In this document: piece by piece, positions 1 through 64,000 of the stretch
Numbering within the stretch: the stretch's first letter is position 1
How the letters are laid out: each line of letters begins with the position of its first letter
Assembly (NCBI GenBank): GCA_038850735.1
Contig: JAWCLO010000009.1
Location: 1 to 64,000 of the forward strand
Direction: 5' to 3'
Length of the DNA stretch: 64,000 nt
Origin: Methanomassiliicoccales archaeon
Lineage (GTDB): Archaea > Thermoplasmatota > Thermoplasmata > Methanomassiliicoccales > JACIVX01
Program-made: the position numbers and the translations under genes
Notes under the pieces: generated by a model
What the model was told of the DNA's origin: nothing
The model's input: only the letters and a program-made list of their open reading frames with translations
Databases searched by the model: none

Positions 1-1010
1 TCGGGAGAAAACTGAACAGAATAACTGCCGAGAGACTTCGATGCCATGGAAAAAAATTCGTTTTGGGCGGGCGTGAATATCTCGAGTACGATATGATTTT
101 CCACCCCCAATTTCTTCACCTCATTGAAAAACCTCTCAGGGTAATCCTTGCCTCCTTGGCGTAGATCTCCGACAATGAAGATTGGGGACTTCAAATGACA
201 GTAGATATTGTAAACATCGAGAGCAAGCAGTTCTGGCGACCTGTAAGCTGGCCTCTTTCTGCAGAACACACTCCTCATAGCACTGCACGAACCGCCACAG
301 ATCGCACAATTCATGGTGCAGCCCCTTGCGGAAAAAACGGCCGTAAGCGGATATCTATCCCAATCTCTGAATGGTTTGAAACCATTGAGATCGAGATGTC
401 TAATTACTGACCTAATTACCCAACCATAATCAACATCAAGATAATCTAGATCATTAGGAACGAAATTTAGAGGATTTTCAATGACCTTTCCGTTTTCCTT
501 CCATAGGAGATTCGGAATCTTACTCAAGTCATCCCCTTTTTCGAGCGCATCCATCAGCGATACCATGGGGACCTCAGTCGAATCTCCGCGCATGACCATG
601 TCGACCTGGGGATAAGATATTAATTCCCTGTGATAGTAAGTCGAAGAGAACCCGCCAAAAACGATCCTTGCATCAGGATGGTATTTCTTGATAAGATCTG
701 CAATCGCAAGCGATCCTTGAGCGTGTGGCAACCAGTGAAGATCTATTCCAAAGACCTTTGATGAAAGTTTCCTTACGAATCTTCCCACATCAAAATTCTC
801 ATCCTCAAGCATGAGCGTAGCCAAGTTTACGATTCTAGTTTTGTATCCAGCATTGTGAAGATGCGTGGAAATCGTAACGAATCCGAAAGGATACATCTCA
901 AACACAGGGGTTGAAGGTATGAGATCGCTTATTGGTCCATAGAAAATCGTTTCCTTTCTGAAATCGAAAACACTTGGTGCGTGAATCAATATGAGATCCT
1001 CAGTAGCCAG
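1..1010 (-). CDS. B12-binding domain radical SAM protein, 3' end cut by the window edge
   Basis: The minus strand is open from about 1067 to the left edge. The N-terminal half looks like a cobalamin-binding Rossmann domain. It is followed by RGCTMNCAICGG, a CxxxCxxC radical-SAM cluster motif near residue 226. The family is recognised by the early stretch ending in GPISDLIPSTP. The C-terminus is outside the window. The start is odd: an ideal AGGAGGT lies six bases before a CTG codon at 1010, and homologous-looking sequence begins right after it. The nearest conventional in-frame starts are a GTG at 1067, which overlaps the stop of the upstream prenyltransferase, and a TTG at 989. Neither has a good ribosome site. 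The substrate cannot be inferred. Confidence 0.8.
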   Translation of the reverse strand, partial: MATEDLILIHAPSVFDFRKETIFYGPISDLIPSTPVFEMYPFGFVTISTHLHNAGYKTRIVNLATLMLEDENFDVGRFVRKLSSKVFGIDLHWLPHAQGSLAIADLIKKYHPDARIVFGGFSSTYYHRELISYPQVDMVMRGDSTEVPMVSLMDALEKGDDLSKIPNLLWKENGKVIENPLNFVPNDLDYLDVDYGWVIRSVIRHLDLNGFKPFRDWDRYPLTAVFSARGCTMNCAICGGSCSAMRSVFCRKRPAYRSPELLALDVYNIYCHLKSPIFIVGDLRQGGKDYPERFFNEVKKLGVENHIVLEIFTPAQNEFFSMASKSLGSYSVQFSP

Positions 1011-1063
1011 TGGATTACCTCCTAAATTCGAAATCAGAGAATAATAGAAGATACATTGCCATC

Positions 1064-1903
1064 TCACCTGCCGAAGCGTCTCTGGCGAAGTTGATACGAT
1101 CTTATGGCTCGCAAGAAATCAATTTTTCTGAATCCTGGCCAATATACATCTGTGAAGTATAACTCAGAATAAGCGAGCTGCCATAGTAAAAAGTTTGATA
1201 CTCTTTCTTCGCCAGAAGTCCTCAATATAAGATCGGGATCGGGAAAATCAGCAGTATAAAGGAAATTTGAAAAGACTTTTTCGTCGATTTCATGCACTTC
1301 CAATTCTCCCCGTTTCACCTTATCGGCAATCTGTCTGATTGCGTGGATAATCTCTTGCCTACTTCCGTAGGCAACCGCTATATTGTAGTAGTATTGGTCG
1401 TAACCCGCCGTGCGCTTCTCCGCATATTCAATAGCCCTTCTGACAGAATCTGGCAAAAGTTCCCGCTGGCCCAAAACCCTAACTTTTATCTTGTGTTTGT
1501 GTATCCTTTCATCATCTCCTAATTTGAAAAAATTCTCTTCAAACAACTTCATCAAATACCCGACTTCTTCCTCTCCTCGCTGTAGGTTTTCTGTTGAAAA
1601 AGCGTACACGGTAAGTATTCTGATGCCGAGCTCAAGGCACCATTCCATCACTTCTTCGAGCTTATCCTTTCCTTTTATATGCCCCTCATTAGGATGGAGG
1701 CCGAATTCTCTTGCAAATCGCCTGTTTCCATCCATAATTATGGCTACATGACGAGGTATTTCATGCTGGAGCACCTCTTTTAGAAGCTTCCTCTCGTACG
1801 CCTGGTAAGCTGTATTGGAAATGATTCTTGAAATTTCTTCTCTAATTTCTATGCCCCCTTCTTCATTAGATCCACCAGCAGAGATCGGAGAGCTGCTTTC
1901 CAA
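1064..1903 (-). CDS. uppS: cis-prenyltransferase (polyprenyl diphosphate synthase)
   Basis: This enzyme adds isopentenyl units in cis configuration to an allylic diphosphate. In archaea the product is the polyprenyl carrier for glycan transfer at the membrane. Family signatures are complete: HVAIIMDGNRRFAR near residue 52, with the catalytic Asp in MDGN; TVYAFSTENLQR; and the C-terminal DPDLILRTSGEERVSNFL followed by WQLAYSELYF. The length, 279 aa, includes about 50 extra N-terminal residues of low conservation. The start is a TTG at 1903, 23 bases after the marker-11-like gene, without an obvious ribosome site. It is probably cotranscribed with its neighbours on both sides. Confidence 0.93.
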   Translation of the reverse strand: MESSSPISAGGSNEEGGIEIREEISRIISNTAYQAYERKLLKEVLQHEIPRHVAIIMDGNRRFAREFGLHPNEGHIKGKDKLEEVMEWCLELGIRILTVYAFSTENLQRGEEEVGYLMKLFEENFFKLGDDERIHKHKIKVRVLGQRELLPDSVRRAIEYAEKRTAGYDQYYYNIAVAYGSRQEIIHAIRQIADKVKRGELEVHEIDEKVFSNFLYTADFPDPDLILRTSGEERVSNFLLWQLAYSELYFTDVYWPGFRKIDFLRAIRSYQLRQRRFGR

Positions 1904-1925
1904 GTATATTCATGCGGAGCCGTTA

Positions 1926-2894
1926 TTATAAGTTGATGTTCTGACCTTCAAAATCTTCTGGCAACGAGGAAGAAATTATCCCCAGATCAAAGCAGCCGAT
2001 GCCAGCCACCGCGCCAATAGCTCCCCTTTCACCAGTGATTTCGATGAGACTCACATTGTTTCTCATAGCGATATCCCTGGCATGAGCTACTGTAAGTATT
2101 TCTTTCTTTGCTCTTAGACCATAATCGACCAATTCTCCGGGAATCTTCAATCCCTTGAATACAGCCAAAGTCGTGTTTTGTGAGAGCGTATTCTTCTTGA
2201 CATAGTCTACAACATAATCAGTCAGCTTGCTCGCATCCTTTTCCTCGACCGCAAATGAAACTCCCACAGATACGCAGTTCGTTGTTTTGTTAGGAACATT
2301 CGGATTGAGTTGTATGATCTTGTGTTCGAGGAACTGACCAACAGGTGCGGAATTCGCCATCTTGAGCATCATAGCCCAAGATGCTCCCTTCTCCTTTGTA
2401 TCGGTATCATCCACAGCATAAACCATTCTAATCATTTTCGGCGTTACTATTGTCACCTCGATCCTGTGGGCCCCGCCGATTTTAATATCATCAGGATATT
2501 CGGTTTCGATCGTCCCTGATGCTTGCGGAAGGCAAGCGCCCACACCGATACTTGCACCAGCCAGACCGACCCACGTAGTTTTGACCTTGTCTTCCTCCAC
2601 CTTCAGAGATTTTAGACCTTGACCACCTAGATCTTTAGATGCAGGACCAAACTTTACTTCTTTCTCACCTATCAACGCGTCAATAATCAGGGTTGTTCCC
2701 TCAACACGCACATCGGTGATGACACCCCCAGCTCTTTTTCTATTTACAGCATCCCATTCCACGGGTCCTTTGGCAATACAATCATCGATGATTCTAGCGA
2801 TGCCATTCTCTTCATCCACCATCGTAATATATTTCTTGCAAAACAGCGGACCGAAACGATCCTTAACTTCTTTTGGCGTTAACCTGATCGTCAT
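1926..2894 (-). CDS. Methanogenesis marker protein 11-like
   Basis: About 322 aa. The motif VYAVDDTDTKEKGASW resembles the Asp-rich nucleotide-binding motif of the tRNA-Ile agmatidine synthetase (TiaS) family, and it is typical of the methanogenesis marker 11 family. A glycine-rich C-terminus (GERGAIGAVAGIGC) also fits. The molecular function is unknown to me. An ATP-dependent modification reaction is only a guess from the TiaS likeness. I prefer the ATG at 2894 over the GTG at 2909, because GTGGGGGC then acts as the ribosome site. Only six bases separate it from the upstream DUF2797 stop, so the two are probably one transcript. No methyl-coenzyme M reductase gene is in the window. Confidence 0.72.
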   Translation of the reverse strand: MTIRLTPKEVKDRFGPLFCKKYITMVDEENGIARIIDDCIAKGPVEWDAVNRKRAGGVITDVRVEGTTLIIDALIGEKEVKFGPASKDLGGQGLKSLKVEEDKVKTTWVGLAGASIGVGACLPQASGTIETEYPDDIKIGGAHRIEVTIVTPKMIRMVYAVDDTDTKEKGASWAMMLKMANSAPVGQFLEHKIIQLNPNVPNKTTNCVSVGVSFAVEEKDASKLTDYVVDYVKKNTLSQNTTLAVFKGLKIPGELVDYGLRAKKEILTVAHARDIAMRNNVSLIEITGERGAIGAVAGIGCFDLGIISSSLPEDFEGQNINL

Positions 2895-2915
2895 CTGTGA
2901 AGCCCCCACAGTTCC

Positions 2916-3812
2916 TTATAGAACTCCTTCTAAATCCTTGTGCTCTTTTTTATCGTTTTCTAAAGCAGAATAGAGATATCTTCCCAGCAGATCTGAAACA
3001 TTGATAATAACATACTTTTTCTGGCTCTCACTTTCATATAAAAGATATCGCCCCTTGATTCCAATAACTTCCCCGACATGCTCACCATAACATGGTTTCA
3101 AATTAACGGGTTTGTCAAGATATTGCTTCACAGGATATTCATCTAGGAATAAGATTTCACCATCAACTTTTCGCAGGAATCGAGATGTCCGATATCTTAC
3201 GGAAGCCAATAAGTCAGCAATCCGGTTTTTACTTGGCGGCTTCATAAAAAACTTTGATATATCAGAAGAACTTGGCGCTTGCGGCAATCTTAACATCGAG
3301 GAAATTTTCTTTTCAAGATTTCGTGCCTCAAGACGGTTGCGACAAGTCGCAAGTGGCAATATGGCGTCAGCGCCTTGTTCTATTCCTCTTTCCTTCAACC
3401 TCGTCTCACCAGTCATTCCGATTTTGATACTTTCCCTAATTGCAGCTGCGTAAACAACATGCGGTCGTCTGCAAAAATCGATTGAGCAGAGTCCTCCGTC
3501 ACATTTCGGCTCAAAGAGACATTCCTGGTACGGAATCCACGAAGAAGCGCATGAAGGACACTGACTGAAGGCCGAAACGCGCGATGCCGTTGGACATGGC
3601 AAATACTCGGAACCTCTAAAATACCCCACACAGTATTTTTCTTCGCTCGCAACGAATGATAAGCTTTCCAATTTGAGCTCGAGCAACTCTTTTTCTCTAA
3701 AATCGAACACTTCCAAATGTGGAGCGAAATCTTCCCAATAGAAAGATATGACGTGCCACATTGCCATAGGATCGCAGCGCCCGTCGAGAAGCTTGTCAGC
3801 CGTTATGAACAT
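2916..3812 (-). CDS. DUF2797 family protein
   Basis: 298 aa. The N-terminal part (MWHVISFYWED) is followed by a Cys-rich block with CPSC, a C before LFEPKC, and HVVYAAAIRESIKIGMTGE. Next come RLKERGIEQGADA and an NRLEARNLEKKI segment. This order of a zinc-like Cys cluster, then a GIY-YIG-reminiscent strand, then EQGAD is what I recognise as DUF2797. The function is unknown. The start is ATG 3812, one codon inside a TTG that is also in frame. It is first in the small operon running to the prenyltransferase and the radical SAM gene. Confidence 0.78.
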   Translation of the reverse strand: MFITADKLLDGRCDPMAMWHVISFYWEDFAPHLEVFDFREKELLELKLESLSFVASEEKYCVGYFRGSEYLPCPTASRVSAFSQCPSCASSWIPYQECLFEPKCDGGLCSIDFCRRPHVVYAAAIRESIKIGMTGETRLKERGIEQGADAILPLATCRNRLEARNLEKKISSMLRLPQAPSSSDISKFFMKPPSKNRIADLLASVRYRTSRFLRKVDGEILFLDEYPVKQYLDKPVNLKPCYGEHVGEVIGIKGRYLLYESESQKKYVIINVSDLLGRYLYSALENDKKEHKDLEGVL

Positions 3813-3913
3813 CAAACTGTATAGCTGATTCGGTAATGATTATTTTTACCTAAATGATTTCAGAAGTTAGTATTTATTAAAAAAGAAGAATACCGAAATT
3901 TCCACGCTACTCA

Positions 3914-4576
3914 TTAGGTTTCTGATGTTCGCTTCAAATAATGAGGCGGTATCCCATCCACCAAAAAAACAGTCTTTCCAGCGCGCTGTATGACGATTCC
4001 ATCTGCAATAGCTCTCTTTGCATCTACTTCCAAAATTATCGGAGTATCCGTTCGTACCGATCCCGCAATCACGGCATCTTTATATGTCTTCGAGAGGTGC
4101 ACAAACTTCCTATCAGACGGCTTTATACCCGTTTCGAGAATGATGTCCGCTTCTTCCGGCGTTGTCGGATAATAAAGTTTCTCCGGGATTTCGTCTGTTG
4201 GCAACCTCAAATCAACTTCAATCGTGTGGCCATATGTTGCCCGAATCATGTCGTTGCTTAACTGATATCTACCCTTAGGATCGGTTTCGATAATCGCTAT
4301 GATGTGATGGGGTCGAAGCCAGTGATATCGCCTTTGATGAAGCTTTAATGCATTTACAAAATCTCTCAAGTTCACAAATCCTTGAGAATCCATCTTCAAA
4401 CCAAATTTTTCTGGAAAATGTCGAAGGGCGCCTGCCATAGTTCTGCCTATTTGGTCAAGCTCCTTCTCGTTCATCAAAAATTTGCCTTTTTCACCACAAA
4501 CAGGGCAAGCCTCGCCGCGAAAGTAGCCATGAGATTTACATTCTCTTAACATGACAGATGACGAATCCGATACCAT
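3914..4576 (-). CDS. kptA: RNA 2'-phosphotransferase KptA/Tpt1
   Basis: KptA removes an internal 2'-phosphate from RNA using NAD+. The first 30 residues carry a zinc-ribbon-like CKSHGYFRGEACPVCG. The winged-helix part follows: LRHFPEKFGLKMDSQGFV and RYHWLRPHHIIAI. The ADP-ribosyltransferase-like part has ATYGHTIEVDL, LYYPTTPEEADIILETGI, FVHLSKTYKDAVIAGS and a C-terminal GIPPHYL. The physiological substrate in archaea is unclear, because their tRNA ligation by RtcB leaves no 2'-phosphate. A TTTTAAAT box about 25 bases upstream of ATG 4576 suggests a leaderless transcript. Confidence 0.93.
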   Translation of the reverse strand: MVSDSSSVMLRECKSHGYFRGEACPVCGEKGKFLMNEKELDQIGRTMAGALRHFPEKFGLKMDSQGFVNLRDFVNALKLHQRRYHWLRPHHIIAIIETDPKGRYQLSNDMIRATYGHTIEVDLRLPTDEIPEKLYYPTTPEEADIILETGIKPSDRKFVHLSKTYKDAVIAGSVRTDTPIILEVDAKRAIADGIVIQRAGKTVFLVDGIPPHYLKRTSET

Positions 4577-4656
4577 TGTTTAAGTTTTTCCCATTTAAAA
4601 GATGTCAAAAAGCGAAATGAGAAATGACACCTCTTGAAATCGATAGTGTACTAACT

Positions 4657-5130
4657 TTATAATTTGATGATTTCAAGGATTGTAATTGTTATCTCATCAA
4701 ATCTTGTCAATCGCCTGGACACTACGCCAAGAATCTTTACATAATCCCCTTCTTGCAGCCTTTCCGATGGTGAATATAACATGCTTGCAGCGATTTGCCT
4801 AGTTCCATCGGAGATGACAAAATAAGGCCTTGCGAGCCAATTAAGTCGCTGTCTTTGGATTCTTCCCTTTATCGATATGACCAATCCCAAATCGTTCAGC
4901 GAGATGTCTCGAATCATCTTTTTAGCAGCCGTTTTTCTATGCTCGTTTGCAAGCTGATAAAACGTAGAACGATTCATTCTGCCAATTAATAAAGGGATAA
5001 GGTAAAGCATTGCCACCATCATTGCGCCGAGTATCAAGATAACGAAATTCATTGTAACAAGAAAAACAAAAATGACCAGGAGCGCCCAGAGTAGAACCAC
5101 TCCAAGCGCCATCCTGGATACTTGCATCAT
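4657..5130 (-). CDS. Small membrane protein with C-terminal OB-like fold
   Basis: 157 aa. Two hydrophobic helices lie at about residues 5-50. A soluble region follows with alternating strands: GLVISIKGRIQRQRLNWLAR, PYFVISDGTRQIAASMLY and QEGDYVKILGVVSRRL. This pattern resembles an OB fold attached to the membrane. I do not recognise the family. The ATG at 5130 directly abuts the TAA of the formate/nitrite-family channel, so they are almost certainly translated from one message with folD. A role linked to the channel is possible but not shown. Confidence 0.7.
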   Translation of the reverse strand: MMQVSRMALGVVLLWALLVIFVFLVTMNFVILILGAMMVAMLYLIPLLIGRMNRSTFYQLANEHRKTAAKKMIRDISLNDLGLVISIKGRIQRQRLNWLARPYFVISDGTRQIAASMLYSPSERLQEGDYVKILGVVSRRLTRFDEITITILEIIKL

Positions 5131-6009
5131 TTACTTCTGCTCTCCTTTCTTAGATTGGATCTCCGGCGGGTTTGATGGGCATACTCCTGGAAGTTCGCTT
5201 CTGAAGCAGTAATAATATACTACTCCAACGAACAAAAATCCACCAATAATATTTCCAATTGTTGCGGGTAAGAGGTTCCAAATGAGAAAGTCGCCGATAG
5301 AAATTCCTCCGTAATGAGCTAGGAGCGTATTTGCAGGTATTGAGTACTCTGGATGCAATGCAAGCGACATCATTCCTGCCGGAATGAAATACATGTTAGC
5401 GACGCAGTGTTCAAAACCACTCGCAACAAACGCCATAATCGGGAACCAAATACCGAAAAATTTTCCTATCATTTCTTTGGATGAGAGAGCCAGCAAGATC
5501 GCAACATTGACGAGAAGGTTGCAGGCAATGGCGTTCATAAATACGGAAGTCATGCCCATTAGCCCACCGGCGGCCTTATAGGTGAGCGTTTTCGATGCAG
5601 CTATGTTAATGGCGTTAACACCAAAGGCATTCAGGTAGAATCCGCTCGCGGATACCGAATTCCCTGAAACCGCTGAAATGTCGCCAGTTTGTAGCGGTCC
5701 AACTGCCATGAGGAACGCCCAGAAAAGTGAACCTGCGAAGTTACCTATGTAAACAAAAACCCAGACGTATAGTACACGCTTCCATGAAACCATTTTCATC
5801 ATAGCAGCCATGGGCACTAGCATCGCGTCTCCCGTAAAAAGTTCCATGCCAGTAAGAACAATTGCTATGAGCCCAACAGGAAAAACTGCACCCGCGACCA
5901 ATTTTCCAATACCCGCACCGAGATAATTTGCAACACCAGTTGAACACACAGTAGCGAGCGCTGCACCGACAGCAATGTAAAGACCTGCCATGAATCCGCG
6001 AAGGAGCAA
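5131..6009 (-). CDS. Formate/nitrite transporter family channel (FocA/FdhC-like)
   Basis: Integral membrane channel of the FNT family, with six hydrophobic helices. Examples are LVAGAVFPVGLIAIVLTGME followed by LFTGDAM (the conserved LFTG loop), and GFEHCVANMYFIPAGM, the FNT signature with its pore histidine. Its place after folD, with formate-THF ligase divergent nearby, points to formate uptake. Nitrite or another small anion is the alternative. The only conventional start, TTG 6009, would remove conserved sequence: in-frame upstream codons read VDLAGKAGVYKSKLSAGN, which fits FNT N-termini. That extension contains no ATG, GTG or TTG. It begins near an ATT at 6093 directly behind GGTGGGGGG, while an ATG at 6073 is out of frame. 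This is either a non-canonical start or a frameshift. Confidence 0.9.
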   Translation of the reverse strand: MLLRGFMAGLYIAVGAALATVCSTGVANYLGAGIGKLVAGAVFPVGLIAIVLTGMELFTGDAMLVPMAAMMKMVSWKRVLYVWVFVYIGNFAGSLFWAFLMAVGPLQTGDISAVSGNSVSASGFYLNAFGVNAINIAASKTLTYKAAGGLMGMTSVFMNAIACNLLVNVAILLALSSKEMIGKFFGIWFPIMAFVASGFEHCVANMYFIPAGMMSLALHPEYSIPANTLLAHYGGISIGDFLIWNLLPATIGNIIGGFLFVGVVYYYCFRSELPGVCPSNPPEIQSKKGEQK

Positions 6010-6128
6010 ATTGCCAGCTGACAGTTTTGATTTATAGACGCCGGCTTTTCCTGCTAAATCTACAATATCGCATGGCCTATTAGTCGTTGGAATCCCCCCA
6101 CCAAATATCCAAATTGTAACGAGAGATG

Positions 6129-7016
6129 TTACTTGCGAGCCAATGCTCTTTCAGCTGAGAGAACTGTATTCTTCATTAACATGACAATCGTCATGGGACC
6201 AACGCCGCCCGGCACAGGAGTAATCGCAGATGCTTTTTGTTTGACGGCGTCAAAATCTACATCGCCGACAAGCTTGTAACCTTTTTTGGATGATGGGTCA
6301 TCAACCCTATTCACACCGACATCGATCACCACCGCACCTTCCTTGACCATGTCGGCTTTTATGAATTCAGGTACACCCATCGCCGCGATGAGTATGTCTC
6401 CCATTCTAGTAACCTCCGGAAGGTTCTTCGTCCTTGAATGACACACAGTAACCGTCGCATTCGCACCGGGTTTCTTTTGCATCAAAATCGCAGCTACTGG
6501 CTTTCCGACTATATTGCTGCGTCCAACAACCACAACATGCTTCCCCTCTGGGCTGTTTCCACTCCTCATAAGAAGCTCTTGGATTCCGTGGGGAGTGCAA
6601 GGCAAAAATCCTGGATCACCGATCAGCATTCGCCCAACATTAACGGGGTGGAATCCGTCAACATCCTTCTCAGGGTCGATTCTGTTGAGAACTTTCGTCT
6701 CATTGATGTGATCGGGAAGAGGCAACTGAACCAGAATTCCATGGATTTTTGGGTTCACGTTGAGGTCATCTATCATTTTCAACAATGCCTCTTCAGGGTA
6801 GTTTGCTGGGAGTCTGATCGTCTCAGAATAAAGACCAAGCTCTTCACAAGCCTTGCCTTTCATCCTCACATAGACCTGGGAAGCCGGATCATCTCCTACA
6901 AGAATTACAGCAAGACCAGGAGTGACCCCTTTAGACTTGAGGTCTGCAATTTTCTTTTTTAATTCCTCTCGAATTTGACCGGCAATCTCGTTACCATCGA
7001 TTAACTTGGCAACCAT
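6129..7016 (-). CDS. folD: Methylene-THF dehydrogenase / methenyl-THF cyclohydrolase FolD
   Basis: This cytosolic bifunctional enzyme interconverts methylene-THF, methenyl-THF and 10-formyl-THF with NAD(P). Signatures are YVRMKGKACEELG (catalytic Lys), HGILVQLPLP, KDVDGFHPVNVG, VVVVGRSNIVGKPVA (dinucleotide site) and TPVPGGVGPMT at the C-terminus. The length is normal, 295 aa. ATG 7016 is preferred because AAGGTGGTG lies just upstream and the usual MVAKLIDG N-terminus results. GTG codons at 7025 and 7022 are also in frame. It is divergent from fhs and first in the operon with the channel gene. Confidence 0.97.
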   Translation of the reverse strand: MVAKLIDGNEIAGQIREELKKKIADLKSKGVTPGLAVILVGDDPASQVYVRMKGKACEELGLYSETIRLPANYPEEALLKMIDDLNVNPKIHGILVQLPLPDHINETKVLNRIDPEKDVDGFHPVNVGRMLIGDPGFLPCTPHGIQELLMRSGNSPEGKHVVVVGRSNIVGKPVAAILMQKKPGANATVTVCHSRTKNLPEVTRMGDILIAAMGVPEFIKADMVKEGAVVIDVGVNRVDDPSSKKGYKLVGDVDFDAVKQKASAITPVPGGVGPMTIVMLMKNTVLSAERALARK

Positions 7017-7169
7017 CCTCACCACCTTGTTCTCAGCGATAACAGCGGTATCTTATTTAATTCTTCGTCACTCGTCGTTTGATTCGTCATTTGTCGTACT
7101 GTATTTTCTTCACCAAATTCTCAAATTCTAACACTTGTGTTTCGTGACCAATACTGTGGTGAGTCCTGG

Positions 7170-7190
7170 GAACTGTTTTATATTCTACTT
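7170..7190 (+). promoter_or_regulatory. Probable fhs promoter (TATA-like box)
   Basis: GTTTTATATTC within the folD-fhs divergent spacer resembles an archaeal TATA box at about 7177-7184. It lies about 70 bases before the fhs ATG, which itself has GAGGGGGAAAT as ribosome site. On the other strand an AATTAAATA around 7055 could serve folD. No operator repeat is obvious in the spacer. Confidence 0.45.
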
Positions 7191-7252
7191 GATATTTCCC
7201 TTCAAATCTAATCCGAAAGAATCGACAAAAATAGACGAGGGGGAAATTCTGA

Positions 7253-9010
7253 ATGAAAAGCGATTTGGAAATAGCTCAGGAAGCAACTTTGGAGCCAATC
7301 CTTGACATCGCAGCAAAAATAGATCTCACGCCTGATGATATCGAGCTATACGGGAAGTATGTTGCGAAGGTTCACTTGGACGTGCGAGAGAAGTTTGCGG
7401 ACAGACCTCAAGGTATGTATATCGATGTTACAGCAATAACACCTACGCCTTTGGGTGAGGGGAAAACCACGACTACAATCGGACTCACGCAGGCACTTGG
7501 CTCTGAATTGAAGAAGAAAGTGGTTGCTTGCATCAGGCAGCCAAGCATGGGGCCTACATTTAATATAAAAGGCGGAGCCGCGGGCGGAGGTTATAGCCAG
7601 GTAGTTCCTATGGAGAATTTCAACCTGCACCTTACCGGCGATATTCACGCGATATCCGTTGCTCATAACCTCATTGCTGCGGCTATTGACAGCAGAATGT
7701 ACCACGAAAGTGTTTTGACCGATGAGCAGCTAGCAAAGCGTGGACTCGAGCGCATCGACATCGACCCACAGACAATCATGTGGAATCGTGTAGTCGATGT
7801 ATGCGACCGAAGCTTGCGAGAGATACAGATAGGATTCAACGATGCGACCTTGCCTGATGGATCCCCAAGCCCTGTATTCCCACGAAAAACTGGTTACGAT
7901 ATAAGTGTTGCCAGCGAATTGATGGCCATATTAGCACTCACCACCGGCCTTAAGGATATGCGAGAAAGAATCGGTCGTGTCGTAGTTGCAATGGACAAAA
8001 AGGGGCGACCAGTGACGCTCGAAAGACTAAAGGTAGCTGGTGCAGCGACGGTTTTATTGAAAGATGCGCTCATGCCGAACTTGATGCAAACCCTTGAAGG
8101 GCAACCTGCTTTTGTTCACGCAGGTCCATTTGCAAATATCGCACACGGAAACAGCAGTATTGTGGCTGATCAGATTGCATTGAAGTGCGCCGATTATGTC
8201 GTTACGGAAAGCGGATTTGGTGCCGACATCGGTATGGAGAAATTCTTCAATATCAAATGTAGATACAGTGGCTTAATTCCTAACTGCGTTGTCATCGTTG
8301 CAACGATCAGAGCTCTCAAGATGCATGGTGGAGGACCGAAGGTAAAACCGGGACTGCCTCTTGATAAAGACTATACGCAAGAGAATCTCGACTTGTTGGA
8401 GAAAGGTCTTGTTAACCTCGGCGTGCATATAAAAAATGCAAGGCTATTCGGCATACCAGTTGTAGTTGCAATCAACGCATTTGAAACGGATACAAACGCG
8501 GAAATTGAGCTTGTCAGGAAATATGCCAAGGAAGCAGGTGCTGAGGATGCCGCAAAATGCACACACTGGGCGGAAGGTGGAAAGGGCGCAAAGAAGCTGG
8601 CGCAGCTCGTTGTCGAAGCTTGCAAGAAGCCATCAAAGTTCAAGTTCTTATACCCGCTCGAGTGGTCAATAAAAGAAAAGATCGAATGCATCGCCAAAAA
8701 TATCTACGGCGCCGATGGTGTGAGCTACACGCCGGTCGCCGAGAAGCAAATCGAAGCATTTGAAAAGGCTGGATACGGCAGACTGCCTATCTGCATGGCA
8801 AAGACTCATCTGAGTTTGAGCCACGATCCCGATCTCAAAGGTGCCCCCAAGGGATTCATTCTGCCAGTCAGAGAAGTTAGAGCAAGTGTTGGTGCCGGTT
8901 TCATATATCCGCTAATCGGCAAGATGAGCACAATGCCCGGGCTGGCAAGCAGGCCCGCTTTTATGGACATCGACATAGACGAAAAAGGAAACGTGAAAGG
9001 GCTCTTCTAG
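7253..9010 (+). CDS. fhs: Formate--tetrahydrofolate ligase
   Basis: It activates formate with ATP to give 10-formyl-THF, the entry step of the THF methyl branch and a source of formyl groups for purines. The P-loop [20 protein letters not shown] is near residue 64, followed by [20 protein letters not shown]. Later blocks include [35 protein letters not shown] and the C-terminal [17 protein letters not shown]. At 585 aa it is slightly longer than the roughly 555 aa usual for bacterial enzymes. It is common in acetogens and rare in archaea, most of which use tetrahydromethanopterin. Confidence 0.97.
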
Positions 9011-9148
9011 AGCCTATCTTCTTCCCTTTTTTTGATCTCTTCGCCGATTAGGCAACAGAAGCTTTGGCGCCTGGCGCAACTAGCGTATATTATGAAAAAA
9101 AAGTCTCGATTTGTAACACATTCTCTATTAAAGTAAGAAAAAGGAATT

Positions 9149-9793
9149 TCACTTGCCAGCAGCTTCGCACATCTTTCGTACGCGGGATGATATCAGATTG
9201 CCTATCACAGCGAGATCTTCTGTCGCCATGATCGACGGGGCAATCCTATCAAAAAGTATGTTTGCCGATGGAGGAATCTCCTCATCTCCTTCCCAGATGA
9301 TGATAACTACTGGCAATTTCGGAAAAACATCTACACAGATTGCAGCAGATCCCAAATCGACCCTTCGAGCTTTTAATTTCTCGCCGATAGCAAGTAACAG
9401 CTTCGCGTTAGTTCCGAATTTTGAAACAAGCGGATCTATCGCCCTTGATTTGAACGCAGGATAATATAACTCGCCATAAGGCACCTCTCTAAAGGTAATC
9501 AACTCGCCTGTGGGCTCTAGGCTAGAACATCCAATGAGATAATGAAGTACTAAGACAGATAAGAACGGCTCGAGACGTTGACCCTCGCCTGCAACGATCC
9601 GTTGAGAGATATCAACGGAGTAAGATCGATCGATGAATTTCAAAAAGATGATATCATTTTCTAACTTGCTGAAAGAAAAAGCTGAGAGTTCCCTAAGATC
9701 CCTTTCTTGAAGTTCATCCCAGGCTCTTTTCAAGGCGTCTTCATAAGTGATTTTTTTCAAGTTCGGAAAACCTTGTCCATACAGATTAGTCAC
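9149..9793 (-). CDS. DUF3786 protein
   Basis: 214 aa, soluble. Recognisable DUF3786 features are REVPYGELYYPAFKSRAIDP, FGTNAKLLLAIGEKL, GSAAICVDVFPKLPVVIIIW and GDEEIPPSANILFDRIAPS. DUF3786 proteins are often seen near corrinoid or methyl-THF methyltransferase genes in anaerobes, which fits this C1 island. The biochemical role is not known to me. The GTG start at 9793 overlaps the end of the deacetylase gene by 8 bases, so the two are translationally coupled. It ends convergently towards fhs. Confidence 0.75.
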   Translation of the reverse strand: MTNLYGQGFPNLKKITYEDALKRAWDELQERDLRELSAFSFSKLENDIIFLKFIDRSYSVDISQRIVAGEGQRLEPFLSVLVLHYLIGCSSLEPTGELITFREVPYGELYYPAFKSRAIDPLVSKFGTNAKLLLAIGEKLKARRVDLGSAAICVDVFPKLPVVIIIWEGDEEIPPSANILFDRIAPSIMATEDLAVIGNLISSRVRKMCEAAGK

Positions 9794-10625
9794 CCGCTTT
9801 TCCGAGGAGGTAATCTTCTATGGTGCAGAATTCGATCCCAAGGTCGATCGCTGTTTTCAGTATGGAACGGAGAAACGTCACGTTTTCCGCAATTCTTTCT
9901 TCCGGCAGAATACCGCACTCATAGCCTTCAACCACATGCCAGCTATGGGTCGCAAGTATGAACAAACCGGACGAAAATTTTGATAGGAAGTGTTCGTAGT
10001 CGCTGATTTTTCTCTGTCCCTCATGCAATGGCCAAAGATAAGAAATGATCTTCTTTCCTTCACGATCGAGCCCAGATGCAATTGGTGCTTCAATGAGCGC
10101 TCCGTAGATCCTATATGGATGAATTTCGCCCCTGTCAATTCGTTTCACTATCGAGGAATCATACATGAATCCCTTCTGTGCCAATATCGCCAGAATCCTG
10201 TTATCAATGTGCAGGTACGGTGCTCGGAATCCGACAGGTTTCTTATTGAATACTTCCTTTATCACCGATACGCTTTCATCCAGAATTGAATTGATCTGGT
10301 CGTCGGTGAGTCTTATACCAGAATATTCTCCCGTGAGGTCTTCATGCCTACAGCTGTGGCAAGCAACCTCGTGAACTTTCAAAAGCTCCTTAAGATTTAT
10401 CCTGCTCATTATTCTCTTGGCGGTTTCTGCCTCGATGAAAAAAGTGCCTTTGATTCCCAGATCGTTTAATACAGACAAGATTAATTTCAATCCGCGTGCA
10501 GCGGATTCGAAGCGAGGCGTGGAATCGCTGTCCCTAGGCTTGGAGACACCCTCAATCTTTCCCTGCTCTGCTAGATTCACATCTCTATCAACATCTATAG
10601 TAATCGCAGCATGTCCCAAAGGCAT
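9786..10625 (-). CDS. Polysaccharide deacetylase (NodB-like) family protein
   Basis: 279 aa with a NodB-homology fold. Motif 1 is TIDVDRD near residue 9, giving the base and metal Asp. The zinc His pair is in ACHSCRHEDLT (HxxxH). Motif 3 is VGFRAPYL, and a later FILATHSWH supplies another His. There is no signal peptide, so it acts inside the cell or is exported by an unrecognised route. The substrate is unknown. Coupling to the DUF3786 gene (8-base overlap) is unexpected for a cell-surface enzyme. TATAATATT just upstream of ATG 10625 would give a leaderless or nearly leaderless message. Confidence 0.85.
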   Translation of the reverse strand: MPLGHAAITIDVDRDVNLAEQGKIEGVSKPRDSDSTPRFESAARGLKLILSVLNDLGIKGTFFIEAETAKRIMSRINLKELLKVHEVACHSCRHEDLTGEYSGIRLTDDQINSILDESVSVIKEVFNKKPVGFRAPYLHIDNRILAILAQKGFMYDSSIVKRIDRGEIHPYRIYGALIEAPIASGLDREGKKIISYLWPLHEGQRKISDYEHFLSKFSSGLFILATHSWHVVEGYECGILPEERIAENVTFLRSILKTAIDLGIEFCTIEDYLLGKAGD

Positions 10626-11019
10626 GATATGATATATAAAATGACAAATATTATACTAATCGATCTGCATAAATTCAAAAGAGTATTTTGCATGCTTTAT
10701 TGCAGAGGAGTCGAGCATATCGATTTGCATCTCGGATATTTCGGCACTATCCCCCAAAAAATGAGATCCTGACAGTAATTACTTCATCGATAATCAACGA
10801 GTTCTTTTTCAAAAAACAAATATTGTCGAATGCGGAGATGAAGAATAAAAGCAGTGCAATTTGCTCCCGCCAATTATTCCAACATCTTCCTCTCAATTTA
10901 TAAATAGTCTTCATGAATTGTCGAAGAAGGTGATCTCCTGTTCACAAAGGCATCACCAATGAACAGAGAGCGCGTGAGATATACGTCAGATTCGACATTG
11001 AAGACTTAAGGGGGGTGAT
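10626..11019 (+). promoter_or_regulatory. 394-base spacer with the hdr-met operon promoter
   Basis: The spacer separates the divergent deacetylase and hdrA-like genes. AATTTATAAA at 10895-10904 is a good archaeal TATA box on the plus strand, giving transcription from about 10928 and a leader of roughly 90 bases. The leader holds a 16-codon frame (10959-11009) that ends just before GGGGGGTGAT, the ribosome site of the TTG at 11020. I see no riboswitch-like fold. The AT-rich first half shows no credible gene. Confidence 0.5.
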
Positions 11020-12255
11020 TTGCTGGCTCAGGTGCTCATTATTGGCGGTGGAACTGCTGGCCTCGCTGCGGCGATTGGCCTTGCTGAACGCCGTATTTTT
11101 GTTAATATTGTAGAAAAGGAATCAAGTATTGGAGGAATGGCATCAGAATTGTGCTGCAAAGGCGATATCAAGTGCGCGAAATGCGACGTTTGCCTTTCGA
11201 TCGATAGATTACCTGAAGTGGCTCAATCTAAGTATATCCGCATACTTACAAATTCTGAAGTAAAAAGGGTAAGCGGCGCACCTGGATCGTACAGAGTTAC
11301 TGTTGAGAGAAAACCTCAGCTGGTTCGAGAAGATAGGTGCATTGCTTGTGGCGCATGCCGGGAAGTATGTCCTGTTGAAGGCAGCGCGATCAATCCTAGG
11401 TATTTTCGGAGCGTACCGATGACGTATTACATTGACAAAAACAAATGCATCAGATGGAAGGGATCTCAGTGCACAAAATGTGCCGAAATATGTCCTAACG
11501 GTGCCATAGATTTTGATGCGCCTGCTTCGAAGAAGTATCTGAACGTATCAGCGATTGTCGTGGCAAGCGGATTTGAGCCTTTTGATGCGACCCTCGATAG
11601 GAGATTAGGCTACGGAACGCTGAAGAATGTGCTCACTTCTCTTGAGATCGAGAGAATGATTAATTCCATCGGGAAAATAGTTGTTTTCCCGACGAGCCTA
11701 CCGTGCAAGAAACTCGCCATCATTCAGTGTGTTGGATCGCGAGACCTCAGGATGGGGGCTTCGTACTGTTCAAAGGTGTGCTGCAAATATGCTCTCAAGA
11801 TTGCACAGCTTGCAAAACTGAAAAACCCAGATCTGGAAATTTCCTTTTTCCTCATGGACTGGAGACCTTATGATTCAATAGATAACGAGTTGGTGGAGTG
11901 GGCAAATAAGAACAAGGGAGTTAAAGTCATAAGGACAAGACCTGCGGAAATCATTCAATCTGAAACCGACAAACCTATCGTAAGATACGTCTCCTTAAGC
12001 GAAAACACGGTTGAGGAGGAAGAATTCGATCTGATAATGCTATCGGTTGGTATCATGCCACCTTCTGATGCAAGGAGGCTTTCAAATATTTTGGATATGA
12101 AGATCTCTCCACACGGCTTCATTCTTGATGATGGTGAAAGAAGGGGAATTTTTGCGGCCGGTTGCTGCACAGGTCCAAAAGACATCGAGGAGAGTTTTAT
12201 GGAGGGTATTGCGACCGCGGGGCGTGTTGCTGCTTTTATTGGGGGATTGAAATGA
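11020..12255 (+). CDS. HdrA-like flavin/iron-sulfur protein (short form)
   Basis: 411 aa, related to the flavin core of heterodisulfide reductase subunit A. An FAD-binding IIGGGTAGLAAA is at residues 6-17. The Cys-rich CCKGDIKCAKCDVC follows, as in HdrA. An inserted ferredoxin domain has CIACGACREVCP near residue 107 and CTKCAEICP near 152. A C-terminal FAD motif reads GIFAAGCCTGPKDI. The HdrA N-terminal domain and C-terminal ferredoxin are absent here but occur in the next gene. Inferred role: electron transfer, possibly bifurcation, for methylene-THF reductase. It has a TTG start with a strong ribosome site and is first of five overlapping genes. Confidence 0.88.
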   Translation: MLAQVLIIGGGTAGLAAAIGLAERRIFVNIVEKESSIGGMASELCCKGDIKCAKCDVCLSIDRLPEVAQSKYIRILTNSEVKRVSGAPGSYRVTVERKPQLVREDRCIACGACREVCPVEGSAINPRYFRSVPMTYYIDKNKCIRWKGSQCTKCAEICPNGAIDFDAPASKKYLNVSAIVVASGFEPFDATLDRRLGYGTLKNVLTSLEIERMINSIGKIVVFPTSLPCKKLAIIQCVGSRDLRMGASYCSKVCCKYALKIAQLAKLKNPDLEISFFLMDWRPYDSIDNELVEWANKNKGVKVIRTRPAEIIQSETDKPIVRYVSLSENTVEEEEFDLIMLSVGIMPPSDARRLSNILDMKISPHGFILDDGERRGIFAAGCCTGPKDIEESFMEGIATAGRVAAFIGGLK

Positions 12256-13985
12256 GTTTCGATATTCAGTTTGGCAGAGGAGATGAAATGGTGACTCTTG
12301 TGACTGGAACTAGATCATCAAGGCCCCGATCCGCTACAAGAGAGAGGAAGAGGGGCGAAGTGAATGATCGTATCGCGGTCTTTCTCTGCCGATGTGGCGG
12401 TGCTATAGGCAACAGGATCGACCTTGAGATGATAAGAGATGAGTTGTTGCGAAGTGAGAAGAATATTGACACCTACGTTCTTGACTTCGCTTGCACGGCC
12501 AACGGCAGAACTGAGATAAAAAGAATTTTGCAGCAAATCGGTAGCACAAGATTCGTGATTGCGGGATGTTCGCCAAAGACACACGAGCTACTTTTTAGGG
12601 AGTTAGCACTCGAAATAGGCCTAAATCCTTTCATGTTTGAAATGGCCAACATTAGAGAGCAATGTGCTTTCGTGCACGACGAAACTGACACGATGGCGAA
12701 GGCAAGGGCACTCATCAGGGGGGCAATTTCAAAATGCCGATTTCTCCTACCGCCACCTTACGATAGGGTGCCAATTACATATAAGCAAGTATTAGTTGTC
12801 GGAAATGGTATCAGCGCACTCACGGCGGCCGAGTCCGTGGCGAGGGAAGGCATCAAAGTGACGCTCCTCAACCCCGGAGAGGGATTTTCGTCATCAGAAT
12901 TGAAATTGGTAAGCAGTTCAACTTCTGGGGAATATACGTCTAATCAACTGAGGAAAATTGAGGCAAACCCTTTGGTAAGGATCCTAAATAATACAAAACC
13001 GGTTGAGTACTTGGGGTTCGCTGGAAATTTCAGGGTTCTTGCGATGGAAAACGACAAAACCGTGGAGATTGAATGCGGGGCAATTATTATCGCCTTCGAT
13101 TCGATCATCGGACAAGAAAGCGGCGAGAGCTATCATACACTGAGTATACACCCATGGCATCATATGAAAGAGATGGCGTCTGGTAAATCAAGCATTCCTT
13201 CGAGAATTGTGATTATACTTGCGCCGCAGAGAGATAGAGAACAGTCCTGCGGATTGAGAGATGGAGAAGTGCTAACGCATGCGATCAATATCAAAAAACT
13301 TAGATCAGATGCCGAAATCACTGTTATAGTCAGGGATGTGCGCACTTACGGATTCGATGAGTTGACCTTTAGGGATGCACAGGAGCAAGGCATTAGGATA
13401 ATCAGAACTGAGAAAGAGCCCGTGATTGAAAGGAGCGATTCTCTCGCTGTGATTGTAGATGACATTGTTCTAGGCGCTCCATTGAGAATAAGAGCTGATG
13501 ATGTCATCGTGCCTCCGACAGCAGTTCCTACAGGAGCGGAGGTAATTGCGAGAGCGTTCAGACTTCCCCTTACGGAAAAAGGCTTTCTCAAGAAGACCCA
13601 GGTGAAGTTGAAGCCGGCTGCCTCCATTAGAAGGGGAATATTCCTTTGTGGAACCGCCGTCGAATCAGGTTTTGCGCCCGAAAAATTCCTCGATGCGCGA
13701 GTTGGTGCATCGCGGGCCGTCGCGTTGATAAGATCAGGCTATGTTGATATAGGTGGAGCGATTGCAGAGATTAACCCAGAGAAATGTTCTGCCTGTCTCA
13801 CATGCGTAAGGAGCTGTCCATACGATGCTCCATTTATAGGCGAAGTCGGCAAGGCTGAGATTGAGACAGAAAAGTGCATGGGATGTGGAATTTGCGTTGG
13901 AATTTGCCCAAGCAAAGCCATCGAAATGTACTGTTATTCAGATGCCCAGTTGCATGCACAGGTGAGCTCGATTATGCGCGGGTGA
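12252..13985 (+). CDS. HdrA-like protein, second (long) form
   Basis: 577 aa from ATG 12252, whose ATGA overlaps the previous stop. The N-terminus has AVFLCRCGGAIGN, the HdrA N-terminal domain, and FVIAGCSPKTHELLFRE. The middle has a dinucleotide-type VLVVGNGISALTAAES, but the TrxR-like part is divergent and lacks the inserted ferredoxin. The C-terminus has two 4Fe-4S motifs, CSACLTCVRSCP and CMGCGICVGICP. Together with the preceding short form it supplies all modules of a normal HdrA, so this looks like a split and partly duplicated HdrA. Earlier in-frame starts would lie inside the previous gene. Confidence 0.87.
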   Translation: MSFDIQFGRGDEMVTLVTGTRSSRPRSATRERKRGEVNDRIAVFLCRCGGAIGNRIDLEMIRDELLRSEKNIDTYVLDFACTANGRTEIKRILQQIGSTRFVIAGCSPKTHELLFRELALEIGLNPFMFEMANIREQCAFVHDETDTMAKARALIRGAISKCRFLLPPPYDRVPITYKQVLVVGNGISALTAAESVAREGIKVTLLNPGEGFSSSELKLVSSSTSGEYTSNQLRKIEANPLVRILNNTKPVEYLGFAGNFRVLAMENDKTVEIECGAIIIAFDSIIGQESGESYHTLSIHPWHHMKEMASGKSSIPSRIVIILAPQRDREQSCGLRDGEVLTHAINIKKLRSDAEITVIVRDVRTYGFDELTFRDAQEQGIRIIRTEKEPVIERSDSLAVIVDDIVLGAPLRIRADDVIVPPTAVPTGAEVIARAFRLPLTEKGFLKKTQVKLKPAASIRRGIFLCGTAVESGFAPEKFLDARVGASRAVALIRSGYVDIGGAIAEINPEKCSACLTCVRSCPYDAPFIGEVGKAEIETEKCMGCGICVGICPSKAIEMYCYSDAQLHAQVSSIMRG

Positions 13986-14413
13986 TGAAAATGTTTGGAG
14001 TACAAGAAAAAAGAATCATAGGATTCTGCTGCAACTACTGTGGCTATGCATCTGCGGATCTTGCCGGGCTAAATCACATAAAGTACTCACCAGATGTTTT
14101 GATTGTAAGGGTCCCCTGTTCTGGCAGAATCGACGTAATTCATATTTTGAAGGCTTTTAGGGAGGGTGCAGACGCCGTTTTTGTTGCAGGATGCTTAGAA
14201 GGCAACTGCAACTACGAATACGGAAACATTGAAGCAAGGAAACGCATCAATTATGCCAAAAAAATCCTTGCTGAGATTGGCATCGAACCTGAAAGACTTG
14301 AGATGTTCAATGTGGCATCAAACATGGTGTGGAAGTTCAAGGAAATCGTTGATGAGATGGTATCTAGGGTTGAGAAATTGGGCCCCAGCCCGATCAGGAA
14401 GGTGAACGTATGA
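13985..14413 (+). CDS. mvhD: MvhD-like [2Fe-2S] electron-transfer subunit
   Basis: 142 aa. Typical of the delta subunit that connects HdrA to an electron donor such as a hydrogenase or formate dehydrogenase. Cys motifs: GFCCNYCGYASADLAG, VRVPCSGRID and VAGCLEGNCNYEYGN. The ATG at 13985 overlaps the stop of the HdrA-like gene (TGATG) and gives a normal-length protein. No hydrogenase or formate dehydrogenase gene lies in this cluster, so its donor or acceptor is not visible. A link to MetVF is inferred from the operon and from the known acetogen arrangement. Confidence 0.9.
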   Translation: MKMFGVQEKRIIGFCCNYCGYASADLAGLNHIKYSPDVLIVRVPCSGRIDVIHILKAFREGADAVFVAGCLEGNCNYEYGNIEARKRINYAKKILAEIGIEPERLEMFNVASNMVWKFKEIVDEMVSRVEKLGPSPIRKVNV

Positions 14414-15117
14414 TCATAGCTGAACAGAAACCCCTTAAAGAAATCATCCACAATCTCGAAGGACATCGCAATATTCTCGTTGCTGGCTGCAGGTCGTGCG
14501 TCGCGATCTGTCTGGCGGGTGGAGAAAAGGAAGTAGGCATTGTCGCTGAGGCGCTGCGAGTTTACGGCGAGATGCATGGAAAATTATGGACTATTGAAGA
14601 AATCACTATTGAGAGGCAGTGCGAAAAGGAGTGGGTTCGGGAAATCCAGGCGGTCGTCTCTAGTAAGGATGCGATATTGTCTATGGCGTGCGGCGTTGGT
14701 GCTCAGGTAATGCAGGAAATCTATCCTGACATACGGGTGGTCCCGGGCCTCAATACCTCGAATATGGGGGCGCCTGAGGAACAGGGCATTTGGCGCGAAA
14801 AATGTGCGGGATGTGGCGATTGCGTTCTGCATCTTACGGGAGGCATCTGCCCCATTGCTAGGTGCTCAAAGAGTCTTCTAAATGGTCCCTGCGGAGGTTC
14901 TCAAAATGGACGCTGTGAAGTCAATCCAGATTCAACTCCGTGTGCATGGGATCAGATATACCACAGTTTGAAAAGACTTGGTAAATTAGAATTCATGGAG
15001 CAGATAATTCCCCCAAAAAATTGGATCACAAGCCATAGCGGAGGACCGCGCCTCATTGTAAGGCAAGATGCCGTGCTCACACCTGAAGAAAAAGCGGAAA
15101 AGGGGGTGCCGAAATGA
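14410..15117 (+). CDS. metV: Methylene-THF reductase zinc/iron-sulfur subunit MetV-like
   Basis: 235 aa. The N-terminal part resembles the MetV Rossmann-like domain (VAGCRSCVAICLAGGEKEV). The C-terminal MTHFR_C part is Cys-rich: CAGCGDCVLHLTGGICPIARC, then LLNGPCGGSQNGRCEV, then PCAW. In acetogens MetV partners MetF in reducing methylene-THF to methyl-THF and passes electrons from HdrA-type subunits. The ATGA overlap with mvhD and the overlap with metF downstream indicate strict coupling and a complex. Confidence 0.9.
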   Translation: MIIAEQKPLKEIIHNLEGHRNILVAGCRSCVAICLAGGEKEVGIVAEALRVYGEMHGKLWTIEEITIERQCEKEWVREIQAVVSSKDAILSMACGVGAQVMQEIYPDIRVVPGLNTSNMGAPEEQGIWREKCAGCGDCVLHLTGGICPIARCSKSLLNGPCGGSQNGRCEVNPDSTPCAWDQIYHSLKRLGKLEFMEQIIPPKNWITSHSGGPRLIVRQDAVLTPEEKAEKGVPK

Positions 15118-16031
15118 AGGCTGGTAGCAATCTTGAGAGGGTTCTTGAATCAGGAAATTTTGCAGTGACTGCAGAAATTGGTCCCCCCAAATCTGCGAGT
15201 TCCAACATCGTCAAGCAACATGCTCAAATGCTCAAAGGTTACGCAGACGCATTCAATCTCACGGATAACCAGACAGCAATCGTCCGTTTATCAAGTCTGG
15301 CTTCGGCGCTGATATGTTTGAATGAGGGCGTAGAACCCGTGATGCAGATGACGTGTCGAGACAGGAATCGCATCGCGTTGCAGTCGGATCTACTTGGCGC
15401 CTCTGCTCTCGGGATCAGAAATGTACTCTGCCTCACAGGCGACCACCAGACGTTTGGAAATGAAAAGGGTGCAAAAAACGTCTATGACATAGACTCGATC
15501 CAAGAGCTCATGATATTTAAGCAAATGCGAGACGAAAAGAGAATTTCAGGCGGGGAAGAACTCGAAGAGGCGCCTAAAGTTTTTCTGGGAGCCGCAGAGA
15601 ACCCTTTTGCCGATCCGTTCGAATTCCGGGTGATTAGACTCGCAAAAAAAGTTGCTGCCGGAGCAGACTTCATTCAAACCCAAGCGATATACGATATGGA
15701 CAGATTTGAAAAATGGATAGAGGGCATTAGGGAGAGAGGTCTTGATAAGAAAGTGCACATACTAGCTGGCGTCATACCGCTCAAATCCGTCGGAGCAGCA
15801 AAATACATGAAGAACAAGGTATCCGGTATGATCGTACCAGATGAGATCATTGATCGCATGAAAAAGGCAAAGGATCCAAAATCAGAAGGCGTGAAAATAT
15901 GCGTCGAACAGATTGAGCATTTGAAGACTGTCAAAGGCGTTCACGGTGTGCATATAATGGCTATTGCATGGGAAGAGATCGTACCAGAGATCGTAAGAGA
16001 GGCGGGGCTGTATCCAAGACCGCAAGTGTAA
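15114..16031 (+). CDS. metF: Methylenetetrahydrofolate reductase MetF
   Basis: 305 aa TIM-barrel flavoprotein that makes 5-methyl-THF from methylene-THF. Seen: AVTAEIGPPKSAS at the N-terminus with the catalytic Glu; MQMTCRDRNRIALQSDLLGA; IRNVLCLTGDH; VAAGADFIQTQAIYDMDRF; and AGVIPLKSVGAAKYM. It starts ATG 15114 inside the last codons of metV. It is the end of the hdr-mvhD-metVF operon. The methyl acceptor enzyme, an AcsE-like methyltransferase, lies just downstream in the opposite direction. Confidence 0.95.
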   Translation: MKAGSNLERVLESGNFAVTAEIGPPKSASSNIVKQHAQMLKGYADAFNLTDNQTAIVRLSSLASALICLNEGVEPVMQMTCRDRNRIALQSDLLGASALGIRNVLCLTGDHQTFGNEKGAKNVYDIDSIQELMIFKQMRDEKRISGGEELEEAPKVFLGAAENPFADPFEFRVIRLAKKVAAGADFIQTQAIYDMDRFEKWIEGIRERGLDKKVHILAGVIPLKSVGAAKYMKNKVSGMIVPDEIIDRMKKAKDPKSEGVKICVEQIEHLKTVKGVHGVHIMAIAWEEIVPEIVREAGLYPRPQV

Positions 16032-16078
16032 CGAAGTTATTCAATGCACGCTTTCAATATCTCTTGAGATGACATGCA

Positions 16079-16110
16079 TAGCTGCGAGTGGCCTAGCAAT
16101 CTCGCAGCTA
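16079..16110. terminator. Perfect 10-bp inverted repeat between convergent metF and acsE
   Basis: TAGCTGCGAG and CTCGCAGCTA are exact reverse complements around a 12-base loop. The hairpin lies 47 bases after metF and about 160 bases after the acsE-like stop. There is no T-run directly after it, so it could stabilise 3' ends or act as a bidirectional terminator. A protein-binding site is the alternative. Confidence 0.45.
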
Positions 16111-16268
16111 ATTGATTTCACAGGCTAGAGGGGCATCCAATAGCGAACCAATGGCAGTAAATGTTTCTATAATTCTCATACGATCTTTTGCGTGCCTGGC
16201 ACTCCATGTATTGTTCTAACTATATCTACCATGTTGGCGCTATTGCCAAGAGGTGTTGGCGTAAAGGC

Positions 16269-17045
16269 TTAAGCCCTAAGAAAGTCGTCACAGTATAATC
16301 GCTCGTTAAGTAGAATTTCTCCCGCCTTGATGATTTTCATCAGTTCTTCGTCGAGCGGATCGCATATCGCGGCGGTTAAACCAGCACCCATCAGCATGGC
16401 CAGGAAAGTCCTATTTAAAAGACTGCGCTCCTTCGTTAGATTAGAGACATTGCTCAGACCAACCACAGTGCGCGGTGGTGGCTCATTCAATGTCTGAAAG
16501 ATCCGAACGGCCTCAATGACTTTCTTGCATTGATCCTGAGCTGCACCAACGGGCAAGACAAGAGGGTCGAGATAGATCTTCTCTGGCATAATATCATATT
16601 CCATTGCAGTCGTCATCATCAACATTGCCATCTCAGCACGTGATTGAGCATCATTTGGTATGCCACGTTCATCGAGGGTCAAGCAAATAATCTCGGCATC
16701 ATATTCTTTGCAGAGCGGGAAGAACTTCTCCATTCTCTTTCGCTCTGCAGTCGTCGAATTCATGACTGGTTTGTTTTTGCAAGCCTTCAGTCCGGCTTCC
16801 ATCGTCTTAGGTCCCGGCGTATCAATGCTAAGCGGGACATCGACGACGTCCTGAACAGTTTTCACAAGCCATTCCATTACCGCGGGCGCATCTTCTCTTC
16901 CAGGTCCCGTGTTGATGTCCAAGATTTGCGCTCCATGCTTGACCTGCGACATCGCAAGTTCCTGGATATAGTTTGTATCGCGTTTGTCGATTGCCTTTGC
17001 CACAGATGCAAAGAGTCCATTTATTTTCTCGCCGATAATAATCAT
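16269..17045 (-). CDS. acsE: Methyl-THF:corrinoid iron-sulfur protein methyltransferase (AcsE-like)
   Basis: 258 aa pterin-binding TIM barrel. It moves the methyl group of methyl-THF to the cobalt of a corrinoid protein. Signatures: IIIGEKINGLFASV, GAQILDINTGPG, VPLSIDTPGPKTMEAGLKAC, VMNSTTAER, LDPLVLPVG and VGLSNVSNL. The length matches AcsE; archaeal MtrH is longer. The corrinoid protein and acetyl-CoA synthase are not in the window. TTTTAAAT about 30 bases upstream of the start at 17045 is a possible TATA box. Confidence 0.9.
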   Translation of the reverse strand: MIIIGEKINGLFASVAKAIDKRDTNYIQELAMSQVKHGAQILDINTGPGREDAPAVMEWLVKTVQDVVDVPLSIDTPGPKTMEAGLKACKNKPVMNSTTAERKRMEKFFPLCKEYDAEIICLTLDERGIPNDAQSRAEMAMLMMTTAMEYDIMPEKIYLDPLVLPVGAAQDQCKKVIEAVRIFQTLNEPPPRTVVGLSNVSNLTKERSLLNRTFLAMLMGAGLTAAICDPLDEELMKIIKAGEILLNERLYCDDFLRA

Positions 17046-17266
17046 AATATTGCCCCGTCATGGAACGACAGCTAGCGATTTAAAATCTTTTTTGACTTGA
17101 AAAACGGATTTGCCCTATCCTCATTTACGCCGAGAAATTGTTAACATAGTACGGCATATCCGAGAGAATGATGTAACGGTAAGAATGAGTATTTTTATGT
17201 GACCCGAAGGCATTTAGGAATGGCGCATTTTATCGAATAGGAGTAAATGGTATCGGAGGAGATCGG

Positions 17267-18820
17267 TTGACAAGGGTCGAAAGAGCGCTCATAAGTGTGT
17301 CGAATAAGAGCGGGATAGTGGACTTTGCTAGAGGATTAGAAGAACTCAATGTTGAGATCATTTCCACAGGGGGTACGGCACGTCTTCTAAAGGAAAGCAA
17401 TATCCGCGTCACTGAAATCTCGGAAGTTACTGGTTTCCCAGAAATGCTTGATGGAAGGGTAAAAACTCTTCACCCTTTCATACATGCTGGCATTCTTGCC
17501 CGTCGAGATGATCCTGAGCACATGAAACAGCTTGCTGAGAGAGGAATTAAGAAAATCGACATGGTAGTTGTTAATCTTTATCCGTTCAAGGAGACTGTGA
17601 TGAAGATAAACGCAACGCTTGATGAAATCGTAGAAAATATCGATATTGGTGGCCCAAGCATGATCAGGGCAGCCGCAAAGAATTATGAATCTGTGGCTGT
17701 GATTACAAACCCGCGGAGGTACAGTTTTGTTCTGGAAGAGTTGAAGAGAAATGGGGGGATATTGAGCAAAGAAACCCTTAAGGCTCTTATGGTCGAGGCT
17801 TTCAGGACTACGGCTGTATACGATGCAATGATATCTCGCTACTTTGGACAAGAGTTTGGACAGGAGCTCTTCCCAGATATCCTCGCAATGGGTTTTGAAA
17901 AGTCCATTGATCTCCGATACGGTGAGAATCCAAATCAATCGGCTGCATTTTACATAGATCCATTTGCAGAAGGGGTGTGCATTCCACGCGCTGAAAAGCT
18001 TCATGGAAAAGAGCTTTCTTACAACAATATTCTTGATCTCGAGGCAGCCCTGGATATCTTGAGAGATTTTGATAGACCGACTGTCGCAGTTTTAAAGCAC
18101 ACGAATCCATGTGGAATTGCAAGCGCAGATAATATTCGAGAAGCTTTCGTAACTGCGTATAACGTAGACCCAGTGGCCGCATTTGGATGCGTCATTGGGA
18201 TCAACAGGGAGGTGGATGAATTCACTGCCGAAGAGATTAGCAAGCATTTTGTAGAAGCAGTTATCGCGCCTTCCTATACTCCAGAAGCAATTTCAATTCT
18301 TCAAAAGAAGAAGAACATTAGGATTCTCAGAACAAATGCGCCAATCGTGCCAGATGAGAGACCTGAACTTAGAATGAAGAAAGTAAAAGGCGGACTATTG
18401 GTGCAGACTTATGAATATTGCAAACTCAGGCCAGAAGATCTCAAAGTAGTTACGAAGAGAAGTCCCTCTCAATTTGAAATGAAATCCATGCTTTTTGCAT
18501 GGAAAGTTGTTAAGCATGTATGGTCGAATGCTATCGTGCTTGCAAAAGATGAACGAGTGGTGGGGATCGGCGCTGGTCAGATGAGCAGAGTTGATTCCTC
18601 GATGATAGCAGCATTCAAGGCCAAAGAGGAAGCGAAGGGGAGCGTAATGGCGTCCGACGCCTTTTTCCCGTTCAGAGATGGAGTTGATGAGGCTGCCAAA
18701 GCTGGCGTAACGGCGATCATTCAGCCAGGAGGATCCATACGTGATGACGAAGTCATAAAGGCTGCCGACGAACACGGCATGGCGATGGTCTTTACAGGCA
18801 TCCGCGTATTCAGGCACTAG
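17267..18820 (+). CDS. purH: Bifunctional AICAR formyltransferase / IMP cyclohydrolase PurH
   Basis: It catalyses the last two steps of IMP synthesis and uses 10-formyl-THF, the product of the fhs gene 10 kb away. The MGS-like cyclohydrolase domain covers about residues 1-200 ([33 protein letters not shown]). The transformylase domain has [26 protein letters not shown] with the catalytic Lys-His, and [10 protein letters not shown]. Full length, 517 aa. TTG start behind CGGAGGAGATC. Many archaea use formate-dependent PurP instead, so this bacterial-type enzyme fits a THF-using cell. Confidence 0.97.
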
Positions 18821-18860
18821 GAACATTTTAATCCTGAAGAAAGTAAATCAACATCATGGT

Positions 18861-20573
18861 ATGAGTAACGCCAAGATTGCCGCAATTCTTTACGAGATTG
18901 CGGATCTTTTGGAGCTGAAAGGAGTCGAGTTCAAGCCCCGGGCATACAGAAGGGCAGCAAGAAGCATTGAAACTCTAGGCGATGACGTAGTGAAGTATTA
19001 TAAGGAAAATAAACTTGAGGAGATCCCTGGCGTAGGCAAGGCGATTGCAAAAAAGATAAAAGAGATCATTGAAACAGGTGAGCTCAACTATTTGAAGCAA
19101 CTGAGAGAAGAGCTACCCGCTGGTCTTCTCCAGTTGATGGATATTCCGGAAATAGGTCCTAAAACAGCTATGCGCCTTTATCAAGAATTGAAAATAACAA
19201 ATCTCCATGAACTGAAAAAGGCAGCGGAAGAACATAGGATCCGGAGACTTAAGGGATTTGGTGAAAAATCCGAGCAAAATATCCTAACTGGAATAAGAAT
19301 ACTGGAACAGCGGAGCGGTCGCATGTTACTGGGCTATGCCCACTACTACGGAAAAAAGATAGAACGATATATGATGGAAACCACTGGTCTCAAGACAATA
19401 AGTGTGGCTGGAAGCCTCCGTCGAATGAAGGAAACGATAGGAGATATCGATATCCTCGTTGGCAGTGATAATGCCTCGGCCGTAATGGACGCATTTATCC
19501 AATTTCCCGAAGTTGAAGTGGTGATAGCAAGAGGTGAGACCCGGGGCAGTGTGAGGTTAAAAGATGGCGTCCAGATAGATATCCGCATCGTCAGCGAGGA
19601 TTGTTATGGTGCCGCACTTCAATACTTTACTGGATCAAAGGAACATAATATCGAACTACGCCGACTAGCGGGCGATAAAGGTCTCAAGATCAGCGAATAC
19701 GGAATTTTCAACAAAGACACTGGCGAAAAAATTGGTGGGAAGACTGAGGAAGAGATATATGAGATTCTGGGATTGCAGTTCATACCACCAGAATTGCGGG
19801 AAAACAGAGGCGAGATTGAAGCAGCAGCAAAGCATCAGCTCCCAAAGTTAATTCAGTTAGATCAGATTAAAGGGGATTTCCATGTGCATTCAAGATTCAG
19901 TGATGGCAGTGCAACAGTCGAAGAAATCGCTCATGAGTGCAGACGCCGCGGATATGAATATGTTGCTATAACAGACCATTCAGAGACATTGAAGATTGCA
20001 GGTGGAATCAGCGCAAAGGACCTCGCAATGAACATTTCCGCTATAAGAAAGCTTAACGAGAATATGGATGACTTTCGCATTTTGGCCGGTGCCGAGGTTG
20101 AAATACTTAGTGATGGTAAGCTTGATTATCCTGATGCAGTTTTAAAAGATCTGGATTTAGTAATTGCAGCGATCCATTCGGGATTCAAGATGAACAAGAG
20201 GGAAATGACAGAAAGGATACTCAATGCTATCTCAAATGATTATGTGAAGATCCTAGCTCACCCAACAGGCAGAGTTATTGAGCAGAGGGATCCCTATGAA
20301 GTCGATCTTGAGAAAATTATCGATGAAGCGAAGGCTAAGGGAGTTTGGCTCGAAATCAACGCGCTTCCGGAACGTCTTGATTTGAATGATGTGAATATTA
20401 AACTTGCAAAGGACATGGGCAGTGTGATGGCTATAGGGACTGATGCCCATAGCATTGATCAACTTGATTACTTGCTTTTCGGCGTGGCCACTGGAAGAAG
20501 AGGATGGTTGGAAAGCAAAGATGTCATGAACACACTCTCATTAGAAGAGCTCGAAAGCAAACTCAAATTGTAG
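18861..20573 (+). CDS. polX: PolX-type DNA polymerase X with PHP domain
   Basis: 570 aa, usual length. Helix-hairpin-helix motifs (EIPGVGKAIAKKI and IPEIGPKTAMRLY) lie in the first 120 residues. The nucleotidyltransferase palm has VAGSLRRMKETIGDIDILV with its catalytic Asp pair, then VQIDIRIV. The C-terminal PHP phosphoesterase has DFHVHSRFSDG, YVAITDHSE, AGAEVEI and the late GTDAHS metal ligands. Inferred role: gap-filling DNA repair with 3'-end processing. It starts 40 bases after purH and may share its transcript. Confidence 0.95.
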   Translation: MSNAKIAAILYEIADLLELKGVEFKPRAYRRAARSIETLGDDVVKYYKENKLEEIPGVGKAIAKKIKEIIETGELNYLKQLREELPAGLLQLMDIPEIGPKTAMRLYQELKITNLHELKKAAEEHRIRRLKGFGEKSEQNILTGIRILEQRSGRMLLGYAHYYGKKIERYMMETTGLKTISVAGSLRRMKETIGDIDILVGSDNASAVMDAFIQFPEVEVVIARGETRGSVRLKDGVQIDIRIVSEDCYGAALQYFTGSKEHNIELRRLAGDKGLKISEYGIFNKDTGEKIGGKTEEEIYEILGLQFIPPELRENRGEIEAAAKHQLPKLIQLDQIKGDFHVHSRFSDGSATVEEIAHECRRRGYEYVAITDHSETLKIAGGISAKDLAMNISAIRKLNENMDDFRILAGAEVEILSDGKLDYPDAVLKDLDLVIAAIHSGFKMNKREMTERILNAISNDYVKILAHPTGRVIEQRDPYEVDLEKIIDEAKAKGVWLEINALPERLDLNDVNIKLAKDMGSVMAIGTDAHSIDQLDYLLFGVATGRRGWLESKDVMNTLSLEELESKLKL

Positions 20574-20694
20574 GATCTGATGATTATATTGATCTCGCTC
20601 AATGACTTTTGAAAAACAATTTGCTTCTTTAGTAAAAACCCAGTTTTGCCAATATCATCGTCTTATCGATAGATCCCATTCTCCAAAAGGATAG

Positions 20695-20703
20695 AAATAA
20701 ATA
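20695..20703 (+). promoter_or_regulatory. TATA-like box of the AMP-RuBisCO operon
   Basis: AAATAAATA centred about 30 bases before ATG 20729 fits an archaeal TATA box for a leaderless message. There is no ribosome site before this ATG, in contrast to the overlapping genes that follow. Confidence 0.4.
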
Positions 20704-20728
20704 CTGGCCCATACCATCGATAAGGACG

Positions 20729-21673
20729 ATGGGGATCGAAGAGACTGCAGAATTGATAAAAAGTATGAAAATCCGGGGCGCAGGAGAGATTGCAAGAACT
20801 GCGGCAGGCGCCCTTAGAGATCTTGCACGTTCCTACGAAGGAGTGGACATATTGCAACTGAAGGCATTACTCGAGAAAGGAAAGGAAACTCTATTGTCTA
20901 CGAGGCCTACAGCCGTATCGCTGTGGAATGCTGTTCATGCTGTTCTAAAAGATACGGAGTCGGCGAGCAGCGTTGACGATTTGAAAGAAAAGATTGTAAA
21001 AAATGCCGATAATTTCATAAGAAAATCTAGGGAAGCAGTCAAGATCATTGGTGAAATAGGGGCTAAAAGGATCTCTTCGGGCGATTGCATTCTCACACAC
21101 TGCAACAGTAAGGCTGCCTTGAGTGTTATCAAGACAGCTTTTGACCAGGGGAAGGAGGTAAAAGTCATTGCTACTGAATCAAGACCCTGGCGCCAAGGCA
21201 TCCTCACGGTCACAGAGCTTTCACAACACGGTATACCCACGACGCTTATTGTAGACAGCGCGGTTAGATGGGCGATGAAGAAAGTTGATCTTGTTCTTGT
21301 CGGCGCAGATACTGTTGCATCGAACGGTGCAGTTATCAATAAAATAGGCACCTCGCAGATCGCGCTTGTTTCTCAGGAAGCAAGAGTTCCGTTCGTGGTG
21401 TGCGCTGAGACGTATAAATTTTCCCCGAAGACCTTATTTGGAGAACTTGTGGAAATCGAGGAAAGGGATGGTTCGGAAGTTGCTGCTCGAGATGAAGTAC
21501 CGAGCGCTGTTAAAATTCTTAATCCAGTATTCGATGCAACACCACCTGAATATATTGATTCCATCGTAACAGAAATTGGCTTAGTTTCGCCATATGCGGC
21601 CTACGAAATTATTGTGAGAGAATTAGGAGAAGAATTTATTTTTGAACGGGGTGAAAAATATGGAATATTCTAG
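20729..21673 (+). CDS. Ribose 1,5-bisphosphate isomerase
   Basis: 314 aa, of the eIF2B-related isomerase family. It converts ribose 1,5-bisphosphate to ribulose 1,5-bisphosphate, the RuBisCO substrate. Seen: KIRGAGEIARTAAGAL near the N-terminus, LTHCNSKAALSVI with the catalytic Cys, IATESRPWRQG for phosphate binding, and LVGADTVASNGAVINKIGT with the catalytic Asp. The order with RuBisCO and AMP phosphorylase separates it from methylthioribose-1-phosphate isomerase or true eIF2B. Confidence 0.93.
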   Translation: MGIEETAELIKSMKIRGAGEIARTAAGALRDLARSYEGVDILQLKALLEKGKETLLSTRPTAVSLWNAVHAVLKDTESASSVDDLKEKIVKNADNFIRKSREAVKIIGEIGAKRISSGDCILTHCNSKAALSVIKTAFDQGKEVKVIATESRPWRQGILTVTELSQHGIPTTLIVDSAVRWAMKKVDLVLVGADTVASNGAVINKIGTSQIALVSQEARVPFVVCAETYKFSPKTLFGELVEIEERDGSEVAARDEVPSAVKILNPVFDATPPEYIDSIVTEIGLVSPYAAYEIIVRELGEEFIFERGEKYGIF

Positions 21674-22904
21674 AAAATATCTACATCTAGGCAAGGAGAT
21701 CGATCCTGAGGATCATGTCATTTGCCGGTACAAAATAGACACAAGCATTCCAATGGAAGATGCAGCAGCAGCCATTGCAACTGAGCAATCCACAGGTACA
21801 TGGACTGACATAACGACGCTGAGGGATGATATCTTCCTGAAACTCAGTGGAAGGGTCATCGATATCAAAGGAAATATAGCTACTATTGCTTTCCCTATTG
21901 AGGATTTCAGCCTAGATATCGGCGGTGTACCGCAAATTCTCAGTGTAATAGCTGGAAATCTGTTTGGATTAGAAACTCTGAAGGGGGTCAGACTGGAAGA
22001 TGCAAAATTCCCTAAATCGATGGTGAGGGCATTCAAGGGACCTAAATTTGGAATTGATGGCATGAGGAACATTCTCAAAAGACCGCAAAAGCCGTTCGTC
22101 GGAACGATTATAAAACCAAAGATAGGACTTAATCCAGATGAAATGGCGTCGTATGTCTATGAGGCAGGGATGGGGGGGCTTACAAACAGCAAGGATGATG
22201 AAACGCTCGTCAACCAGAGATTTTGTCCCCTTGAAGATAGGGTTGTTGCAATCGCAGAAGCGCTAGATAAGGTTGAAAGTGAAAGTGGTCACAAAATGAT
22301 ACATGCAATCAACATTTCTACGAGAGCCGACCGGATTGTTGAGATTGCCGAGAGAGCTCAGGAGCTTGGGGCCAGTGAGATCATGATTGACATATTCACA
22401 TGCGGATTTGCAGCCCTGCAAGCAGTGGCTGAGGATCCATCGATCAAAATACCGATCCACGTGCACCGTACGATGCACGCAGCCTTTACAAGAAATGAAA
22501 ATCACGGAATTGCAATGAGTCCGCTTGCAAAGCTAGTTCGTATGTGCGGAGGGGACGCATTACACGTAGGTACTTTTGGCGTTGGCAAGATGAAGGGATC
22601 TCCGGAGGAAGATCTAGCTTCCCAGAGATCGTGCACAGAAGAATTATATGGATTGAAACCTACGCTCCCCGTCTGTTCCGGAGGAATTTACCCTGCCCTT
22701 GTTCCAGAACTGGTGAAGATTGCTGGAAACGATATTCAGATACAAGCGGGAGGCGGCGTCGCTGGGCATCCAAAGGGAATAAGAGCAGGAGCAAGAGCCA
22801 TGTCCCAGGCAGTTGACGCTTCGTTCAAGGGAATCTCACTTGAGGAGTATGCAAGAGATCACGTTGAATTGAGAGAAGCACTAGAGAGGTGGAAAAAGAG
22901 ATGA
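21660..22904 (+). CDS. rbcL: Ribulose-bisphosphate carboxylase, form III large subunit
   Basis: 414 aa. It carboxylates ribulose 1,5-bisphosphate to two 3-phosphoglycerates in the nucleoside salvage pathway. All catalytic residues appear kept: TEQSTGTW (Glu60 of the plant enzyme), IIKPKIGL (Lys175/177), the carbamylated Lys in NSKDDE, HVHRTMHAAFTR, loop 6 Lys in GVGKMKG, CSGGIYP and QAGGGVAGHP. Around the carbamylated Lys it reads GGLTNSKDDE, where GGLDFTKDDE is usual in plants. Loop 6 has Lys after Met where Glu is common. ATG 21660 lies 14 bases inside the isomerase gene, behind GGGGTGA. No small subunit is present. Confidence 0.96.
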   Translation: MEYSRKYLHLGKEIDPEDHVICRYKIDTSIPMEDAAAAIATEQSTGTWTDITTLRDDIFLKLSGRVIDIKGNIATIAFPIEDFSLDIGGVPQILSVIAGNLFGLETLKGVRLEDAKFPKSMVRAFKGPKFGIDGMRNILKRPQKPFVGTIIKPKIGLNPDEMASYVYEAGMGGLTNSKDDETLVNQRFCPLEDRVVAIAEALDKVESESGHKMIHAINISTRADRIVEIAERAQELGASEIMIDIFTCGFAALQAVAEDPSIKIPIHVHRTMHAAFTRNENHGIAMSPLAKLVRMCGGDALHVGTFGVGKMKGSPEEDLASQRSCTEELYGLKPTLPVCSGGIYPALVPELVKIAGNDIQIQAGGGVAGHPKGIRAGARAMSQAVDASFKGISLEEYARDHVELREALERWKKR

Positions 22905-24424
22905 AACTCAAGGTGAAGTACATCGATATGGACACTGGCGAATATACGGCCCTGCTCAACGAAGAGGATTGCCAAGACCTTGGAGTGAGAGAGCAGGATC
23001 GTATAAAGATAACACACGAGAAGAGCACGACGATAACCGCAATCGTACAGACGACTGATTCGATAGTGAATCGGGGAGAGGTTGGGATTCTCGGAAAAAC
23101 GCTTGAAATTTTAGGTGCCGATGTAGGAGAAGATGTCGATGTCATAGCAACGGGAAAACCAGAATCGATTGAATACATCAAGAAAAAAATGGACGGTCTT
23201 GAACTAACAACGGAGGAAATCAAGACGCTTGTGAACGATATTGCAAATCGGAATCTTTCAAGCATAGAACTAGCAGCATATGTTACAGCGTTGCACATCA
23301 ACGGCATGAATATTAGAGAGACTACTGACCTTACGATGGCGATGGTTGAGACGGGGGATAGAATAGAATTTGACAGGTCACCAGTATTTGATTTCCACAG
23401 CGTTGGTGGAGTGCCCGGAAATAAGGTAACTCTTCTCGTCGTTCCGATTGTTGCTGCAGCAGGGCTTCTAATACCAAAGACCTCATCTAGAGCAATAAGC
23501 AGTGCTGCGGGGACTGCAGACATCGTTGAGGTTTTTGCACCGGTAGAATTCACTGCCTTCGAACTCAAAAGAATAGCCGAACGAGTGGGTGGAACCATGG
23601 TCTGGGGCGGTGCAATGAACCTTGCTCCCGCCGATGATCTTATTATCCGTGTCGAGTATCCTTTGGGAGTCGACCCCCACGCACAGCTACTCGCTTCAGT
23701 GATGTCAAAGAAAAAAGCCGTGGGTGCTGACTATGTTGTAATAGATATACCAACGGGAGAGGGTACAAAAGTAAGGACTATTGAAGAGGCAAAAGCATAC
23801 GCGCGTGACTTCATCGACCTCGGTGAGAGACTAGGAATAAGAGTTGAGTGCGCTATCACCTATGGAGGACAGCCCGTAGGAAGGGCCATTGGACCGGCAC
23901 TTGAGGCTAAGGAGGCGATAGCGATTCTCGAGGGGTCAAAGCTTCCAGGCAGTGTTGTTGAAAAGGCATGTGAACTTGCTGGTATGCTGCTTGAAATGGG
24001 AGGGATTATAAGAGGGGTGGATAGAGCACGCGAAATCCTTGAGTCTGGAAAGGCGCTTGAGAAATTCAGAGAGATCGTCGATGCACAAGGCGGTAATCCC
24101 GATATCAAGTCAGAAGATATACCTATTGGAAAGTTCAAATTCGAAGTTCAAGCCAAAAAATCTGGTTATATCGCAGGAATAAAGAATAAGGACATGGTGA
24201 GAATTGCAAGAGCTGCTGGGGCTCCAAAAGATAAAGGTGCTGGCATCCTGTTAAACAAGAAGCGGGGGCACAAAGTTGACGTTGGTGAGACGCTGTTCAC
24301 GATTTATGCCGAGAATGAAGCGAAACTTGAGCAGGCAATCGGACTTGCAAGGCGACTCGAACCAATGGCAATTGAGGGGATGGTCCTCGCACGAGTTCCG
24401 TCATTTTCGAGAGTTACCGGCTAA
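22901..24424 (+). CDS. deoA: AMP phosphorylase
   Basis: 507 aa. It phosphorolyses AMP and other NMPs to ribose 1,5-bisphosphate and base, feeding the two preceding enzymes. An N-terminal archaeal extension (MKLKVKYIDMDTGEYTAL, about 85 aa) precedes the thymidine-phosphorylase-like core: VGGVPGNKVTLLVVPIVAAA, PKTSSRAISSAAGTAD, WGGAMNLAPADD and IDIPTGEGTKV. ATG 22901 overlaps the RuBisCO stop as ATGA. A GTG 12 bases earlier is also in frame. Its 3' end overlaps the convergent RuvC-like gene by 11 bases. Confidence 0.95.
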   Translation: MKLKVKYIDMDTGEYTALLNEEDCQDLGVREQDRIKITHEKSTTITAIVQTTDSIVNRGEVGILGKTLEILGADVGEDVDVIATGKPESIEYIKKKMDGLELTTEEIKTLVNDIANRNLSSIELAAYVTALHINGMNIRETTDLTMAMVETGDRIEFDRSPVFDFHSVGGVPGNKVTLLVVPIVAAAGLLIPKTSSRAISSAAGTADIVEVFAPVEFTAFELKRIAERVGGTMVWGGAMNLAPADDLIIRVEYPLGVDPHAQLLASVMSKKKAVGADYVVIDIPTGEGTKVRTIEEAKAYARDFIDLGERLGIRVECAITYGGQPVGRAIGPALEAKEAIAILEGSKLPGSVVEKACELAGMLLEMGGIIRGVDRAREILESGKALEKFREIVDAQGGNPDIKSEDIPIGKFKFEVQAKKSGYIAGIKNKDMVRIARAAGAPKDKGAGILLNKKRGHKVDVGETLFTIYAENEAKLEQAIGLARRLEPMAIEGMVLARVPSFSRVTG

Positions 24425-25160
24425 GTTTCCGTGCCTGCAATTCCACCGCTTCATCGAGAGACATCAACCCCTTTGCAACGGCTTCTGCAAGATCAGATGA
24501 TATGGTGACTTTACCCTGACTATGAAGTCGTGAAAGCCTTTGAATGTCCCTGATCTCGCCAGCAGTCGGGGTAACCTCTGGCACTTCGCAGATTCTTTTT
24601 CCAACAGAGAGTGCTATGGAAACGGCTGCATCGACATCTGGTGAGTCTGTCCTGCGGGTAGTGTTCGATTCATCGACGACATAGACTTCATCAACCTTCT
24701 CCCAGATCGCGCGGATGACCCTGTTGCGGTTCGTTCTGTCCCCATGACCAATTTTGACTACGGATCGCGAATGTGGATAGCAAGACAGTACATGATCCAA
24801 AATCCCTGCGACTTGTTCTGGGAAGCTCACAACCTCTGAGAAAATCAATTTCCGATCGCCGAACACAGCGATGCCTGGGCGGCTACCGGGATCAATACCG
24901 ATTACAAGGGTACCAAACTCTTCTCCTCCTTTGAGTCTCCCAAGCGCTATATCGATTGCCTGATGTGGATCATCGTTTGCGACAATCGAGGAAAATTCAA
25001 CTTTGTCAATCTCGTGTTCTGTCGTAATGATCACTCCAACCGCCGATGGAATAACATCAGAAAACCCCAAAGAAACAAAAGGTTCGCCCTTTTCCTTCAA
25101 TCGACATACGAGCTCGTGAAAGAATTTGAAATCTTCCGTCATTATGCCGATAATTTTCAT
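24414..25160 (-). CDS. RuvC/RNase H-fold predicted nuclease
   Basis: 248 aa. The core starts with LVIGIDPGSRPGIAVFGD, like the first strand of RuvC (catalytic Asp in GIDPGS). Then comes SVVKIGHGDRTNRNRVIRAI, and SPDVDAAVSIALSVG carries the later acidic pair. About 85 residues precede the fold. The C-terminus, with QRLSRLHSQG and SSDLAEAVAKGLMSLDEAVE, looks helical. Family unknown to me; structure-directed nuclease or ATPase-like RNase H roles are both possible. I chose ATG 25160 (MKIIGIMTED); another ATG at 25187 adds a hydrophobic stretch coded by T-rich DNA. Confidence 0.65.
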   Translation of the reverse strand: MKIIGIMTEDFKFFHELVCRLKEKGEPFVSLGFSDVIPSAVGVIITTEHEIDKVEFSSIVANDDPHQAIDIALGRLKGGEEFGTLVIGIDPGSRPGIAVFGDRKLIFSEVVSFPEQVAGILDHVLSCYPHSRSVVKIGHGDRTNRNRVIRAIWEKVDEVYVVDESNTTRRTDSPDVDAAVSIALSVGKRICEVPEVTPTAGEIRDIQRLSRLHSQGKVTISSDLAEAVAKGLMSLDEAVELQARKLSR

Positions 25161-25198
25161 TTCAATTGCATCAAAGAAAAAAAACATTTTAATTCTTG

Positions 25199-26419
25199 CT
25201 ATCGTGGAGGGGTGTCCACCCGGTCAACACGAGATGGAATGAATCTTCCGAGTATCAAATAGCCGATCGCGCTTATCAAGCCAAAGGAAGAAAGAATTCC
25301 CCACATGAGTACAGGCGATTGTGCAAAGGCATCTATCGATACACCTCCGATAAACGGTCCGAGTGACCATCCAAATGATGTGAATAGGCCAAAAAATCCC
25401 ATGTAAAGTCCCCTCTCCCGCTCAGGGGACATATTCGCGACTAGATTCATTGAAGATGGCGAGGTTACAATTTCTCCAACAGTGATGACAACCATGCACA
25501 TCGCCAGAAATACGAATCCGGTTGCAAAACCGACCATGAAGTAGCCCAGCGAGTAAATGATAGCGCCGACTGCAATCGTTCCAGACATACTGAATCGAGA
25601 AATCAGTCTTGCAACGGGAAGCTGTGCAAAGACAACCATCAATCCGTTAATAGTATAGAGGTAGCCGATTTCGACAACAGATATTCTTACTTCTGAAGTC
25701 GAGAACACAGACAAAGTCGACGACATCTGAGCGACAACAATCCACAGTATTAATGAGAAGATGCAAAATGCGAAAAATCGGCGATCATTCTTAAGTCTTA
25801 CTAAATCTCTCACACCGAAACGCTGAAGCGATTCGCCAGTCTTCATCGATTCTTTTACCTTGAAATGGATGAGTAACGCAACGGTAGCACTCGTAAGGGC
25901 CGTTAGCAGGAAAAGTGAAGAATATGAAAATGCTGCGAGAAACCCTCCAATGAGGGGGCCGAGCGCCCATCCGATATTCATTCCGATCCTTAACAACCCA
26001 TACGCTTCCAACCGCTTAGCTGGCTCAACGATATCCGCAATCATGGCGTTTGAAGCTGGTTCGAAAAGCGAGCCAAGGAAATTGCTAATGACGACGAGTA
26101 ATCCGATGATCAAAAAGCTAGAATCAATGGCAACGACGGCACTGATCATCACGAAAATCACCGCACGCGCGCCTATTGAAAGATACATCACGCTCTTTCG
26201 GCCGAAACGATCCGACACCTCGCCTCCTGCCAATTGACCAAAGGCACCAATCGCCGATGAAATAAGAAAAATTGCGCCGACTACCGACATCGGCACCCCT
26301 AGTCTTTCATGAAGATAAATTGCTAGAAATGGCATCACGATTGAGAATCCAGCCGCCGCAATCGTTCTGCCTATGAAGAGAATCCATACCCTTTCATCAT
26401 AACCTCTAAAACTCGACAT
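25199..26419 (-). CDS. Major facilitator superfamily transporter
   Basis: 406 aa with about twelve hydrophobic helices in two halves. Loop 2-3 has the MFS motif in GGEVSDRFGRKSVMYLS. The sixth and seventh helices are joined by a charged loop near residue 200. It resembles drug/metabolite exporters of the YfcJ/MdtG kind, but the substrate cannot be read from sequence. It ends about 40 bases before the RuvC-like gene on the same strand and may lead that transcript. Confidence 0.9.
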   Translation of the reverse strand: MSSFRGYDERVWILFIGRTIAAAGFSIVMPFLAIYLHERLGVPMSVVGAIFLISSAIGAFGQLAGGEVSDRFGRKSVMYLSIGARAVIFVMISAVVAIDSSFLIIGLLVVISNFLGSLFEPASNAMIADIVEPAKRLEAYGLLRIGMNIGWALGPLIGGFLAAFSYSSLFLLTALTSATVALLIHFKVKESMKTGESLQRFGVRDLVRLKNDRRFFAFCIFSLILWIVVAQMSSTLSVFSTSEVRISVVEIGYLYTINGLMVVFAQLPVARLISRFSMSGTIAVGAIIYSLGYFMVGFATGFVFLAMCMVVITVGEIVTSPSSMNLVANMSPERERGLYMGFFGLFTSFGWSLGPFIGGVSIDAFAQSPVLMWGILSSFGLISAIGYLILGRFIPSRVDRVDTPPR

Positions 26420-26544
26420 ACGAAATGCCTTCGAAATTCAGATCGTAAAGATGAGAGGAGAAATGCGATTTTCTAGTTAAGAATTTTCGAACACCATTGA
26501 CCCTCTATTACTGATAAACCCTTCACTGAAAAAAAGGACAAAAC

Positions 26545-27720
26545 TCATCCTCTTCGGAATCTGCCGAATTTGCTCTTTGGTTCGTTTTCCAACTCAGCAA
26601 ACTTCCTCAGGAGGCTCTTCTGCTCTTCTGTCAATTTTTGAGGGACTTCAATTCCTACCCTAACGTATTGATCGCCTCTTCCCGATCCGTCAATACGATC
26701 GAGACCGCTACCCTTCAACCTGAATATTGTACCACCCTGCGTGCCGGGGGGTATCTTTAGCTTAGCCTTTCCCCACAGCGTCGGTACCTCGATTTCCGCT
26801 CCGAGCGCTGCCTGCGGAAATGTAATCGGCCAATCAATCCAAATGTCAGCACCGTTGCGCTTGAAGAGTTCATCTTCCTTCACATGGACGACAACGTACA
26901 GATCCCCAGGAGATCCGCCGGATAGATTTGCTTCTCCTGCTCCAGGTATCCTCAGACGGGTTCCGTCCTCTACTCCCTTTGGGATATTAATGCTAATCTT
27001 CGAAATTTTCCGCGTAACACCTTCCCCACTGCATTTTGGGCAGGGATCTACGACGATCTTGCCGCTACCGCCACATCGAGGGCACGTTGTGATCGAAATG
27101 AATTGGGTATACCCTCTCCTCTCAACGGTGCTCTTCTGGCCTTTCCCATCACATGCTGGGCACATAGTGATCTTTCCATCCTTCGCACCAGTACCCCCAC
27201 AAGCTTCGCATTTGACGCTGTGAGGAACTGATATTTCCTTTGTTGCCCCATTTGCCGCTTCCTGCAATGTGATCTCGATGTCGTATCTTAGTGCCCGTCC
27301 TCTATGAGCCTGCTTTGATCGATCGAAGGCATCCCTGCGTCCGAAAAGAAAATCGAAGAGGCTTTCTCCGAACCCCATATCGCCAAACGAAAAATCACCG
27401 AACCCAAAGGCGCCCAGGTCAGAGAAGATGTCGCGAAGGTCTGACATGTGCGTGAAATCCTTCCAAGTAAACTGGCCGTCTCTGAATTGCCCGCTGACGC
27501 CCGCATGACCGTACATATCATAAAGCCGCCTCTTGTTTTCGTCAACGAGAACTTCGTATGCCTCAGATATTTCTTTGAACTTCTCTTCTGCAGTTTTTCT
27601 ATCCAGCTGCGTCACGTCTGGATGATACTGTCTTGCTAGCTTTCGGTACGCTTTTTTGATCTCATCGACAGTAGCGTCTTTGCTGACGCCGAGCACCTCA
27701 TAGTAGTCTTTCTTTGTCAT
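26545..27720 (-). CDS. dnaJ: Chaperone DnaJ
   Basis: 391 aa co-chaperone that stimulates DnaK ATPase and binds unfolded proteins. J domain at residues 1-70 ([17 protein letters not shown] with the HPD motif). A G/F-rich linker follows ([16 protein letters not shown]). Four zinc repeats are present: [24 protein letters not shown] and CPKCSGEG. The C-terminal substrate domains include IPAG-type sequence ([14 protein letters not shown]). It starts 27 bases downstream of dnaK. This is a class A DnaJ, acquired from bacteria in the ancestry of many archaea. Confidence 0.97.
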
Positions 27721-27746
27721 AGAATCAAATAACCTGCTTCAACCGA

Positions 27747-29609
27747 TTACTTTTCGTCGACAATCTTATAATCAGCGTCTACGAAACCGTTCTCACCGCC
27801 TTTCTTTTCGTCTTTGCTCCCACCAGATGTAGTGCCCCCACTACTTTGTTGTTGCTGGCCTGCAGTCTGGTAGATTCTCGAGGATACTTGAAACACTTCT
27901 TTCATCAGCGCTTCTGTTTTCGATTTAATCGTGGCCGTTTCACCGCCCGATATCGCGGTCTTCAGTTCTTCGATCGCCTTTTCTATTTTTTCCCTCTCTT
28001 CCTTTGTCACTTTTTCTCCGAGTTCTTGTAAAGTCTTATTTGCATTATAGATCATAGAGTCGGCCTGGTTTATTGTCTCCACCTTTTCCCTCTGCTTCTT
28101 ATCTTGTTCTGCGAATTTTTCAGCCTCTGCGACCATCCGGTCAATCTCCTCTCTGGAGAGTTTTGTACTAGCAGTGATGGTAATGCTCTGCTGCTTACCT
28201 GTTCCTAGATCCTTCGCTGAAACATGAAGGATGCCATTTGCATCGATGTCGAAGGTAACCTCGATCTGCGGAACCCCGCGAGGCGCCGGCGGAATTCCAG
28301 TCAGGTGGAATCTGCCAAGTGACACGTTGTCCCGCGCCATTTCTCGTTCGCCCTGCACAACATGGATCTCGACACTCGTCTGATTGTCGGCAGCTGTCGT
28401 GAATATCTGGCTCTTTCTGGTCGGAATGGTCGTATTGCGCTCAATTAGTTTTGTTGTAATACCACCAAGCGTTTCAATGCCTAGAGATAGAGGGGTCACA
28501 TCGAGCAGGAGAACATCTTTGATTTCCCCCGCAAGCACGGCACCCTGAATAGCTGCTCCCATGGCCACGCATTCCATCGGGTCGATACCACGCTGTATTT
28601 TCTTTCCAACTACCCTCTCAACGAGTCTCTGGACGATTGGCATTCTTGTTGGTCCGCCGACAAGTATGATGGCATCTATATCATCGGGTCTAAGATTGGC
28701 ATCATCCATTGCTCTGATCATAGGTCCCTTGCACCGCTCTACAATGGGGGTAACGAGCTCCTCGAGCTTTGCCCGCGTAATCGTCATTGAAAGGTGTTTT
28801 GGACCTGAAGCATCTGCAATGATGAACGGGAGATTTATGTCAGTTGACATCGTACTGGAGAGCTCAATCTTCGCCTTCTCGCACGCCTCCCTAACCCTCC
28901 ACAGCGCCATCTTGTCTTGAGTCAAATCAATCCCAGTATCTTTCTTGAAGTTCTCGACGACATACTTGATGAGAGCTTCATCCATATCCGTACCGCCGAG
29001 CTGTGTATCCCCGCTTGTTGACAAGACTTCGAATACGCCCTCGCTGAATTCCATGATAGTCACGTCAAGTGTCCCGCCACCGAGATCAAATACCATTATC
29101 TTCTGCGACTTTCCTGATTTATCGAGACCGTATGCGAGCGCTGCCGCCGTCGGTTCATTGATGATTCTTACCACCTCGAGACCGGCGATTTCACCAGCAT
29201 CTTTGGTAGCCTGTCGCTGGTTATCGTTAAAGTATGCCGGCACAGTTATGACGGCTTTTTTCACTTCCTCACCCAAGTAGGCCTCTGCATCTCGCTTGAT
29301 TTTCTGAAGGATAAATGCTGAGATTTGCTGGGGCGTATATTCTTTGCCAAAAACCTTAACCTTATAATCCGTTCCCATTTTCCTCTTAATTGCAGTTATC
29401 GTTCCCTCTGGATTTGTTATAGCCTGCCTCCTTGCAGGTTCACCTACAAGAAGTTGGCCATCTTTTGTAAACGCCACATATGATGGGAAAGCCTTACCTC
29501 CCAAACTCGTACCCTCTGCACTCGGAATTATCGTCGGTCTACCGCCTTCCATCACAGCGGCAGCTGAGTTGCTCGTACCTAAATCAATTCCAATTATCTT
29601 TGGCACCAT
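27747..29609 (-). CDS. dnaK: Chaperone DnaK (Hsp70)
   Basis: About 620 aa. The ATPase domain has [56 protein letters not shown] and [10 protein letters not shown]. The substrate domain has [17 protein letters not shown] and a C-terminal helical lid ending in a Gly/Ser/Gln-rich tail ([14 protein letters not shown]). In-frame starts cluster at 29615 (GTG), 29612 and 29609 (ATG) and 29606 (GTG), all within or just after GGGAGGTGAT. The last one gives the usual short N-terminus. It overlaps the 3' end of grpE. Confidence 0.97.
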
Positions 29610-30174
29610 CATCACCTCCCGATTGATTCTTTGCCACCTTCACCTTTGAATGTCTAATTACCTTTGACCCAAGGAGATATCCCTTTTGATAAACTTCTAG
29701 AATCTTTCCATCTTCTCCTTGTTCAATAGCCATTGCTTCATGATACTGAGGATCAAACTTGTCATGGGAAGTTATTTCCCTGAGACCATAAGAATGAAGG
29801 AGAGACATCAGATTGTTATAAATGTGATTAACACCCATTTTTAGTTCGTCACAACTACAGCTGGTGCTTAAAGCCCTTTCGAGGTCATCAAGCGTTGACA
29901 GAAGCTCGCAAATAAGATTTTCATTGGCACATTTTACAATTTCATCTTTTTCCTTTTGAATGCGCTTCTTATAATTATCAAAATCAGCTTGTATTCGCTT
30001 AGCAAGATCGAGGTATTGATTCGATAGCTCCTCATATTTTCTGAGTTCCCTTTCTGCCATATCGAGCTTCTTTTTCAGCGCTTCTATTTCGTCTTTCAAA
30101 GACTGCAGATCAGCTGAATTTTCCGCAGGCAGGGTTTCATTCTTTGCGGTCAATTCGCTTTCCTCGTTTCCCAT
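29584..30174 (-). CDS. grpE: Nucleotide exchange factor GrpE
   Basis: 196 aa. A long coiled coil lies at about residues 20-80 ([20 protein letters not shown]). The conserved head follows: [31 protein letters not shown] and [20 protein letters not shown]. The ATG at 30174 sits three bases after GAGGTGAT, so it is preferred over the ATG at 30195. First gene of grpE-dnaK-dnaJ; its last 26 bases or so overlap dnaK. Confidence 0.95.
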
Positions 30175-30258
30175 GGCATCACCTCGATCAATCATCGAAA
30201 AAAGAAGAATAAAGGTATATTGAAAAAAGAGCGCAGCCGTTAACTGCGCCCGAATTGC

Positions 30259-31902
30259 TCAGTCTTCTTCAGGTTTCAAATTTGCTTCAGTGGGACCACC
30301 TGGTTGACCTGGACCAGGTTTGGATCCTCCCTTAGCTGCAATGACATCATCGATTCTTAGAATCATCACGGCAGCATCGGTGGCAGAGCTAATGGCTTGC
30401 TTACCCACGCGAATCGGCTCTAGGACATTTTCCTTGTACATGTCCGTTACTTTACCTGTAAAGACGTTAATGCCCGCAGTCTTTTGGGCTGCCTTGTGAG
30501 CTTTTCTGAGCTCAATCAATACATCTATTGGGTCGAGACCAGCATTTTCAGCGAGAGCAGTCGGAACAACTTCGAGAGCGCTTGCAAAGGCATCAATTGC
30601 GATCTGTTCACGTCCACCGACAGAAGCTGCAAACTCCCTGAGCTTCATCGCGAGCTCCACAGCTGTAGATCCTCCACCAGTAATGATCTTCCCATCCTCA
30701 ATAGCGATCGCGACTACGCTCATGGCATCTTCGAGCGAGCGTTCGATTTCGTCGACCACGTGTTCAGTACCACCTCTGATTAGAATCGAGACAGATTTGG
30801 GATTCTTGCAACCCGTCACAAAGGTCATCTCGTCTTCTTGGTATTTTCTCATTTCAACCAGATCTGCGTGACCGAGATCTTTGCTGCTGAGTTCGCTAAG
30901 CTTGCTCACGATCGTCGCACCTGTTGCCTTTGCGAGTTTCTCCATATCCGACTTCTTCACACGCCTCAATGCAAAGATCTTCTCCTTTGCCAAGAAGTGC
31001 TGAGCCAGATCGTCAATTCCCTTTTGGCAGAACAACACATTCGCGCCGGCATTTTTGACCTGTTCCACCATTTTTCTCAGCATATTTTCCTCTTCTGCGA
31101 GGAATGCTTGCAACTGGGACGGGTCACGGATTTCAATCTTCGCGTCGATCTCCGTTTTCTTGATTTCCAAAGCGGCATCAACCAAGGCGATCTTCGCTTT
31201 TTCAACCCTCTTGGGCATAGCTGGATGGACAGGCTCTTTATCAAGAATCACACCCTTGACAAGCTGCGTGTCCTCCATCGAACCGCCCTGTTTCTTCACC
31301 ACTTGAATGTTGTCGAGATCGACATCCCACTTGCCATCCACCTTTTCAGCGATAGATGTTACTGCCTCAACGGCTAGGTCGGCCATGTGAGCTCTCACAC
31401 CACTAACTGCCTTGCTCATCATAGCTGTCATTGCAATCTTCTTCAGGGTCTCCTTATCGTCGACAGAAATAGGCATGGCAATCTCATCCAAATACTCCAT
31501 CGCCTTCTGAGCTGCGAGCCTGTAACCGCCACTGATGATCGTCGGGTGTACATTGGCATCAATGAGATCGACAGCTTTCTTCAGCAGTTCGCCCGCCAAA
31601 ATGACAGCTGTCGTTGTGCCATCACCGCATTCTTCATCCTGAGTCTTTGCTACCTCAACCAGCATTTTTGCAGCTGGGTGCTCGACGTCGATTTCCTTTA
31701 GGATTGTTACACCATCGTTTGTGATAACCACATCACCCATGCTGTCAACGAGCATTTTATCCATACCGCGCGGGCCAAGGGTGCTTCTGACGGCATCTGC
31801 AATTGCTCTAGCAGCCATTATATTGTTGTATTGGGCGTCCTTACCCCTGTCCCTGCGGGTTCCTTCTTTAAGTATAAGAATTGGCGTTGTTCCCATTCCC
31901 AT
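30259..31902 (-). CDS. thsA: Thermosome (group II chaperonin) subunit
   Basis: 547 aa ATP-dependent folding chamber subunit of the cytosol. Signatures: [58 protein letters not shown] with the catalytic Asp, and [17 protein letters not shown]. The C-terminal tail is [16 protein letters not shown] rather than the usual GGM repeats. It is directly upstream of the grpE-dnaK-dnaJ operon but separated by 84 bases, and it has its own strong promoter and ribosome site. Confidence 0.97.
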
Positions 31903-31910
31903 ATCTATTA

Positions 31911-31982
31911 CCTCCTTTGCACAGTTTCAATTGCACAATAAGGTTGTTGGTTCGAAATGTTTGTTCTTCTATATAAATATAA
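31911..31982 (-). promoter_or_regulatory. Thermosome promoter and ribosome binding site
   Basis: On the minus strand TATATTTATAT (about 31971-31981) is an excellent archaeal TATA box, giving a start of transcription near 31945. AAAGGAGG at 31911-31918 lies eight bases before ATG 31902. Both signals are stronger than elsewhere in the window, as expected of a highly expressed chaperonin. Confidence 0.65.
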
Positions 31983-32220
31983 CTGAATACATTGACAACA
32001 CCAAATGATCTGGAATAAAAAATGATATCTTTGCCTATAAACTGATTATTTAAGATAAAGATTTGAAGTCAAAACAGACTAAAAAATGTTTATTTAGATG
32101 TAAACGCGGATGGACATGTACCTCAACATATAGAATACATGCTGTTAACGAATGAACATAACGCACATATGATGAAATATTATTAGGGAATATAGATTAA
32201 CCAGGCTTGGGGCAACGCAC
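31983..32220. other. AT-rich spacer upstream of the DUF2240 gene
   Basis: Together with the thermosome promoter this makes a 318-base gap between divergent genes. It is AT-rich with several TATA-like runs, for example TTATTTAAGATAAAG and ATATTATTAGG near 32180. I see no ORF, RNA gene or clear repeat. Confidence 0.4.
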
Positions 32221-32685
32221 ATGGATGAGCTAAGAAACTGTCTAGCTCTCGTTTTCAAGCGGAAAGGAAAAGGGATCCTGTCCGAGAGGGAGTTGGTTTT
32301 CTCGGTTTCAATGGACTTCCGCTGGTTTACTCCAAAGGAGGCTCAGAGACTGCTTGATCTCGGCCTCAGGAATGGGTTGTTAGAGCGCGTCGATGACATG
32401 ATTAAACCCACATTCGATTACAAGAAAATTGAAATATCCATCAATTTCAAACCCGATAAGAAAATCCTAGAAGAGCGGAAAAAGAATGATTCTGTTTTTT
32501 CGAAGATACTTGATAAGATTGTAACATCGGGCGTTTCAAAAAGAGATGCAGTCGCAAAAATTAATAAAATTCAGGAAAAAATCGGCGTCGATGCAGAAGT
32601 GGCTGCCGTCGCTTACGCAAAGGAAATTGGCGTGAGCGTCGACGATCTCATCGACGAAGTCGAAAAGGAAATCATCGAGAGATAA
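32221..32685 (+). CDS. DUF2240 family archaeal protein
   Basis: 154 aa, soluble, highly charged. MDELRNCLALVFKRKGKGIL and FTPKEAQRLLDLGLRNGLLER suggest an N-terminal winged-helix-like unit. KPTFDYKKIEISINFKPDK forms a conserved central stretch. A helical C-terminus (GVSKRDAVAKINKIQEKIGVD) is present. The layout matches archaeal DUF2240, function unknown. It converges on the aMBF1 gene with a gap of seven bases. Confidence 0.75.
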   Translation: MDELRNCLALVFKRKGKGILSERELVFSVSMDFRWFTPKEAQRLLDLGLRNGLLERVDDMIKPTFDYKKIEISINFKPDKKILEERKKNDSVFSKILDKIVTSGVSKRDAVAKINKIQEKIGVDAEVAAVAYAKEIGVSVDDLIDEVEKEIIER

Positions 32686-32692
32686 TGGATCA

Positions 32693-33196
32693 TTACCTTT
32701 CTTTCAATTTGATGACATCTCCAAGCGTTAAACCCTTATTTTGGGATGGTTTGGCTTCGGTCTTCACAATCGGGACCCTTTCCATGAGCTTAATTCCCAA
32801 TTCCTTTTCGAGCTTCTTCACGAGCGCGTCATCTGGTTTCATATCTCCTTTTTCTATCTTATTAATCACGCTTACCTTTTCATTGATCTTCGCTGCTAAA
32901 GTCTCCTGTTTCCAGTCGCGAGCCATCCGGGCCTCCCTAATGATCCTGGGATAATCTGGAACGAGCTCAAGAGTTGTTTCTTCCAAGGCATAAAGATCCT
33001 TGGGTTTCATTCGCTTTTCTCGCAATTCCAGACGCTTTGCAATGATGTTCTGCGGCGCTGACTTCTCCTGTCCTTTTTTGCGCACCTCCCCGAATTTGGC
33101 GCAACTGCTGCACACGCTCAAAATAGTCCCCTCGATGAAGATGCGAGTTGTGCGCTCAGTTTCCTTACCGCAGAGTTCGCATATCATGATAATCAT
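32693..33196 (-). CDS. Multiprotein bridging factor aMBF1
   Basis: About 167 aa. An N-terminal zinc ribbon (CELCGKE, then CSSCAKFG), a basic linker, and a Cro/C1-type helix-turn-helix (REARMARDWKQETLAAKINEKVSVINKIEKG) are followed by a C-terminal tail with LTLGDVIKLKER. In archaea aMBF1 binds the small ribosomal subunit and is thought to affect translation. CTATAAATC at about 33233-33241 puts transcription near 33210. The ATG at 33223 would therefore lie upstream of the transcript, and 33196 or 33187 is the likely start. Confidence 0.92.
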   Translation of the reverse strand: MIIMICELCGKETERTTRIFIEGTILSVCSSCAKFGEVRKKGQEKSAPQNIIAKRLELREKRMKPKDLYALEETTLELVPDYPRIIREARMARDWKQETLAAKINEKVSVINKIEKGDMKPDDALVKKLEKELGIKLMERVPIVKTEAKPSQNKGLTLGDVIKLKER

Positions 33197-33241
33197 CCCA
33201 TGCTCTACATCTTCATTATGCAACTAAATGGATTTATAGCT

Positions 33242-33578
33242 CACCGTCATAATATCCACCTTTTCTTTTCTATACGCATTTTTGTTATGTCAAGAAGATT
33301 CTGAGGAATAATATGATCCCGATAAAACGTCGCTTACATCACATACCTCGGATGTGGCATCTTGGATACAACCGCATTTTTACACGTTGATCATGATAAA
33401 AAACATCGAGAATAGAATGTAAAGCCAGCATATCTCGAACGAACACGCATCGCAGAAAGCCACTCCCTTCCAACATTCCACCAAAGTAGCATGATGCAAA
33501 CACGAAACCCCATCAATCAATCGCATATTCAATGCGAAAGAATCATATACCCACTAGCTTTAATAAAGCAAACACAAG
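33242..33578. other. Gene-free spacer between aMBF1 and PAN
   Basis: About 340 bases between divergent genes. The left end holds the aMBF1 TATA box. The right end has CATATACCC and TTTAATAAAG shortly before the PAN GTG start, consistent with a leaderless message. The middle shows no ORF, tRNA-like fold or repeat that I can support. Confidence 0.4.
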
Positions 33579-34796
33579 GTGGCATATTTGAGGGAGCAGC
33601 AAACGGAAGCGCTTATTGCTGATATGAAGGAAAAAATCGAGCTCCTCGAACGCAGGAATAGTGAACTGTTGGAAGAGACCCGTCGATTGGAAGGCGAGAA
33701 AAGATACATCGAAAGCGAGCTCTTCAGACTCCAGAAGGAAATAAAGAGAATGAGAACTGAGATGGAGAGACTCAAGTCTCCGCCACTCATAATAGGTATC
33801 ATCAAAGATGTGCTTTCAGATGGACGAGTTGTCGTAAAAAGTTCAACAGGTCCTGACTTCATTGTGAGCACATCGGAATATGTGCCAGTTGAAGACCTCA
33901 TCGTTGGAGCAAGAGTAGCTCTGAACAAGCAGACTCTGGCAGTGATGGGCGTATTGCCGCCTTCCCTTGATCCAATAGTTGTGGGCGCTGAGATCATTGA
34001 GAAGCCCAATGTGAGTTACGATGAAATCGGAGGTTTGGATGAGCAGATAAGGGAGGTTCGTGAGGCGGTAGAAGATCCTCTTCTGAGACCTGAACTGTAC
34101 AGGAAAGTTGGTATTGAACCTCCAAAGGGTGTGCTGCTCGTAGGTCCCCCGGGCACTGGGAAGACCCTCTTGGCCAAGGCGGTCGCACACCAGACGAAGG
34201 CAACCTTCATAAGGATGGTTGGTTCCGAGCTGGTGCAGAAATACATTGGTGAAGGTGCCAGACTCGTCAGAGAGCTCTTCGAGCTAGCACGAGAGAAAGC
34301 GCCAAGTATAGTGTTCATCGATGAACTCGATTCAATAGGCGCGAAAAGATTGGAAGTTGCCACTTCCGGCGACAGAGAAGTGCAAAGAACTTTGATGCAG
34401 CTTTTGGCAGAACTCGACGGCTTCAACCCCATTGGTGATGTGAAGATCATAGGTGCGACCAATAGACCTGATATTCTTGATGAGGCGCTTTTGAGACCTG
34501 GGAGATTTGATCGTATCATCTCGATTCCCATGCCAAACTACGAGGCAAGAGTTGAAATCTTCAAAATCCACACGAAGAAAATGAGTCTCGACAAGAATGT
34601 GAATCTGTCAGTGATAGCCGCCAAGTGCGAATCCGCAACAGGAGCTGACATCAAAGCAATCTGTACAGAAGCAGGAATGTTCGCAATAAGGGACAATCGC
34701 GATTATGTAACAATGATCGACTTCGAGAGGGCTGTCGCAAAAGTCCTTGAGACTGATGAGACAAAGTTCGTAGAATCCGGTGTCATGTTTGCCTGA
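33579..34796 (+). CDS. pan: Proteasome-activating nucleotidase PAN
   Basis: 405 aa hexameric AAA+ unfoldase that feeds the archaeal 20S proteasome. N-terminal coiled coil at about residues 5-65 ([20 protein letters not shown]). An OB domain follows ([20 protein letters not shown]). The AAA+ core has Walker [16 protein letters not shown], Walker [16 protein letters not shown], sensor [20 protein letters not shown] and [19 protein letters not shown]. The extreme C-terminus is GVMFA, so the proteasome-docking HbYX motif has Phe in place of Tyr. GTG start, no ribosome site. Confidence 0.95.
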
Positions 34797-34805
34797 CCGA
34801 AAGAA

Positions 34806-34967
34806 TTAGTCGCCATGTGCCTCGAAATTGAATTCCTTCTCGATAACAAGCGCGCCGATATATCCGCAGCGCTTGCAGTGATATTTGTACCCCGTTAATA
34901 ACCCAGCTTCATAGTACAAATCCGAAGATCCGCATTGCGGGCAAAGTAGAATCTTTCTTTTCATCAT
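34806..34967 (-). CDS. Small zinc-ribbon protein (53 aa)
   Basis: A short gene on the minus strand. Two Cys pairs 19 residues apart, LLCPQCGSSDLYYE and KYHCKRCGYIGALVIEKEF, form a classic zinc ribbon. It starts at ATG 34967 or 34964 and stops with TAA at 34806. The pattern CPxCGS..L, a linker, then C.xCGYxG is common in archaeal transcription and RNA-related zinc ribbons, but the specific role is unknown. It ends just after the PAN gene on the opposite strand, and no other gene overlaps it. Confidence 0.75.
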   Translation of the reverse strand: MMKRKILLCPQCGSSDLYYEAGLLTGYKYHCKRCGYIGALVIEKEFNFEAHGD

Positions 34968-35115
34968 TCATTCCTGTGCTCAGAATTCTTAGGAGGAATA
35001 TATGCGGAGCACATACGAGTAGTTTTCTCGATAGTCACAACATTATCTTTCTCATGATCAAATTTTATAACCGTAGCACGGGTATTAAGTACAAGTCCCC
35101 GAATCTCAAGAATTG

Positions 35116-35442
35116 ATGCATGCAATGGAGATATCAAAAATTATTACAGACCAGTACTGCGCGAGAATACTCTCAGCAACACTTTTAGAGACTAAGACTG
35201 CAGTCGAGCTCAGTAAAGAAATGAACATTCCCATTGCGGCGTGCTATAGAAAGATAAGAATGCTTGAAAAGGCGGGACTTTTGCGTTGCATTGAAGAGAA
35301 GCCGACGTTGGATGGCAAATACGCTGCGGCTTACAAATCTCTACTCGAAGAGGCAAGGATACTTTACGAAAATGGCAAGATCAAAGCACATATTAAGCTG
35401 ATCAACGGCGAGGAAAAGAATCTAGTTTTCGATTGCAAGTAA
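35116..35442 (+). CDS. Winged-helix DNA-binding protein (ArsR-like)
   Basis: 108 aa. Helix-turn-helix in the first 70 residues: YCARILSATLLETKTAVELS, NIPIAACYRKIRMLEKAGLL and a wing with TLDGKYAAAYKS. The C-terminal 35 residues form a strand-rich tail (KIKAHIKLINGEEKNLVFD) that may mediate dimers. No effector-binding residues are evident. ATTTTATAAC near 35064 is a plausible TATA box. Starts at 35113 (TTG), 35116 and 35125 (ATG) are all possible. Confidence 0.78.
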   Translation: MHAMEISKIITDQYCARILSATLLETKTAVELSKEMNIPIAACYRKIRMLEKAGLLRCIEEKPTLDGKYAAAYKSLLEEARILYENGKIKAHIKLINGEEKNLVFDCK

Positions 35443-35449
35443 ATCACAC

Positions 35450-36214
35450 CTAATCCCTCGTCAAATCTTCCCCGCCTGAAAAGTATTGTTGAATGGTGTT
35501 ATAAATATCTTCCAGACCGTAAGAAAGCTCTGCTGAAACTGGGGTTAGTTCCCTGTACATACCTATGCTCTCAAGCGCCTTAAAGAGCTCTAGACTGAGA
35601 AGCGTCTGAGAGGTACCGGTCGTCCCCTCAAGTGCAATGTTCAATGCGTATGGATCTCTTGACCAGTTGAGGATCGTTTCGAGTTCTTCATCCGTCAGTA
35701 CATCGACTTTTGAAAGAACGTTGAGGATGGGGATGGCGAATCTAAAATGGGTGATGGCACACAGCATGAGGTCTGATACAAAGCCAGAGGGGGTCTTCGC
35801 TAACTGCGGATCGGACAGGAAAACGAGGAATGAATCTTCCCTTCCAAATTCGTTGACGACGACATTACTCGATTGTCTGAATGCAAATAATTCCATCTGG
35901 CCAGGCGTATCTATAAGCACGTAGTTTGTCTTGAATTCCTGCACGGTTGAAACAACTTCCTTAATGTTCAATGCTATCAAATCGGCACAGACGATTTGCG
36001 CACCATTAGGTCCAAGACCATATTCATTCATGATTTCATTCAAACGAATCCAGTCTCTAATGTCCACATCTGGAACATAGGGTATTGCCTCTGCACCTGG
36101 ATCAAGATTAACGATTATAGAATCAAGCCCCTGAAGCTCCAGCCAATCATGAAAAGCATATGTAAGAGTACTTTTCCCACTGCCTGCCGTGCCGATGAAA
36201 TATATATATTGCAT
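35450..36214 (-). CDS. GPN-loop GTPase
   Basis: 254 aa P-loop GTPase of the GPN family. In eukaryotes these assist RNA polymerase assembly; the archaeal role is not settled. Motifs: P-loop IGTAGSGKST, NLDPGAEAIPY, the GPN tripeptide in YGLGPNGAQ, YVLIDTPGQMELFAFR, LNVLSKVDVL, and C-terminal PVSAELSYGLEDIY. The ATG at 36214 is chosen because an upstream ATG at 36286 would place the start inside the tRNA gene. The gene begins 18 bases after the tRNA 3' end, so the tRNA and this mRNA may be one primary transcript. Confidence 0.92.
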   Translation of the reverse strand: MQYIYFIGTAGSGKSTLTYAFHDWLELQGLDSIIVNLDPGAEAIPYVPDVDIRDWIRLNEIMNEYGLGPNGAQIVCADLIALNIKEVVSTVQEFKTNYVLIDTPGQMELFAFRQSSNVVVNEFGREDSFLVFLSDPQLAKTPSGFVSDLMLCAITHFRFAIPILNVLSKVDVLTDEELETILNWSRDPYALNIALEGTTGTSQTLLSLELFKALESIGMYRELTPVSAELSYGLEDIYNTIQQYFSGGEDLTRD

Positions 36215-36232
36215 GGTGCCACCGTAGAAAGG

Positions 36233-36328
36233 CGGGCCCGGAGGGAAATTCGGATTCTTGACGAATCTTTCGAACCCTCGACCCATCGGTTAAGAGCCGA
36301 TTGCTCTACCTAGCTGAGCTACGGGCCC
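36233..36328 (-). tRNA. tRNA-Lys (anticodon CTT) with a 22-nt intron in the T loop
   Basis: The minus strand folds as a full tRNA. Acceptor GGGCCCG pairs with CGGGCCC; discriminator G; no encoded CCA. D arm GCTC/GAGC with loop AGCTAGGTA. Anticodon stem ATCGG/CCGAT with loop CTCTTAA, anticodon CTT. Variable loop GGGTC. T stem GAGGG/CCCTC. The T loop is 29 bases instead of 7. Removing the 22 bases at 36247-36268 restores TTCGAAT exactly. The gene is 96 bases, mature length 74. A TATA box lies 25 bases upstream of the 5' end. Confidence 0.93.
36247..36268 (-). other. tRNA intron with bulge-helix-bulge splice motif, position 59/60
   Basis: The T stem (GAGGG/CCCTC) is the outer helix. TTCG pairs with CGAA as the central 4-bp helix. 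The 3-base bulges are AAA on the 5' side and TTT on the 3' side. GATTC/GAATC closes the intron hairpin over GTCAA. Cutting each bulge after its second base releases 22 nt and joins TTCGAA to T. This symmetric 3-4-3 geometry is the canonical substrate of archaeal splicing endonuclease, here in a non-canonical place. Confidence 0.9.
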
Positions 36329-36348
36329 CGTGGCGCCATATAGGTCAT

Positions 36349-36357
36349 TATAAATAA
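36349..36357 (-). promoter_or_regulatory. tRNA-Lys promoter TATA box
   Basis: On the minus strand AAATTTATTTATAAT is centred about 25 bases before the first base of the mature tRNA. Transcription would begin almost at the mature 5' end, leaving little or no leader. Confidence 0.6.
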
Positions 36358-36480
36358 ATTTAATGGTTGCATAGGCTCTAGGCACAGCTCGCCAGAAGCA
36401 CTTTTTGCTATTTTTCATCCATCAGAGCGATCTTTAATCCAGATTATGTACCGTAGTCTGCCCTGGGCGCAATAGGTTTC

Positions 36481-36909
36481 ATGAAGGACATAGTTGAAGG
36501 GATGTACTATTGCAGGAAGCTGCAGGAGGCGGGTTGCAGCCTCATACTCGTCAAGGACGCTTTCCTCGGGCAGGTGGATACGAGCACGCCCATGGGCGAG
36601 TTCATGCTCGCTGTGATCTTCGCCGTCGGGCAGCTCGAAAGAAAACTCATCCTCGAGCGCACGAAGGAAGGGATAGCGAAGTACAAGAAAAAATACGGGA
36701 AGTGGGGGAGGGAGAAGAGGAAAGACATCAATATCGAGCTCGCCGCAGAGATGATCAAGGTCAAGCCTCTCGCAGAAGTCGCGAGGATCCTCAAGGTCCC
36801 GCGCTCTACCCTGCGCGAGCACCTGCTGCGCGCGGGTGTCGAAATTCCGACAAAAGGGGAATGTCGGAATACCTCCCCCGAAAAAACCGGGGGTTGTTTA
36901 AATACCTAA
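36481..36909 (+). pseudogene. Serine recombinase (resolvase/invertase), 5'-truncated remnant
   Basis: 142 aa. It matches the second half of a serine recombinase: the end of the catalytic domain DTSTPMGEFMLAVIFAVGQ, the E-helix LERKLILERTKEGIAKYKK, and a C-terminal helix-turn-helix VARILKVPRSTLREHLLRAG. The first 60 or so residues, including the catalytic Ser and most catalytic Arg residues, are missing, and a TAG lies in frame just upstream. It should therefore be inactive. The DNA is much richer in G+C than its neighbours and uses GC-ending codons, a sign of transfer. The last 15 codons run through two hairpins and may not be native protein. Confidence 0.75.
36844..36893. repeat. Two tandem hairpins at the end of the recombinase remnant
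   Basis: ATTCCGAC (36844-36851) and GTCGGAAT (36863-36870) form an exact 8-bp inverted repeat. CCCCCG (36875-36880) and CGGGGG (36888-36893) form a second stem, followed by TTGTTTAAAT. The second looks like an intrinsic terminator. The first could be an element end or recombination site. Confidence 0.5.
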
Positions 36910-36971
36910 AGAAAAAAAGAGAAGTGACGGATTACGGGCGTAAGTTGTCACTTAGATATGATTTTTTAATT

Positions 36972-37355
36972 CTATATCTCCTCGCTCTTCTCGTACCCTG
37001 TGAACCTCTCAATCCTTGCATGCGGTTCTATTTCAAACTCATGCACCCAGACGAAGTCCTCAGGATTGAAGCCCTTTTCCGGATGGATCCTTTTCCAGCG
37101 CTCTATGAACTCCTGCTTGCTTTTGAAGCCTTCAAGCTCGTAGTGGTCCGCGACCTCACCCAATTTCATCCTGAAGACTCGGGTGATCCGGTAGCACTGG
37201 AAGCGCACGTCGAAGATGTCCCCGGGTCTCCCTTTTGGCTTATACCGTGCGGTCCAGCGCTTGAATACTCTCCTCCCATCAGGCATCTCGACGCCGTTCA
37301 CGATCGCCTCGGCCATATCATCAGCGAACGGCATATCTATGAACCTAGGCATCAT
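36972..37355 (-). CDS. ASCH-domain (PUA-like) protein
   Basis: 127 aa, single domain. RFIDMPFADDMAEAIVNGV resembles the ASCH N-terminal helix that precedes the RNA-binding cleft. GRPGDIFDVRFQCYRITRV follows, then HYELEGFKSKQEFIERWKRI, HPEKGFNPEDFVWVHEFE and a short charged tail. ASCH domains are thought to bind RNA or nucleotides; the exact role is unknown. It faces the recombinase remnant tail to tail and shares its high G+C, so both probably arrived together. Confidence 0.75.
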   Translation of the reverse strand: MMPRFIDMPFADDMAEAIVNGVEMPDGRRVFKRWTARYKPKGRPGDIFDVRFQCYRITRVFRMKLGEVADHYELEGFKSKQEFIERWKRIHPEKGFNPEDFVWVHEFEIEPHARIERFTGYEKSEEI

Positions 37356-37806
37356 CTATTTCACCATTCAACTGATTGAGATCACACCAATCGAAAACAT
37401 ATGCTTGGAATTTTTCACATGTGAATCAATACATGCATTTTTCACATATCATATTTTTGCCACCTCTCTCTTCCAGTCCGTAATATCATGCAACTCACTG
37501 GTACGTCTCCTTGCTGTTCTTCCCCAAGGCTCTATATGTCCACATGCACCAGCCAGCTTAGCCTTCCTTTCTTGCATCAACCCGCACTAGAAAAATGCTA
37601 CTAATCCGACGGTGCTCGCAAGTAAAGCAAGATGAAGAGTGTGTGTTGCGAAGGAATCGAAACACACTCTCAAATATAGTGAAAACATCACAACAAGCTC
37701 AAACTTGTAATATGCTGGTCGAGTTCGATTTATGTTCTTGACCGCTGTTGCAATCGCTTTCTCTTAGATGAAAACGCTTAAGGAATCGGCAGGCAATTAA
37801 ACACTC
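37356..37806. other. Gene-free spacer with short repeats upstream of the CBS gene
   Basis: About 450 bases at normal, lower G+C. TTTTTCACAT occurs twice, about 25 bases apart, near 37413-37448. AGAGTGTGT (37636-37644) and ACACACTCT (37662-37670) form an exact 9-bp inverted repeat with a 17-base loop. GATTTATGTT near 37728 may be the CBS gene's promoter. I see no ORF or tRNA-like fold here. It could be the rest of the decayed element. Confidence 0.4.
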
Positions 37807-38298
37807 ATGCCTGACTTGCGTGTGCGTGATGTAATGACGACGACCGTTGTAACTATCAAAGCCGATGCAACATTGCACGATGCAACGATTACATTTGCCG
37901 TTAATGGTATCTCTGGGGCCCCTGTGGTCGACGATGATGGAAAACTTGTCGGAATTCTGAGCGAGACGGATATTCTTGCTTTCGTAAAGAAACTTCAGGA
38001 GGAGATTCGAAAGAAACAACCTTCCGTTTCATTTATTTCAGTTCCATTTGAAGAAATACTCAAGAACGAAAAGCTTGCGGAACTGTACAAGGAAATCTCG
38101 GGTAAGAAAATTTCTGAAATCATGTCAAAAGATGTTGTTACAGTATCGCCCGATACCGGAATAATGGAAGCGATCGACATAATGATGAAAAAAGACGTAA
38201 ACAGGATGCCTGTAATCGAACACGATAAGATAGTCGGTATCGTTACGAAAGGAGATATCATCTGGGCACTATACAAAGACAAGTTTTCAAAAGTCTAA
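37807..38298 (+). CDS. Tandem CBS-domain protein
   Basis: 163 aa consisting of two CBS domains: LRVRDVMTTTVVTIKADATL with GISGAPVVDDDGKLVGILS, then ISEIMSKDVVTVSPDTGIME with VNRMPVIEHDKIVGIVTKGD. Such stand-alone CBS pairs sense adenine nucleotides and regulate a partner protein. The partner is not evident from the neighbours. There is a 35-residue insert between the domains. Confidence 0.9.
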   Translation: MPDLRVRDVMTTTVVTIKADATLHDATITFAVNGISGAPVVDDDGKLVGILSETDILAFVKKLQEEIRKKQPSVSFISVPFEEILKNEKLAELYKEISGKKISEIMSKDVVTVSPDTGIMEAIDIMMKKDVNRMPVIEHDKIVGIVTKGDIIWALYKDKFSKV

Positions 38299-38364
38299 AA
38301 TTATTACGTGATTATCTGTTTTGGCCGCCAAGTTTTTTAGAGTGTAAAGCATAAGGTTACTGGG

Positions 38365-39144
38365 GTGCGCTCTACGCGAAATGGTGCACTAGAAGTTCAT
38401 ATTCTTGCTAGCAGCAGTGATGCAAATTGCACTGTATTGGCGTCTGATGATGCCGCAATCATGATAGATGCCGGTCTGAGCATCAGAAAAACAGAGCACT
38501 TCTTGAACACCGTAGGCGTTGATATTTTCGATATAAACGCACTCCTCTTGACGCATGAGCACGTCGATCATTCGCGTTCGGCTCTGAGAATCTCGAGAAG
38601 ATGCAACATACCAATAGCAGGAAATTACCGGACTCTGCTTTCAACAGGTATCCATGGAATGGATAAAACGGTAGTATTCGAAAATCGCGAGCCATTTTAT
38701 ATTGGCATGATGAAGATCGAGGCGATTCCTACATCTCACAATGCAGCGGAGCCCGTTGCTTATCACGTGGAAGCAAACAACAAAGACATGGTCATTGCAA
38801 CAGATCTCGGAAAGGTCACAAAACCAGTTCTTTCCGCAATGACGAATGCGGACTTTATAATGCTTGAATCAAACCACGACAGGAATATGCTCCTATCTGG
38901 TCCATACCCCCTTTTTCTCAAAAGGATGATCATGAGCGAGAAAGGCCACCTCTCAAATCATGACTGCGCACAAGCGCTTAAGACGATCGACGTGAAGAAA
39001 AGAAAAATATTTCTTGCGCATCTTAGCCAAATAAACAATACTCCAGAAATCGCCAAGAATACTGTTTCGAACGCATTGAGGTGCAATCATTACATTGATT
39101 GCATAGAGACGCCAGGGGAAATTAGAAGCATTATCGTTGATTAA
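38365..39144 (+). CDS. Metallo-beta-lactamase fold hydrolase (YycJ-like)
   Basis: 259 aa. N-terminal VHILASSSDANCTVLASDDA and IMIDAGLSIRKTE resemble the YycJ/WalJ branch. The zinc motif is LLLTHEHVDHS (HxHxDH). Further ligands are IPTSHNAAEP, VIATDLGKVT and the late FLAHLSQINNTPE. A role as a 5'-3' nuclease is possible by analogy with this branch, but substrate is unknown. GTG start. It overlaps the convergent GINS gene by four bases at their stop codons. Confidence 0.85.
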   Translation: MRSTRNGALEVHILASSSDANCTVLASDDAAIMIDAGLSIRKTEHFLNTVGVDIFDINALLLTHEHVDHSRSALRISRRCNIPIAGNYRTLLSTGIHGMDKTVVFENREPFYIGMMKIEAIPTSHNAAEPVAYHVEANNKDMVIATDLGKVTKPVLSAMTNADFIMLESNHDRNMLLSGPYPLFLKRMIMSEKGHLSNHDCAQALKTIDVKKRKIFLAHLSQINNTPEIAKNTVSNALRCNHYIDCIETPGEIRSIIVD

Positions 39145-39956
39145 AGATTCAGTCTGGGAATGATTTCTTCAGCTTTACCTTTGTCAATAAGTAATCGCGC
39201 AATCGATGACGGGAGCGTTACGACATCTTCCTTTCGCAACGTATAGTCTCGCGATGGACCAGCAAACGTAGGAAGATCCTCCAAGATTCTCACTAGCACC
39301 CAATCTCGCGAAGAAATAATATTCTGCTTTCCTATCGGCGGGAGATAAGTTTCTGCTTCTTGAGCGCGAAGTCCCGTTGCCCCCTCTGGCCGAGATTCCA
39401 ATACTTCTTGGGACTCGCTTGCAGCTGCTGTTCCCCTCAGAGGAGAGCCTAATTGCTCATGGGTCGTTAAATCATCCCTGCTCTCAGACTGCTCGGGTTT
39501 CACGGCCTTTTCCGTGGCATCGATTCGATGTTGAATTGATCCACACTTAGATCGCTGATCAAAACCAACCGCACTGGAACGACATTCAATAATGGATGCG
39601 TACACCCTACTGTATAGTTCACGCTCCTCTGGTGTTAGGCGTTCTATGTCGAATTTCGAGCCACCTGCAGCTCGCAACGCGGCCAAAATGATCTTCTCAA
39701 CGCGAAAATCAAAAATCTGGATTGCCTTATCACACACCTTCTTCAGTTGGTTCCTGAGCAATGTAGCCCTTGGTGAATATTGATCGATTGCCATCTCGTT
39801 TTCAGTTTCATTTCTCAATTTTTCTACGAAATCCCTTATCGCTGGATAAAAATCCTTGCGGATTTCTGTGACGTTTTTGTTCTTCTGCTCCCTGCGATAG
39901 ATTTCCGTAACCTCGTCGTACGTTAAAGGCTGAGAAGGAGGGGGCATCATTAACAA
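39141..39956 (-). CDS. Archaeal GINS subunit (Gins15/Gins51 type)
   Basis: 271 aa component of the replicative CMG-like helicase complex. The A domain is N-terminal: LTYDEVTEIYRREQKNKNVT, RKDFYPAIRDFVEKL and KAIQIFDFRVEKIILAALRA. A long, low-complexity, acidic linker spans about residues 135-210. The small B domain is C-terminal: DWVLVRILEDLPTFAG and LRKEDVVTLPSSIARLLIDKGKAE. The A-then-B order fits the Gins51 type. It is not next to primase or PCNA here. Confidence 0.87.
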   Translation of the reverse strand: MLMMPPPSQPLTYDEVTEIYRREQKNKNVTEIRKDFYPAIRDFVEKLRNETENEMAIDQYSPRATLLRNQLKKVCDKAIQIFDFRVEKIILAALRAAGGSKFDIERLTPEERELYSRVYASIIECRSSAVGFDQRSKCGSIQHRIDATEKAVKPEQSESRDDLTTHEQLGSPLRGTAAASESQEVLESRPEGATGLRAQEAETYLPPIGKQNIISSRDWVLVRILEDLPTFAGPSRDYTLRKEDVVTLPSSIARLLIDKGKAEEIIPRLNL

Positions 39957-40010
39957 ATTCGAGAGAGACTATTTGATTGTTGCCAATTCCTAACAAGTAT
40001 CACTATTCCT

Positions 40011-41609
40011 TCAATTCGCGATGTGCCCCAGGGCCTCTGACCTGGTTACAACATGATGCGAGTCCAGCTCAAATGGCTCTAGCGGTATATCTGGATCATA
40101 GCCCATGCGGATGCCCCACCGCCTCATGAAGTCGAGAATGAAAGTCAGTCCGCCTTTAAGTATTGGATACAGGGCTGCAGTTTTCACATCATCGACACCA
40201 CCTGGAACGAATGAGGCTACCTCCCTAGCAAGGTGCCTCCATGAATGGTAAATCAAAAGGAAAGCCTCTTCTGACATTTGATTCTCGATATCAAATGCCT
40301 TCCCTTCCCTCAGGGAGCCAGCAGGAACAAATGCAAGAGGTGTGACTGTGAAATGCGCCTTGTTGCCAATGCGGTCCTTCAGCGTCTTTTCCATTGCAAC
40401 AATCAACCTTGCAGTATCCATTAGGTCCTCCGCGGTTTCACCAGGAAGACCTATGATCGCCGTGTATGCGGGGAACCAGTAATTTTCATTGAGGATTTGA
40501 GTGCCCTCGACTATTATTTCCGGCCATTCAGAAGGACTGAACGGTTTCACCTTGCTCTCCATGTATTTTCCAATAAGGCTGGGAGATGCCGTTTCGAGGC
40601 CCATCTGTATTCCCACCCATTTGGATGGACAGGCGCCAACAATCTGAGTTATGCGGGAGATCATGTGAGGACAGGCGACGACTGGCGCTAGAGTTCCATG
40701 CGTGGGATTCGAGAATTTTACTCCCGGTATAGACATAACCCTTTCAAAGAGACGGACGACTTCCTCCGCATTTGGATAGAAATATTTCCGATCCTCTAGC
40801 TTATAAAGGAAGATATCATCGCTATGGAGCCATGCTGTCTTCAGACCAGCCGAAACGTTGATCTCGATTTCTTTCTTAAGAGTCTCGTCGGGGATGCATC
40901 TCACCCTGCGCATATTCGGATCACAATATCTGCAATTCCTGCCACACCCTCTCGTAACCTCAACCATTCCCTTATACGAAGGTCTGATGATGGCGGGTAT
41001 TTCAGACTCAGAAGGGAATTTGTTGACACGGATCACCTCATCCGCAGCTCCAGATTCAACTCGAGTTATTATTTCGCTTGCTACGGCATCAACTTCACCT
41101 ATAACAATGTGATCAATTTCCATTTCCTTCCAGGCTTCTGAAATCATCAGTTGCCATACGCCTGGACCGCCCACGATGATCTTGTATTGGAACCTCTTTG
41201 CCCTTCTGTATTCAACCAGGAACTTTATGAGATCCATGAATTTCTTTTTTGAAAAGGCTGTGAGGCGCCCTCCGTTCGTGAACATCATCGACACGGGACC
41301 CAGTCCCATAGGATCCATCGTGGATATGCCAATGACCTTTGTCTCCTTTGTAATAAAGTGTCTAACGTAGCGGGCGTGCACAACGGCGACGTCGTTGTAA
41401 CCATCTCGGGCGAGTGCTGCCTCGATTTTCCTGAGCGAATATGGCGCAACGGCCAAGATCCCATTCTCATGTGGAAGCTGAGCGTCAAGTAGTCGATAAA
41501 TCACCTTAGGAATTTTCTCGGCAGGAGCACATCCAAAAAAATCCAGCAACGGAATATTTCTATAAGTGCTCGTGAGAGTCTCGTCGCACGTTAGGATGAC
41601 TCTTGCCAT
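40011..41609 (-). CDS. B12-binding domain radical SAM protein
   Basis: 532 aa. The first 200 residues look like a B12-binding-type Rossmann domain, with KIIVGGPGVWQL. The radical SAM core has EVTRGCGRNCRYCDPNMRR (CxxxCxxC) near residue 225 and GLPGETAEDLMDTARLIVAM. The reaction is unknown; this archaeal group is uncharacterised as far as I know. The regulator gene upstream overlaps its start by one base, so it is likely controlled by that regulator. Confidence 0.85.
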   Translation of the reverse strand: MARVILTCDETLTSTYRNIPLLDFFGCAPAEKIPKVIYRLLDAQLPHENGILAVAPYSLRKIEAALARDGYNDVAVVHARYVRHFITKETKVIGISTMDPMGLGPVSMMFTNGGRLTAFSKKKFMDLIKFLVEYRRAKRFQYKIIVGGPGVWQLMISEAWKEMEIDHIVIGEVDAVASEIITRVESGAADEVIRVNKFPSESEIPAIIRPSYKGMVEVTRGCGRNCRYCDPNMRRVRCIPDETLKKEIEINVSAGLKTAWLHSDDIFLYKLEDRKYFYPNAEEVVRLFERVMSIPGVKFSNPTHGTLAPVVACPHMISRITQIVGACPSKWVGIQMGLETASPSLIGKYMESKVKPFSPSEWPEIIVEGTQILNENYWFPAYTAIIGLPGETAEDLMDTARLIVAMEKTLKDRIGNKAHFTVTPLAFVPAGSLREGKAFDIENQMSEEAFLLIYHSWRHLAREVASFVPGGVDDVKTAALYPILKGGLTFILDFMRRWGIRMGYDPDIPLEPFELDSHHVVTRSEALGHIAN

Positions 41610-42016
41610 TATTTCACCTCCTCGACGATCTCCAACATTTTGTTGAGATTATGTCTCATCCGCATTCTTGCAAATTCCTTTATCCATCCGTCCCTTATTT
41701 TTTGAAGTTTTTCAATATATGCACGAATGGCTTGGCTTAGATTCTGCAAAGGATCTCCCAATATGTCAAGTTCAAGCGCCTTAATTTCCTCAGCGACTCT
41801 GCGAACTTCTTCTCCGAGCTGCAAAAGTTTCCTTTGTTTGTGAGATGGATCACTCTTAACCAAGACATATCCGTTTTCGATCAATCTCCTCAGTTCTTTG
41901 AGCAATGTTACTCGAGAGACCTTATACTGCATTTTTTGCACAAGTCTATTGATCGATATTCCTCCTTCGTGGTTCGATATTTCACTGACTATTTCCATCT
42001 GAATAGGAACGTTCAT
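41609..42016 (-). CDS. Winged-helix regulator
   Basis: 135 aa. Helix-turn-helix in the first 75 residues: ISNHEGGISINRLVQKMQYK, VSRVTLLKELRRLIENGYVL and a wing region with HKQRKLLQLG. A long helical C-terminus (QAIRAYIEKLQKIRDGWIKE) probably dimerises, as in PadR/MarR-like proteins. A 24-base near-palindrome lies just upstream of ATG 42016, overlapping its TATA region. This suggests autorepression and control of the overlapping radical SAM gene. Confidence 0.8.
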   Translation of the reverse strand: MNVPIQMEIVSEISNHEGGISINRLVQKMQYKVSRVTLLKELRRLIENGYVLVKSDPSHKQRKLLQLGEEVRRVAEEIKALELDILGDPLQNLSQAIRAYIEKLQKIRDGWIKEFARMRMRHNLNKMLEIVEEVK

Positions 42017-42033
42017 CTCGATTGAGATCGAAT

Positions 42034-42057
42034 AACTGGTATATTAATATATCAGTT
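42034..42057. promoter_or_regulatory. Near-palindromic operator overlapping the regulator promoter
   Basis: AACTGGTATATTAATATATC followed by AGTT is a 24-base palindrome with one mismatched base pair. Its centre TATATTAATATA doubles as the TATA box, about 25-30 bases before the regulator ATG. Binding of a dimeric regulator here would block TBP. Confidence 0.55.
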
Positions 42058-42178
42058 TTTAAATCATAAACCGACTTTAAACGAAAAAGCAGTGATAAAA
42101 TAGAAAGGCGATTTGATTGCTGATCCGACACAGCTTGTTCGATAGAACTTGAAGGAAAAGATATATGGAGATCAAGCA

Positions 42179-42508
42179 ATGGAGAAATGCATGCAAAATA
42201 ATTCCATTGCCAGGATCACAAAGGATGGCGTAGAAGTCGATCTGATCGTTTCCCCAGGTGTCGGGATGTCTAAAATTGACGGAGTCGACATGTGGCGCAA
42301 TCGCCTGGTCGTTAAAGTTGCGTCAGCACCCGAGAAAGGAAGGGCAAATGAAGAGCTGGTAACGATGCTTTCAAAGTTTTTCCAGTGTAATGTGGAGATC
42401 ACAAAGGGGCATAAGAGCAGAATGAAGACCGTTCTGCTGAAGAGCGATTTGGATGGCGTGAAATCGAAGTTGAAGGGATTAGATGACAGATCCGGTCGAG
42501 CTCCTTGA
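42179..42508 (+). CDS. DUF167 (YggU) family protein
   Basis: 109 aa. The family core is clear: RITKDGVEVDLIVSPGVG, NRLVVKVASAPEKGRANEEL, CNVEITKGHKSRMKTVLL. Function unknown; small basic protein. GGAGATC eight bases before ATG 42179 makes this the best start, although a TTG at 42149 is in frame. It overlaps the next gene by 26 bases. Confidence 0.85.
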   Translation: MEKCMQNNSIARITKDGVEVDLIVSPGVGMSKIDGVDMWRNRLVVKVASAPEKGRANEELVTMLSKFFQCNVEITKGHKSRMKTVLLKSDLDGVKSKLKGLDDRSGRAP

Positions 42509-42887
42509 AGAGTTTCTCTCGATCATCGATGAGCTACGAGAGAGGCCCAAAGATATAGTGATCCTTGTTGAGGGACAGAAAGACAAGGAGGCGCTCCTCA
42601 GATTGGGTATTGAGGGCGAAGTCTGGCAGATAAAGGGAGGGAACTCGATTTTCAGCGTTGCTGAAGCACTTGCGCATAAAATGAAATCTGCAATAATCCT
42701 CACCGATTGGGATAGGAAGGGGGGTCAACTTTGCAAAGCTTTACGAAGCGCGTTGGAGGCCAATGGAGTATCCTACAATGAATCGATCAGAATGAAACTC
42801 GTCCGCATCGCAAAGAAGGACGTGAAGGATATCGAGGGGTTGCCTTCGCTGTATCTCAAGCTACTTGCAGAGGCAAGGCGGAAATAG
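42483..42887 (+). CDS. Small TOPRIM-domain protein
   Basis: 134 aa. A TOPRIM fold with DIVILVEGQKDKEALLRLG (catalytic Glu), and SAIILTDWDRKGGQLCKAL, giving the DxD metal pair. Stand-alone archaeal TOPRIM proteins of this size resemble RNase M5 and DnaG-type domains and are predicted nucleases or ligases. Substrate unknown. It is coupled to DUF167 by overlap. Confidence 0.85.
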   Translation: MTDPVELLEEFLSIIDELRERPKDIVILVEGQKDKEALLRLGIEGEVWQIKGGNSIFSVAEALAHKMKSAIILTDWDRKGGQLCKALRSALEANGVSYNESIRMKLVRIAKKDVKDIEGLPSLYLKLLAEARRK

Positions 42888-43198
42888 ACTACAGTGTGAA
42901 TTAATGAAGAAATGCAAAGCGCACATCCTGTCAATGGAGCGAAGTTTCACACTTTTGCAAGCACGAAGCTCATAATTGAGTTACTTATGAGTCTTATAGG
43001 CATAGATGGAATAAGAGGCAAAAAAATTAAAATGTGGAAAATAAGGCGCGGATCGTTTACTGTTAGTCAAGATAGCTACTTCGCTACACCTGCAGATAGT
43101 TCTCATCGTCGATTATCACATTTGCAGATCGCACTGCAATTTCGGGATCGGAATCGTCTGTGAGTGGGTTCGTGACGCTCCGATCAAGCTAAACTGTT
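42888..43198. other. 311-base spacer between convergent genes
   Basis: It lies between the TOPRIM gene and the dehydratase gene, which converge. I see no convincing gene, promoter or RNA. An 83-codon open frame at 42912-43163 has no family likeness and looks random. Confidence 0.35.
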
Positions 43199-44305
43199 TC
43201 ATTCAACGGCATATTTTTTAATGATTTCCTCTTTCAGTTCCACCCCGAGGCCAGGATCTCTCGGTATTTTGATCATGCCATGGTTGTCGATATCGAGCGG
43301 AGTTTTCAGCAAGCTGTGATAGAGGGCGTAATTCGTCATGTCGAGCTCCAACAGATCACAATTTGGTGTGCAGGCAATTACCTGGATGGTTGCCGCAAGA
43401 CCAACACCCGTCGTGTAGTTGTGAGGTGAACATACCACATCGAATGCCTCCGCGAGCGCGCAAATCTTCTTCGTCTCGGTAATTCCGCCACATCTCATAA
43501 TATCTGGCATCGCGAAATCGACTGCGTTCTTCAGGAACAATTCCTTGAACCCCCACTTCGTATATTCGTTTTCACCGGTCGCTATAGGGATGTCGAGCTT
43601 CTGCTTCAGCCATGCATAGCCGTCTACATCGTACGGTGAAAGCGGCTCCTCATACCAATAAACACCGTACTTTTCGAGCATTCTGCCTACCTTGAGAGCT
43701 TCAACGCGGTCATAGCCACAATTCATGTCGACCATCAGCTGCGCATCTCCGATAGCCTCTGTGATTGCCTTAACCCGCTTCTCATCCTCCTTCAAACCGT
43801 TTCCCAGATGCGTTTTTATTAGCGGAAATCCCTTTTTCGCGTAACGTTTCGCAGTTTGAGCCATTTTTTCAGGTGTATCCCAAAACAAATCGCTCGCGTA
43901 CGCCTGTATTTTTCCTGACCCTCTTGCATCTCCTCCTAGCAATTTGTAGACCGGTACACCGTAATATTTACCAGCTATGTCCCACAATGCCATGTCGACG
44001 CCGCTTGCCGCCGATACCCCTTGCCCCTTTTGATCCCAATAGACCGTTGTCATCAGCATTTTTCGCCATAGCTTCTCTATATTTAGCGGATCTTCCCCAA
44101 TGAGCCATGGTTTGAATTTTCTCTCAACGATCGTGCGCGTTATGAAGTACTCAGGTCCATAGCCTTCACCGATCCCCTGGATACCCTCATCGGTGTCGAT
44201 TACTATTAGCGCTGTACCACGAAAGGTTATTGACCGTCCTCGCGAACAACCATTTGGAGGAACATTTTGCCCAATCGTAATTACCTTCACATCGGTGATT
44301 TTCAA
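43199..44305 (-). CDS. Enolase-superfamily sugar-acid dehydratase or racemase
   Basis: About 368 aa, mandelate racemase / muconate lactonising group. The capping domain is N-terminal (KITDVKVITIGQNVPPNG). In the barrel: LIKTHLGNG with a KxH catalytic pair, then LMVDMNCGYDRVEA, YWYEEPLSPYD and IATGENEYTKW, whose Asp, Glu and Glu would bind Mg2+. VCSPHNYTTGVG holds the catalytic His. This resembles galactonate or gluconate dehydratases; the exact substrate is unknown. The TTG at 44305 follows GGAGGGGAT with ideal spacing; an ATG at 44377 adds 24 unconserved residues. Confidence 0.88.
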   Translation of the reverse strand: MKITDVKVITIGQNVPPNGCSRGRSITFRGTALIVIDTDEGIQGIGEGYGPEYFITRTIVERKFKPWLIGEDPLNIEKLWRKMLMTTVYWDQKGQGVSAASGVDMALWDIAGKYYGVPVYKLLGGDARGSGKIQAYASDLFWDTPEKMAQTAKRYAKKGFPLIKTHLGNGLKEDEKRVKAITEAIGDAQLMVDMNCGYDRVEALKVGRMLEKYGVYWYEEPLSPYDVDGYAWLKQKLDIPIATGENEYTKWGFKELFLKNAVDFAMPDIMRCGGITETKKICALAEAFDVVCSPHNYTTGVGLAATIQVIACTPNCDLLELDMTNYALYHSLLKTPLDIDNHGMIKIPRDPGLGVELKEEIIKKYAVE

Positions 44306-44586
44306 AAAATCCCCTCCTGAGATACTCGTATGCTTGAGCTTTAACATATTTTTTCCGATAAAGAAGCACTTCCTCACCCATTGAGACTTCTAATTTGAGC
44401 TCAGGAAGGCAAAATTCCGCCCTCTTCGAATCTGCCATTGACATGTAGGATAAATCCAATTGTGTTCTCTAGATGAAAATTGAAAGGAACCTACCGTAAG
44501 ATTTTATACCAGGACGATGGGGGTTTTCTTTCATTCGAATTAATGCATCTCAATACTTTAAGACATCACATCGTCATTACATAATC

Positions 44587-45261
44587 ATGACAACGGCGCT
44601 CCCAGCAATCACGAAAGGACTTGTTGATATGCACGAGCAATCGATCGATATCAAAAGAACTGGCCGTTTCTTTGTTTTTGAGGGCATTGATGGCTCAGGT
44701 AAGACCGTGGTTTCTCAAGGTATATACAAGCGACTGCAATCTGAGATGTCAATAAACGTCGTTCTCACAACAGAGCCTACTGCCTCATGGCTGGGAGATG
44801 CTGTGCGGCGGGCATTAGCAGAAGACCACGGTCCTTTCGTTGAAGCATTCCTATTTGCAGCGGATCGGTATGTCCATACTATTGATATAAGAAACTGGCT
44901 GGAAAAGGAAATGGTCGTACTTTGTGACAGATACTACGCATCAACACTCGCTTATCAGGGGGCTTCTCTTTCTCGTATGCTTGGAAACGATGCTGTTGGG
45001 TGGTTGATCAATTTAAATTTGCCGTTCATTATCAAACCCGATCTCACATTCCTGTTAAAAATACCGCCTGAAGTAGGTCTAGAGAGGCTGAGGTTAAGGA
45101 GCAAGCTCAGCAAATTTGAACGTCTTGAATTTCTCAAAGAAGTTGATAGGATCTACCAAATGCTCGCAGATAAGGATGAGTCTTTCGTAATAATCGATGC
45201 AACTGCTCCTCTTGAAGCCGTTATCGACAAGATCATGCAGCTCATAAGAAAGAATCTTTAA
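44587..45261 (+). CDS. tmk: Thymidylate kinase
   Basis: 224 aa. Phosphorylates dTMP to dTDP. P-loop FFVFEGIDGSGKTVVSQGIY near residue 30, TTEPTAS, LFAADRYVHTIDIRNWLEK, VVLCDRYYASTLAYQGASL and the LID region LERLRLRSKLSKFE. A 22-residue extension precedes the core. A TTTAAGA box about 25 bases upstream suggests a leaderless message. It ends three bases before coaBC. Confidence 0.95.
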   Translation: MTTALPAITKGLVDMHEQSIDIKRTGRFFVFEGIDGSGKTVVSQGIYKRLQSEMSINVVLTTEPTASWLGDAVRRALAEDHGPFVEAFLFAADRYVHTIDIRNWLEKEMVVLCDRYYASTLAYQGASLSRMLGNDAVGWLINLNLPFIIKPDLTFLLKIPPEVGLERLRLRSKLSKFERLEFLKEVDRIYQMLADKDESFVIIDATAPLEAVIDKIMQLIRKNL

Positions 45262-45264
45262 GTC

Positions 45265-46482
45265 ATGTTGTCCAATGGTCTACACATGCATCCCTCAGAA
45301 AGCATCAGGGGTACTGAAAGCCGTGCATTGTCTGGGAAGAGAATAGTACTGGGAGTTACAGGCAGTATAGCAGCACTTGAAGCATTTTCACTAGCGAGGG
45401 AGCTGATCAAACACGGCGCCGAGGTTCATGCCGTGATGACGCCTGAGGCCATGAAAATCGTCACTCCTTGCGCTCTAGAATTTGCGACGGGGAATCCTGT
45501 CATTATAGATATAGGAGGACAGGTTGAACATGTTAAGTTCTTTGGAGACTTCCCAGACAGGGCCGATCTGCTCTTGATCGCTCCTTGCACTGCCAATACG
45601 ATCTCAAAGATTGCCACAGGGATAGACGACACCCCGGTAACGACCATGGCAACAGTTGCATTGGGCACTGGGGTTCCGATCGTGATAGCGCCTGCAATGC
45701 ATATCACGATGTATAATCATCCAATCATTCAGAAGAATATCAGAACGCTCAAGGAACTCGGTGTTGAATTCATTGGACCCCAGATTGAGGGTAAGAAAGC
45801 AAGAATTGCGAGCATTACTGAGATCACCGAATGCGTGATAAGGAAGCTAGGTTCGGGAGACTATTTAGGAAAACGGCTGTTGGTTATAGGTGGCTCCTCG
45901 GCAGAGCCAATAGATGATATGAGAATCATCACGAATAGAGGTACCGGTGAAACTGCGATCCAATTGGCAACTGCAGCATATGAAAGAGGTGCCGAGGTTG
46001 AGTTATGGATGGGACGCTGTTCGGTAGTCATTCCCGAATTTCTTCCAGTTAGGCGGTTTGAAACTCTTGGGGAACTTATCCAAATGGTGGAAGATATTCA
46101 TCACGATATTGTCATTGTTCCAGCAGCACTTTCCGATTACACTGTTGACAAGAGGGAGGGGAAAATACCGTCGGAATGCGAAGAGCTCATTCTCAAACTC
46201 AAACGCACTCCAAAGGTTCTAAAATTGATTAGTGAAAAGAATTGCATGCTCATTGGATACAAGGCTGAATCGGGAATCGATACCGAGGAGCTCGTCTCAA
46301 GAGCAAGGTCGCGTATGATTGAATTCGGATTAGATGCTATCGTCGCAAACGATTTGAGGAAGGTGTCGCCAAATCACACAGAAGTCGCTATCATAACAAA
46401 GCAAAAAGTATGTATTGCAGCTGGCTCGAAGAGAGAAGTGGCCCATCGCATTCTCGACATCATAAAGGAGAACATTGCATGA
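45265..46482 (+). CDS. coaBC: Phosphopantothenoylcysteine decarboxylase/synthase CoaBC
   Basis: 405 aa bifunctional enzyme of CoA synthesis. The CoaC flavoprotein half (about residues 20-190) has VLGVTGSIAALEAFSLAREL, LLIAPCTANTISKIATGIDD and IAPAMHITMYNHPI with the catalytic His region. The CoaB half has IDDMRIITNRGTGETAIQLA, IVPAALSDYTVDKREGKIP and IGYKAESG. It sits between tmk and pantoate kinase, with which it overlaps (ATGA). Confidence 0.95.
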   Translation: MLSNGLHMHPSESIRGTESRALSGKRIVLGVTGSIAALEAFSLARELIKHGAEVHAVMTPEAMKIVTPCALEFATGNPVIIDIGGQVEHVKFFGDFPDRADLLLIAPCTANTISKIATGIDDTPVTTMATVALGTGVPIVIAPAMHITMYNHPIIQKNIRTLKELGVEFIGPQIEGKKARIASITEITECVIRKLGSGDYLGKRLLVIGGSSAEPIDDMRIITNRGTGETAIQLATAAYERGAEVELWMGRCSVVIPEFLPVRRFETLGELIQMVEDIHHDIVIVPAALSDYTVDKREGKIPSECEELILKLKRTPKVLKLISEKNCMLIGYKAESGIDTEELVSRARSRMIEFGLDAIVANDLRKVSPNHTEVAIITKQKVCIAAGSKREVAHRILDIIKENIA

Positions 46483-47348
46483 AGGCAACTGCATTTTGCC
46501 CAGGGCATATTACAGGCTTTTTCCAGATATGCGAACATAATAATATTCTCGCAACTGGTTCAAGGGGTGCGGGTCTTTGCATATCGATGGGCGCAATTAG
46601 TGATGTGAGTGTATTCCCGGGAACGGGGAATATTGAAATAAGAATTAACGGTGAGACTTCAGTTGCGCCGGTGACAAGGCAATCCGTTGCCAAGCTGATT
46701 GTTGACAGGGGAGTCGATGCTATTGTGGAGACGCGACTGGATCTTCCCGTCAGTCAGGGATTCGGGATGAGCGCATCTGGAGCACTGTCTGCAGCTTTTG
46801 CACTTGCTGCACTCCTTGACATTCCTGTCCAGAAGGCGTATGAAGCCGTCCACGAGGCTGAAGTGCTTCACCGAACCGGCCTAGGCGATGTAGCGGCCCT
46901 TTCGAGGGGAGGGGTCACATTCAGACGAGTTGAGGGGTTACCGCCATACGGCTCAATCGACAGGGTGAACACTGATGCCCCACTGGTTATTGGTATTGTG
47001 GGTCCACCAATAGAAACCCACAGCATTCTTAGGAATGCAGCGTTAAGGGAGAAGATAAACACAGTTGGTAGCATGTGTGTCGAGGTCTTTTCCAAATCAC
47101 CAACACTCGGCAACTTAATTGCCCTCTCTAAAGAATTTGCCACGCGCACAGGTCTGATGACGGAACAGGTTGCAGAAGCTCTCGAGGCTATTAGGGGGTT
47201 GGGCTCCGCTAGCATGATCATGCTAGGAAATTCTATATTCGCCGCTGGTGAGCTCGATGAAATAGAGAAGGTCCTCGGAGAGTTTGGGAAAATATATAGA
47301 GTAAAAATTGATTGGATTGGGCCAAGAGTCTTAAGTGTAGAGAAATAA
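46479..47348 (+). CDS. Pantoate kinase (GHMP family)
   Basis: 289 aa. In archaea it phosphorylates pantoate before condensation with beta-alanine, replacing the bacterial pantothenate kinase route. Seen: AFCPGHITGFFQI at the N-terminus, LDLPVSQGFGMSASGALSAA (the GHMP ATP loop), GLGDVAALSRGG and the late GSASMIMLGNSIFA. ATG 46479 overlaps the CoaBC stop. The partner phosphopantothenate synthetase gene is not in the window. Confidence 0.92.
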   Translation: MKATAFCPGHITGFFQICEHNNILATGSRGAGLCISMGAISDVSVFPGTGNIEIRINGETSVAPVTRQSVAKLIVDRGVDAIVETRLDLPVSQGFGMSASGALSAAFALAALLDIPVQKAYEAVHEAEVLHRTGLGDVAALSRGGVTFRRVEGLPPYGSIDRVNTDAPLVIGIVGPPIETHSILRNAALREKINTVGSMCVEVFSKSPTLGNLIALSKEFATRTGLMTEQVAEALEAIRGLGSASMIMLGNSIFAAGELDEIEKVLGEFGKIYRVKIDWIGPRVLSVEK

Positions 47349-47439
47349 TCCTGAGTAACAATAGTAGAACCATGCGATTTCACAAGCCATTTACTTAACC
47401 CGCATCAATAATCGCGAGTGTTGCAGCTTGCCGATTGAA

Positions 47440-47736
47440 TTATTCGTAGAGTGTAAAAAGCTGATCGTCTTCCCTAACATCGAATAACCCTAGGCGGGCC
47501 CCACAATCAAGCCAGCCGTGCGCGTAGTTCACGCATGCAAATGCGTTGACGAAATCACCTTTGGACCTAAAGGTCAGCGCATCTTCGTAATACGATCTTG
47601 CCATAACAAGAAAATCCTCGGCCAATTTCCTTCCAAATGATCTCTGTGGCGCGACGATCTTGAGTTTCTCAAGCGCCCTTTTGGTGATCGAAAGATACCG
47701 TTCGAGATGCACCTCTGTGATAACATTGCCTGTCAT
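47440..47736 (-). CDS. DUF357 family protein
   Basis: 98 aa, all-helical. Typical features are HLERYLSITKRALEKLK, LAEDFLVMARSYYEDALTFR and FACVNYAHGWLDCGARLGLF. Small archaeal family, function unknown. It begins one base after the HerA stop on the same strand, so it is likely cotranscribed and may have a DNA-processing link. Confidence 0.85.
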   Translation of the reverse strand: MTGNVITEVHLERYLSITKRALEKLKIVAPQRSFGRKLAEDFLVMARSYYEDALTFRSKGDFVNAFACVNYAHGWLDCGARLGLFDVREDDQLFTLYE

Positions 47737-47737
47737 T

Positions 47738-49279
47738 TTATATCCTCTTAGACGGGATGATTTCGACGCTTTCGCCGCCGTGTTTGCTCTCCCTTGGTCT
47801 CACCTCAACGAGAAGTGGCATCTGGATGTTGCCACCGATTACGAGAGCAACGCCGATTGGAAGGCGCTGGATTTCATCGGCCAAGCTTGCCGTGAGTCCT
47901 TCAACTGATGATGCAATCGCCTTCAAATCGTTGGGATTTGTCACCTTGAGAATCATCTGTGTATTGCATTGGCTAAGTACATTCTTATCGATCTTCGCAG
48001 CCCTCTGACTAATGATCGTCAAACCCAACCCAAATTTCCTTCCCTCAGAAGCGATGGTCCTGAAAATTTTGCTAGAAGCTGCAAGACCCTGCTGTGGACA
48101 GTAATTATGGGCTTCCTCAACAACAAGCATAAGCGGTGGAACCTTGCCGATTTTTCTCAATTCGAATAACGCGGTGGCAAGCCTGCTCACAACAAGTTCC
48201 TGAATATCTGGAGGAGTGCCTTTTAGATTGATTATCGTGGTTTTGCCCTTGACAACAATCTCATCAATCCTCGTTCCTTTAGCTGCAAAAATATCAATCT
48301 CATCAAGATATTCAAGCTCGGCGATGAGAGCTGCATTTTGCGTTTCTTCATCCGCTTCAAGTACATTTATGATGTCTTTCAGAGTGTACTCTTTTTTGAT
48401 GCTTCTAACACCGTCAATCGCTTTCCTCAATGAAGTGAGATATGTGCGTACATTCTTGATGTTGGTGAGACTGAGAAGATCTCGCGCCTCCAAGTTAGCC
48501 AATGTAAATTTCAATGGAATTGCTTTCTTATTGACATTCGTGTCCGTGGCGAATTCGATAATTTTGTCCGCATATCCTCTTGGGGTGACCTCAAAATTCC
48601 TCGCCGTATGAGGAACGGTCCCTTTCTCCCTCATCGACCCGTATTCCCCATGTGGGTCGATGATCAAAACAGTCACGTCGTGTTTCATGAGCTCCTCTAC
48701 GAGCGCTCCGCAGAGGAAGCTTTTGCCGCCTCCGGTTTTTGCCAGTATGCTCACGTGCTTTTGAACCATCGCATTTATGTCAACCTCTACTCGGATATCA
48801 TGACCCAGGAGAAGACCTATATACGCCCCAGTGTCGGTCCGCTCTTTCAAACCAATAACATCTTTTATGAGGGTATCCTTCGCTTTATAGACAGGGTCTC
48901 CCGCCCTAAAAGGCGTTCGAGGAGTTTGCAGAAGACCTCTTTCATCGCGAAAGCCGATCACGTCAACCTTTGCAGTCACCTTTTCTTCTATCGAAACACT
49001 TGCACCTTCAGAAATCATTTTGGCTCTCTCAAGCGACAAATCCGTTTTCCGCTCCATTTCCGAGACTACGCCGAGGACCCAGCCGTCCGTTTCATGTTCA
49101 ACCTGTACGTACTGCAGTCGCCTCATATCCCCTGTTACTCGGCAGTTGAAGGTGGTGGTTCCTACATTGCCGTAGATGATCCCAATACACTCAAGATCGG
49201 CGTACTTGTTAATCTTCTCAGAAGTATTGTTTTCAAGGGTCTCCACGGCAGAATCAACTTCCATTGCACCCCATCCCAT
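47738..49279 (-). CDS. herA: HerA-like DNA translocase
   Basis: 513 aa hexameric ATPase that works with NurA nuclease in DNA end resection. An N-terminal HAS-barrel-like domain (about 150 aa) is followed by the Walker A VSILAKTGGGKSFLCGALVE, VLIIDPHGEYGSM, Walker B LMLVVEEAHNYCPQ and the sensor stretch GLGLTIISQRAAKID. NurA is not adjacent here, unlike in many archaea. The start is ATG 49279, or ATG 49264 after GGGATGGGGTG. Confidence 0.93.
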   Translation of the reverse strand: MGWGAMEVDSAVETLENNTSEKINKYADLECIGIIYGNVGTTTFNCRVTGDMRRLQYVQVEHETDGWVLGVVSEMERKTDLSLERAKMISEGASVSIEEKVTAKVDVIGFRDERGLLQTPRTPFRAGDPVYKAKDTLIKDVIGLKERTDTGAYIGLLLGHDIRVEVDINAMVQKHVSILAKTGGGKSFLCGALVEELMKHDVTVLIIDPHGEYGSMREKGTVPHTARNFEVTPRGYADKIIEFATDTNVNKKAIPLKFTLANLEARDLLSLTNIKNVRTYLTSLRKAIDGVRSIKKEYTLKDIINVLEADEETQNAALIAELEYLDEIDIFAAKGTRIDEIVVKGKTTIINLKGTPPDIQELVVSRLATALFELRKIGKVPPLMLVVEEAHNYCPQQGLAASSKIFRTIASEGRKFGLGLTIISQRAAKIDKNVLSQCNTQMILKVTNPNDLKAIASSVEGLTASLADEIQRLPIGVALVIGGNIQMPLLVEVRPRESKHGGESVEIIPSKRI

Positions 49280-49552
49280 CTCCTAATAACTGGTTCAAGA
49301 TAAAAAAGTTTCCGAGAGCTTTGCCATATGTTGCTCAATTTCAGACGCAAAGCCGAGTATTATAACGATCAATTGAAAACAACAGCAAACAACGCTCTCT
49401 TCCATCACGTGATAGGGTTCCAATTTGCTTGTCGATATGATAAAAAGTCGGATGGAGACATTTTTGCAGTATGGCGATTTGAAAATCTAAATGACAATCA
49501 TTATGAATTATCAGGAATAGCTATTAAATCAGGAATACCCATTCTCCCTTAA

Positions 49553-50404
49553 ATGATAGTCATTAGTGGATCAACTTCAAGAAAATTGGCATCGGATCTT
49601 GCAAGAATTCTCGGTGCTGAGCACGTGCAGGCGCTTACTAAGAAATTTCCGGACGGAGAATGCTATGTCCGCATAGATAGGGATGCAATCGATGAAAAGA
49701 CCGTCATCGTCCAGAATTCATATCCAAACGATGCGCTCATCGAACTTCTCCTGCTTCAGGACGCTGCGAGAAATCTTGGTTCAAAACACATTACAGTTGC
49801 TATTCCATATTTTGGATACGCCAGGCAGGACAAGGTCTTTTTGAGGGGCGAGGCTGTGAGTGCTCGCGTCATGGTCAAACACTTGGAGATTGAAGCTGAA
49901 AGGATCATTACCGTGGACATACACACACGCAAAATCATTGATTGGTTTGAAAGAGCGGAAGCCGTCGATGTCCACGCTGCGCAGTGCATAGCTGATTTTT
50001 TTGCCGGAGAAAGCATCGACCTGGTTCTTGCTCCAGACCAAGGAGCCTCTACGCGAGCTCAGTCGGTAGCTTCAAAATTGGGAACGAGCTGGGATCACCT
50101 CCTCAAAACAAGGCTTAGCGGTACTGAGGTAAAGATCACGCCTAGCAACGTTGATGCCCGCGATAAGAAGGTTCTCATAGTCGACGATATCATTTCGACC
50201 GGCGGAACTATAGAGGCAGCAGCAAGGGAGTTAAAAAGACTTGGTGCAAAATCGGTGTTTGCCGCATGTACCCACGGGCTCTTCATTGGTGATGCGCTGG
50301 AACGGCTACGAAAATGCTGTGACGGGATCATTTCGACAAACACTATTGAAGGCGAAGTTTCGAAGATTTCCGTTGCGCCTGCGATCGCATCTGTCATGAA
50401 GTGA
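49553..50404 (+). CDS. prs: Ribose-phosphate pyrophosphokinase
   Basis: 283 aa, the short archaeal form. It makes PRPP from ribose 5-phosphate for purine, pyrimidine and histidine synthesis. Seen: ALTKKFPDGECYVRI, IPYFGYARQDKVFLRGEAVS, ITVDIHTRKI, LAPDQGASTRAQSVA and the PRPP loop VLIVDDIISTGGTIEAAA. CTATTAAATC about 25-30 bases upstream points to a leaderless message. Its product feeds purSLQ and purH in this window. Confidence 0.95.
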   Translation: MIVISGSTSRKLASDLARILGAEHVQALTKKFPDGECYVRIDRDAIDEKTVIVQNSYPNDALIELLLLQDAARNLGSKHITVAIPYFGYARQDKVFLRGEAVSARVMVKHLEIEAERIITVDIHTRKIIDWFERAEAVDVHAAQCIADFFAGESIDLVLAPDQGASTRAQSVASKLGTSWDHLLKTRLSGTEVKITPSNVDARDKKVLIVDDIISTGGTIEAAARELKRLGAKSVFAACTHGLFIGDALERLRKCCDGIISTNTIEGEVSKISVAPAIASVMK

Positions 50405-50486
50405 GCCCCCAAGAATGACAGCTACCACTGGAAATCTTTATAGAAAGGGCTCCTAATTCACTCTGTCTTTACGCAGAGGCGGGGAC

Positions 50487-51884
50487 ATGAGAAAGGAAGA
50501 GAATTTCAGCGAATGGTATAACGAAATTGTTGAAAAGGCAAATCTTACCGACAAGAGGTATCCCGTTAAGGGAATGAATGTCTGGACGCCTTATGGTTGG
50601 AAAATCATGCTTCTCATCGATTCAATCATTCGACGGGAATGCGATGCGACAGGTCATGAAGAAGTGTGCTTCCCGCTGCTCATTCCCGAGACTGAATTCA
50701 AAAAAGAGAAGGAGCATATTAAAGGGTTTGATGCTGAAGTGTATTGGGTCACGCACGCAGGCACTAACCCTCTTGACATCCGGTTATTGCTGAGACCCAC
50801 AAGCGAGACGGCAATGTATCCCATTTTTTCCTTATGGATCAGATCGCATAGCGATTTACCATTGAAGGTCTATCAAATCGTCAACACGTTTAGATACGAA
50901 ACAAAACAAACAAGGGCATTTATCAGAGTCCGGGAAATTCACTTCTTTGAATCTCATACATGTCACATTGACGAAGAGGATGCACAGCGACAAATAGAGG
51001 AGGACTTTGTGATTTTGGAGAAGGTTGCACGGAGTCTCTGCTTGCCTTACTTGCTTCTGAAGCGGACTGAGTGGGACAAGTTTCCCGGTGCGTATTATAC
51101 AGTTGGTGTCGACACGGCTCTCCCCGACGGACGCAGTCTGCAGCTCGGAAGCATTCACCACTACCGAGAGAATTTTTCACGTCCGTTCGAGATTAAATAT
51201 GAAGATCCGAATGGAAATATTCGCTATGTTCATCAAACAACCTTTGGAATGAGCGAGCGACTAGTAGGCGCTGTTGTCGGCGTCCACGGAGATGATCGGG
51301 GGCTCATCCTGCCACCTGACATCGCACCATTCCAAGTAGTCATTATTCCAATTCTCGCAAAGGGAAAAAGTGAAGTGGTCATGAATGAGGCGTGCACGCT
51401 CAAAAATGAGCTGGCAAATGCTGGTATCAGAGTGAAACTAGATGATCGCGATGATAGGCCAGGGAGCAAATTCTTTGATTGGGAAATCAAAGGTGTTCCA
51501 TTGCGTCTTGAAATCGGGACTAGAGATATTGAACAAGGTGTGGTCACATACGCACGACGGGATCGCGGAGATCGCGGCAGGATATCGAGATCTGGTGTTG
51601 TTGAAAGCGTCAGAAATATTCTGTCAGAGATATCGGCGTCTCTCTTGGGAAAAGCAAGGGAGAATTTGATAAGATCGATAGAAACGATAGACTCGTTTGA
51701 CAACATTCCAAAGAAAATCGTACGATTTGGATGGTGTGGTTCACAGGAATGCGGTAAGCACTTCGAGGAAGTAACGGACCTAAAACTACTTGGGACACCC
51801 TATCACCACGAGCAATTCGATGGAAAATGTATCATTTGCGGCAAGCACACAGAAACTGTTGCCTATGCAGCGAAGGCGATGTAG
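50487..51884 (+). CDS. proS: Prolyl-tRNA synthetase (archaeal/eukaryotic type)
   Basis: 465 aa class II synthetase. Motif 1 region is KGMNVWTPYGWKIMLLIDSI; motif 2 is VNTFRYETKQTRAFIRVREI; motif 3 is the GVHGDDRGLILPP block. An anticodon domain follows (QVVIIPILAKGKS). The C-terminal zinc-like domain has CGSQECGKHFEEV and GKCIICGKHTE. There is no bacterial editing insert. It has its own promoter region downstream of prs. Confidence 0.96.
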   Translation: MRKEENFSEWYNEIVEKANLTDKRYPVKGMNVWTPYGWKIMLLIDSIIRRECDATGHEEVCFPLLIPETEFKKEKEHIKGFDAEVYWVTHAGTNPLDIRLLLRPTSETAMYPIFSLWIRSHSDLPLKVYQIVNTFRYETKQTRAFIRVREIHFFESHTCHIDEEDAQRQIEEDFVILEKVARSLCLPYLLLKRTEWDKFPGAYYTVGVDTALPDGRSLQLGSIHHYRENFSRPFEIKYEDPNGNIRYVHQTTFGMSERLVGAVVGVHGDDRGLILPPDIAPFQVVIIPILAKGKSEVVMNEACTLKNELANAGIRVKLDDRDDRPGSKFFDWEIKGVPLRLEIGTRDIEQGVVTYARRDRGDRGRISRSGVVESVRNILSEISASLLGKARENLIRSIETIDSFDNIPKKIVRFGWCGSQECGKHFEEVTDLKLLGTPYHHEQFDGKCIICGKHTETVAYAAKAM

Positions 51885-52066
51885 ATCCACTCAGAAGATG
51901 TTCGAATAACAATTAGCACTCGGATGATGATGATTGGATCTCGACCAAAATCTCAGAGCACAATTGACGTCTAATACGCAATACGGTCTGCATATTGGAT
52001 TGATAAACAGCATAAAACAAATGCAGTGTGATGATTTTATACACAGAAGCTCATGCACAAAGCTAC

Positions 52067-52273
52067 CTACTTTCCTTTGAGAGACAGAATCAAGCCGAGA
52101 ATTCCAAATCCGAATAGCAGGACAACAATAGAATATACCCCAATGAATTCTCTTTCAAAGATGTTCCAGCTTCCATAGAGAAGACCCCATGCCCAGTACA
52201 TGGAAAACCCTGCAACAATGAGCAGGATGGAAAATGCCATTTTTAATTTCCTGGGAAACTGGGATTCTACCAT
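52067..52273 (-). CDS. Small membrane protein, two TM helices
   Basis: 68 aa. Two hydrophobic segments, MAFSILLIVAGFSMYWAWGL and VYSIVVLLFGFGILGLILSL, are joined by a short polar loop, with basic residues on the N-terminal and C-terminal ends. No family recognised. TTTTATATAG centred about 25 bases before ATG 52273 supports a leaderless start there rather than at 52285. Confidence 0.55.
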   Translation of the reverse strand: MVESQFPRKLKMAFSILLIVAGFSMYWAWGLLYGSWNIFEREFIGVYSIVVLLFGFGILGLILSLKGK

Positions 52274-52285
52274 CGGAATGCCCAA

Positions 52286-52600
52286 TACCTTTGCTATATA
52301 AAATTGTTTAGGTTCAATTATTCGCTGGCTTCAGGCAAAATCTGATGGTTCTCAGAAACTCAATGAAAACATTCTCTCCTTCATGTGAAGAATCCATAGT
52401 GTTCTGCGCGATATTGCTAATATTGGTCGTAAGCTTTCACATTTTTTCTCATTAGGCCATGATTGACAGATAATTGAAAAGCAGATAGAAGATTGCAGAT
52501 GATCAAAAGATGGTAAAAATTCAACCTTTGGAACATTTTAAGGAGCGCAAGCCAGCCAATATTTAAATAATGAATTGTCAATTGTCTTCTGGGAGATGGG
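52286..52600. other. 315-base divergent spacer with two promoters
   Basis: The left end has TTTTATATAG (minus strand) for the small membrane gene. The right end has ATATTTAAATAATG near 52558-52571 (plus strand) for the zinc-ribbon membrane gene. The middle is AT-rich with no ORF or RNA fold that I can support. Confidence 0.45.
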
Positions 52601-53020
52601 ATGGCACTCGAAATTATTGTATTTGCGGTAGTTTGGTTTGCATTAGGTGCAGCGATCGCTCTTTGGATCTACAAAGATTCAAAAGAGAAGTTTGGAAAGG
52701 TCGCAAAAGATTGGGTTGTTGCAGGTTTTTTCCTTTGCATCATAGGAGCGCTACTTTATAGTTATGCCGCAAAGCAGAGAATTATCAGAGAATCCAAGTA
52801 CCCACCTGAGCCCGCATACGAGGCGCCCAAGTATGAATTCGAGGAAAAGAAGGCGGTATCGCCGTCATCTCAAGAAGAAGTTGAAAAAGAGAAAAAGCCA
52901 ACAGCTGAGAAAACACCGGTACGCCAAATTGAAGGTATACCTCGATGCCCGCACTGCGGCGCCGCCATCTCTGCTCATGACTGGAACTGCCCCTCATGCG
53001 GAAAGAAGCTAAAGTATTAA
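52601..53020 (+). CDS. Membrane-anchored zinc-ribbon protein
   Basis: 139 aa. Two hydrophobic helices (IIVFAVVWFALGAAIALWIY and WVVAGFFLCIIGALLYSYAA) precede a charged, Glu/Lys/Pro-rich linker of about 50 residues. A C-terminal zinc ribbon follows: PRCPHCGAAISAHDWNCPSC. This build is common in archaea, with unknown function. It precedes trmI by 50 bases. Confidence 0.75.
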   Translation: MALEIIVFAVVWFALGAAIALWIYKDSKEKFGKVAKDWVVAGFFLCIIGALLYSYAAKQRIIRESKYPPEPAYEAPKYEFEEKKAVSPSSQEEVEKEKKPTAEKTPVRQIEGIPRCPHCGAAISAHDWNCPSCGKKLKY

Positions 53021-53069
53021 TTTACCTAATGGAAAATTCTTATGCCTAGTTCCCATATAACGAGTATGA

Positions 53070-53870
53070 ATGCTGTCAAGAGGAGATTTGCTTTATCTTT
53101 TAGACAGGAAGGGTCGCCGTTTTTGGTTTGTACTTGATGAGGGGATAATTAGAATAGAAGGACTTGGATTAGTAGACGGAAATAGGATATTGAACGCCGA
53201 ACCTGGAGCTGAAATAAAGATAATGGATAAGGAATTCTTTCTGATGAAACCAGGGATTCCAGAACTTATGGAATCGATCGAACGCACCACACAGATCGTC
53301 ACAGGCAAGGATGCAGCAAGCATCATACATTATCTTGATTTGAAAAGCGGTGACGTCGTCATTGAAGCTGGTGCTGGATCTGGATGTCTTACGATGGCAT
53401 TGCTGAACGTCGTCCGACCTCACGGCCGTGTTATTACCTATGAAGTCAGAAGTGATTTTGCGGAGAAAGCGAGGATGAATGTCAACCGAGCTAAACTCGC
53501 TAGCTGGTGGGAGTTAAGAATTGGAGATATTAAAACAGCCCAACTGGAATGCCCCGCAGATGCAGTCGTCCTAGACATTCCCGATCCATGGGAAGCGGTG
53601 GAAAATATCGCAAAAATGCTCAAGGGTAGCGGCAGGTTCTGCGCTTATGTGCCGAACGTCAATCAATTGGAAAACACGGTAAAAAAGCTCCGCGCCATGG
53701 ATTTTATTGAAATTCGCGCATTTGAAAATCTGCAACGTTCGATGGAAGTCCATGATGGAGGGACACGGCCTTCCTTCGAAATGCTCGGCCATACAGGGTA
53801 CCTTATCTTTGCGAGAAAGGTCATAAGACAACAAGCTCATTACCGGAAAAGATCCGAGGGAGTCGCATGA
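53070..53870 (+). CDS. trmI: tRNA (adenine-N1)-methyltransferase TrmI
   Basis: 266 aa. SAM-dependent enzyme that makes m1A at position 57/58 in the tRNA T loop. N-terminal beta domain at about residues 1-70. The Rossmann core has VVIEAGAGSGCLTMALLNVV, VITYEVRSDFAEKARMNV, VVLDIPDPWEAVEN and a late RPSFEMLGHTGYLIFARK. The target is in the T loop, the very loop carrying an intron in the tRNA-Lys of this window. It overlaps marC by four bases. Confidence 0.92.
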   Translation: MLSRGDLLYLLDRKGRRFWFVLDEGIIRIEGLGLVDGNRILNAEPGAEIKIMDKEFFLMKPGIPELMESIERTTQIVTGKDAASIIHYLDLKSGDVVIEAGAGSGCLTMALLNVVRPHGRVITYEVRSDFAEKARMNVNRAKLASWWELRIGDIKTAQLECPADAVVLDIPDPWEAVENIAKMLKGSGRFCAYVPNVNQLENTVKKLRAMDFIEIRAFENLQRSMEVHDGGTRPSFEMLGHTGYLIFARKVIRQQAHYRKRSEGVA

Positions 53871-54520
53871 GTCTTGAGTTTGCAGTCAGCGCCTTCGCCA
53901 CTATTTTTGCCATCGTCAATCCAATCGGCAACATCCCTGTCTTCGAGGCGATCACAATGGGTTATTCAAAAGAGTTGAAAAAGAAAATAATCAAAAAGAC
54001 TTGCACGGTCACATTTGGTGTACTTTTTATATTCGCCATTTTTGGTCAATGGATATTCACCCTTTACGGCATTACCATCCCAGCTTTCAAAATTGCTGGT
54101 GGCCTGCTGCTCTTCACTGTTGCATTTTCAATGATGCACGGTCAGCGCTCTCGAGCCAAGATTAGCGATGAAGATCAAGAAGAAGCTATGTCGAAGGAGG
54201 TCGTCGGCATTGTGCCTCTTGGTATCCCGCTTTTCGCTGGTCCAGGCGCGATCACAACCGTAATGATATTCATTTCTGAAGCGACAAAATCGAGTGATAT
54301 TTTTATGGATACCGTTTCAATATTCATTTCAATATTGCTTACTGTTGGTCTCAGCTATCTTTTGCTCACTTACTCTCAGCCGCTCTTTGACAAAATGGGA
54401 AGAAGCGGTGCCATGGCGTTCTCCAGGATAATGGGTCTTCTGCTAGCAGCTGTCGCGGTGAATTTCATATTATCAGGGAGTTTCCAGGCAATAGAAGAAT
54501 ACTCCCACCATTTGGTCTAG
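53867..54520 (+). CDS. MarC family integral membrane protein
   Basis: 217 aa with six hydrophobic helices. The typical first segment is FAVSAFATIFAIVNPIGNIP. Later ones are FKIAGGLLLFTVAFSMMHG, VVGIVPLGIPLFAGPGAITT and FSRIMGLLLAAVAVNFILSG. MarC proteins were named for a multiple-antibiotic locus, but their transport role is unproven. The start overlaps the trmI stop. Confidence 0.92.
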   Translation: MSLEFAVSAFATIFAIVNPIGNIPVFEAITMGYSKELKKKIIKKTCTVTFGVLFIFAIFGQWIFTLYGITIPAFKIAGGLLLFTVAFSMMHGQRSRAKISDEDQEEAMSKEVVGIVPLGIPLFAGPGAITTVMIFISEATKSSDIFMDTVSIFISILLTVGLSYLLLTYSQPLFDKMGRSGAMAFSRIMGLLLAAVAVNFILSGSFQAIEEYSHHLV

Positions 54521-54569
54521 TTGTGAACAGAATTAAGTACGCAACAATAAATGTCCCAACGGTGCTTTG

Positions 54570-54809
54570 ATGGTTGTGGTCGAAATCAGAATCGAGCTCA
54601 AATCTGGCGTGGCTGACCCAGAAGGAGAAAATACGAAGAAAGCCCTTCAACTGCTCGGGTTTGAACACGTCAGGAAAGTACGGAGCATCAAACTTTTCGA
54701 GGTCGACATCGACGCTCCTGAAAGCGAAGTAAGGCGCATAGCCGAAGATATGTGCCGGCGCCTGCTTGCAAATCCAGTTATTCACAATTACAGAATTGAG
54801 TTGAAGTGA
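54570..54809 (+). CDS. purS: Phosphoribosylformylglycinamidine synthase subunit PurS
   Basis: 79 aa. It bridges PurL and PurQ. EIRIELKSGVADPEGENTKK, LLGFEHVRKVRSIKLFEVDI and LLANPVIHNYRIEL are family-typical. ATG 54570 is preferred over TTG 54567. First gene of purSLQ, with six bases to purL. Confidence 0.93.
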   Translation: MVVVEIRIELKSGVADPEGENTKKALQLLGFEHVRKVRSIKLFEVDIDAPESEVRRIAEDMCRRLLANPVIHNYRIELK

Positions 54810-54815
54810 GTTGTT

Positions 54816-57146
54816 ATGGCAATAGATGCTCTCATAATAAAAAAGGACGTGCCTTTTGAGCTCTCGGAAGTTGATCTGACTAGAGCTTCTGATTCAGATC
54901 TCATCGAAATAAGTGGCGTGATGGGACTGAATCTCAATCTCGACGAGATGAAGACCATCCAAAGGTATTTCGAGGCAAAGGGGCGGAACCCTACAGACGT
55001 CGAACTCCAGGCACTTGCCCAAGCATGGAGTGAACACTGCTGTTATAAGAGTTCAAAGGTCTTTCTGAGAGAGCACATCTTTGGACTTGAGCACCCTGAT
55101 ATTCTCGCAAGAGGCGATGCTGGCGTCATGGCTTTTGATGATGAATATGCGTACGCGCTTCGAATCGAGAGTCACAATCACCCATCGGCGGTTGAACCAT
55201 ATGGCGGAGCTGCGACAGGCATTGGCGGGATTGTGAGAGACGTTCTCTGTATGGGAGCACGGCCGATTGCACTTATTGATCCCCTTTTTTTCGGCCCCCT
55301 CGATTTTAGAGGGGAACTGCCGCAGGGGATCAAACACCCAAAATACTTGCTTGGCGGGGTAGTCGCTGGAATTAGGGATTACGGCAACAGAATAGGAGTT
55401 CCGACTGTCTGCGGCGGGATTTTTTTTGATGAACGATACATTGGAAACTGCCTCGTGAATGTTGGCTGCCTCGGAATTGTAAAAAAAGACAAAATCCTGA
55501 GAAATGCAGTGAAGGATTCAGGTGATGTTCTAATACTTGTCGGCGGCAAAACAGGCAGGGACGGGATTCACGGCGTGACATTTGCCTCAGCAGAGCTCGA
55601 CGAGCGCTCAGAAGAAAAATCAAGGGGGGCAGTGCAGCTGGGAGATCCGATAATGAAGGAGCCGTTAATCCATGCGTGCCTCGAGGTCAACGCCATGGGT
55701 CTCGTCTCCGGGATGAAAGACCTGGGGGGTGGGGGCCTGTCCTGCGTGGTCGGAGAACTTGCACTCGCCGGTGGATGTGGCGCCGAGGTGCATCTCGACA
55801 GGGTGCCACTGAAGGAGGAAAGACTAGCGCCCTGGGAAATATGGGTTTCGGAATCCCAAGAAAGGATGATGATTTCTGCGCCGGCTAAAAATGCAAACGA
55901 GATCATCAAGTTCTTTGATTTATGGGACGTACCAGCAACCGTTATTGGAAAGGCAATAGTTGAAAGAGTTGTTCGTTTGTTTTATGGAGGCGTGAAGGTA
56001 TTTGAACTTGAGCTCGATTTTTTCACAAAAGGCCCTGAATACTGCCGCCCAGTTAAGGCAAGACACCATGCCGACAAAATAGAGGCTGTAGCTCCAAGAT
56101 TACCATCGAGTCTCAATGAGACTCTGCTGAGGATGCTATCCGATCCAAATATCGCGTCGAAGGAGTGGGTGATCAGACAATACGATCACGAGGTTCGCGC
56201 TTCTACAGTGATAAAACCGCTTCAGGGAAAAGTAGGGCTGAGAGGACACGGCGATGCAGCTGTCATCAAGCCTCTTCATCACTCCAATCGTGGAATTGCG
56301 GTTGCAGTCGGTGTAAATCCTTGGTTTACTGCCATTGATCCCTATAGAGGTGGCATGAGTGCGGTAGACGAAGTATGCAGGAATCTCACAGCAGTAGGTG
56401 CTGTACCCCATGCAATAACAGATTGCCTTAATTTCGGCAACCCAGAGAAGCCGGAAAGAATGTGGGAATTTAGAGAATGCGTCAGAGGCATTGGCGATGC
56501 GCTAAGATGGTTAGGCATAGCAGCACCGTCAGGAAACGTGAGCTTCTACAACGAGACTCCTGTGGGTGCTGTACTCCCCACCCCAACAATCCTCGGCACT
56601 GGTATTATTCATGACATACGGAATTGCGTCACCTCTGATTTCAAGGAGGAAGGCAATCCGGTGTACATCGTCGGCGATACGAGGAACGAGATGGGTGGTT
56701 CTGCTCTCTACCGCATATTTGGTGGTAAGGGAGGTATCGTGCCAGGGGTCAACCTCCAATCGCTTGACAGGCGTATGAAGATATTAAGACAATGCATCGA
56801 ATCGGGATTTGTGCGTGCTTGTCATGATATTTCCGATGGAGGTCTTGCGGTCTCCATTGCCGAAATGTGTATAGGTGGAGACATCGGTTTTTCGGGTAAT
56901 GTGGATAAGGTCTGCAATGATGATCATTTGGTGAAATTGTTCTCGGAATCGAACTCGCGATGGGTTGTGGAGATCAGCAAGTGGGCAGAAAGAGATTGGG
57001 AAAAAATTGCTGGAAGCGAAGCGATCAGAATCGGGGAAGTGGGAGAGAAAGAGCTCGTTATTGATTGCAAAAAGGAAATGATCAGCGTCGAAGTAGAAGT
57101 GCTTAGAGAGTGGTGGCAGAGACCATTTTGGGAGCTACTCGGATGA
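54816..57146 (+). CDS. purL: Phosphoribosylformylglycinamidine synthase subunit PurL
   Basis: 776 aa ATP-dependent amidotransferase subunit, small-PurL type. Seen: [69 protein letters not shown] and [20 protein letters not shown]. The two AIRS-like halves are both complete. ATGA overlap with purQ. Confidence 0.96.
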
Positions 57147-57994
57147 GAGTGAATAACATGAGAAGCGAAGAGGTGCGAGTTTGCATATTAAGAATCGAAG
57201 GGACGAACTGCGAACACGAAACTTGCATGGCATTTAGGTTAGCAGGCGCTTCGCCCGAGATAGTCCATCTCAAGCAGCTCACTGGTCCGTGTCCGTCCTC
57301 TTTAAGAAGAAGCCTAGAGGAATACCACATTTTGGCGATACCTGGTGGATTTTCCGCTGGAGACTATGTGCGGGCGGGTGCAATTTTTGCTGCCAGAGTC
57401 AAGAGCACCCTTGCAAACGACTTAAAAGAATTTGTATCGGCCGAAAAGCCCATAATTGGCATCTGTAATGGATTCCAGGTGCTCGTAGAACTCGGCATGC
57501 TTCCCGCAGTTGACGAGATCATGAGTGAACAGGCCCAGGCTGCCCTCGCCACAAACGATTCAGGTCGATTTGAGTGTTTGCCGACGTTCCTTAGAGTTGA
57601 AAGCAGTGGCAGATGTATTTTCACAAGAAGGATGAAACGAGGGGATATCGTAATGTTCCCCTCTGCACACGCAGAAGGAAAGTTCACCCTACCAGAAGAA
57701 AATAAGGAAGGATTGCTCTCAAAAATGATCGATAACGATCAAATCGTATTCAGATACGTTGATCAACGTGGACACTATGCTGGTTATCCATGGAATCCAA
57801 ACGGATCGCTAATGAATATTGCGGGCGTTTGCAACTCATATGGAACCGTGCTAGGATTGATGCCACACCCCGAAAGGGTTGTATTTCGATACAACCATCC
57901 CGATTGGACTAGAACAAAACTCGATCCATGCGGAAGAGGGGACGGAACGGCAATCTTCGAATCTGCCGTCGATTATATTACAAGAAAATTCTGA
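57143..57994 (+). CDS. purQ: Phosphoribosylformylglycinamidine synthase glutaminase PurQ
   Basis: 283 aa class I glutamine amidotransferase that feeds ammonia to PurL. N-terminus [17 protein letters not shown]; nucleophile in [28 protein letters not shown]; and MPHPERVVF with the catalytic His and Glu. It is longer than typical small PurQ (about 225 aa), with an insert of about 20 residues around [15 protein letters not shown] 57143 overlaps the purL stop; an ATG at 57158 is also in frame. Confidence 0.95.
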
Positions 57995-58041
57995 TCACAG
58001 GCTTAGCAGATCACAAGCATCTGTGTTTGAACGGGAATTTG

Positions 58042-58701
58042 TCAGATAATTGAAACTCGCACCTCAACTGCATCCCCATCCTTCAGTCCAAGAGTGCGTC
58101 TAAGATGATACTTGCATATAATCTCCATTACATCATTATAGTGCGACCGGCTGGGAATAACGACAGCACAGTCAATGTTTTGAATCGATGCTTTATATAC
58201 CTTGACTTCACCAAAAGTCCTTCCATTTCTCTCAAAGCCCTTAATGAGTATTCCCCCGCTTTTCCTCAGGGCTTCGAGTTTTGGAAGATCGCCGGGGTGA
58301 ACTCTCAGATTAAGAGTTCCATCGTAAGGTTTGAATAAAAGTTTCTCTTCAAACTGCTCCATGTAACCAGGCTGGGTAACATAGTATTGTCCTTCTCCCA
58401 TGCCTGTTATGACGATGCCTCGTATCATAACGTGATCTTTCATTTCGAAAATGCGCTGATATTCAATGTACTCGTTTCTCAATATTTCAATTCCTTTCTC
58501 GGTGAGCTTGATCCGCTGCTTTCTCGCTCCCAAATCCCGCTGGATGAGCCCAAGATCTAGCAATTCCAGGATACGCTTGGAGGCTGATTGCTGGCTCATA
58601 CCTAATGATTCACCAAGTTCCCTCGAAGAAATCGTGATGTAATCGCGAAGTCCACCAAGCACCGCGATCTTGCGAAGTGCAGCAACTACCTTCTCATCCA
58701 T
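58042..58701 (-). CDS. ribK: CTP-dependent riboflavin kinase with HTH domain
   Basis: 219 aa. The N-terminal winged helix (ISSRELGESLGMSQQSASKR) precedes the RibK barrel: VMIRGIVITGMGEGQYYVTQ, PYDGTLNLRVH, LIKGFERNGRTFGEVKVY and AVVIPSRSHYN, ending in HLRRTLGLKDGDAVEVR. It phosphorylates riboflavin to FMN using CTP. The HTH may let it act as a repressor of riboflavin genes. Confidence 0.93.
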   Translation of the reverse strand: MDEKVVAALRKIAVLGGLRDYITISSRELGESLGMSQQSASKRILELLDLGLIQRDLGARKQRIKLTEKGIEILRNEYIEYQRIFEMKDHVMIRGIVITGMGEGQYYVTQPGYMEQFEEKLLFKPYDGTLNLRVHPGDLPKLEALRKSGGILIKGFERNGRTFGEVKVYKASIQNIDCAVVIPSRSHYNDVMEIICKYHLRRTLGLKDGDAVEVRVSII

Positions 58702-58889
58702 GATCTCAACCGTCCAGGCAATTCCTCAATCAAAGTCACAATGAATAGATACCTGATGCGCTAATCTTCGATTCTAGATTGCGATATTTAATTCTTTCAT
58801 GGAATTAAGGAATTACGGCTCATTCCCATTGAAAGACCGATAAAATATTAATTCTGACACTACTCATGTCTTAACCTTTAGGTACTAGC

Positions 58890-59714
58890 ATGAATAGGCA
58901 TGTTATTGAAGCAATGGGCAAAACCAGAGTCGTGATTGAAGATGGAAAGGTAACTGATGTGGGAAAACCGCTTGTCAGTTACTGTCCTTTATTCAGAAAA
59001 TATAGAGGAATCCAAGAGATAAATAGCAGTGCTGTCAAAGACAACATCGAATTCAGAATGAAAAGCTTCGGAATGTGCACGCCCCACAGGGAACTCCGCA
59101 TTAAAGATTTCCTAAGCTTTGGTGTGTCAGAAATCATTGCTATGGCCGTGTCGAAAAACATGCTCGACTGCGCTGTTGTGGTTTGTGATGGAGCCGGCAC
59201 CGTTGTTGTTAGCGATCCTGAACTCATCCAAGGAATTGGGGGAAGACTATCTGCCGTCATCGAAACAACCCCGTATTCCGAAATCATCAACGCGCTGGGC
59301 AGAGATTTTGTTCTTGATCCCAGGAGCGGCAAAATCGATCAGTTTGAGGGCGTTTGCCTTGCAGACAGACTTGGATTTCGCAAGATAGGCGTAACGGTCG
59401 TTTCAGCGGACGAGGCGAGTAAAATAAGAGTTAGATTTGGCGAAAGGGCTGCAATTTTTGCTGTCCATACAACTGGCGCCAGCAAGGATGATGCATTAAG
59501 ATTCTTCGACGCATGCGATATAGTCACCGCGTGCGCCTCAAGGTGGGTAAGAGAAGTCGCAGCGGAGAGAGCGCTGTTTGCAGTAGGGAGGAAAATCCCA
59601 GTTTATGCCGCAACGGAATTCGGCAAGGCATTGATGCTTGAACGACTCGCAATGATTCCTCACAAAACTAATGAAGATGACCGAGGGGAAGACTGCCCGC
59701 ATCCCCTCATCTAA
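58890..59714 (+). CDS. Methanogenesis marker protein 8-like (DUF2099)
   Basis: 274 aa. Recognised by SYCPLFRKYRGI, KDNIEFRMKSFGMCTPHREL, FLSFGVSEIIAMAVSKNMLD, VVVCDGAGTVVVSDPELIQG and the late Cys-containing DIVTACASRWVREVA. DUF2099 proteins occur in nearly all methanogens and in some non-methanogenic archaea and bacteria; function unknown. AATATTAATTC about 45 bases upstream may be the promoter. It overlaps the convergent PIN gene by four bases. Confidence 0.75.
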   Translation: MNRHVIEAMGKTRVVIEDGKVTDVGKPLVSYCPLFRKYRGIQEINSSAVKDNIEFRMKSFGMCTPHRELRIKDFLSFGVSEIIAMAVSKNMLDCAVVVCDGAGTVVVSDPELIQGIGGRLSAVIETTPYSEIINALGRDFVLDPRSGKIDQFEGVCLADRLGFRKIGVTVVSADEASKIRVRFGERAAIFAVHTTGASKDDALRFFDACDIVTACASRWVREVAAERALFAVGRKIPVYAATEFGKALMLERLAMIPHKTNEDDRGEDCPHPLI

Positions 59715-60067
59715 TCTAGATAGAAATCAAGATGGTTCCTCGAGCGGAGCAAAATGACTTTAATGCCGCGGGAACTTAAGTTCGAAATAAGATTCTTGTC
59801 GTTCGTCACAACGTAAGCATTAAGATTTGTAGCAAGTTCAATGACAGCTTCGTCCCCCCAACGGCTGGTCTTGTCTATGATGTATTTCCCTGCGAGTTCC
59901 AAAGCCGCTTTTGCGTATTTATTGTGAGATCTTGATAATTCTTCAATAACTGATGTAGGCACGTGGATTTCACAGTTGCCAACAAGGCGCTTAAGCTCGA
60001 GATCCAAATTGATTGTGCACTCAAAAGGCATGAGGAGTGCGTTTGTGTCAAGAACAACCTTTTGCAT
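59711..60067 (-). CDS. PIN-domain protein (FCF1/VapC9-like)
   Basis: 118 aa predicted RNase. QKVVLDTNALLMPFE carries the first Asp; VPTSVIEELSRS the Glu; GDEAVIELATNLNAYVVTND the later acidic pair. This stand-alone PIN type commonly follows aIF2 gamma in archaea, pointing to a housekeeping RNA role rather than a toxin; no antitoxin gene is next to it. Start chosen at ATG 60067, 10 bases after the aIF2 gamma stop. Confidence 0.88.
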   Translation of the reverse strand: MQKVVLDTNALLMPFECTINLDLELKRLVGNCEIHVPTSVIEELSRSHNKYAKAALELAGKYIIDKTSRWGDEAVIELATNLNAYVVTNDKNLISNLSSRGIKVILLRSRNHLDFYLD

Positions 60068-60077
60068 TTTGCCACGA

Positions 60078-61313
60078 TCACTGAATGATTCCATATCCAA
60101 TAAGACGCCATTTCCCTGAGATCTTCCTTGAAATTGCCACTCTCTGATTCGATTCGGCGCATACTGGGATCTTAAGGGAAACTTCGCAAGAAGACTCTCT
60201 CGCACTTGTTACGATTCCCACAGTTGTCGCCGTACCCACGCTGAGCATCAGCGGTTCGTTCGTGCGAATATTGTCTACAACCAGATCTTCAGCCGTTCCG
60301 ACCACCCTTTCGAGAAGGTGCGTTGACATTGTAAACTTACTAATAATCGGAGGTAGGGTGCCAGGCGCACCGATCATGCGCCCAGTCAGGCCATCTGACT
60401 TCGTGAGAGATGGGTCGAGCTTCGTGCCTATCGCAATGAGTCCACCCGGTTTTGCCCTCTCAAGAGGTGTGCCACCTGCATGAAGCGATACGACGCTCGT
60501 GGTTAAAGGTTCCCATGAGACCTTTCCGCCGCTTCCTTCGATTTTCCTGCCAGGGCTTATCTCAATTTCATCGTCAATTTCCAATTGACCCTGTATCAGG
60601 GTTCCACCAAGCACCCCACCCTTGAGTTCCTCAGGGGAAGATCCAGGGATATTAATGTCAAAGGATCTTGCTACGTACATTCGCGCCGGTTTGCTAGCAT
60701 CAAATTTTGGAGTAGGAATATACTTCTCGATGGTCTCGATGAGCTTGTCGATATTCACGTCATGATGTGCAGACACTGGGATGATCGGCGCATTTTCAGC
60801 GATCGTACCCTTAACGAAGGATCTGATCTGCTTGTAGTTTTCAAAAGCCTCTTCTTTGGTCACGAGGTCGATCTTATTCTGCACGATAATAATTTTCTCA
60901 ACGCCGATGATGGTGAGCGCCATGAGGTGCTCCTTCGTCTGAGGCTGCGGACAACGCTCATTCGCAGCGACGAGTAACAGCGCACCATTCATCAGAGCCG
61001 CACCAGAAAGCATCGTTGCCATCAATGTTTCATGACCGGGCGCATCGACAAAAGAAACCGCTCGGAGGAACTCCGCTTCTCCCCCACAATGCTTGCACGT
61101 CTTGTCAATACCATAAGAAGCTGGGGGGTCGCAAGAGGGGCATTTATAGAATGCCACGTCCGCATATCCCAGCCTGATGGAAATCCCACGCTTGATTTCT
61201 TCGGAATGCCGATCTGTCCACTCACCGGTGAGCGCTTTCGTCAGCGTAGTCTTTCCGTGGTCAACGTGTCCTATCATTCCAATGTTGACCTCAGGCTGCT
61301 GCGGTACGATCAT
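60078..61313 (-). CDS. eif2g: Translation initiation factor aIF2 subunit gamma
   Basis: 411 aa GTPase that delivers initiator tRNA. G1 [20 protein letters not shown], zinc knuckle CPSC...CKHC, G3 [21 protein letters not shown]4 [11 protein letters not shown], and beta-barrel domains 2 and 3 ([16 protein letters not shown]). ATG overlaps the S6e stop (ATGA). Transcribed with rps6e and the PIN gene. Confidence 0.97.
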
Positions 61314-61717
61314 TTAGTCTCCTCTTTCTTTTCTTCTTTTTTAATGAGGTCCTCTATCGGTTTTGCTCCTTTTGAGACGACTCTCATATTGATCTGGACA
61401 ATTTCAGGTGAAATAGTATTTCCGCGAACCGATTTCCTTTTCCTGACGCCTTTCTCGCCGGACTTGAAACCGATACTTCCAGCGGAAAGCAATACTCTAA
61501 CTCTTCTAACGCCCGGTATGTCCTTTCGCATCGGAAAGCCGTCCTTATCGCTTCCTCCCGTGATAGTCAATTTATATCCCGGAAGTCCGACGAATATGCC
61601 ATCGATGACCTCACCGATCTTTCTGCCGATGAGGGAGTTTGCATGATGGCCTGAGACCGTCACCTGATATGATTTTCCAGTTTTTGCATCGTTAATGACA
61701 GCCTTGAATTCGACCAT
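61310..61717 (-). CDS. rps6e: Small ribosomal subunit protein eS6
   Basis: 135 aa. [40 protein letters not shown] and [20 protein letters not shown] are the S6e signature. A Lys/Glu-rich tail ends it ([10 protein letters not shown]). Start ATG 61717 behind AGGTGTTC; an upstream frame extension from 61795 lies in the leader and is not conserved. Confidence 0.95.
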
Positions 61718-61938
61718 TCTGAACACCTGTTGAGTATTCGCCCTAATGTAGTTCCCGTTAAATAACTTTTGGTCAACTGCGTAAAGCTGGGGCACTGATT
61801 CATGAACACTGTTTCCTCATCATTGCCTCACTGAAATCCTTAGTCGTCCATATTAGTGAGGGTGAAAAAAAATTCACATCGTTTGTTAACAAATCTAGAA
61901 GCATATTCGTGAGCGGTGAAATTTGCCCAAAGAATTTT

Positions 61939-63687
61939 TCAGATCCCCCAGAACGGATCTTGTTTTTTCATTATTGCGATAAATTCCTCGAGAACCATCC
62001 TTTCGTCCTCATTGAGACCGAGAGCTTCGAGTTCCTTGACTTTGGACCCCTCGATCGCCACGTAGAGAATGTCCTCAATGTCGATGGTTCTTCCAACGGT
62101 TGCTCCATCGATTGCAATTGCCACCTCGCTTCCAGCAATCGCTTCTTTGAGTGCTTCTTCACCCGATCTTATGCTTCTGATCTTGCCAACTTCCTTTCCA
62201 TCCCTATTGATTAGCGACTGTCCCTGTCTGATTCTTCCTGCGAGGACTCTCACGCCGACTATTGCGGGTTTGCTCATCCTAAAAACGCAATTCGGGAGAA
62301 TTTTGATTTTGCCTGGAAAAGAGAATTTTGCGCGCTTATCAGCTTCACATACTCTTTTCTGCTCTTCCACCCATTTGTTGTATTCCTCGATCAGCCTATA
62401 AACTACATCATTTAGGAAAATTTTGACGGGATAATTTGAAAGGATTTCCTTTGCCTCAGGCAGCACCTTGACGTTAAATCCGAGAATGACGCGATAGAAA
62501 GGCTCGGTTGTTGCTGATGCCTCAACAATATCTCTTTTAGAAATATCTCCGACTTCATATTTTCTTATTGGGATTCCAGCATTCTGCGCCTCAAATCCCA
62601 GGGCTTCAAGGGACCCTATAGCATCAGCCTTGATCATTATGCCATCTTCTTTTGTTTCAATGCCTACCCTCATTTCTTCTTGTATTTCCCCGACGATCTC
62701 GTCCTCATTGCCTGCTATGACTTTGATGGGCCCACCAGCGATTACGCCGTCCAGGCTCTGGCATGTAAGCTTCACTCCAGCTGCAGCTGAAACCTCATCA
62801 ACAGAATCGAAGCGTTCCCTAGGATCCCTGATTTCATCTAAAGGCTTGGGCTTGAGAATCGCCTTGACCTTAGTAACTAAAGGCTTTCCAGAAGTACCTA
62901 TCGCAACCCTATCTCCGCGCCTCAGCGTACCAGAGTAAATGATTACATCTATCGTAGGTCCAAGACCCCGCTCCTCCTTTACTTCAAGTACCGTACCCTT
63001 TGCTGGACCGGTTTCAATCCTCAATTCAGATTCAAGAAATTTCTGAGCAAGACCGATAAGAACGAGCAGCAAATCGGGTACGCCTTCCCCCGTTTTTGCA
63101 CTAAGGGGAACAATCGCGATATTCCTGGTGAAGTCTTCAATGCGATCGTAACGCTCGGCGGAGAGACCCTCTTCGTGAAGTCTAGCGGAAATTGTGTAGA
63201 CGCGCTCATCGATTCTCGCTTTCACTTCATCTGTTTGATTGCGTATAGAAAGAACAAAAGGAGTGTGGGGATGCGAAATCCAATTTTCTAGGAGATCGAT
63301 TTTGTTGAGAGCCACAACAAACGGTGTCCTATACCTCTTGAGAATGCTTATCGATTCGAGCGTCTGTGGCTTAAGACCCTCGACAACATCAATGACCAAG
63401 ACTGCGAGATCTGCAAGCGATCCTCCCCTAGCTCTGAGCGTTGTGAAAGATTGATGACCTGGTGTGTCAATAAAGAGAAGCCCGGGAACGGTAAATTTCC
63501 TGCTACCAAGAAGGGCTGCACACTTTTCATAAATGTGTTCGATTGGCACCTCAGTGGCTCCAATGTGCTGCGTTATGCGGCCTGCCTCGCGCAATGCGAC
63601 AGTGCTTCCCCTGATATAATCCAGGAGACTTGTTTTTCCGTGATCGACATGGCCGAGCACGCTCACAATTGGTTGCCTTAGGGCCAT
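61939..63687 (-). CDS. infB: Translation initiation factor aIF5B (IF2-like)
   Basis: 582 aa, no N-terminal extension, as usual in archaea. G1 [21 protein letters not shown]2 around GRITQHIGATEVP, G3 LLFIDTPGHQSFTTLRARGG, G4 FVVALNKIDLL; domains II-IV follow, with GPAKGTVLEVKEERGLGPTI. It joins ribosomal subunits at initiation. A spacer of 220 bases separates it from S6e. Confidence 0.97.
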   Translation of the reverse strand: MALRQPIVSVLGHVDHGKTSLLDYIRGSTVALREAGRITQHIGATEVPIEHIYEKCAALLGSRKFTVPGLLFIDTPGHQSFTTLRARGGSLADLAVLVIDVVEGLKPQTLESISILKRYRTPFVVALNKIDLLENWISHPHTPFVLSIRNQTDEVKARIDERVYTISARLHEEGLSAERYDRIEDFTRNIAIVPLSAKTGEGVPDLLLVLIGLAQKFLESELRIETGPAKGTVLEVKEERGLGPTIDVIIYSGTLRRGDRVAIGTSGKPLVTKVKAILKPKPLDEIRDPRERFDSVDEVSAAAGVKLTCQSLDGVIAGGPIKVIAGNEDEIVGEIQEEMRVGIETKEDGIMIKADAIGSLEALGFEAQNAGIPIRKYEVGDISKRDIVEASATTEPFYRVILGFNVKVLPEAKEILSNYPVKIFLNDVVYRLIEEYNKWVEEQKRVCEADKRAKFSFPGKIKILPNCVFRMSKPAIVGVRVLAGRIRQGQSLINRDGKEVGKIRSIRSGEEALKEAIAGSEVAIAIDGATVGRTIDIEDILYVAIEGSKVKELEALGLNEDERMVLEEFIAIMKKQDPFWGI

Positions 63688-63914
63688 CGACTATCGCATC
63701 TTGGAAATCTTATTAGAATCTTTCCCAAACTCTTCTACTTAGACAATAACATTCCAGACAATATTGGCTTAACAACACCTCACTTCAGTAGTTTCAACTG
63801 TCTCAATAAAACATTGAAGGGAGAAAACAAATTTAAGACTATTTTGCTCAGGACAAATTGAAGAAGTGAATTGAATTAAAAATAAAAACCACATTCCATA
63901 ATCATCTAGGAATT

Positions 63915-63998
63915 TCACTCATATATCCAAGCATCGATTGTCTTCTTATAATCCTGGAGCTCATACTCGTTGAAAAACAACGAAATTTCTCTTCTCGC
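63915..63998 (-). CDS. C-terminal fragment of an unidentified gene cut by the right edge
   Basis: An open frame on the minus strand enters from the right edge and stops with TGA at 63915. Visible end: REISLFFNEYELQDYKKTID then AWIYE. Its composition is protein-like and it is the only long open frame there. Not enough to name a family. Confidence 0.45.
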   Translation of the reverse strand, partial: ARREISLFFNEYELQDYKKTIDAWIYE

Positions 63999-64000
63999 GG

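Follow-up and report, generated by a model that had tools for sequence, protein, structure and literature searches.

A bulge-helix-bulge intron in the T loop of a Methanomassiliicoccales tRNA-Lys(CTT) gene, and introns at the same position in related Thermoplasmata

The window analysed here, a stretch of 64,000 nucleotides of contig C9, belongs to a Methanomassiliicoccales (phylum Thermoplasmatota) MAG of 1.66 Mb, a 98% complete draft in 24 contigs. On the minus strand of the window a tRNA-Lys(CTT) gene occupies 36328..36233; the gene is complete and has, at position 59/60, a 22-nt intron (36268..36247). We consider it highly probable that this is a working, single-copy gene for tRNA-Lys(CUU), the precursor of which would lose its 22-nt bulge-helix-bulge (BHB) intron to a homodimer-type endonuclease and have its exons joined by RtcB. 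By all comparative tests of the sequence, the gene is functional. It reads GGGCCCGTAGCTCAGCTAGGTAGAGCAATCGGCTCTTAACCGATGGGTC-GAGGG-TTCG-AAA-GATTC-GTCAA-GAATC-CGAA-TTT-CCCTC-CGGGCCCG (36328..36233), and the features of the locus are as follows.

36233..36328, minus strand: tRNA-Lys(CTT), unspliced, 96 nt, from G1 at 36328 to the discriminator G73 at 36233; CCA is not encoded
36269..36328, minus strand: 5' exon, 60 nt, ending at T-loop position 59; same sequence in the intron-less alleles of relatives
36247..36268, minus strand: 22-nt intron AGATTCGTCAAGAATCCGAATT, position 59/60
36253..36267, minus strand: inner helix of the intron, five pairs, GATTC (36263-36267) with GAATC (36253-36257), closing the loop GTCAA (36258-36262)
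36233..36246, minus strand: 3' exon, 14 nt, comprising T60, the 3' half of the T stem (CCCTC), acceptor CGGGCCC and G73
36271..36274, minus strand: BHB central helix, 5' strand TTCG (T54-G57 of the T loop)
36249..36252, minus strand: BHB central helix, 3' strand CGAA, intron-internal
36268..36270, minus strand: 5' bulge AAA, predicted cut 36269/36268; also AAA in the intron-bearing Lys(CTT) relatives inspected
36246..36248, minus strand: 3' bulge TTT, predicted cut 36247/36246; CAT or TAT in relatives, with T60 always last
36241..36245, minus strand: outer helix, which is the T stem, 3' strand CCCTC pairing with GAGGG (36275-36279)
36348..36358, minus strand: TATA-box-like TTTATTTATAA, about 20-30 bases upstream of the tRNA, assigned by sequence comparison only
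35450..36214, minus strand: GPN-loop GTPase (PF03029), the adjacent downstream gene, separated from the tRNA by 18 bases
36481-36909, plus strand: serine resolvase, truncated (only positions 81-142 of the PF00239 profile), lying upstream of the tRNA at a distance of about 150 bases

The two 3-nt bulges lie on opposite strands with a 4-bp helix between them and are framed by the outer and inner helices. Excision between the second and third base of each bulge takes out 22 nt, leaves a 74-nt tRNA and restores TTCGAAT. Together with the other arms (acceptor GGGCCCG, D arm GCTC..GAGC and anticodon arm ATCGG-CTCTTAA-CCGAT with anticodon CTT), this yields a standard, perfect tRNA whose exons are base-perfect. 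The initial annotation had described a tRNA-Lys(CTT) with a perfect 3-4-3 BHB at 59/60 and a spliced TTCGAAT. Every one of these elements lies where that annotation placed it, and ARAGORN called the spliced 74-mer tRNA-Lys(ctt); the strand (minus), absent from that annotation, is added here. Its expectation that simple gene finders would overlook the gene was also borne out, as ARAGORN reported no tRNA in the unspliced 96-nt gene and none in the whole window, and Rfam RF00005 scored the unspliced gene at 28.4 bits, just below the cut-off of 29. tRNAscan-SE 2.0, which models such introns, mainly for Crenarchaeota and Thaumarchaeota (PMC8450103), might find it. Finders that lack a BHB model miss these genes, so Thermoplasmatota MAGs will seem to lack part of their tRNAs.

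The minimum-free-energy fold of the precursor (-43.4 kcal/mol, z -4.2) contains the exact T-arm BHB; the D and anticodon arms are mispaired in this whole-precursor fold. When the intron was shuffled, the central 4-bp helix arose in 2.5% of trials, and the central 4 bp together with an inner helix of at least 5 bp in about 0.01% (P about 1e-4). Conservation of the BHB intron in relatives excludes a chance origin. Among relatives with a findable Lys(CTT) gene, the intron occupies the identical site in all genomes of family f1 that have the gene (G000-G004), in family f4 (G008) and in 2 of 15 genomes of family f6 (G043 and G028); in a further f1 genome (G005) the Lys(CTT) T arm was seen at a contig edge. 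Intron-less Lys(CTT) genes with an unbroken TTCGAATCCCTC or equivalent (intact TTCGAAT) were present in the other f6 genomes and in those inspected from f3 and f2, and they differ from the intron-bearing alleles by exactly the intron. The Lys(CTT) introns have AAAGRTT and CCGA as common ends and therefore look homologous, with apparently precise losses elsewhere. In their alignment all pair cells are standard pairs, and two of the five inner-helix pairs have changed on both sides (A-U to G-C and C-G to U-A), a pattern matched by 1 of 500 shuffles. The helices are held by compensatory change, and the site is kept in relatives.

The surroundings of the gene are likewise shared. The f1 and f4 relatives retain both a TTTATTTA box some 30 bases upstream and the order of tRNA-Lys(CTT) followed by the GPN GTPase. 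A protein scan with this GTPase gave matches in Methanomassiliicoccales and Methanomassiliicoccus MAGs, and in DYTM01000026 the same tRNA adjoins the same GPN GTPase gene as in relative G003. The assignment of the genome to its order and phylum rests on these nearest named relatives. The serine resolvase fragment looks like a decayed mobile-element remnant. One reading that is compatible with splicing, and that we regard as unlikely, is that the intron is kept for breaking the tRNA 3' integration site of mobile elements, as opposed to being a neutral passenger. Position 59/60 falls in a region of tRNA genes where integrases often act, and the truncated resolvase lies 150 bases upstream of the gene; however, this remnant lies 5' of the gene, the integrases usual at tRNA genes are not serine recombinases, and the absence of the intron from most f6 genomes and from f3 suggests no strong constraint.

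The initial annotation had proposed a search for an intact second tRNA-Lys(CTT) as a check for decay. None was found in the 98%-complete, 24-contig draft, either with Rfam or with the Lys 5' half as query. The 5'-half search returned one further gene, Lys(TTT) at C5:45554 (minus strand), and apart from this the remaining tRNAs found in the genome are all of other isotypes. Since the genome is a draft in 24 contigs, there is still a small possibility of an unassembled second Lys gene. In the Lys(TTT) precursor, non-canonical introns interrupt both the D loop, at 20/21 (central helix CTAG:CTAG), and the T loop, at 59/60. From their sequences, both tRNA-Lys genes of the genome need T-loop splicing, and with a 59/60 intron in each, every lysine codon appears to be splicing-dependent. 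In f1 and f6, the T-loop intron of Lys(TTT) forms a relaxed BHB, in which an additional base opposite the 5' bulge is conserved.

The genome is intron-rich, with introns in about half of the tRNAs found. A one-intron cloverleaf scorer was used for its tRNAs, and the two-intron Lys(TTT) and a few divergent tRNAs were read by eye. Canonical 37/38 introns occur in many of them, and further D-arm introns in, for example, Thr(CGT), Ala(CGC), Val(TAC) and Leu(CAA). The Rfam search of the genome found no Trp, Leu(TAG), Arg(TCT) or Arg(CCG) tRNA, and targeted searches for Arg(TCT) in the same genome also found none; some of these may be hidden by multiple introns or lie in assembly gaps.

It is very improbable that the gene is a decayed tRNA-Lys(CTT) with a chance insertion in its T loop, the work being done by a second, intact gene. 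Decay would agree with the sub-threshold Rfam score and the missing ARAGORN call of the unspliced gene, but no second Lys(CTT) was found, the exons are base-perfect, same-site introns occur in several genera with compensatory changes, and shuffled introns yield the BHB about once in 10,000. Neither damaged stems or consensus bases nor a redundant intact gene, the marks of a tRNA pseudogene, was seen in this genome. A plasmid search gave only ordinary bacterial tRNA matches, to the 5' half of the gene. The pseudogene and chance readings were both rejected, given the lack of a redundant gene, the perfect exons, the conserved site and the rarity among shuffles. We give hardly any credence to a precursor that stays unspliced and a tRNA that works with an enlarged T arm: the 39-nt extended T hairpin is stable alone (-13.3 kcal/mol), but the TTCRANY loop and the elbow needed in translation would be destroyed, the bulge and junction geometry is conserved beyond the needs of a mere hairpin, and the intron-less alleles differ by precisely the intron.

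In the preferred reading, that of a working gene with a spliced precursor, the 22-nt BHB intron would sit in the T-loop hairpin of the transcript. There T54-G57 (UUCG) would pair with the CGAA of the intron, so that the T loop would not form and the D-loop/T-loop elbow would be unavailable as a recognition handle. Because neither T loop nor elbow could exist before splicing, with the intron engaging T54-G57, recognition would have to rest on the BHB. The two-unit endonuclease is predicted to recognise the BHB itself and to cut both 3-nt bulges directly after their second base, after which RtcB would join the A59-ended exon to the T60-led exon; the spliced T-arm product would be expected to carry GGTTCGAATCCC. 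We infer that splicing precedes modification of T54, T55, C56 and A58, and likewise infer the transcription, cuts and joining of the Lys(CUU) precursor. Excision of the intron is presumably the work of the usual archaeal enzyme for tRNA splicing. We take Ferroplasma to be a relative, in Thermoplasmatota. The homodimeric Ferroplasma enzyme cleaves minimal BHB substrates at 30 C as well as BHB introns in hairpin loops (PMC8707768), and BHB-based recognition agrees both with this enzyme and with the strict motif found here.

The splicing endonuclease of the genome is one ORF of 352 aa with two full PF02778+PF01974 units, both PF01974 copies being intact, which fits the earlier suggestion that a simple homomeric-type enzyme could cut the intron. 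The active-site Tyr/His/Lys are in the second (C-terminal) unit only. Its best PDB match was 5x89, the Methanopyrus kandleri beta+alpha protein (1e-42), followed by A. fulgidus alpha'2, 2GJW (E 1.7e-33), alignable from query residue 53. The turn FYGKKIGDALQLS is of the same length as in wild-type A. fulgidus 2GJW, and in the catalytic unit no CSL/ASL insertion separates the YG turn from LSLIE, the site of such loops being judged from PDB 3p1y, a chain with an insert there. A Lys directly after YG is invariant in ten aligned members of the order and frequent in other orders. The enzyme thus has the single chain, the two EndA units and the C-terminal-only triad of alpha'2, with no CSL/ASL insertion, but at 352 aa it lacks the reduced first unit (total about 290-305 aa in A. 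fulgidus/Thermoplasma). Since its first unit is not reduced, we filed it outside plain alpha'2; as judged from sequence, it is a long two-unit variant of the homodimer type. RtcB is encoded by one gene copy, and both the splicing endonuclease and the RtcB ligase are present in the same genome.

An intron at 59/60 had been thought unusual for a Thermoplasmatota-like genome. The genome does belong to this phylum, but the position proved to recur both in this order and in others of the class. The 59/60-junction pattern had matches in 97 of 147 genomes and 29 of 30 genera of the order, with few for the reversed control, and in 203 of 300 genomes at class level; these totals are upper estimates that include some non-tRNA matches (e.g. 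L112, L116, L119, L151 and L164), and our tRNA claims are limited to inspected loci. At such loci the T-loop intron was seen in Arg(TCT) in all six families f1-f6, and introns at 59/60 in Lys(TTT) in f1, f3, f5 and f6 and in Arg(CCG) in f1 and f5. Beyond this order, Lys(TTT), Arg(CCG), Arg(TCG), Gly and Val tRNAs are among the loci inspected in the class. The Arg(TCT) 59/60 intron (loci L095, L097-L099, L103, L104, L107, L108, L113-L115, L117 and L120-L122, and further L126, L129, L131, L133 and L136-L138) is paired with a 37/38 intron in most families and occurs without it in f2 and f5. Family f22 is almost without the 59/60 pattern (2 of about 44 genomes), and so are f18, f30 and f33. The T stem has five pairs in 74 distinct pattern matches. 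In 45 of these an inner helix of 4 bp or more forms in strict register, and in another 11 it forms with a single extra base opposite the 5' bulge; shuffled interiors gave about 2% for each form. The one-extra-base form, a mildly relaxed motif, is typical of Lys(TTT). T-loop introns proved to be widespread in class Thermoplasmata, a class-wide distribution that seems to be unreported in the open literature: we found no paper on T-loop introns in Thermoplasmatota in the open-licence literature, and some of these genes may already be annotated in GtRNAdb.

Thermoplasmata endonucleases split into long two-unit and short forms (L031, L188-L211). In 30 sampled genomes the long endonuclease goes with T-loop introns, one f3 genome being without pattern matches, and the short one (257-320 aa, mostly with one detectable PF01974) goes with few or none. 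A single branch (87/96) sets the long form apart in a tree of the catalytic unit, so that this match between long enzyme and T-loop introns counts as a single evolutionary contrast. We tentatively suggest, as a possibility, that 59/60 T-loop introns of Lys, Arg and other tRNAs may be old and class-wide in Thermoplasmata and tied to a long two-unit homodimeric endonuclease that might reach diverse sites without CSL or ASL, perhaps via its complete first unit or the Lys of the YGK turn, both introns and enzyme being jointly missing in short-enzyme lineages. If true, there would be three routes to diverse introns, the other two being CSL and ASL.

The T-loop position was known before elsewhere, with 59/60 already listed among archaeal non-canonical intron positions (PMC4090602), and the Lys(CTT) intron is a further case of a known intron type; the more interesting result is the lineage-wide distribution of T-loop introns together with a loop-less two-unit enzyme. 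Like other non-canonical archaeal BHB introns, those described here have the BHB at the exon-intron junctions and a listed position, and several introns per tRNA also occur. The comparison set comprises Thermoproteales and other Crenarchaeota, Nanoarchaeum, ARMAN, Thaumarchaeota and Atabey-/Freyarchaeia, and many non-canonical introns are reported from Asgard archaea (PMC11291895). Unlike this set, the present case is from the Thermoplasmatota lineage and has a homodimer-type two-unit enzyme without CSL/ASL, and the Lys(CTT) motif is of the strict, not the relaxed, kind. The diversity of introns in crenarchaea and ARMAN has been ascribed to the CSL and ASL loops (PMC12397907). According to reviews, varied intron positions are linked to (alpha-beta)2 or epsilon-2 enzymes that have special loops, and the euryarchaeal alpha4 and alpha'2 enzymes cut canonical BHB motifs only. 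In the present genome, D-loop, anticodon-loop and T-loop introns occur alongside a homodimer-type enzyme without such a loop, which makes it directly testable whether motif or enzyme limits intron position. The only euryarchaeal multi-intron tRNAs in a 2014 review were from M. kandleri and Methanothermobacter thermautotrophicus (PMC4033280), which resemble the present case in having non-canonical introns outside Crenarchaeota. The M. kandleri endonuclease consists of two separate chains, (alpha-beta)2 (PMC6379350), unlike the single chain with both units here; Thermoplasmatota are not listed in these two sources on euryarchaeal precedents. In layout the enzyme resembles A. fulgidus alpha'2 (2GJW), also a single two-unit chain with its catalytic residues in the second unit and no specificity loop, from which our enzyme differs in having a complete first unit and 352 aa, compared with the shorter first unit and 305 aa of A. 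fulgidus.
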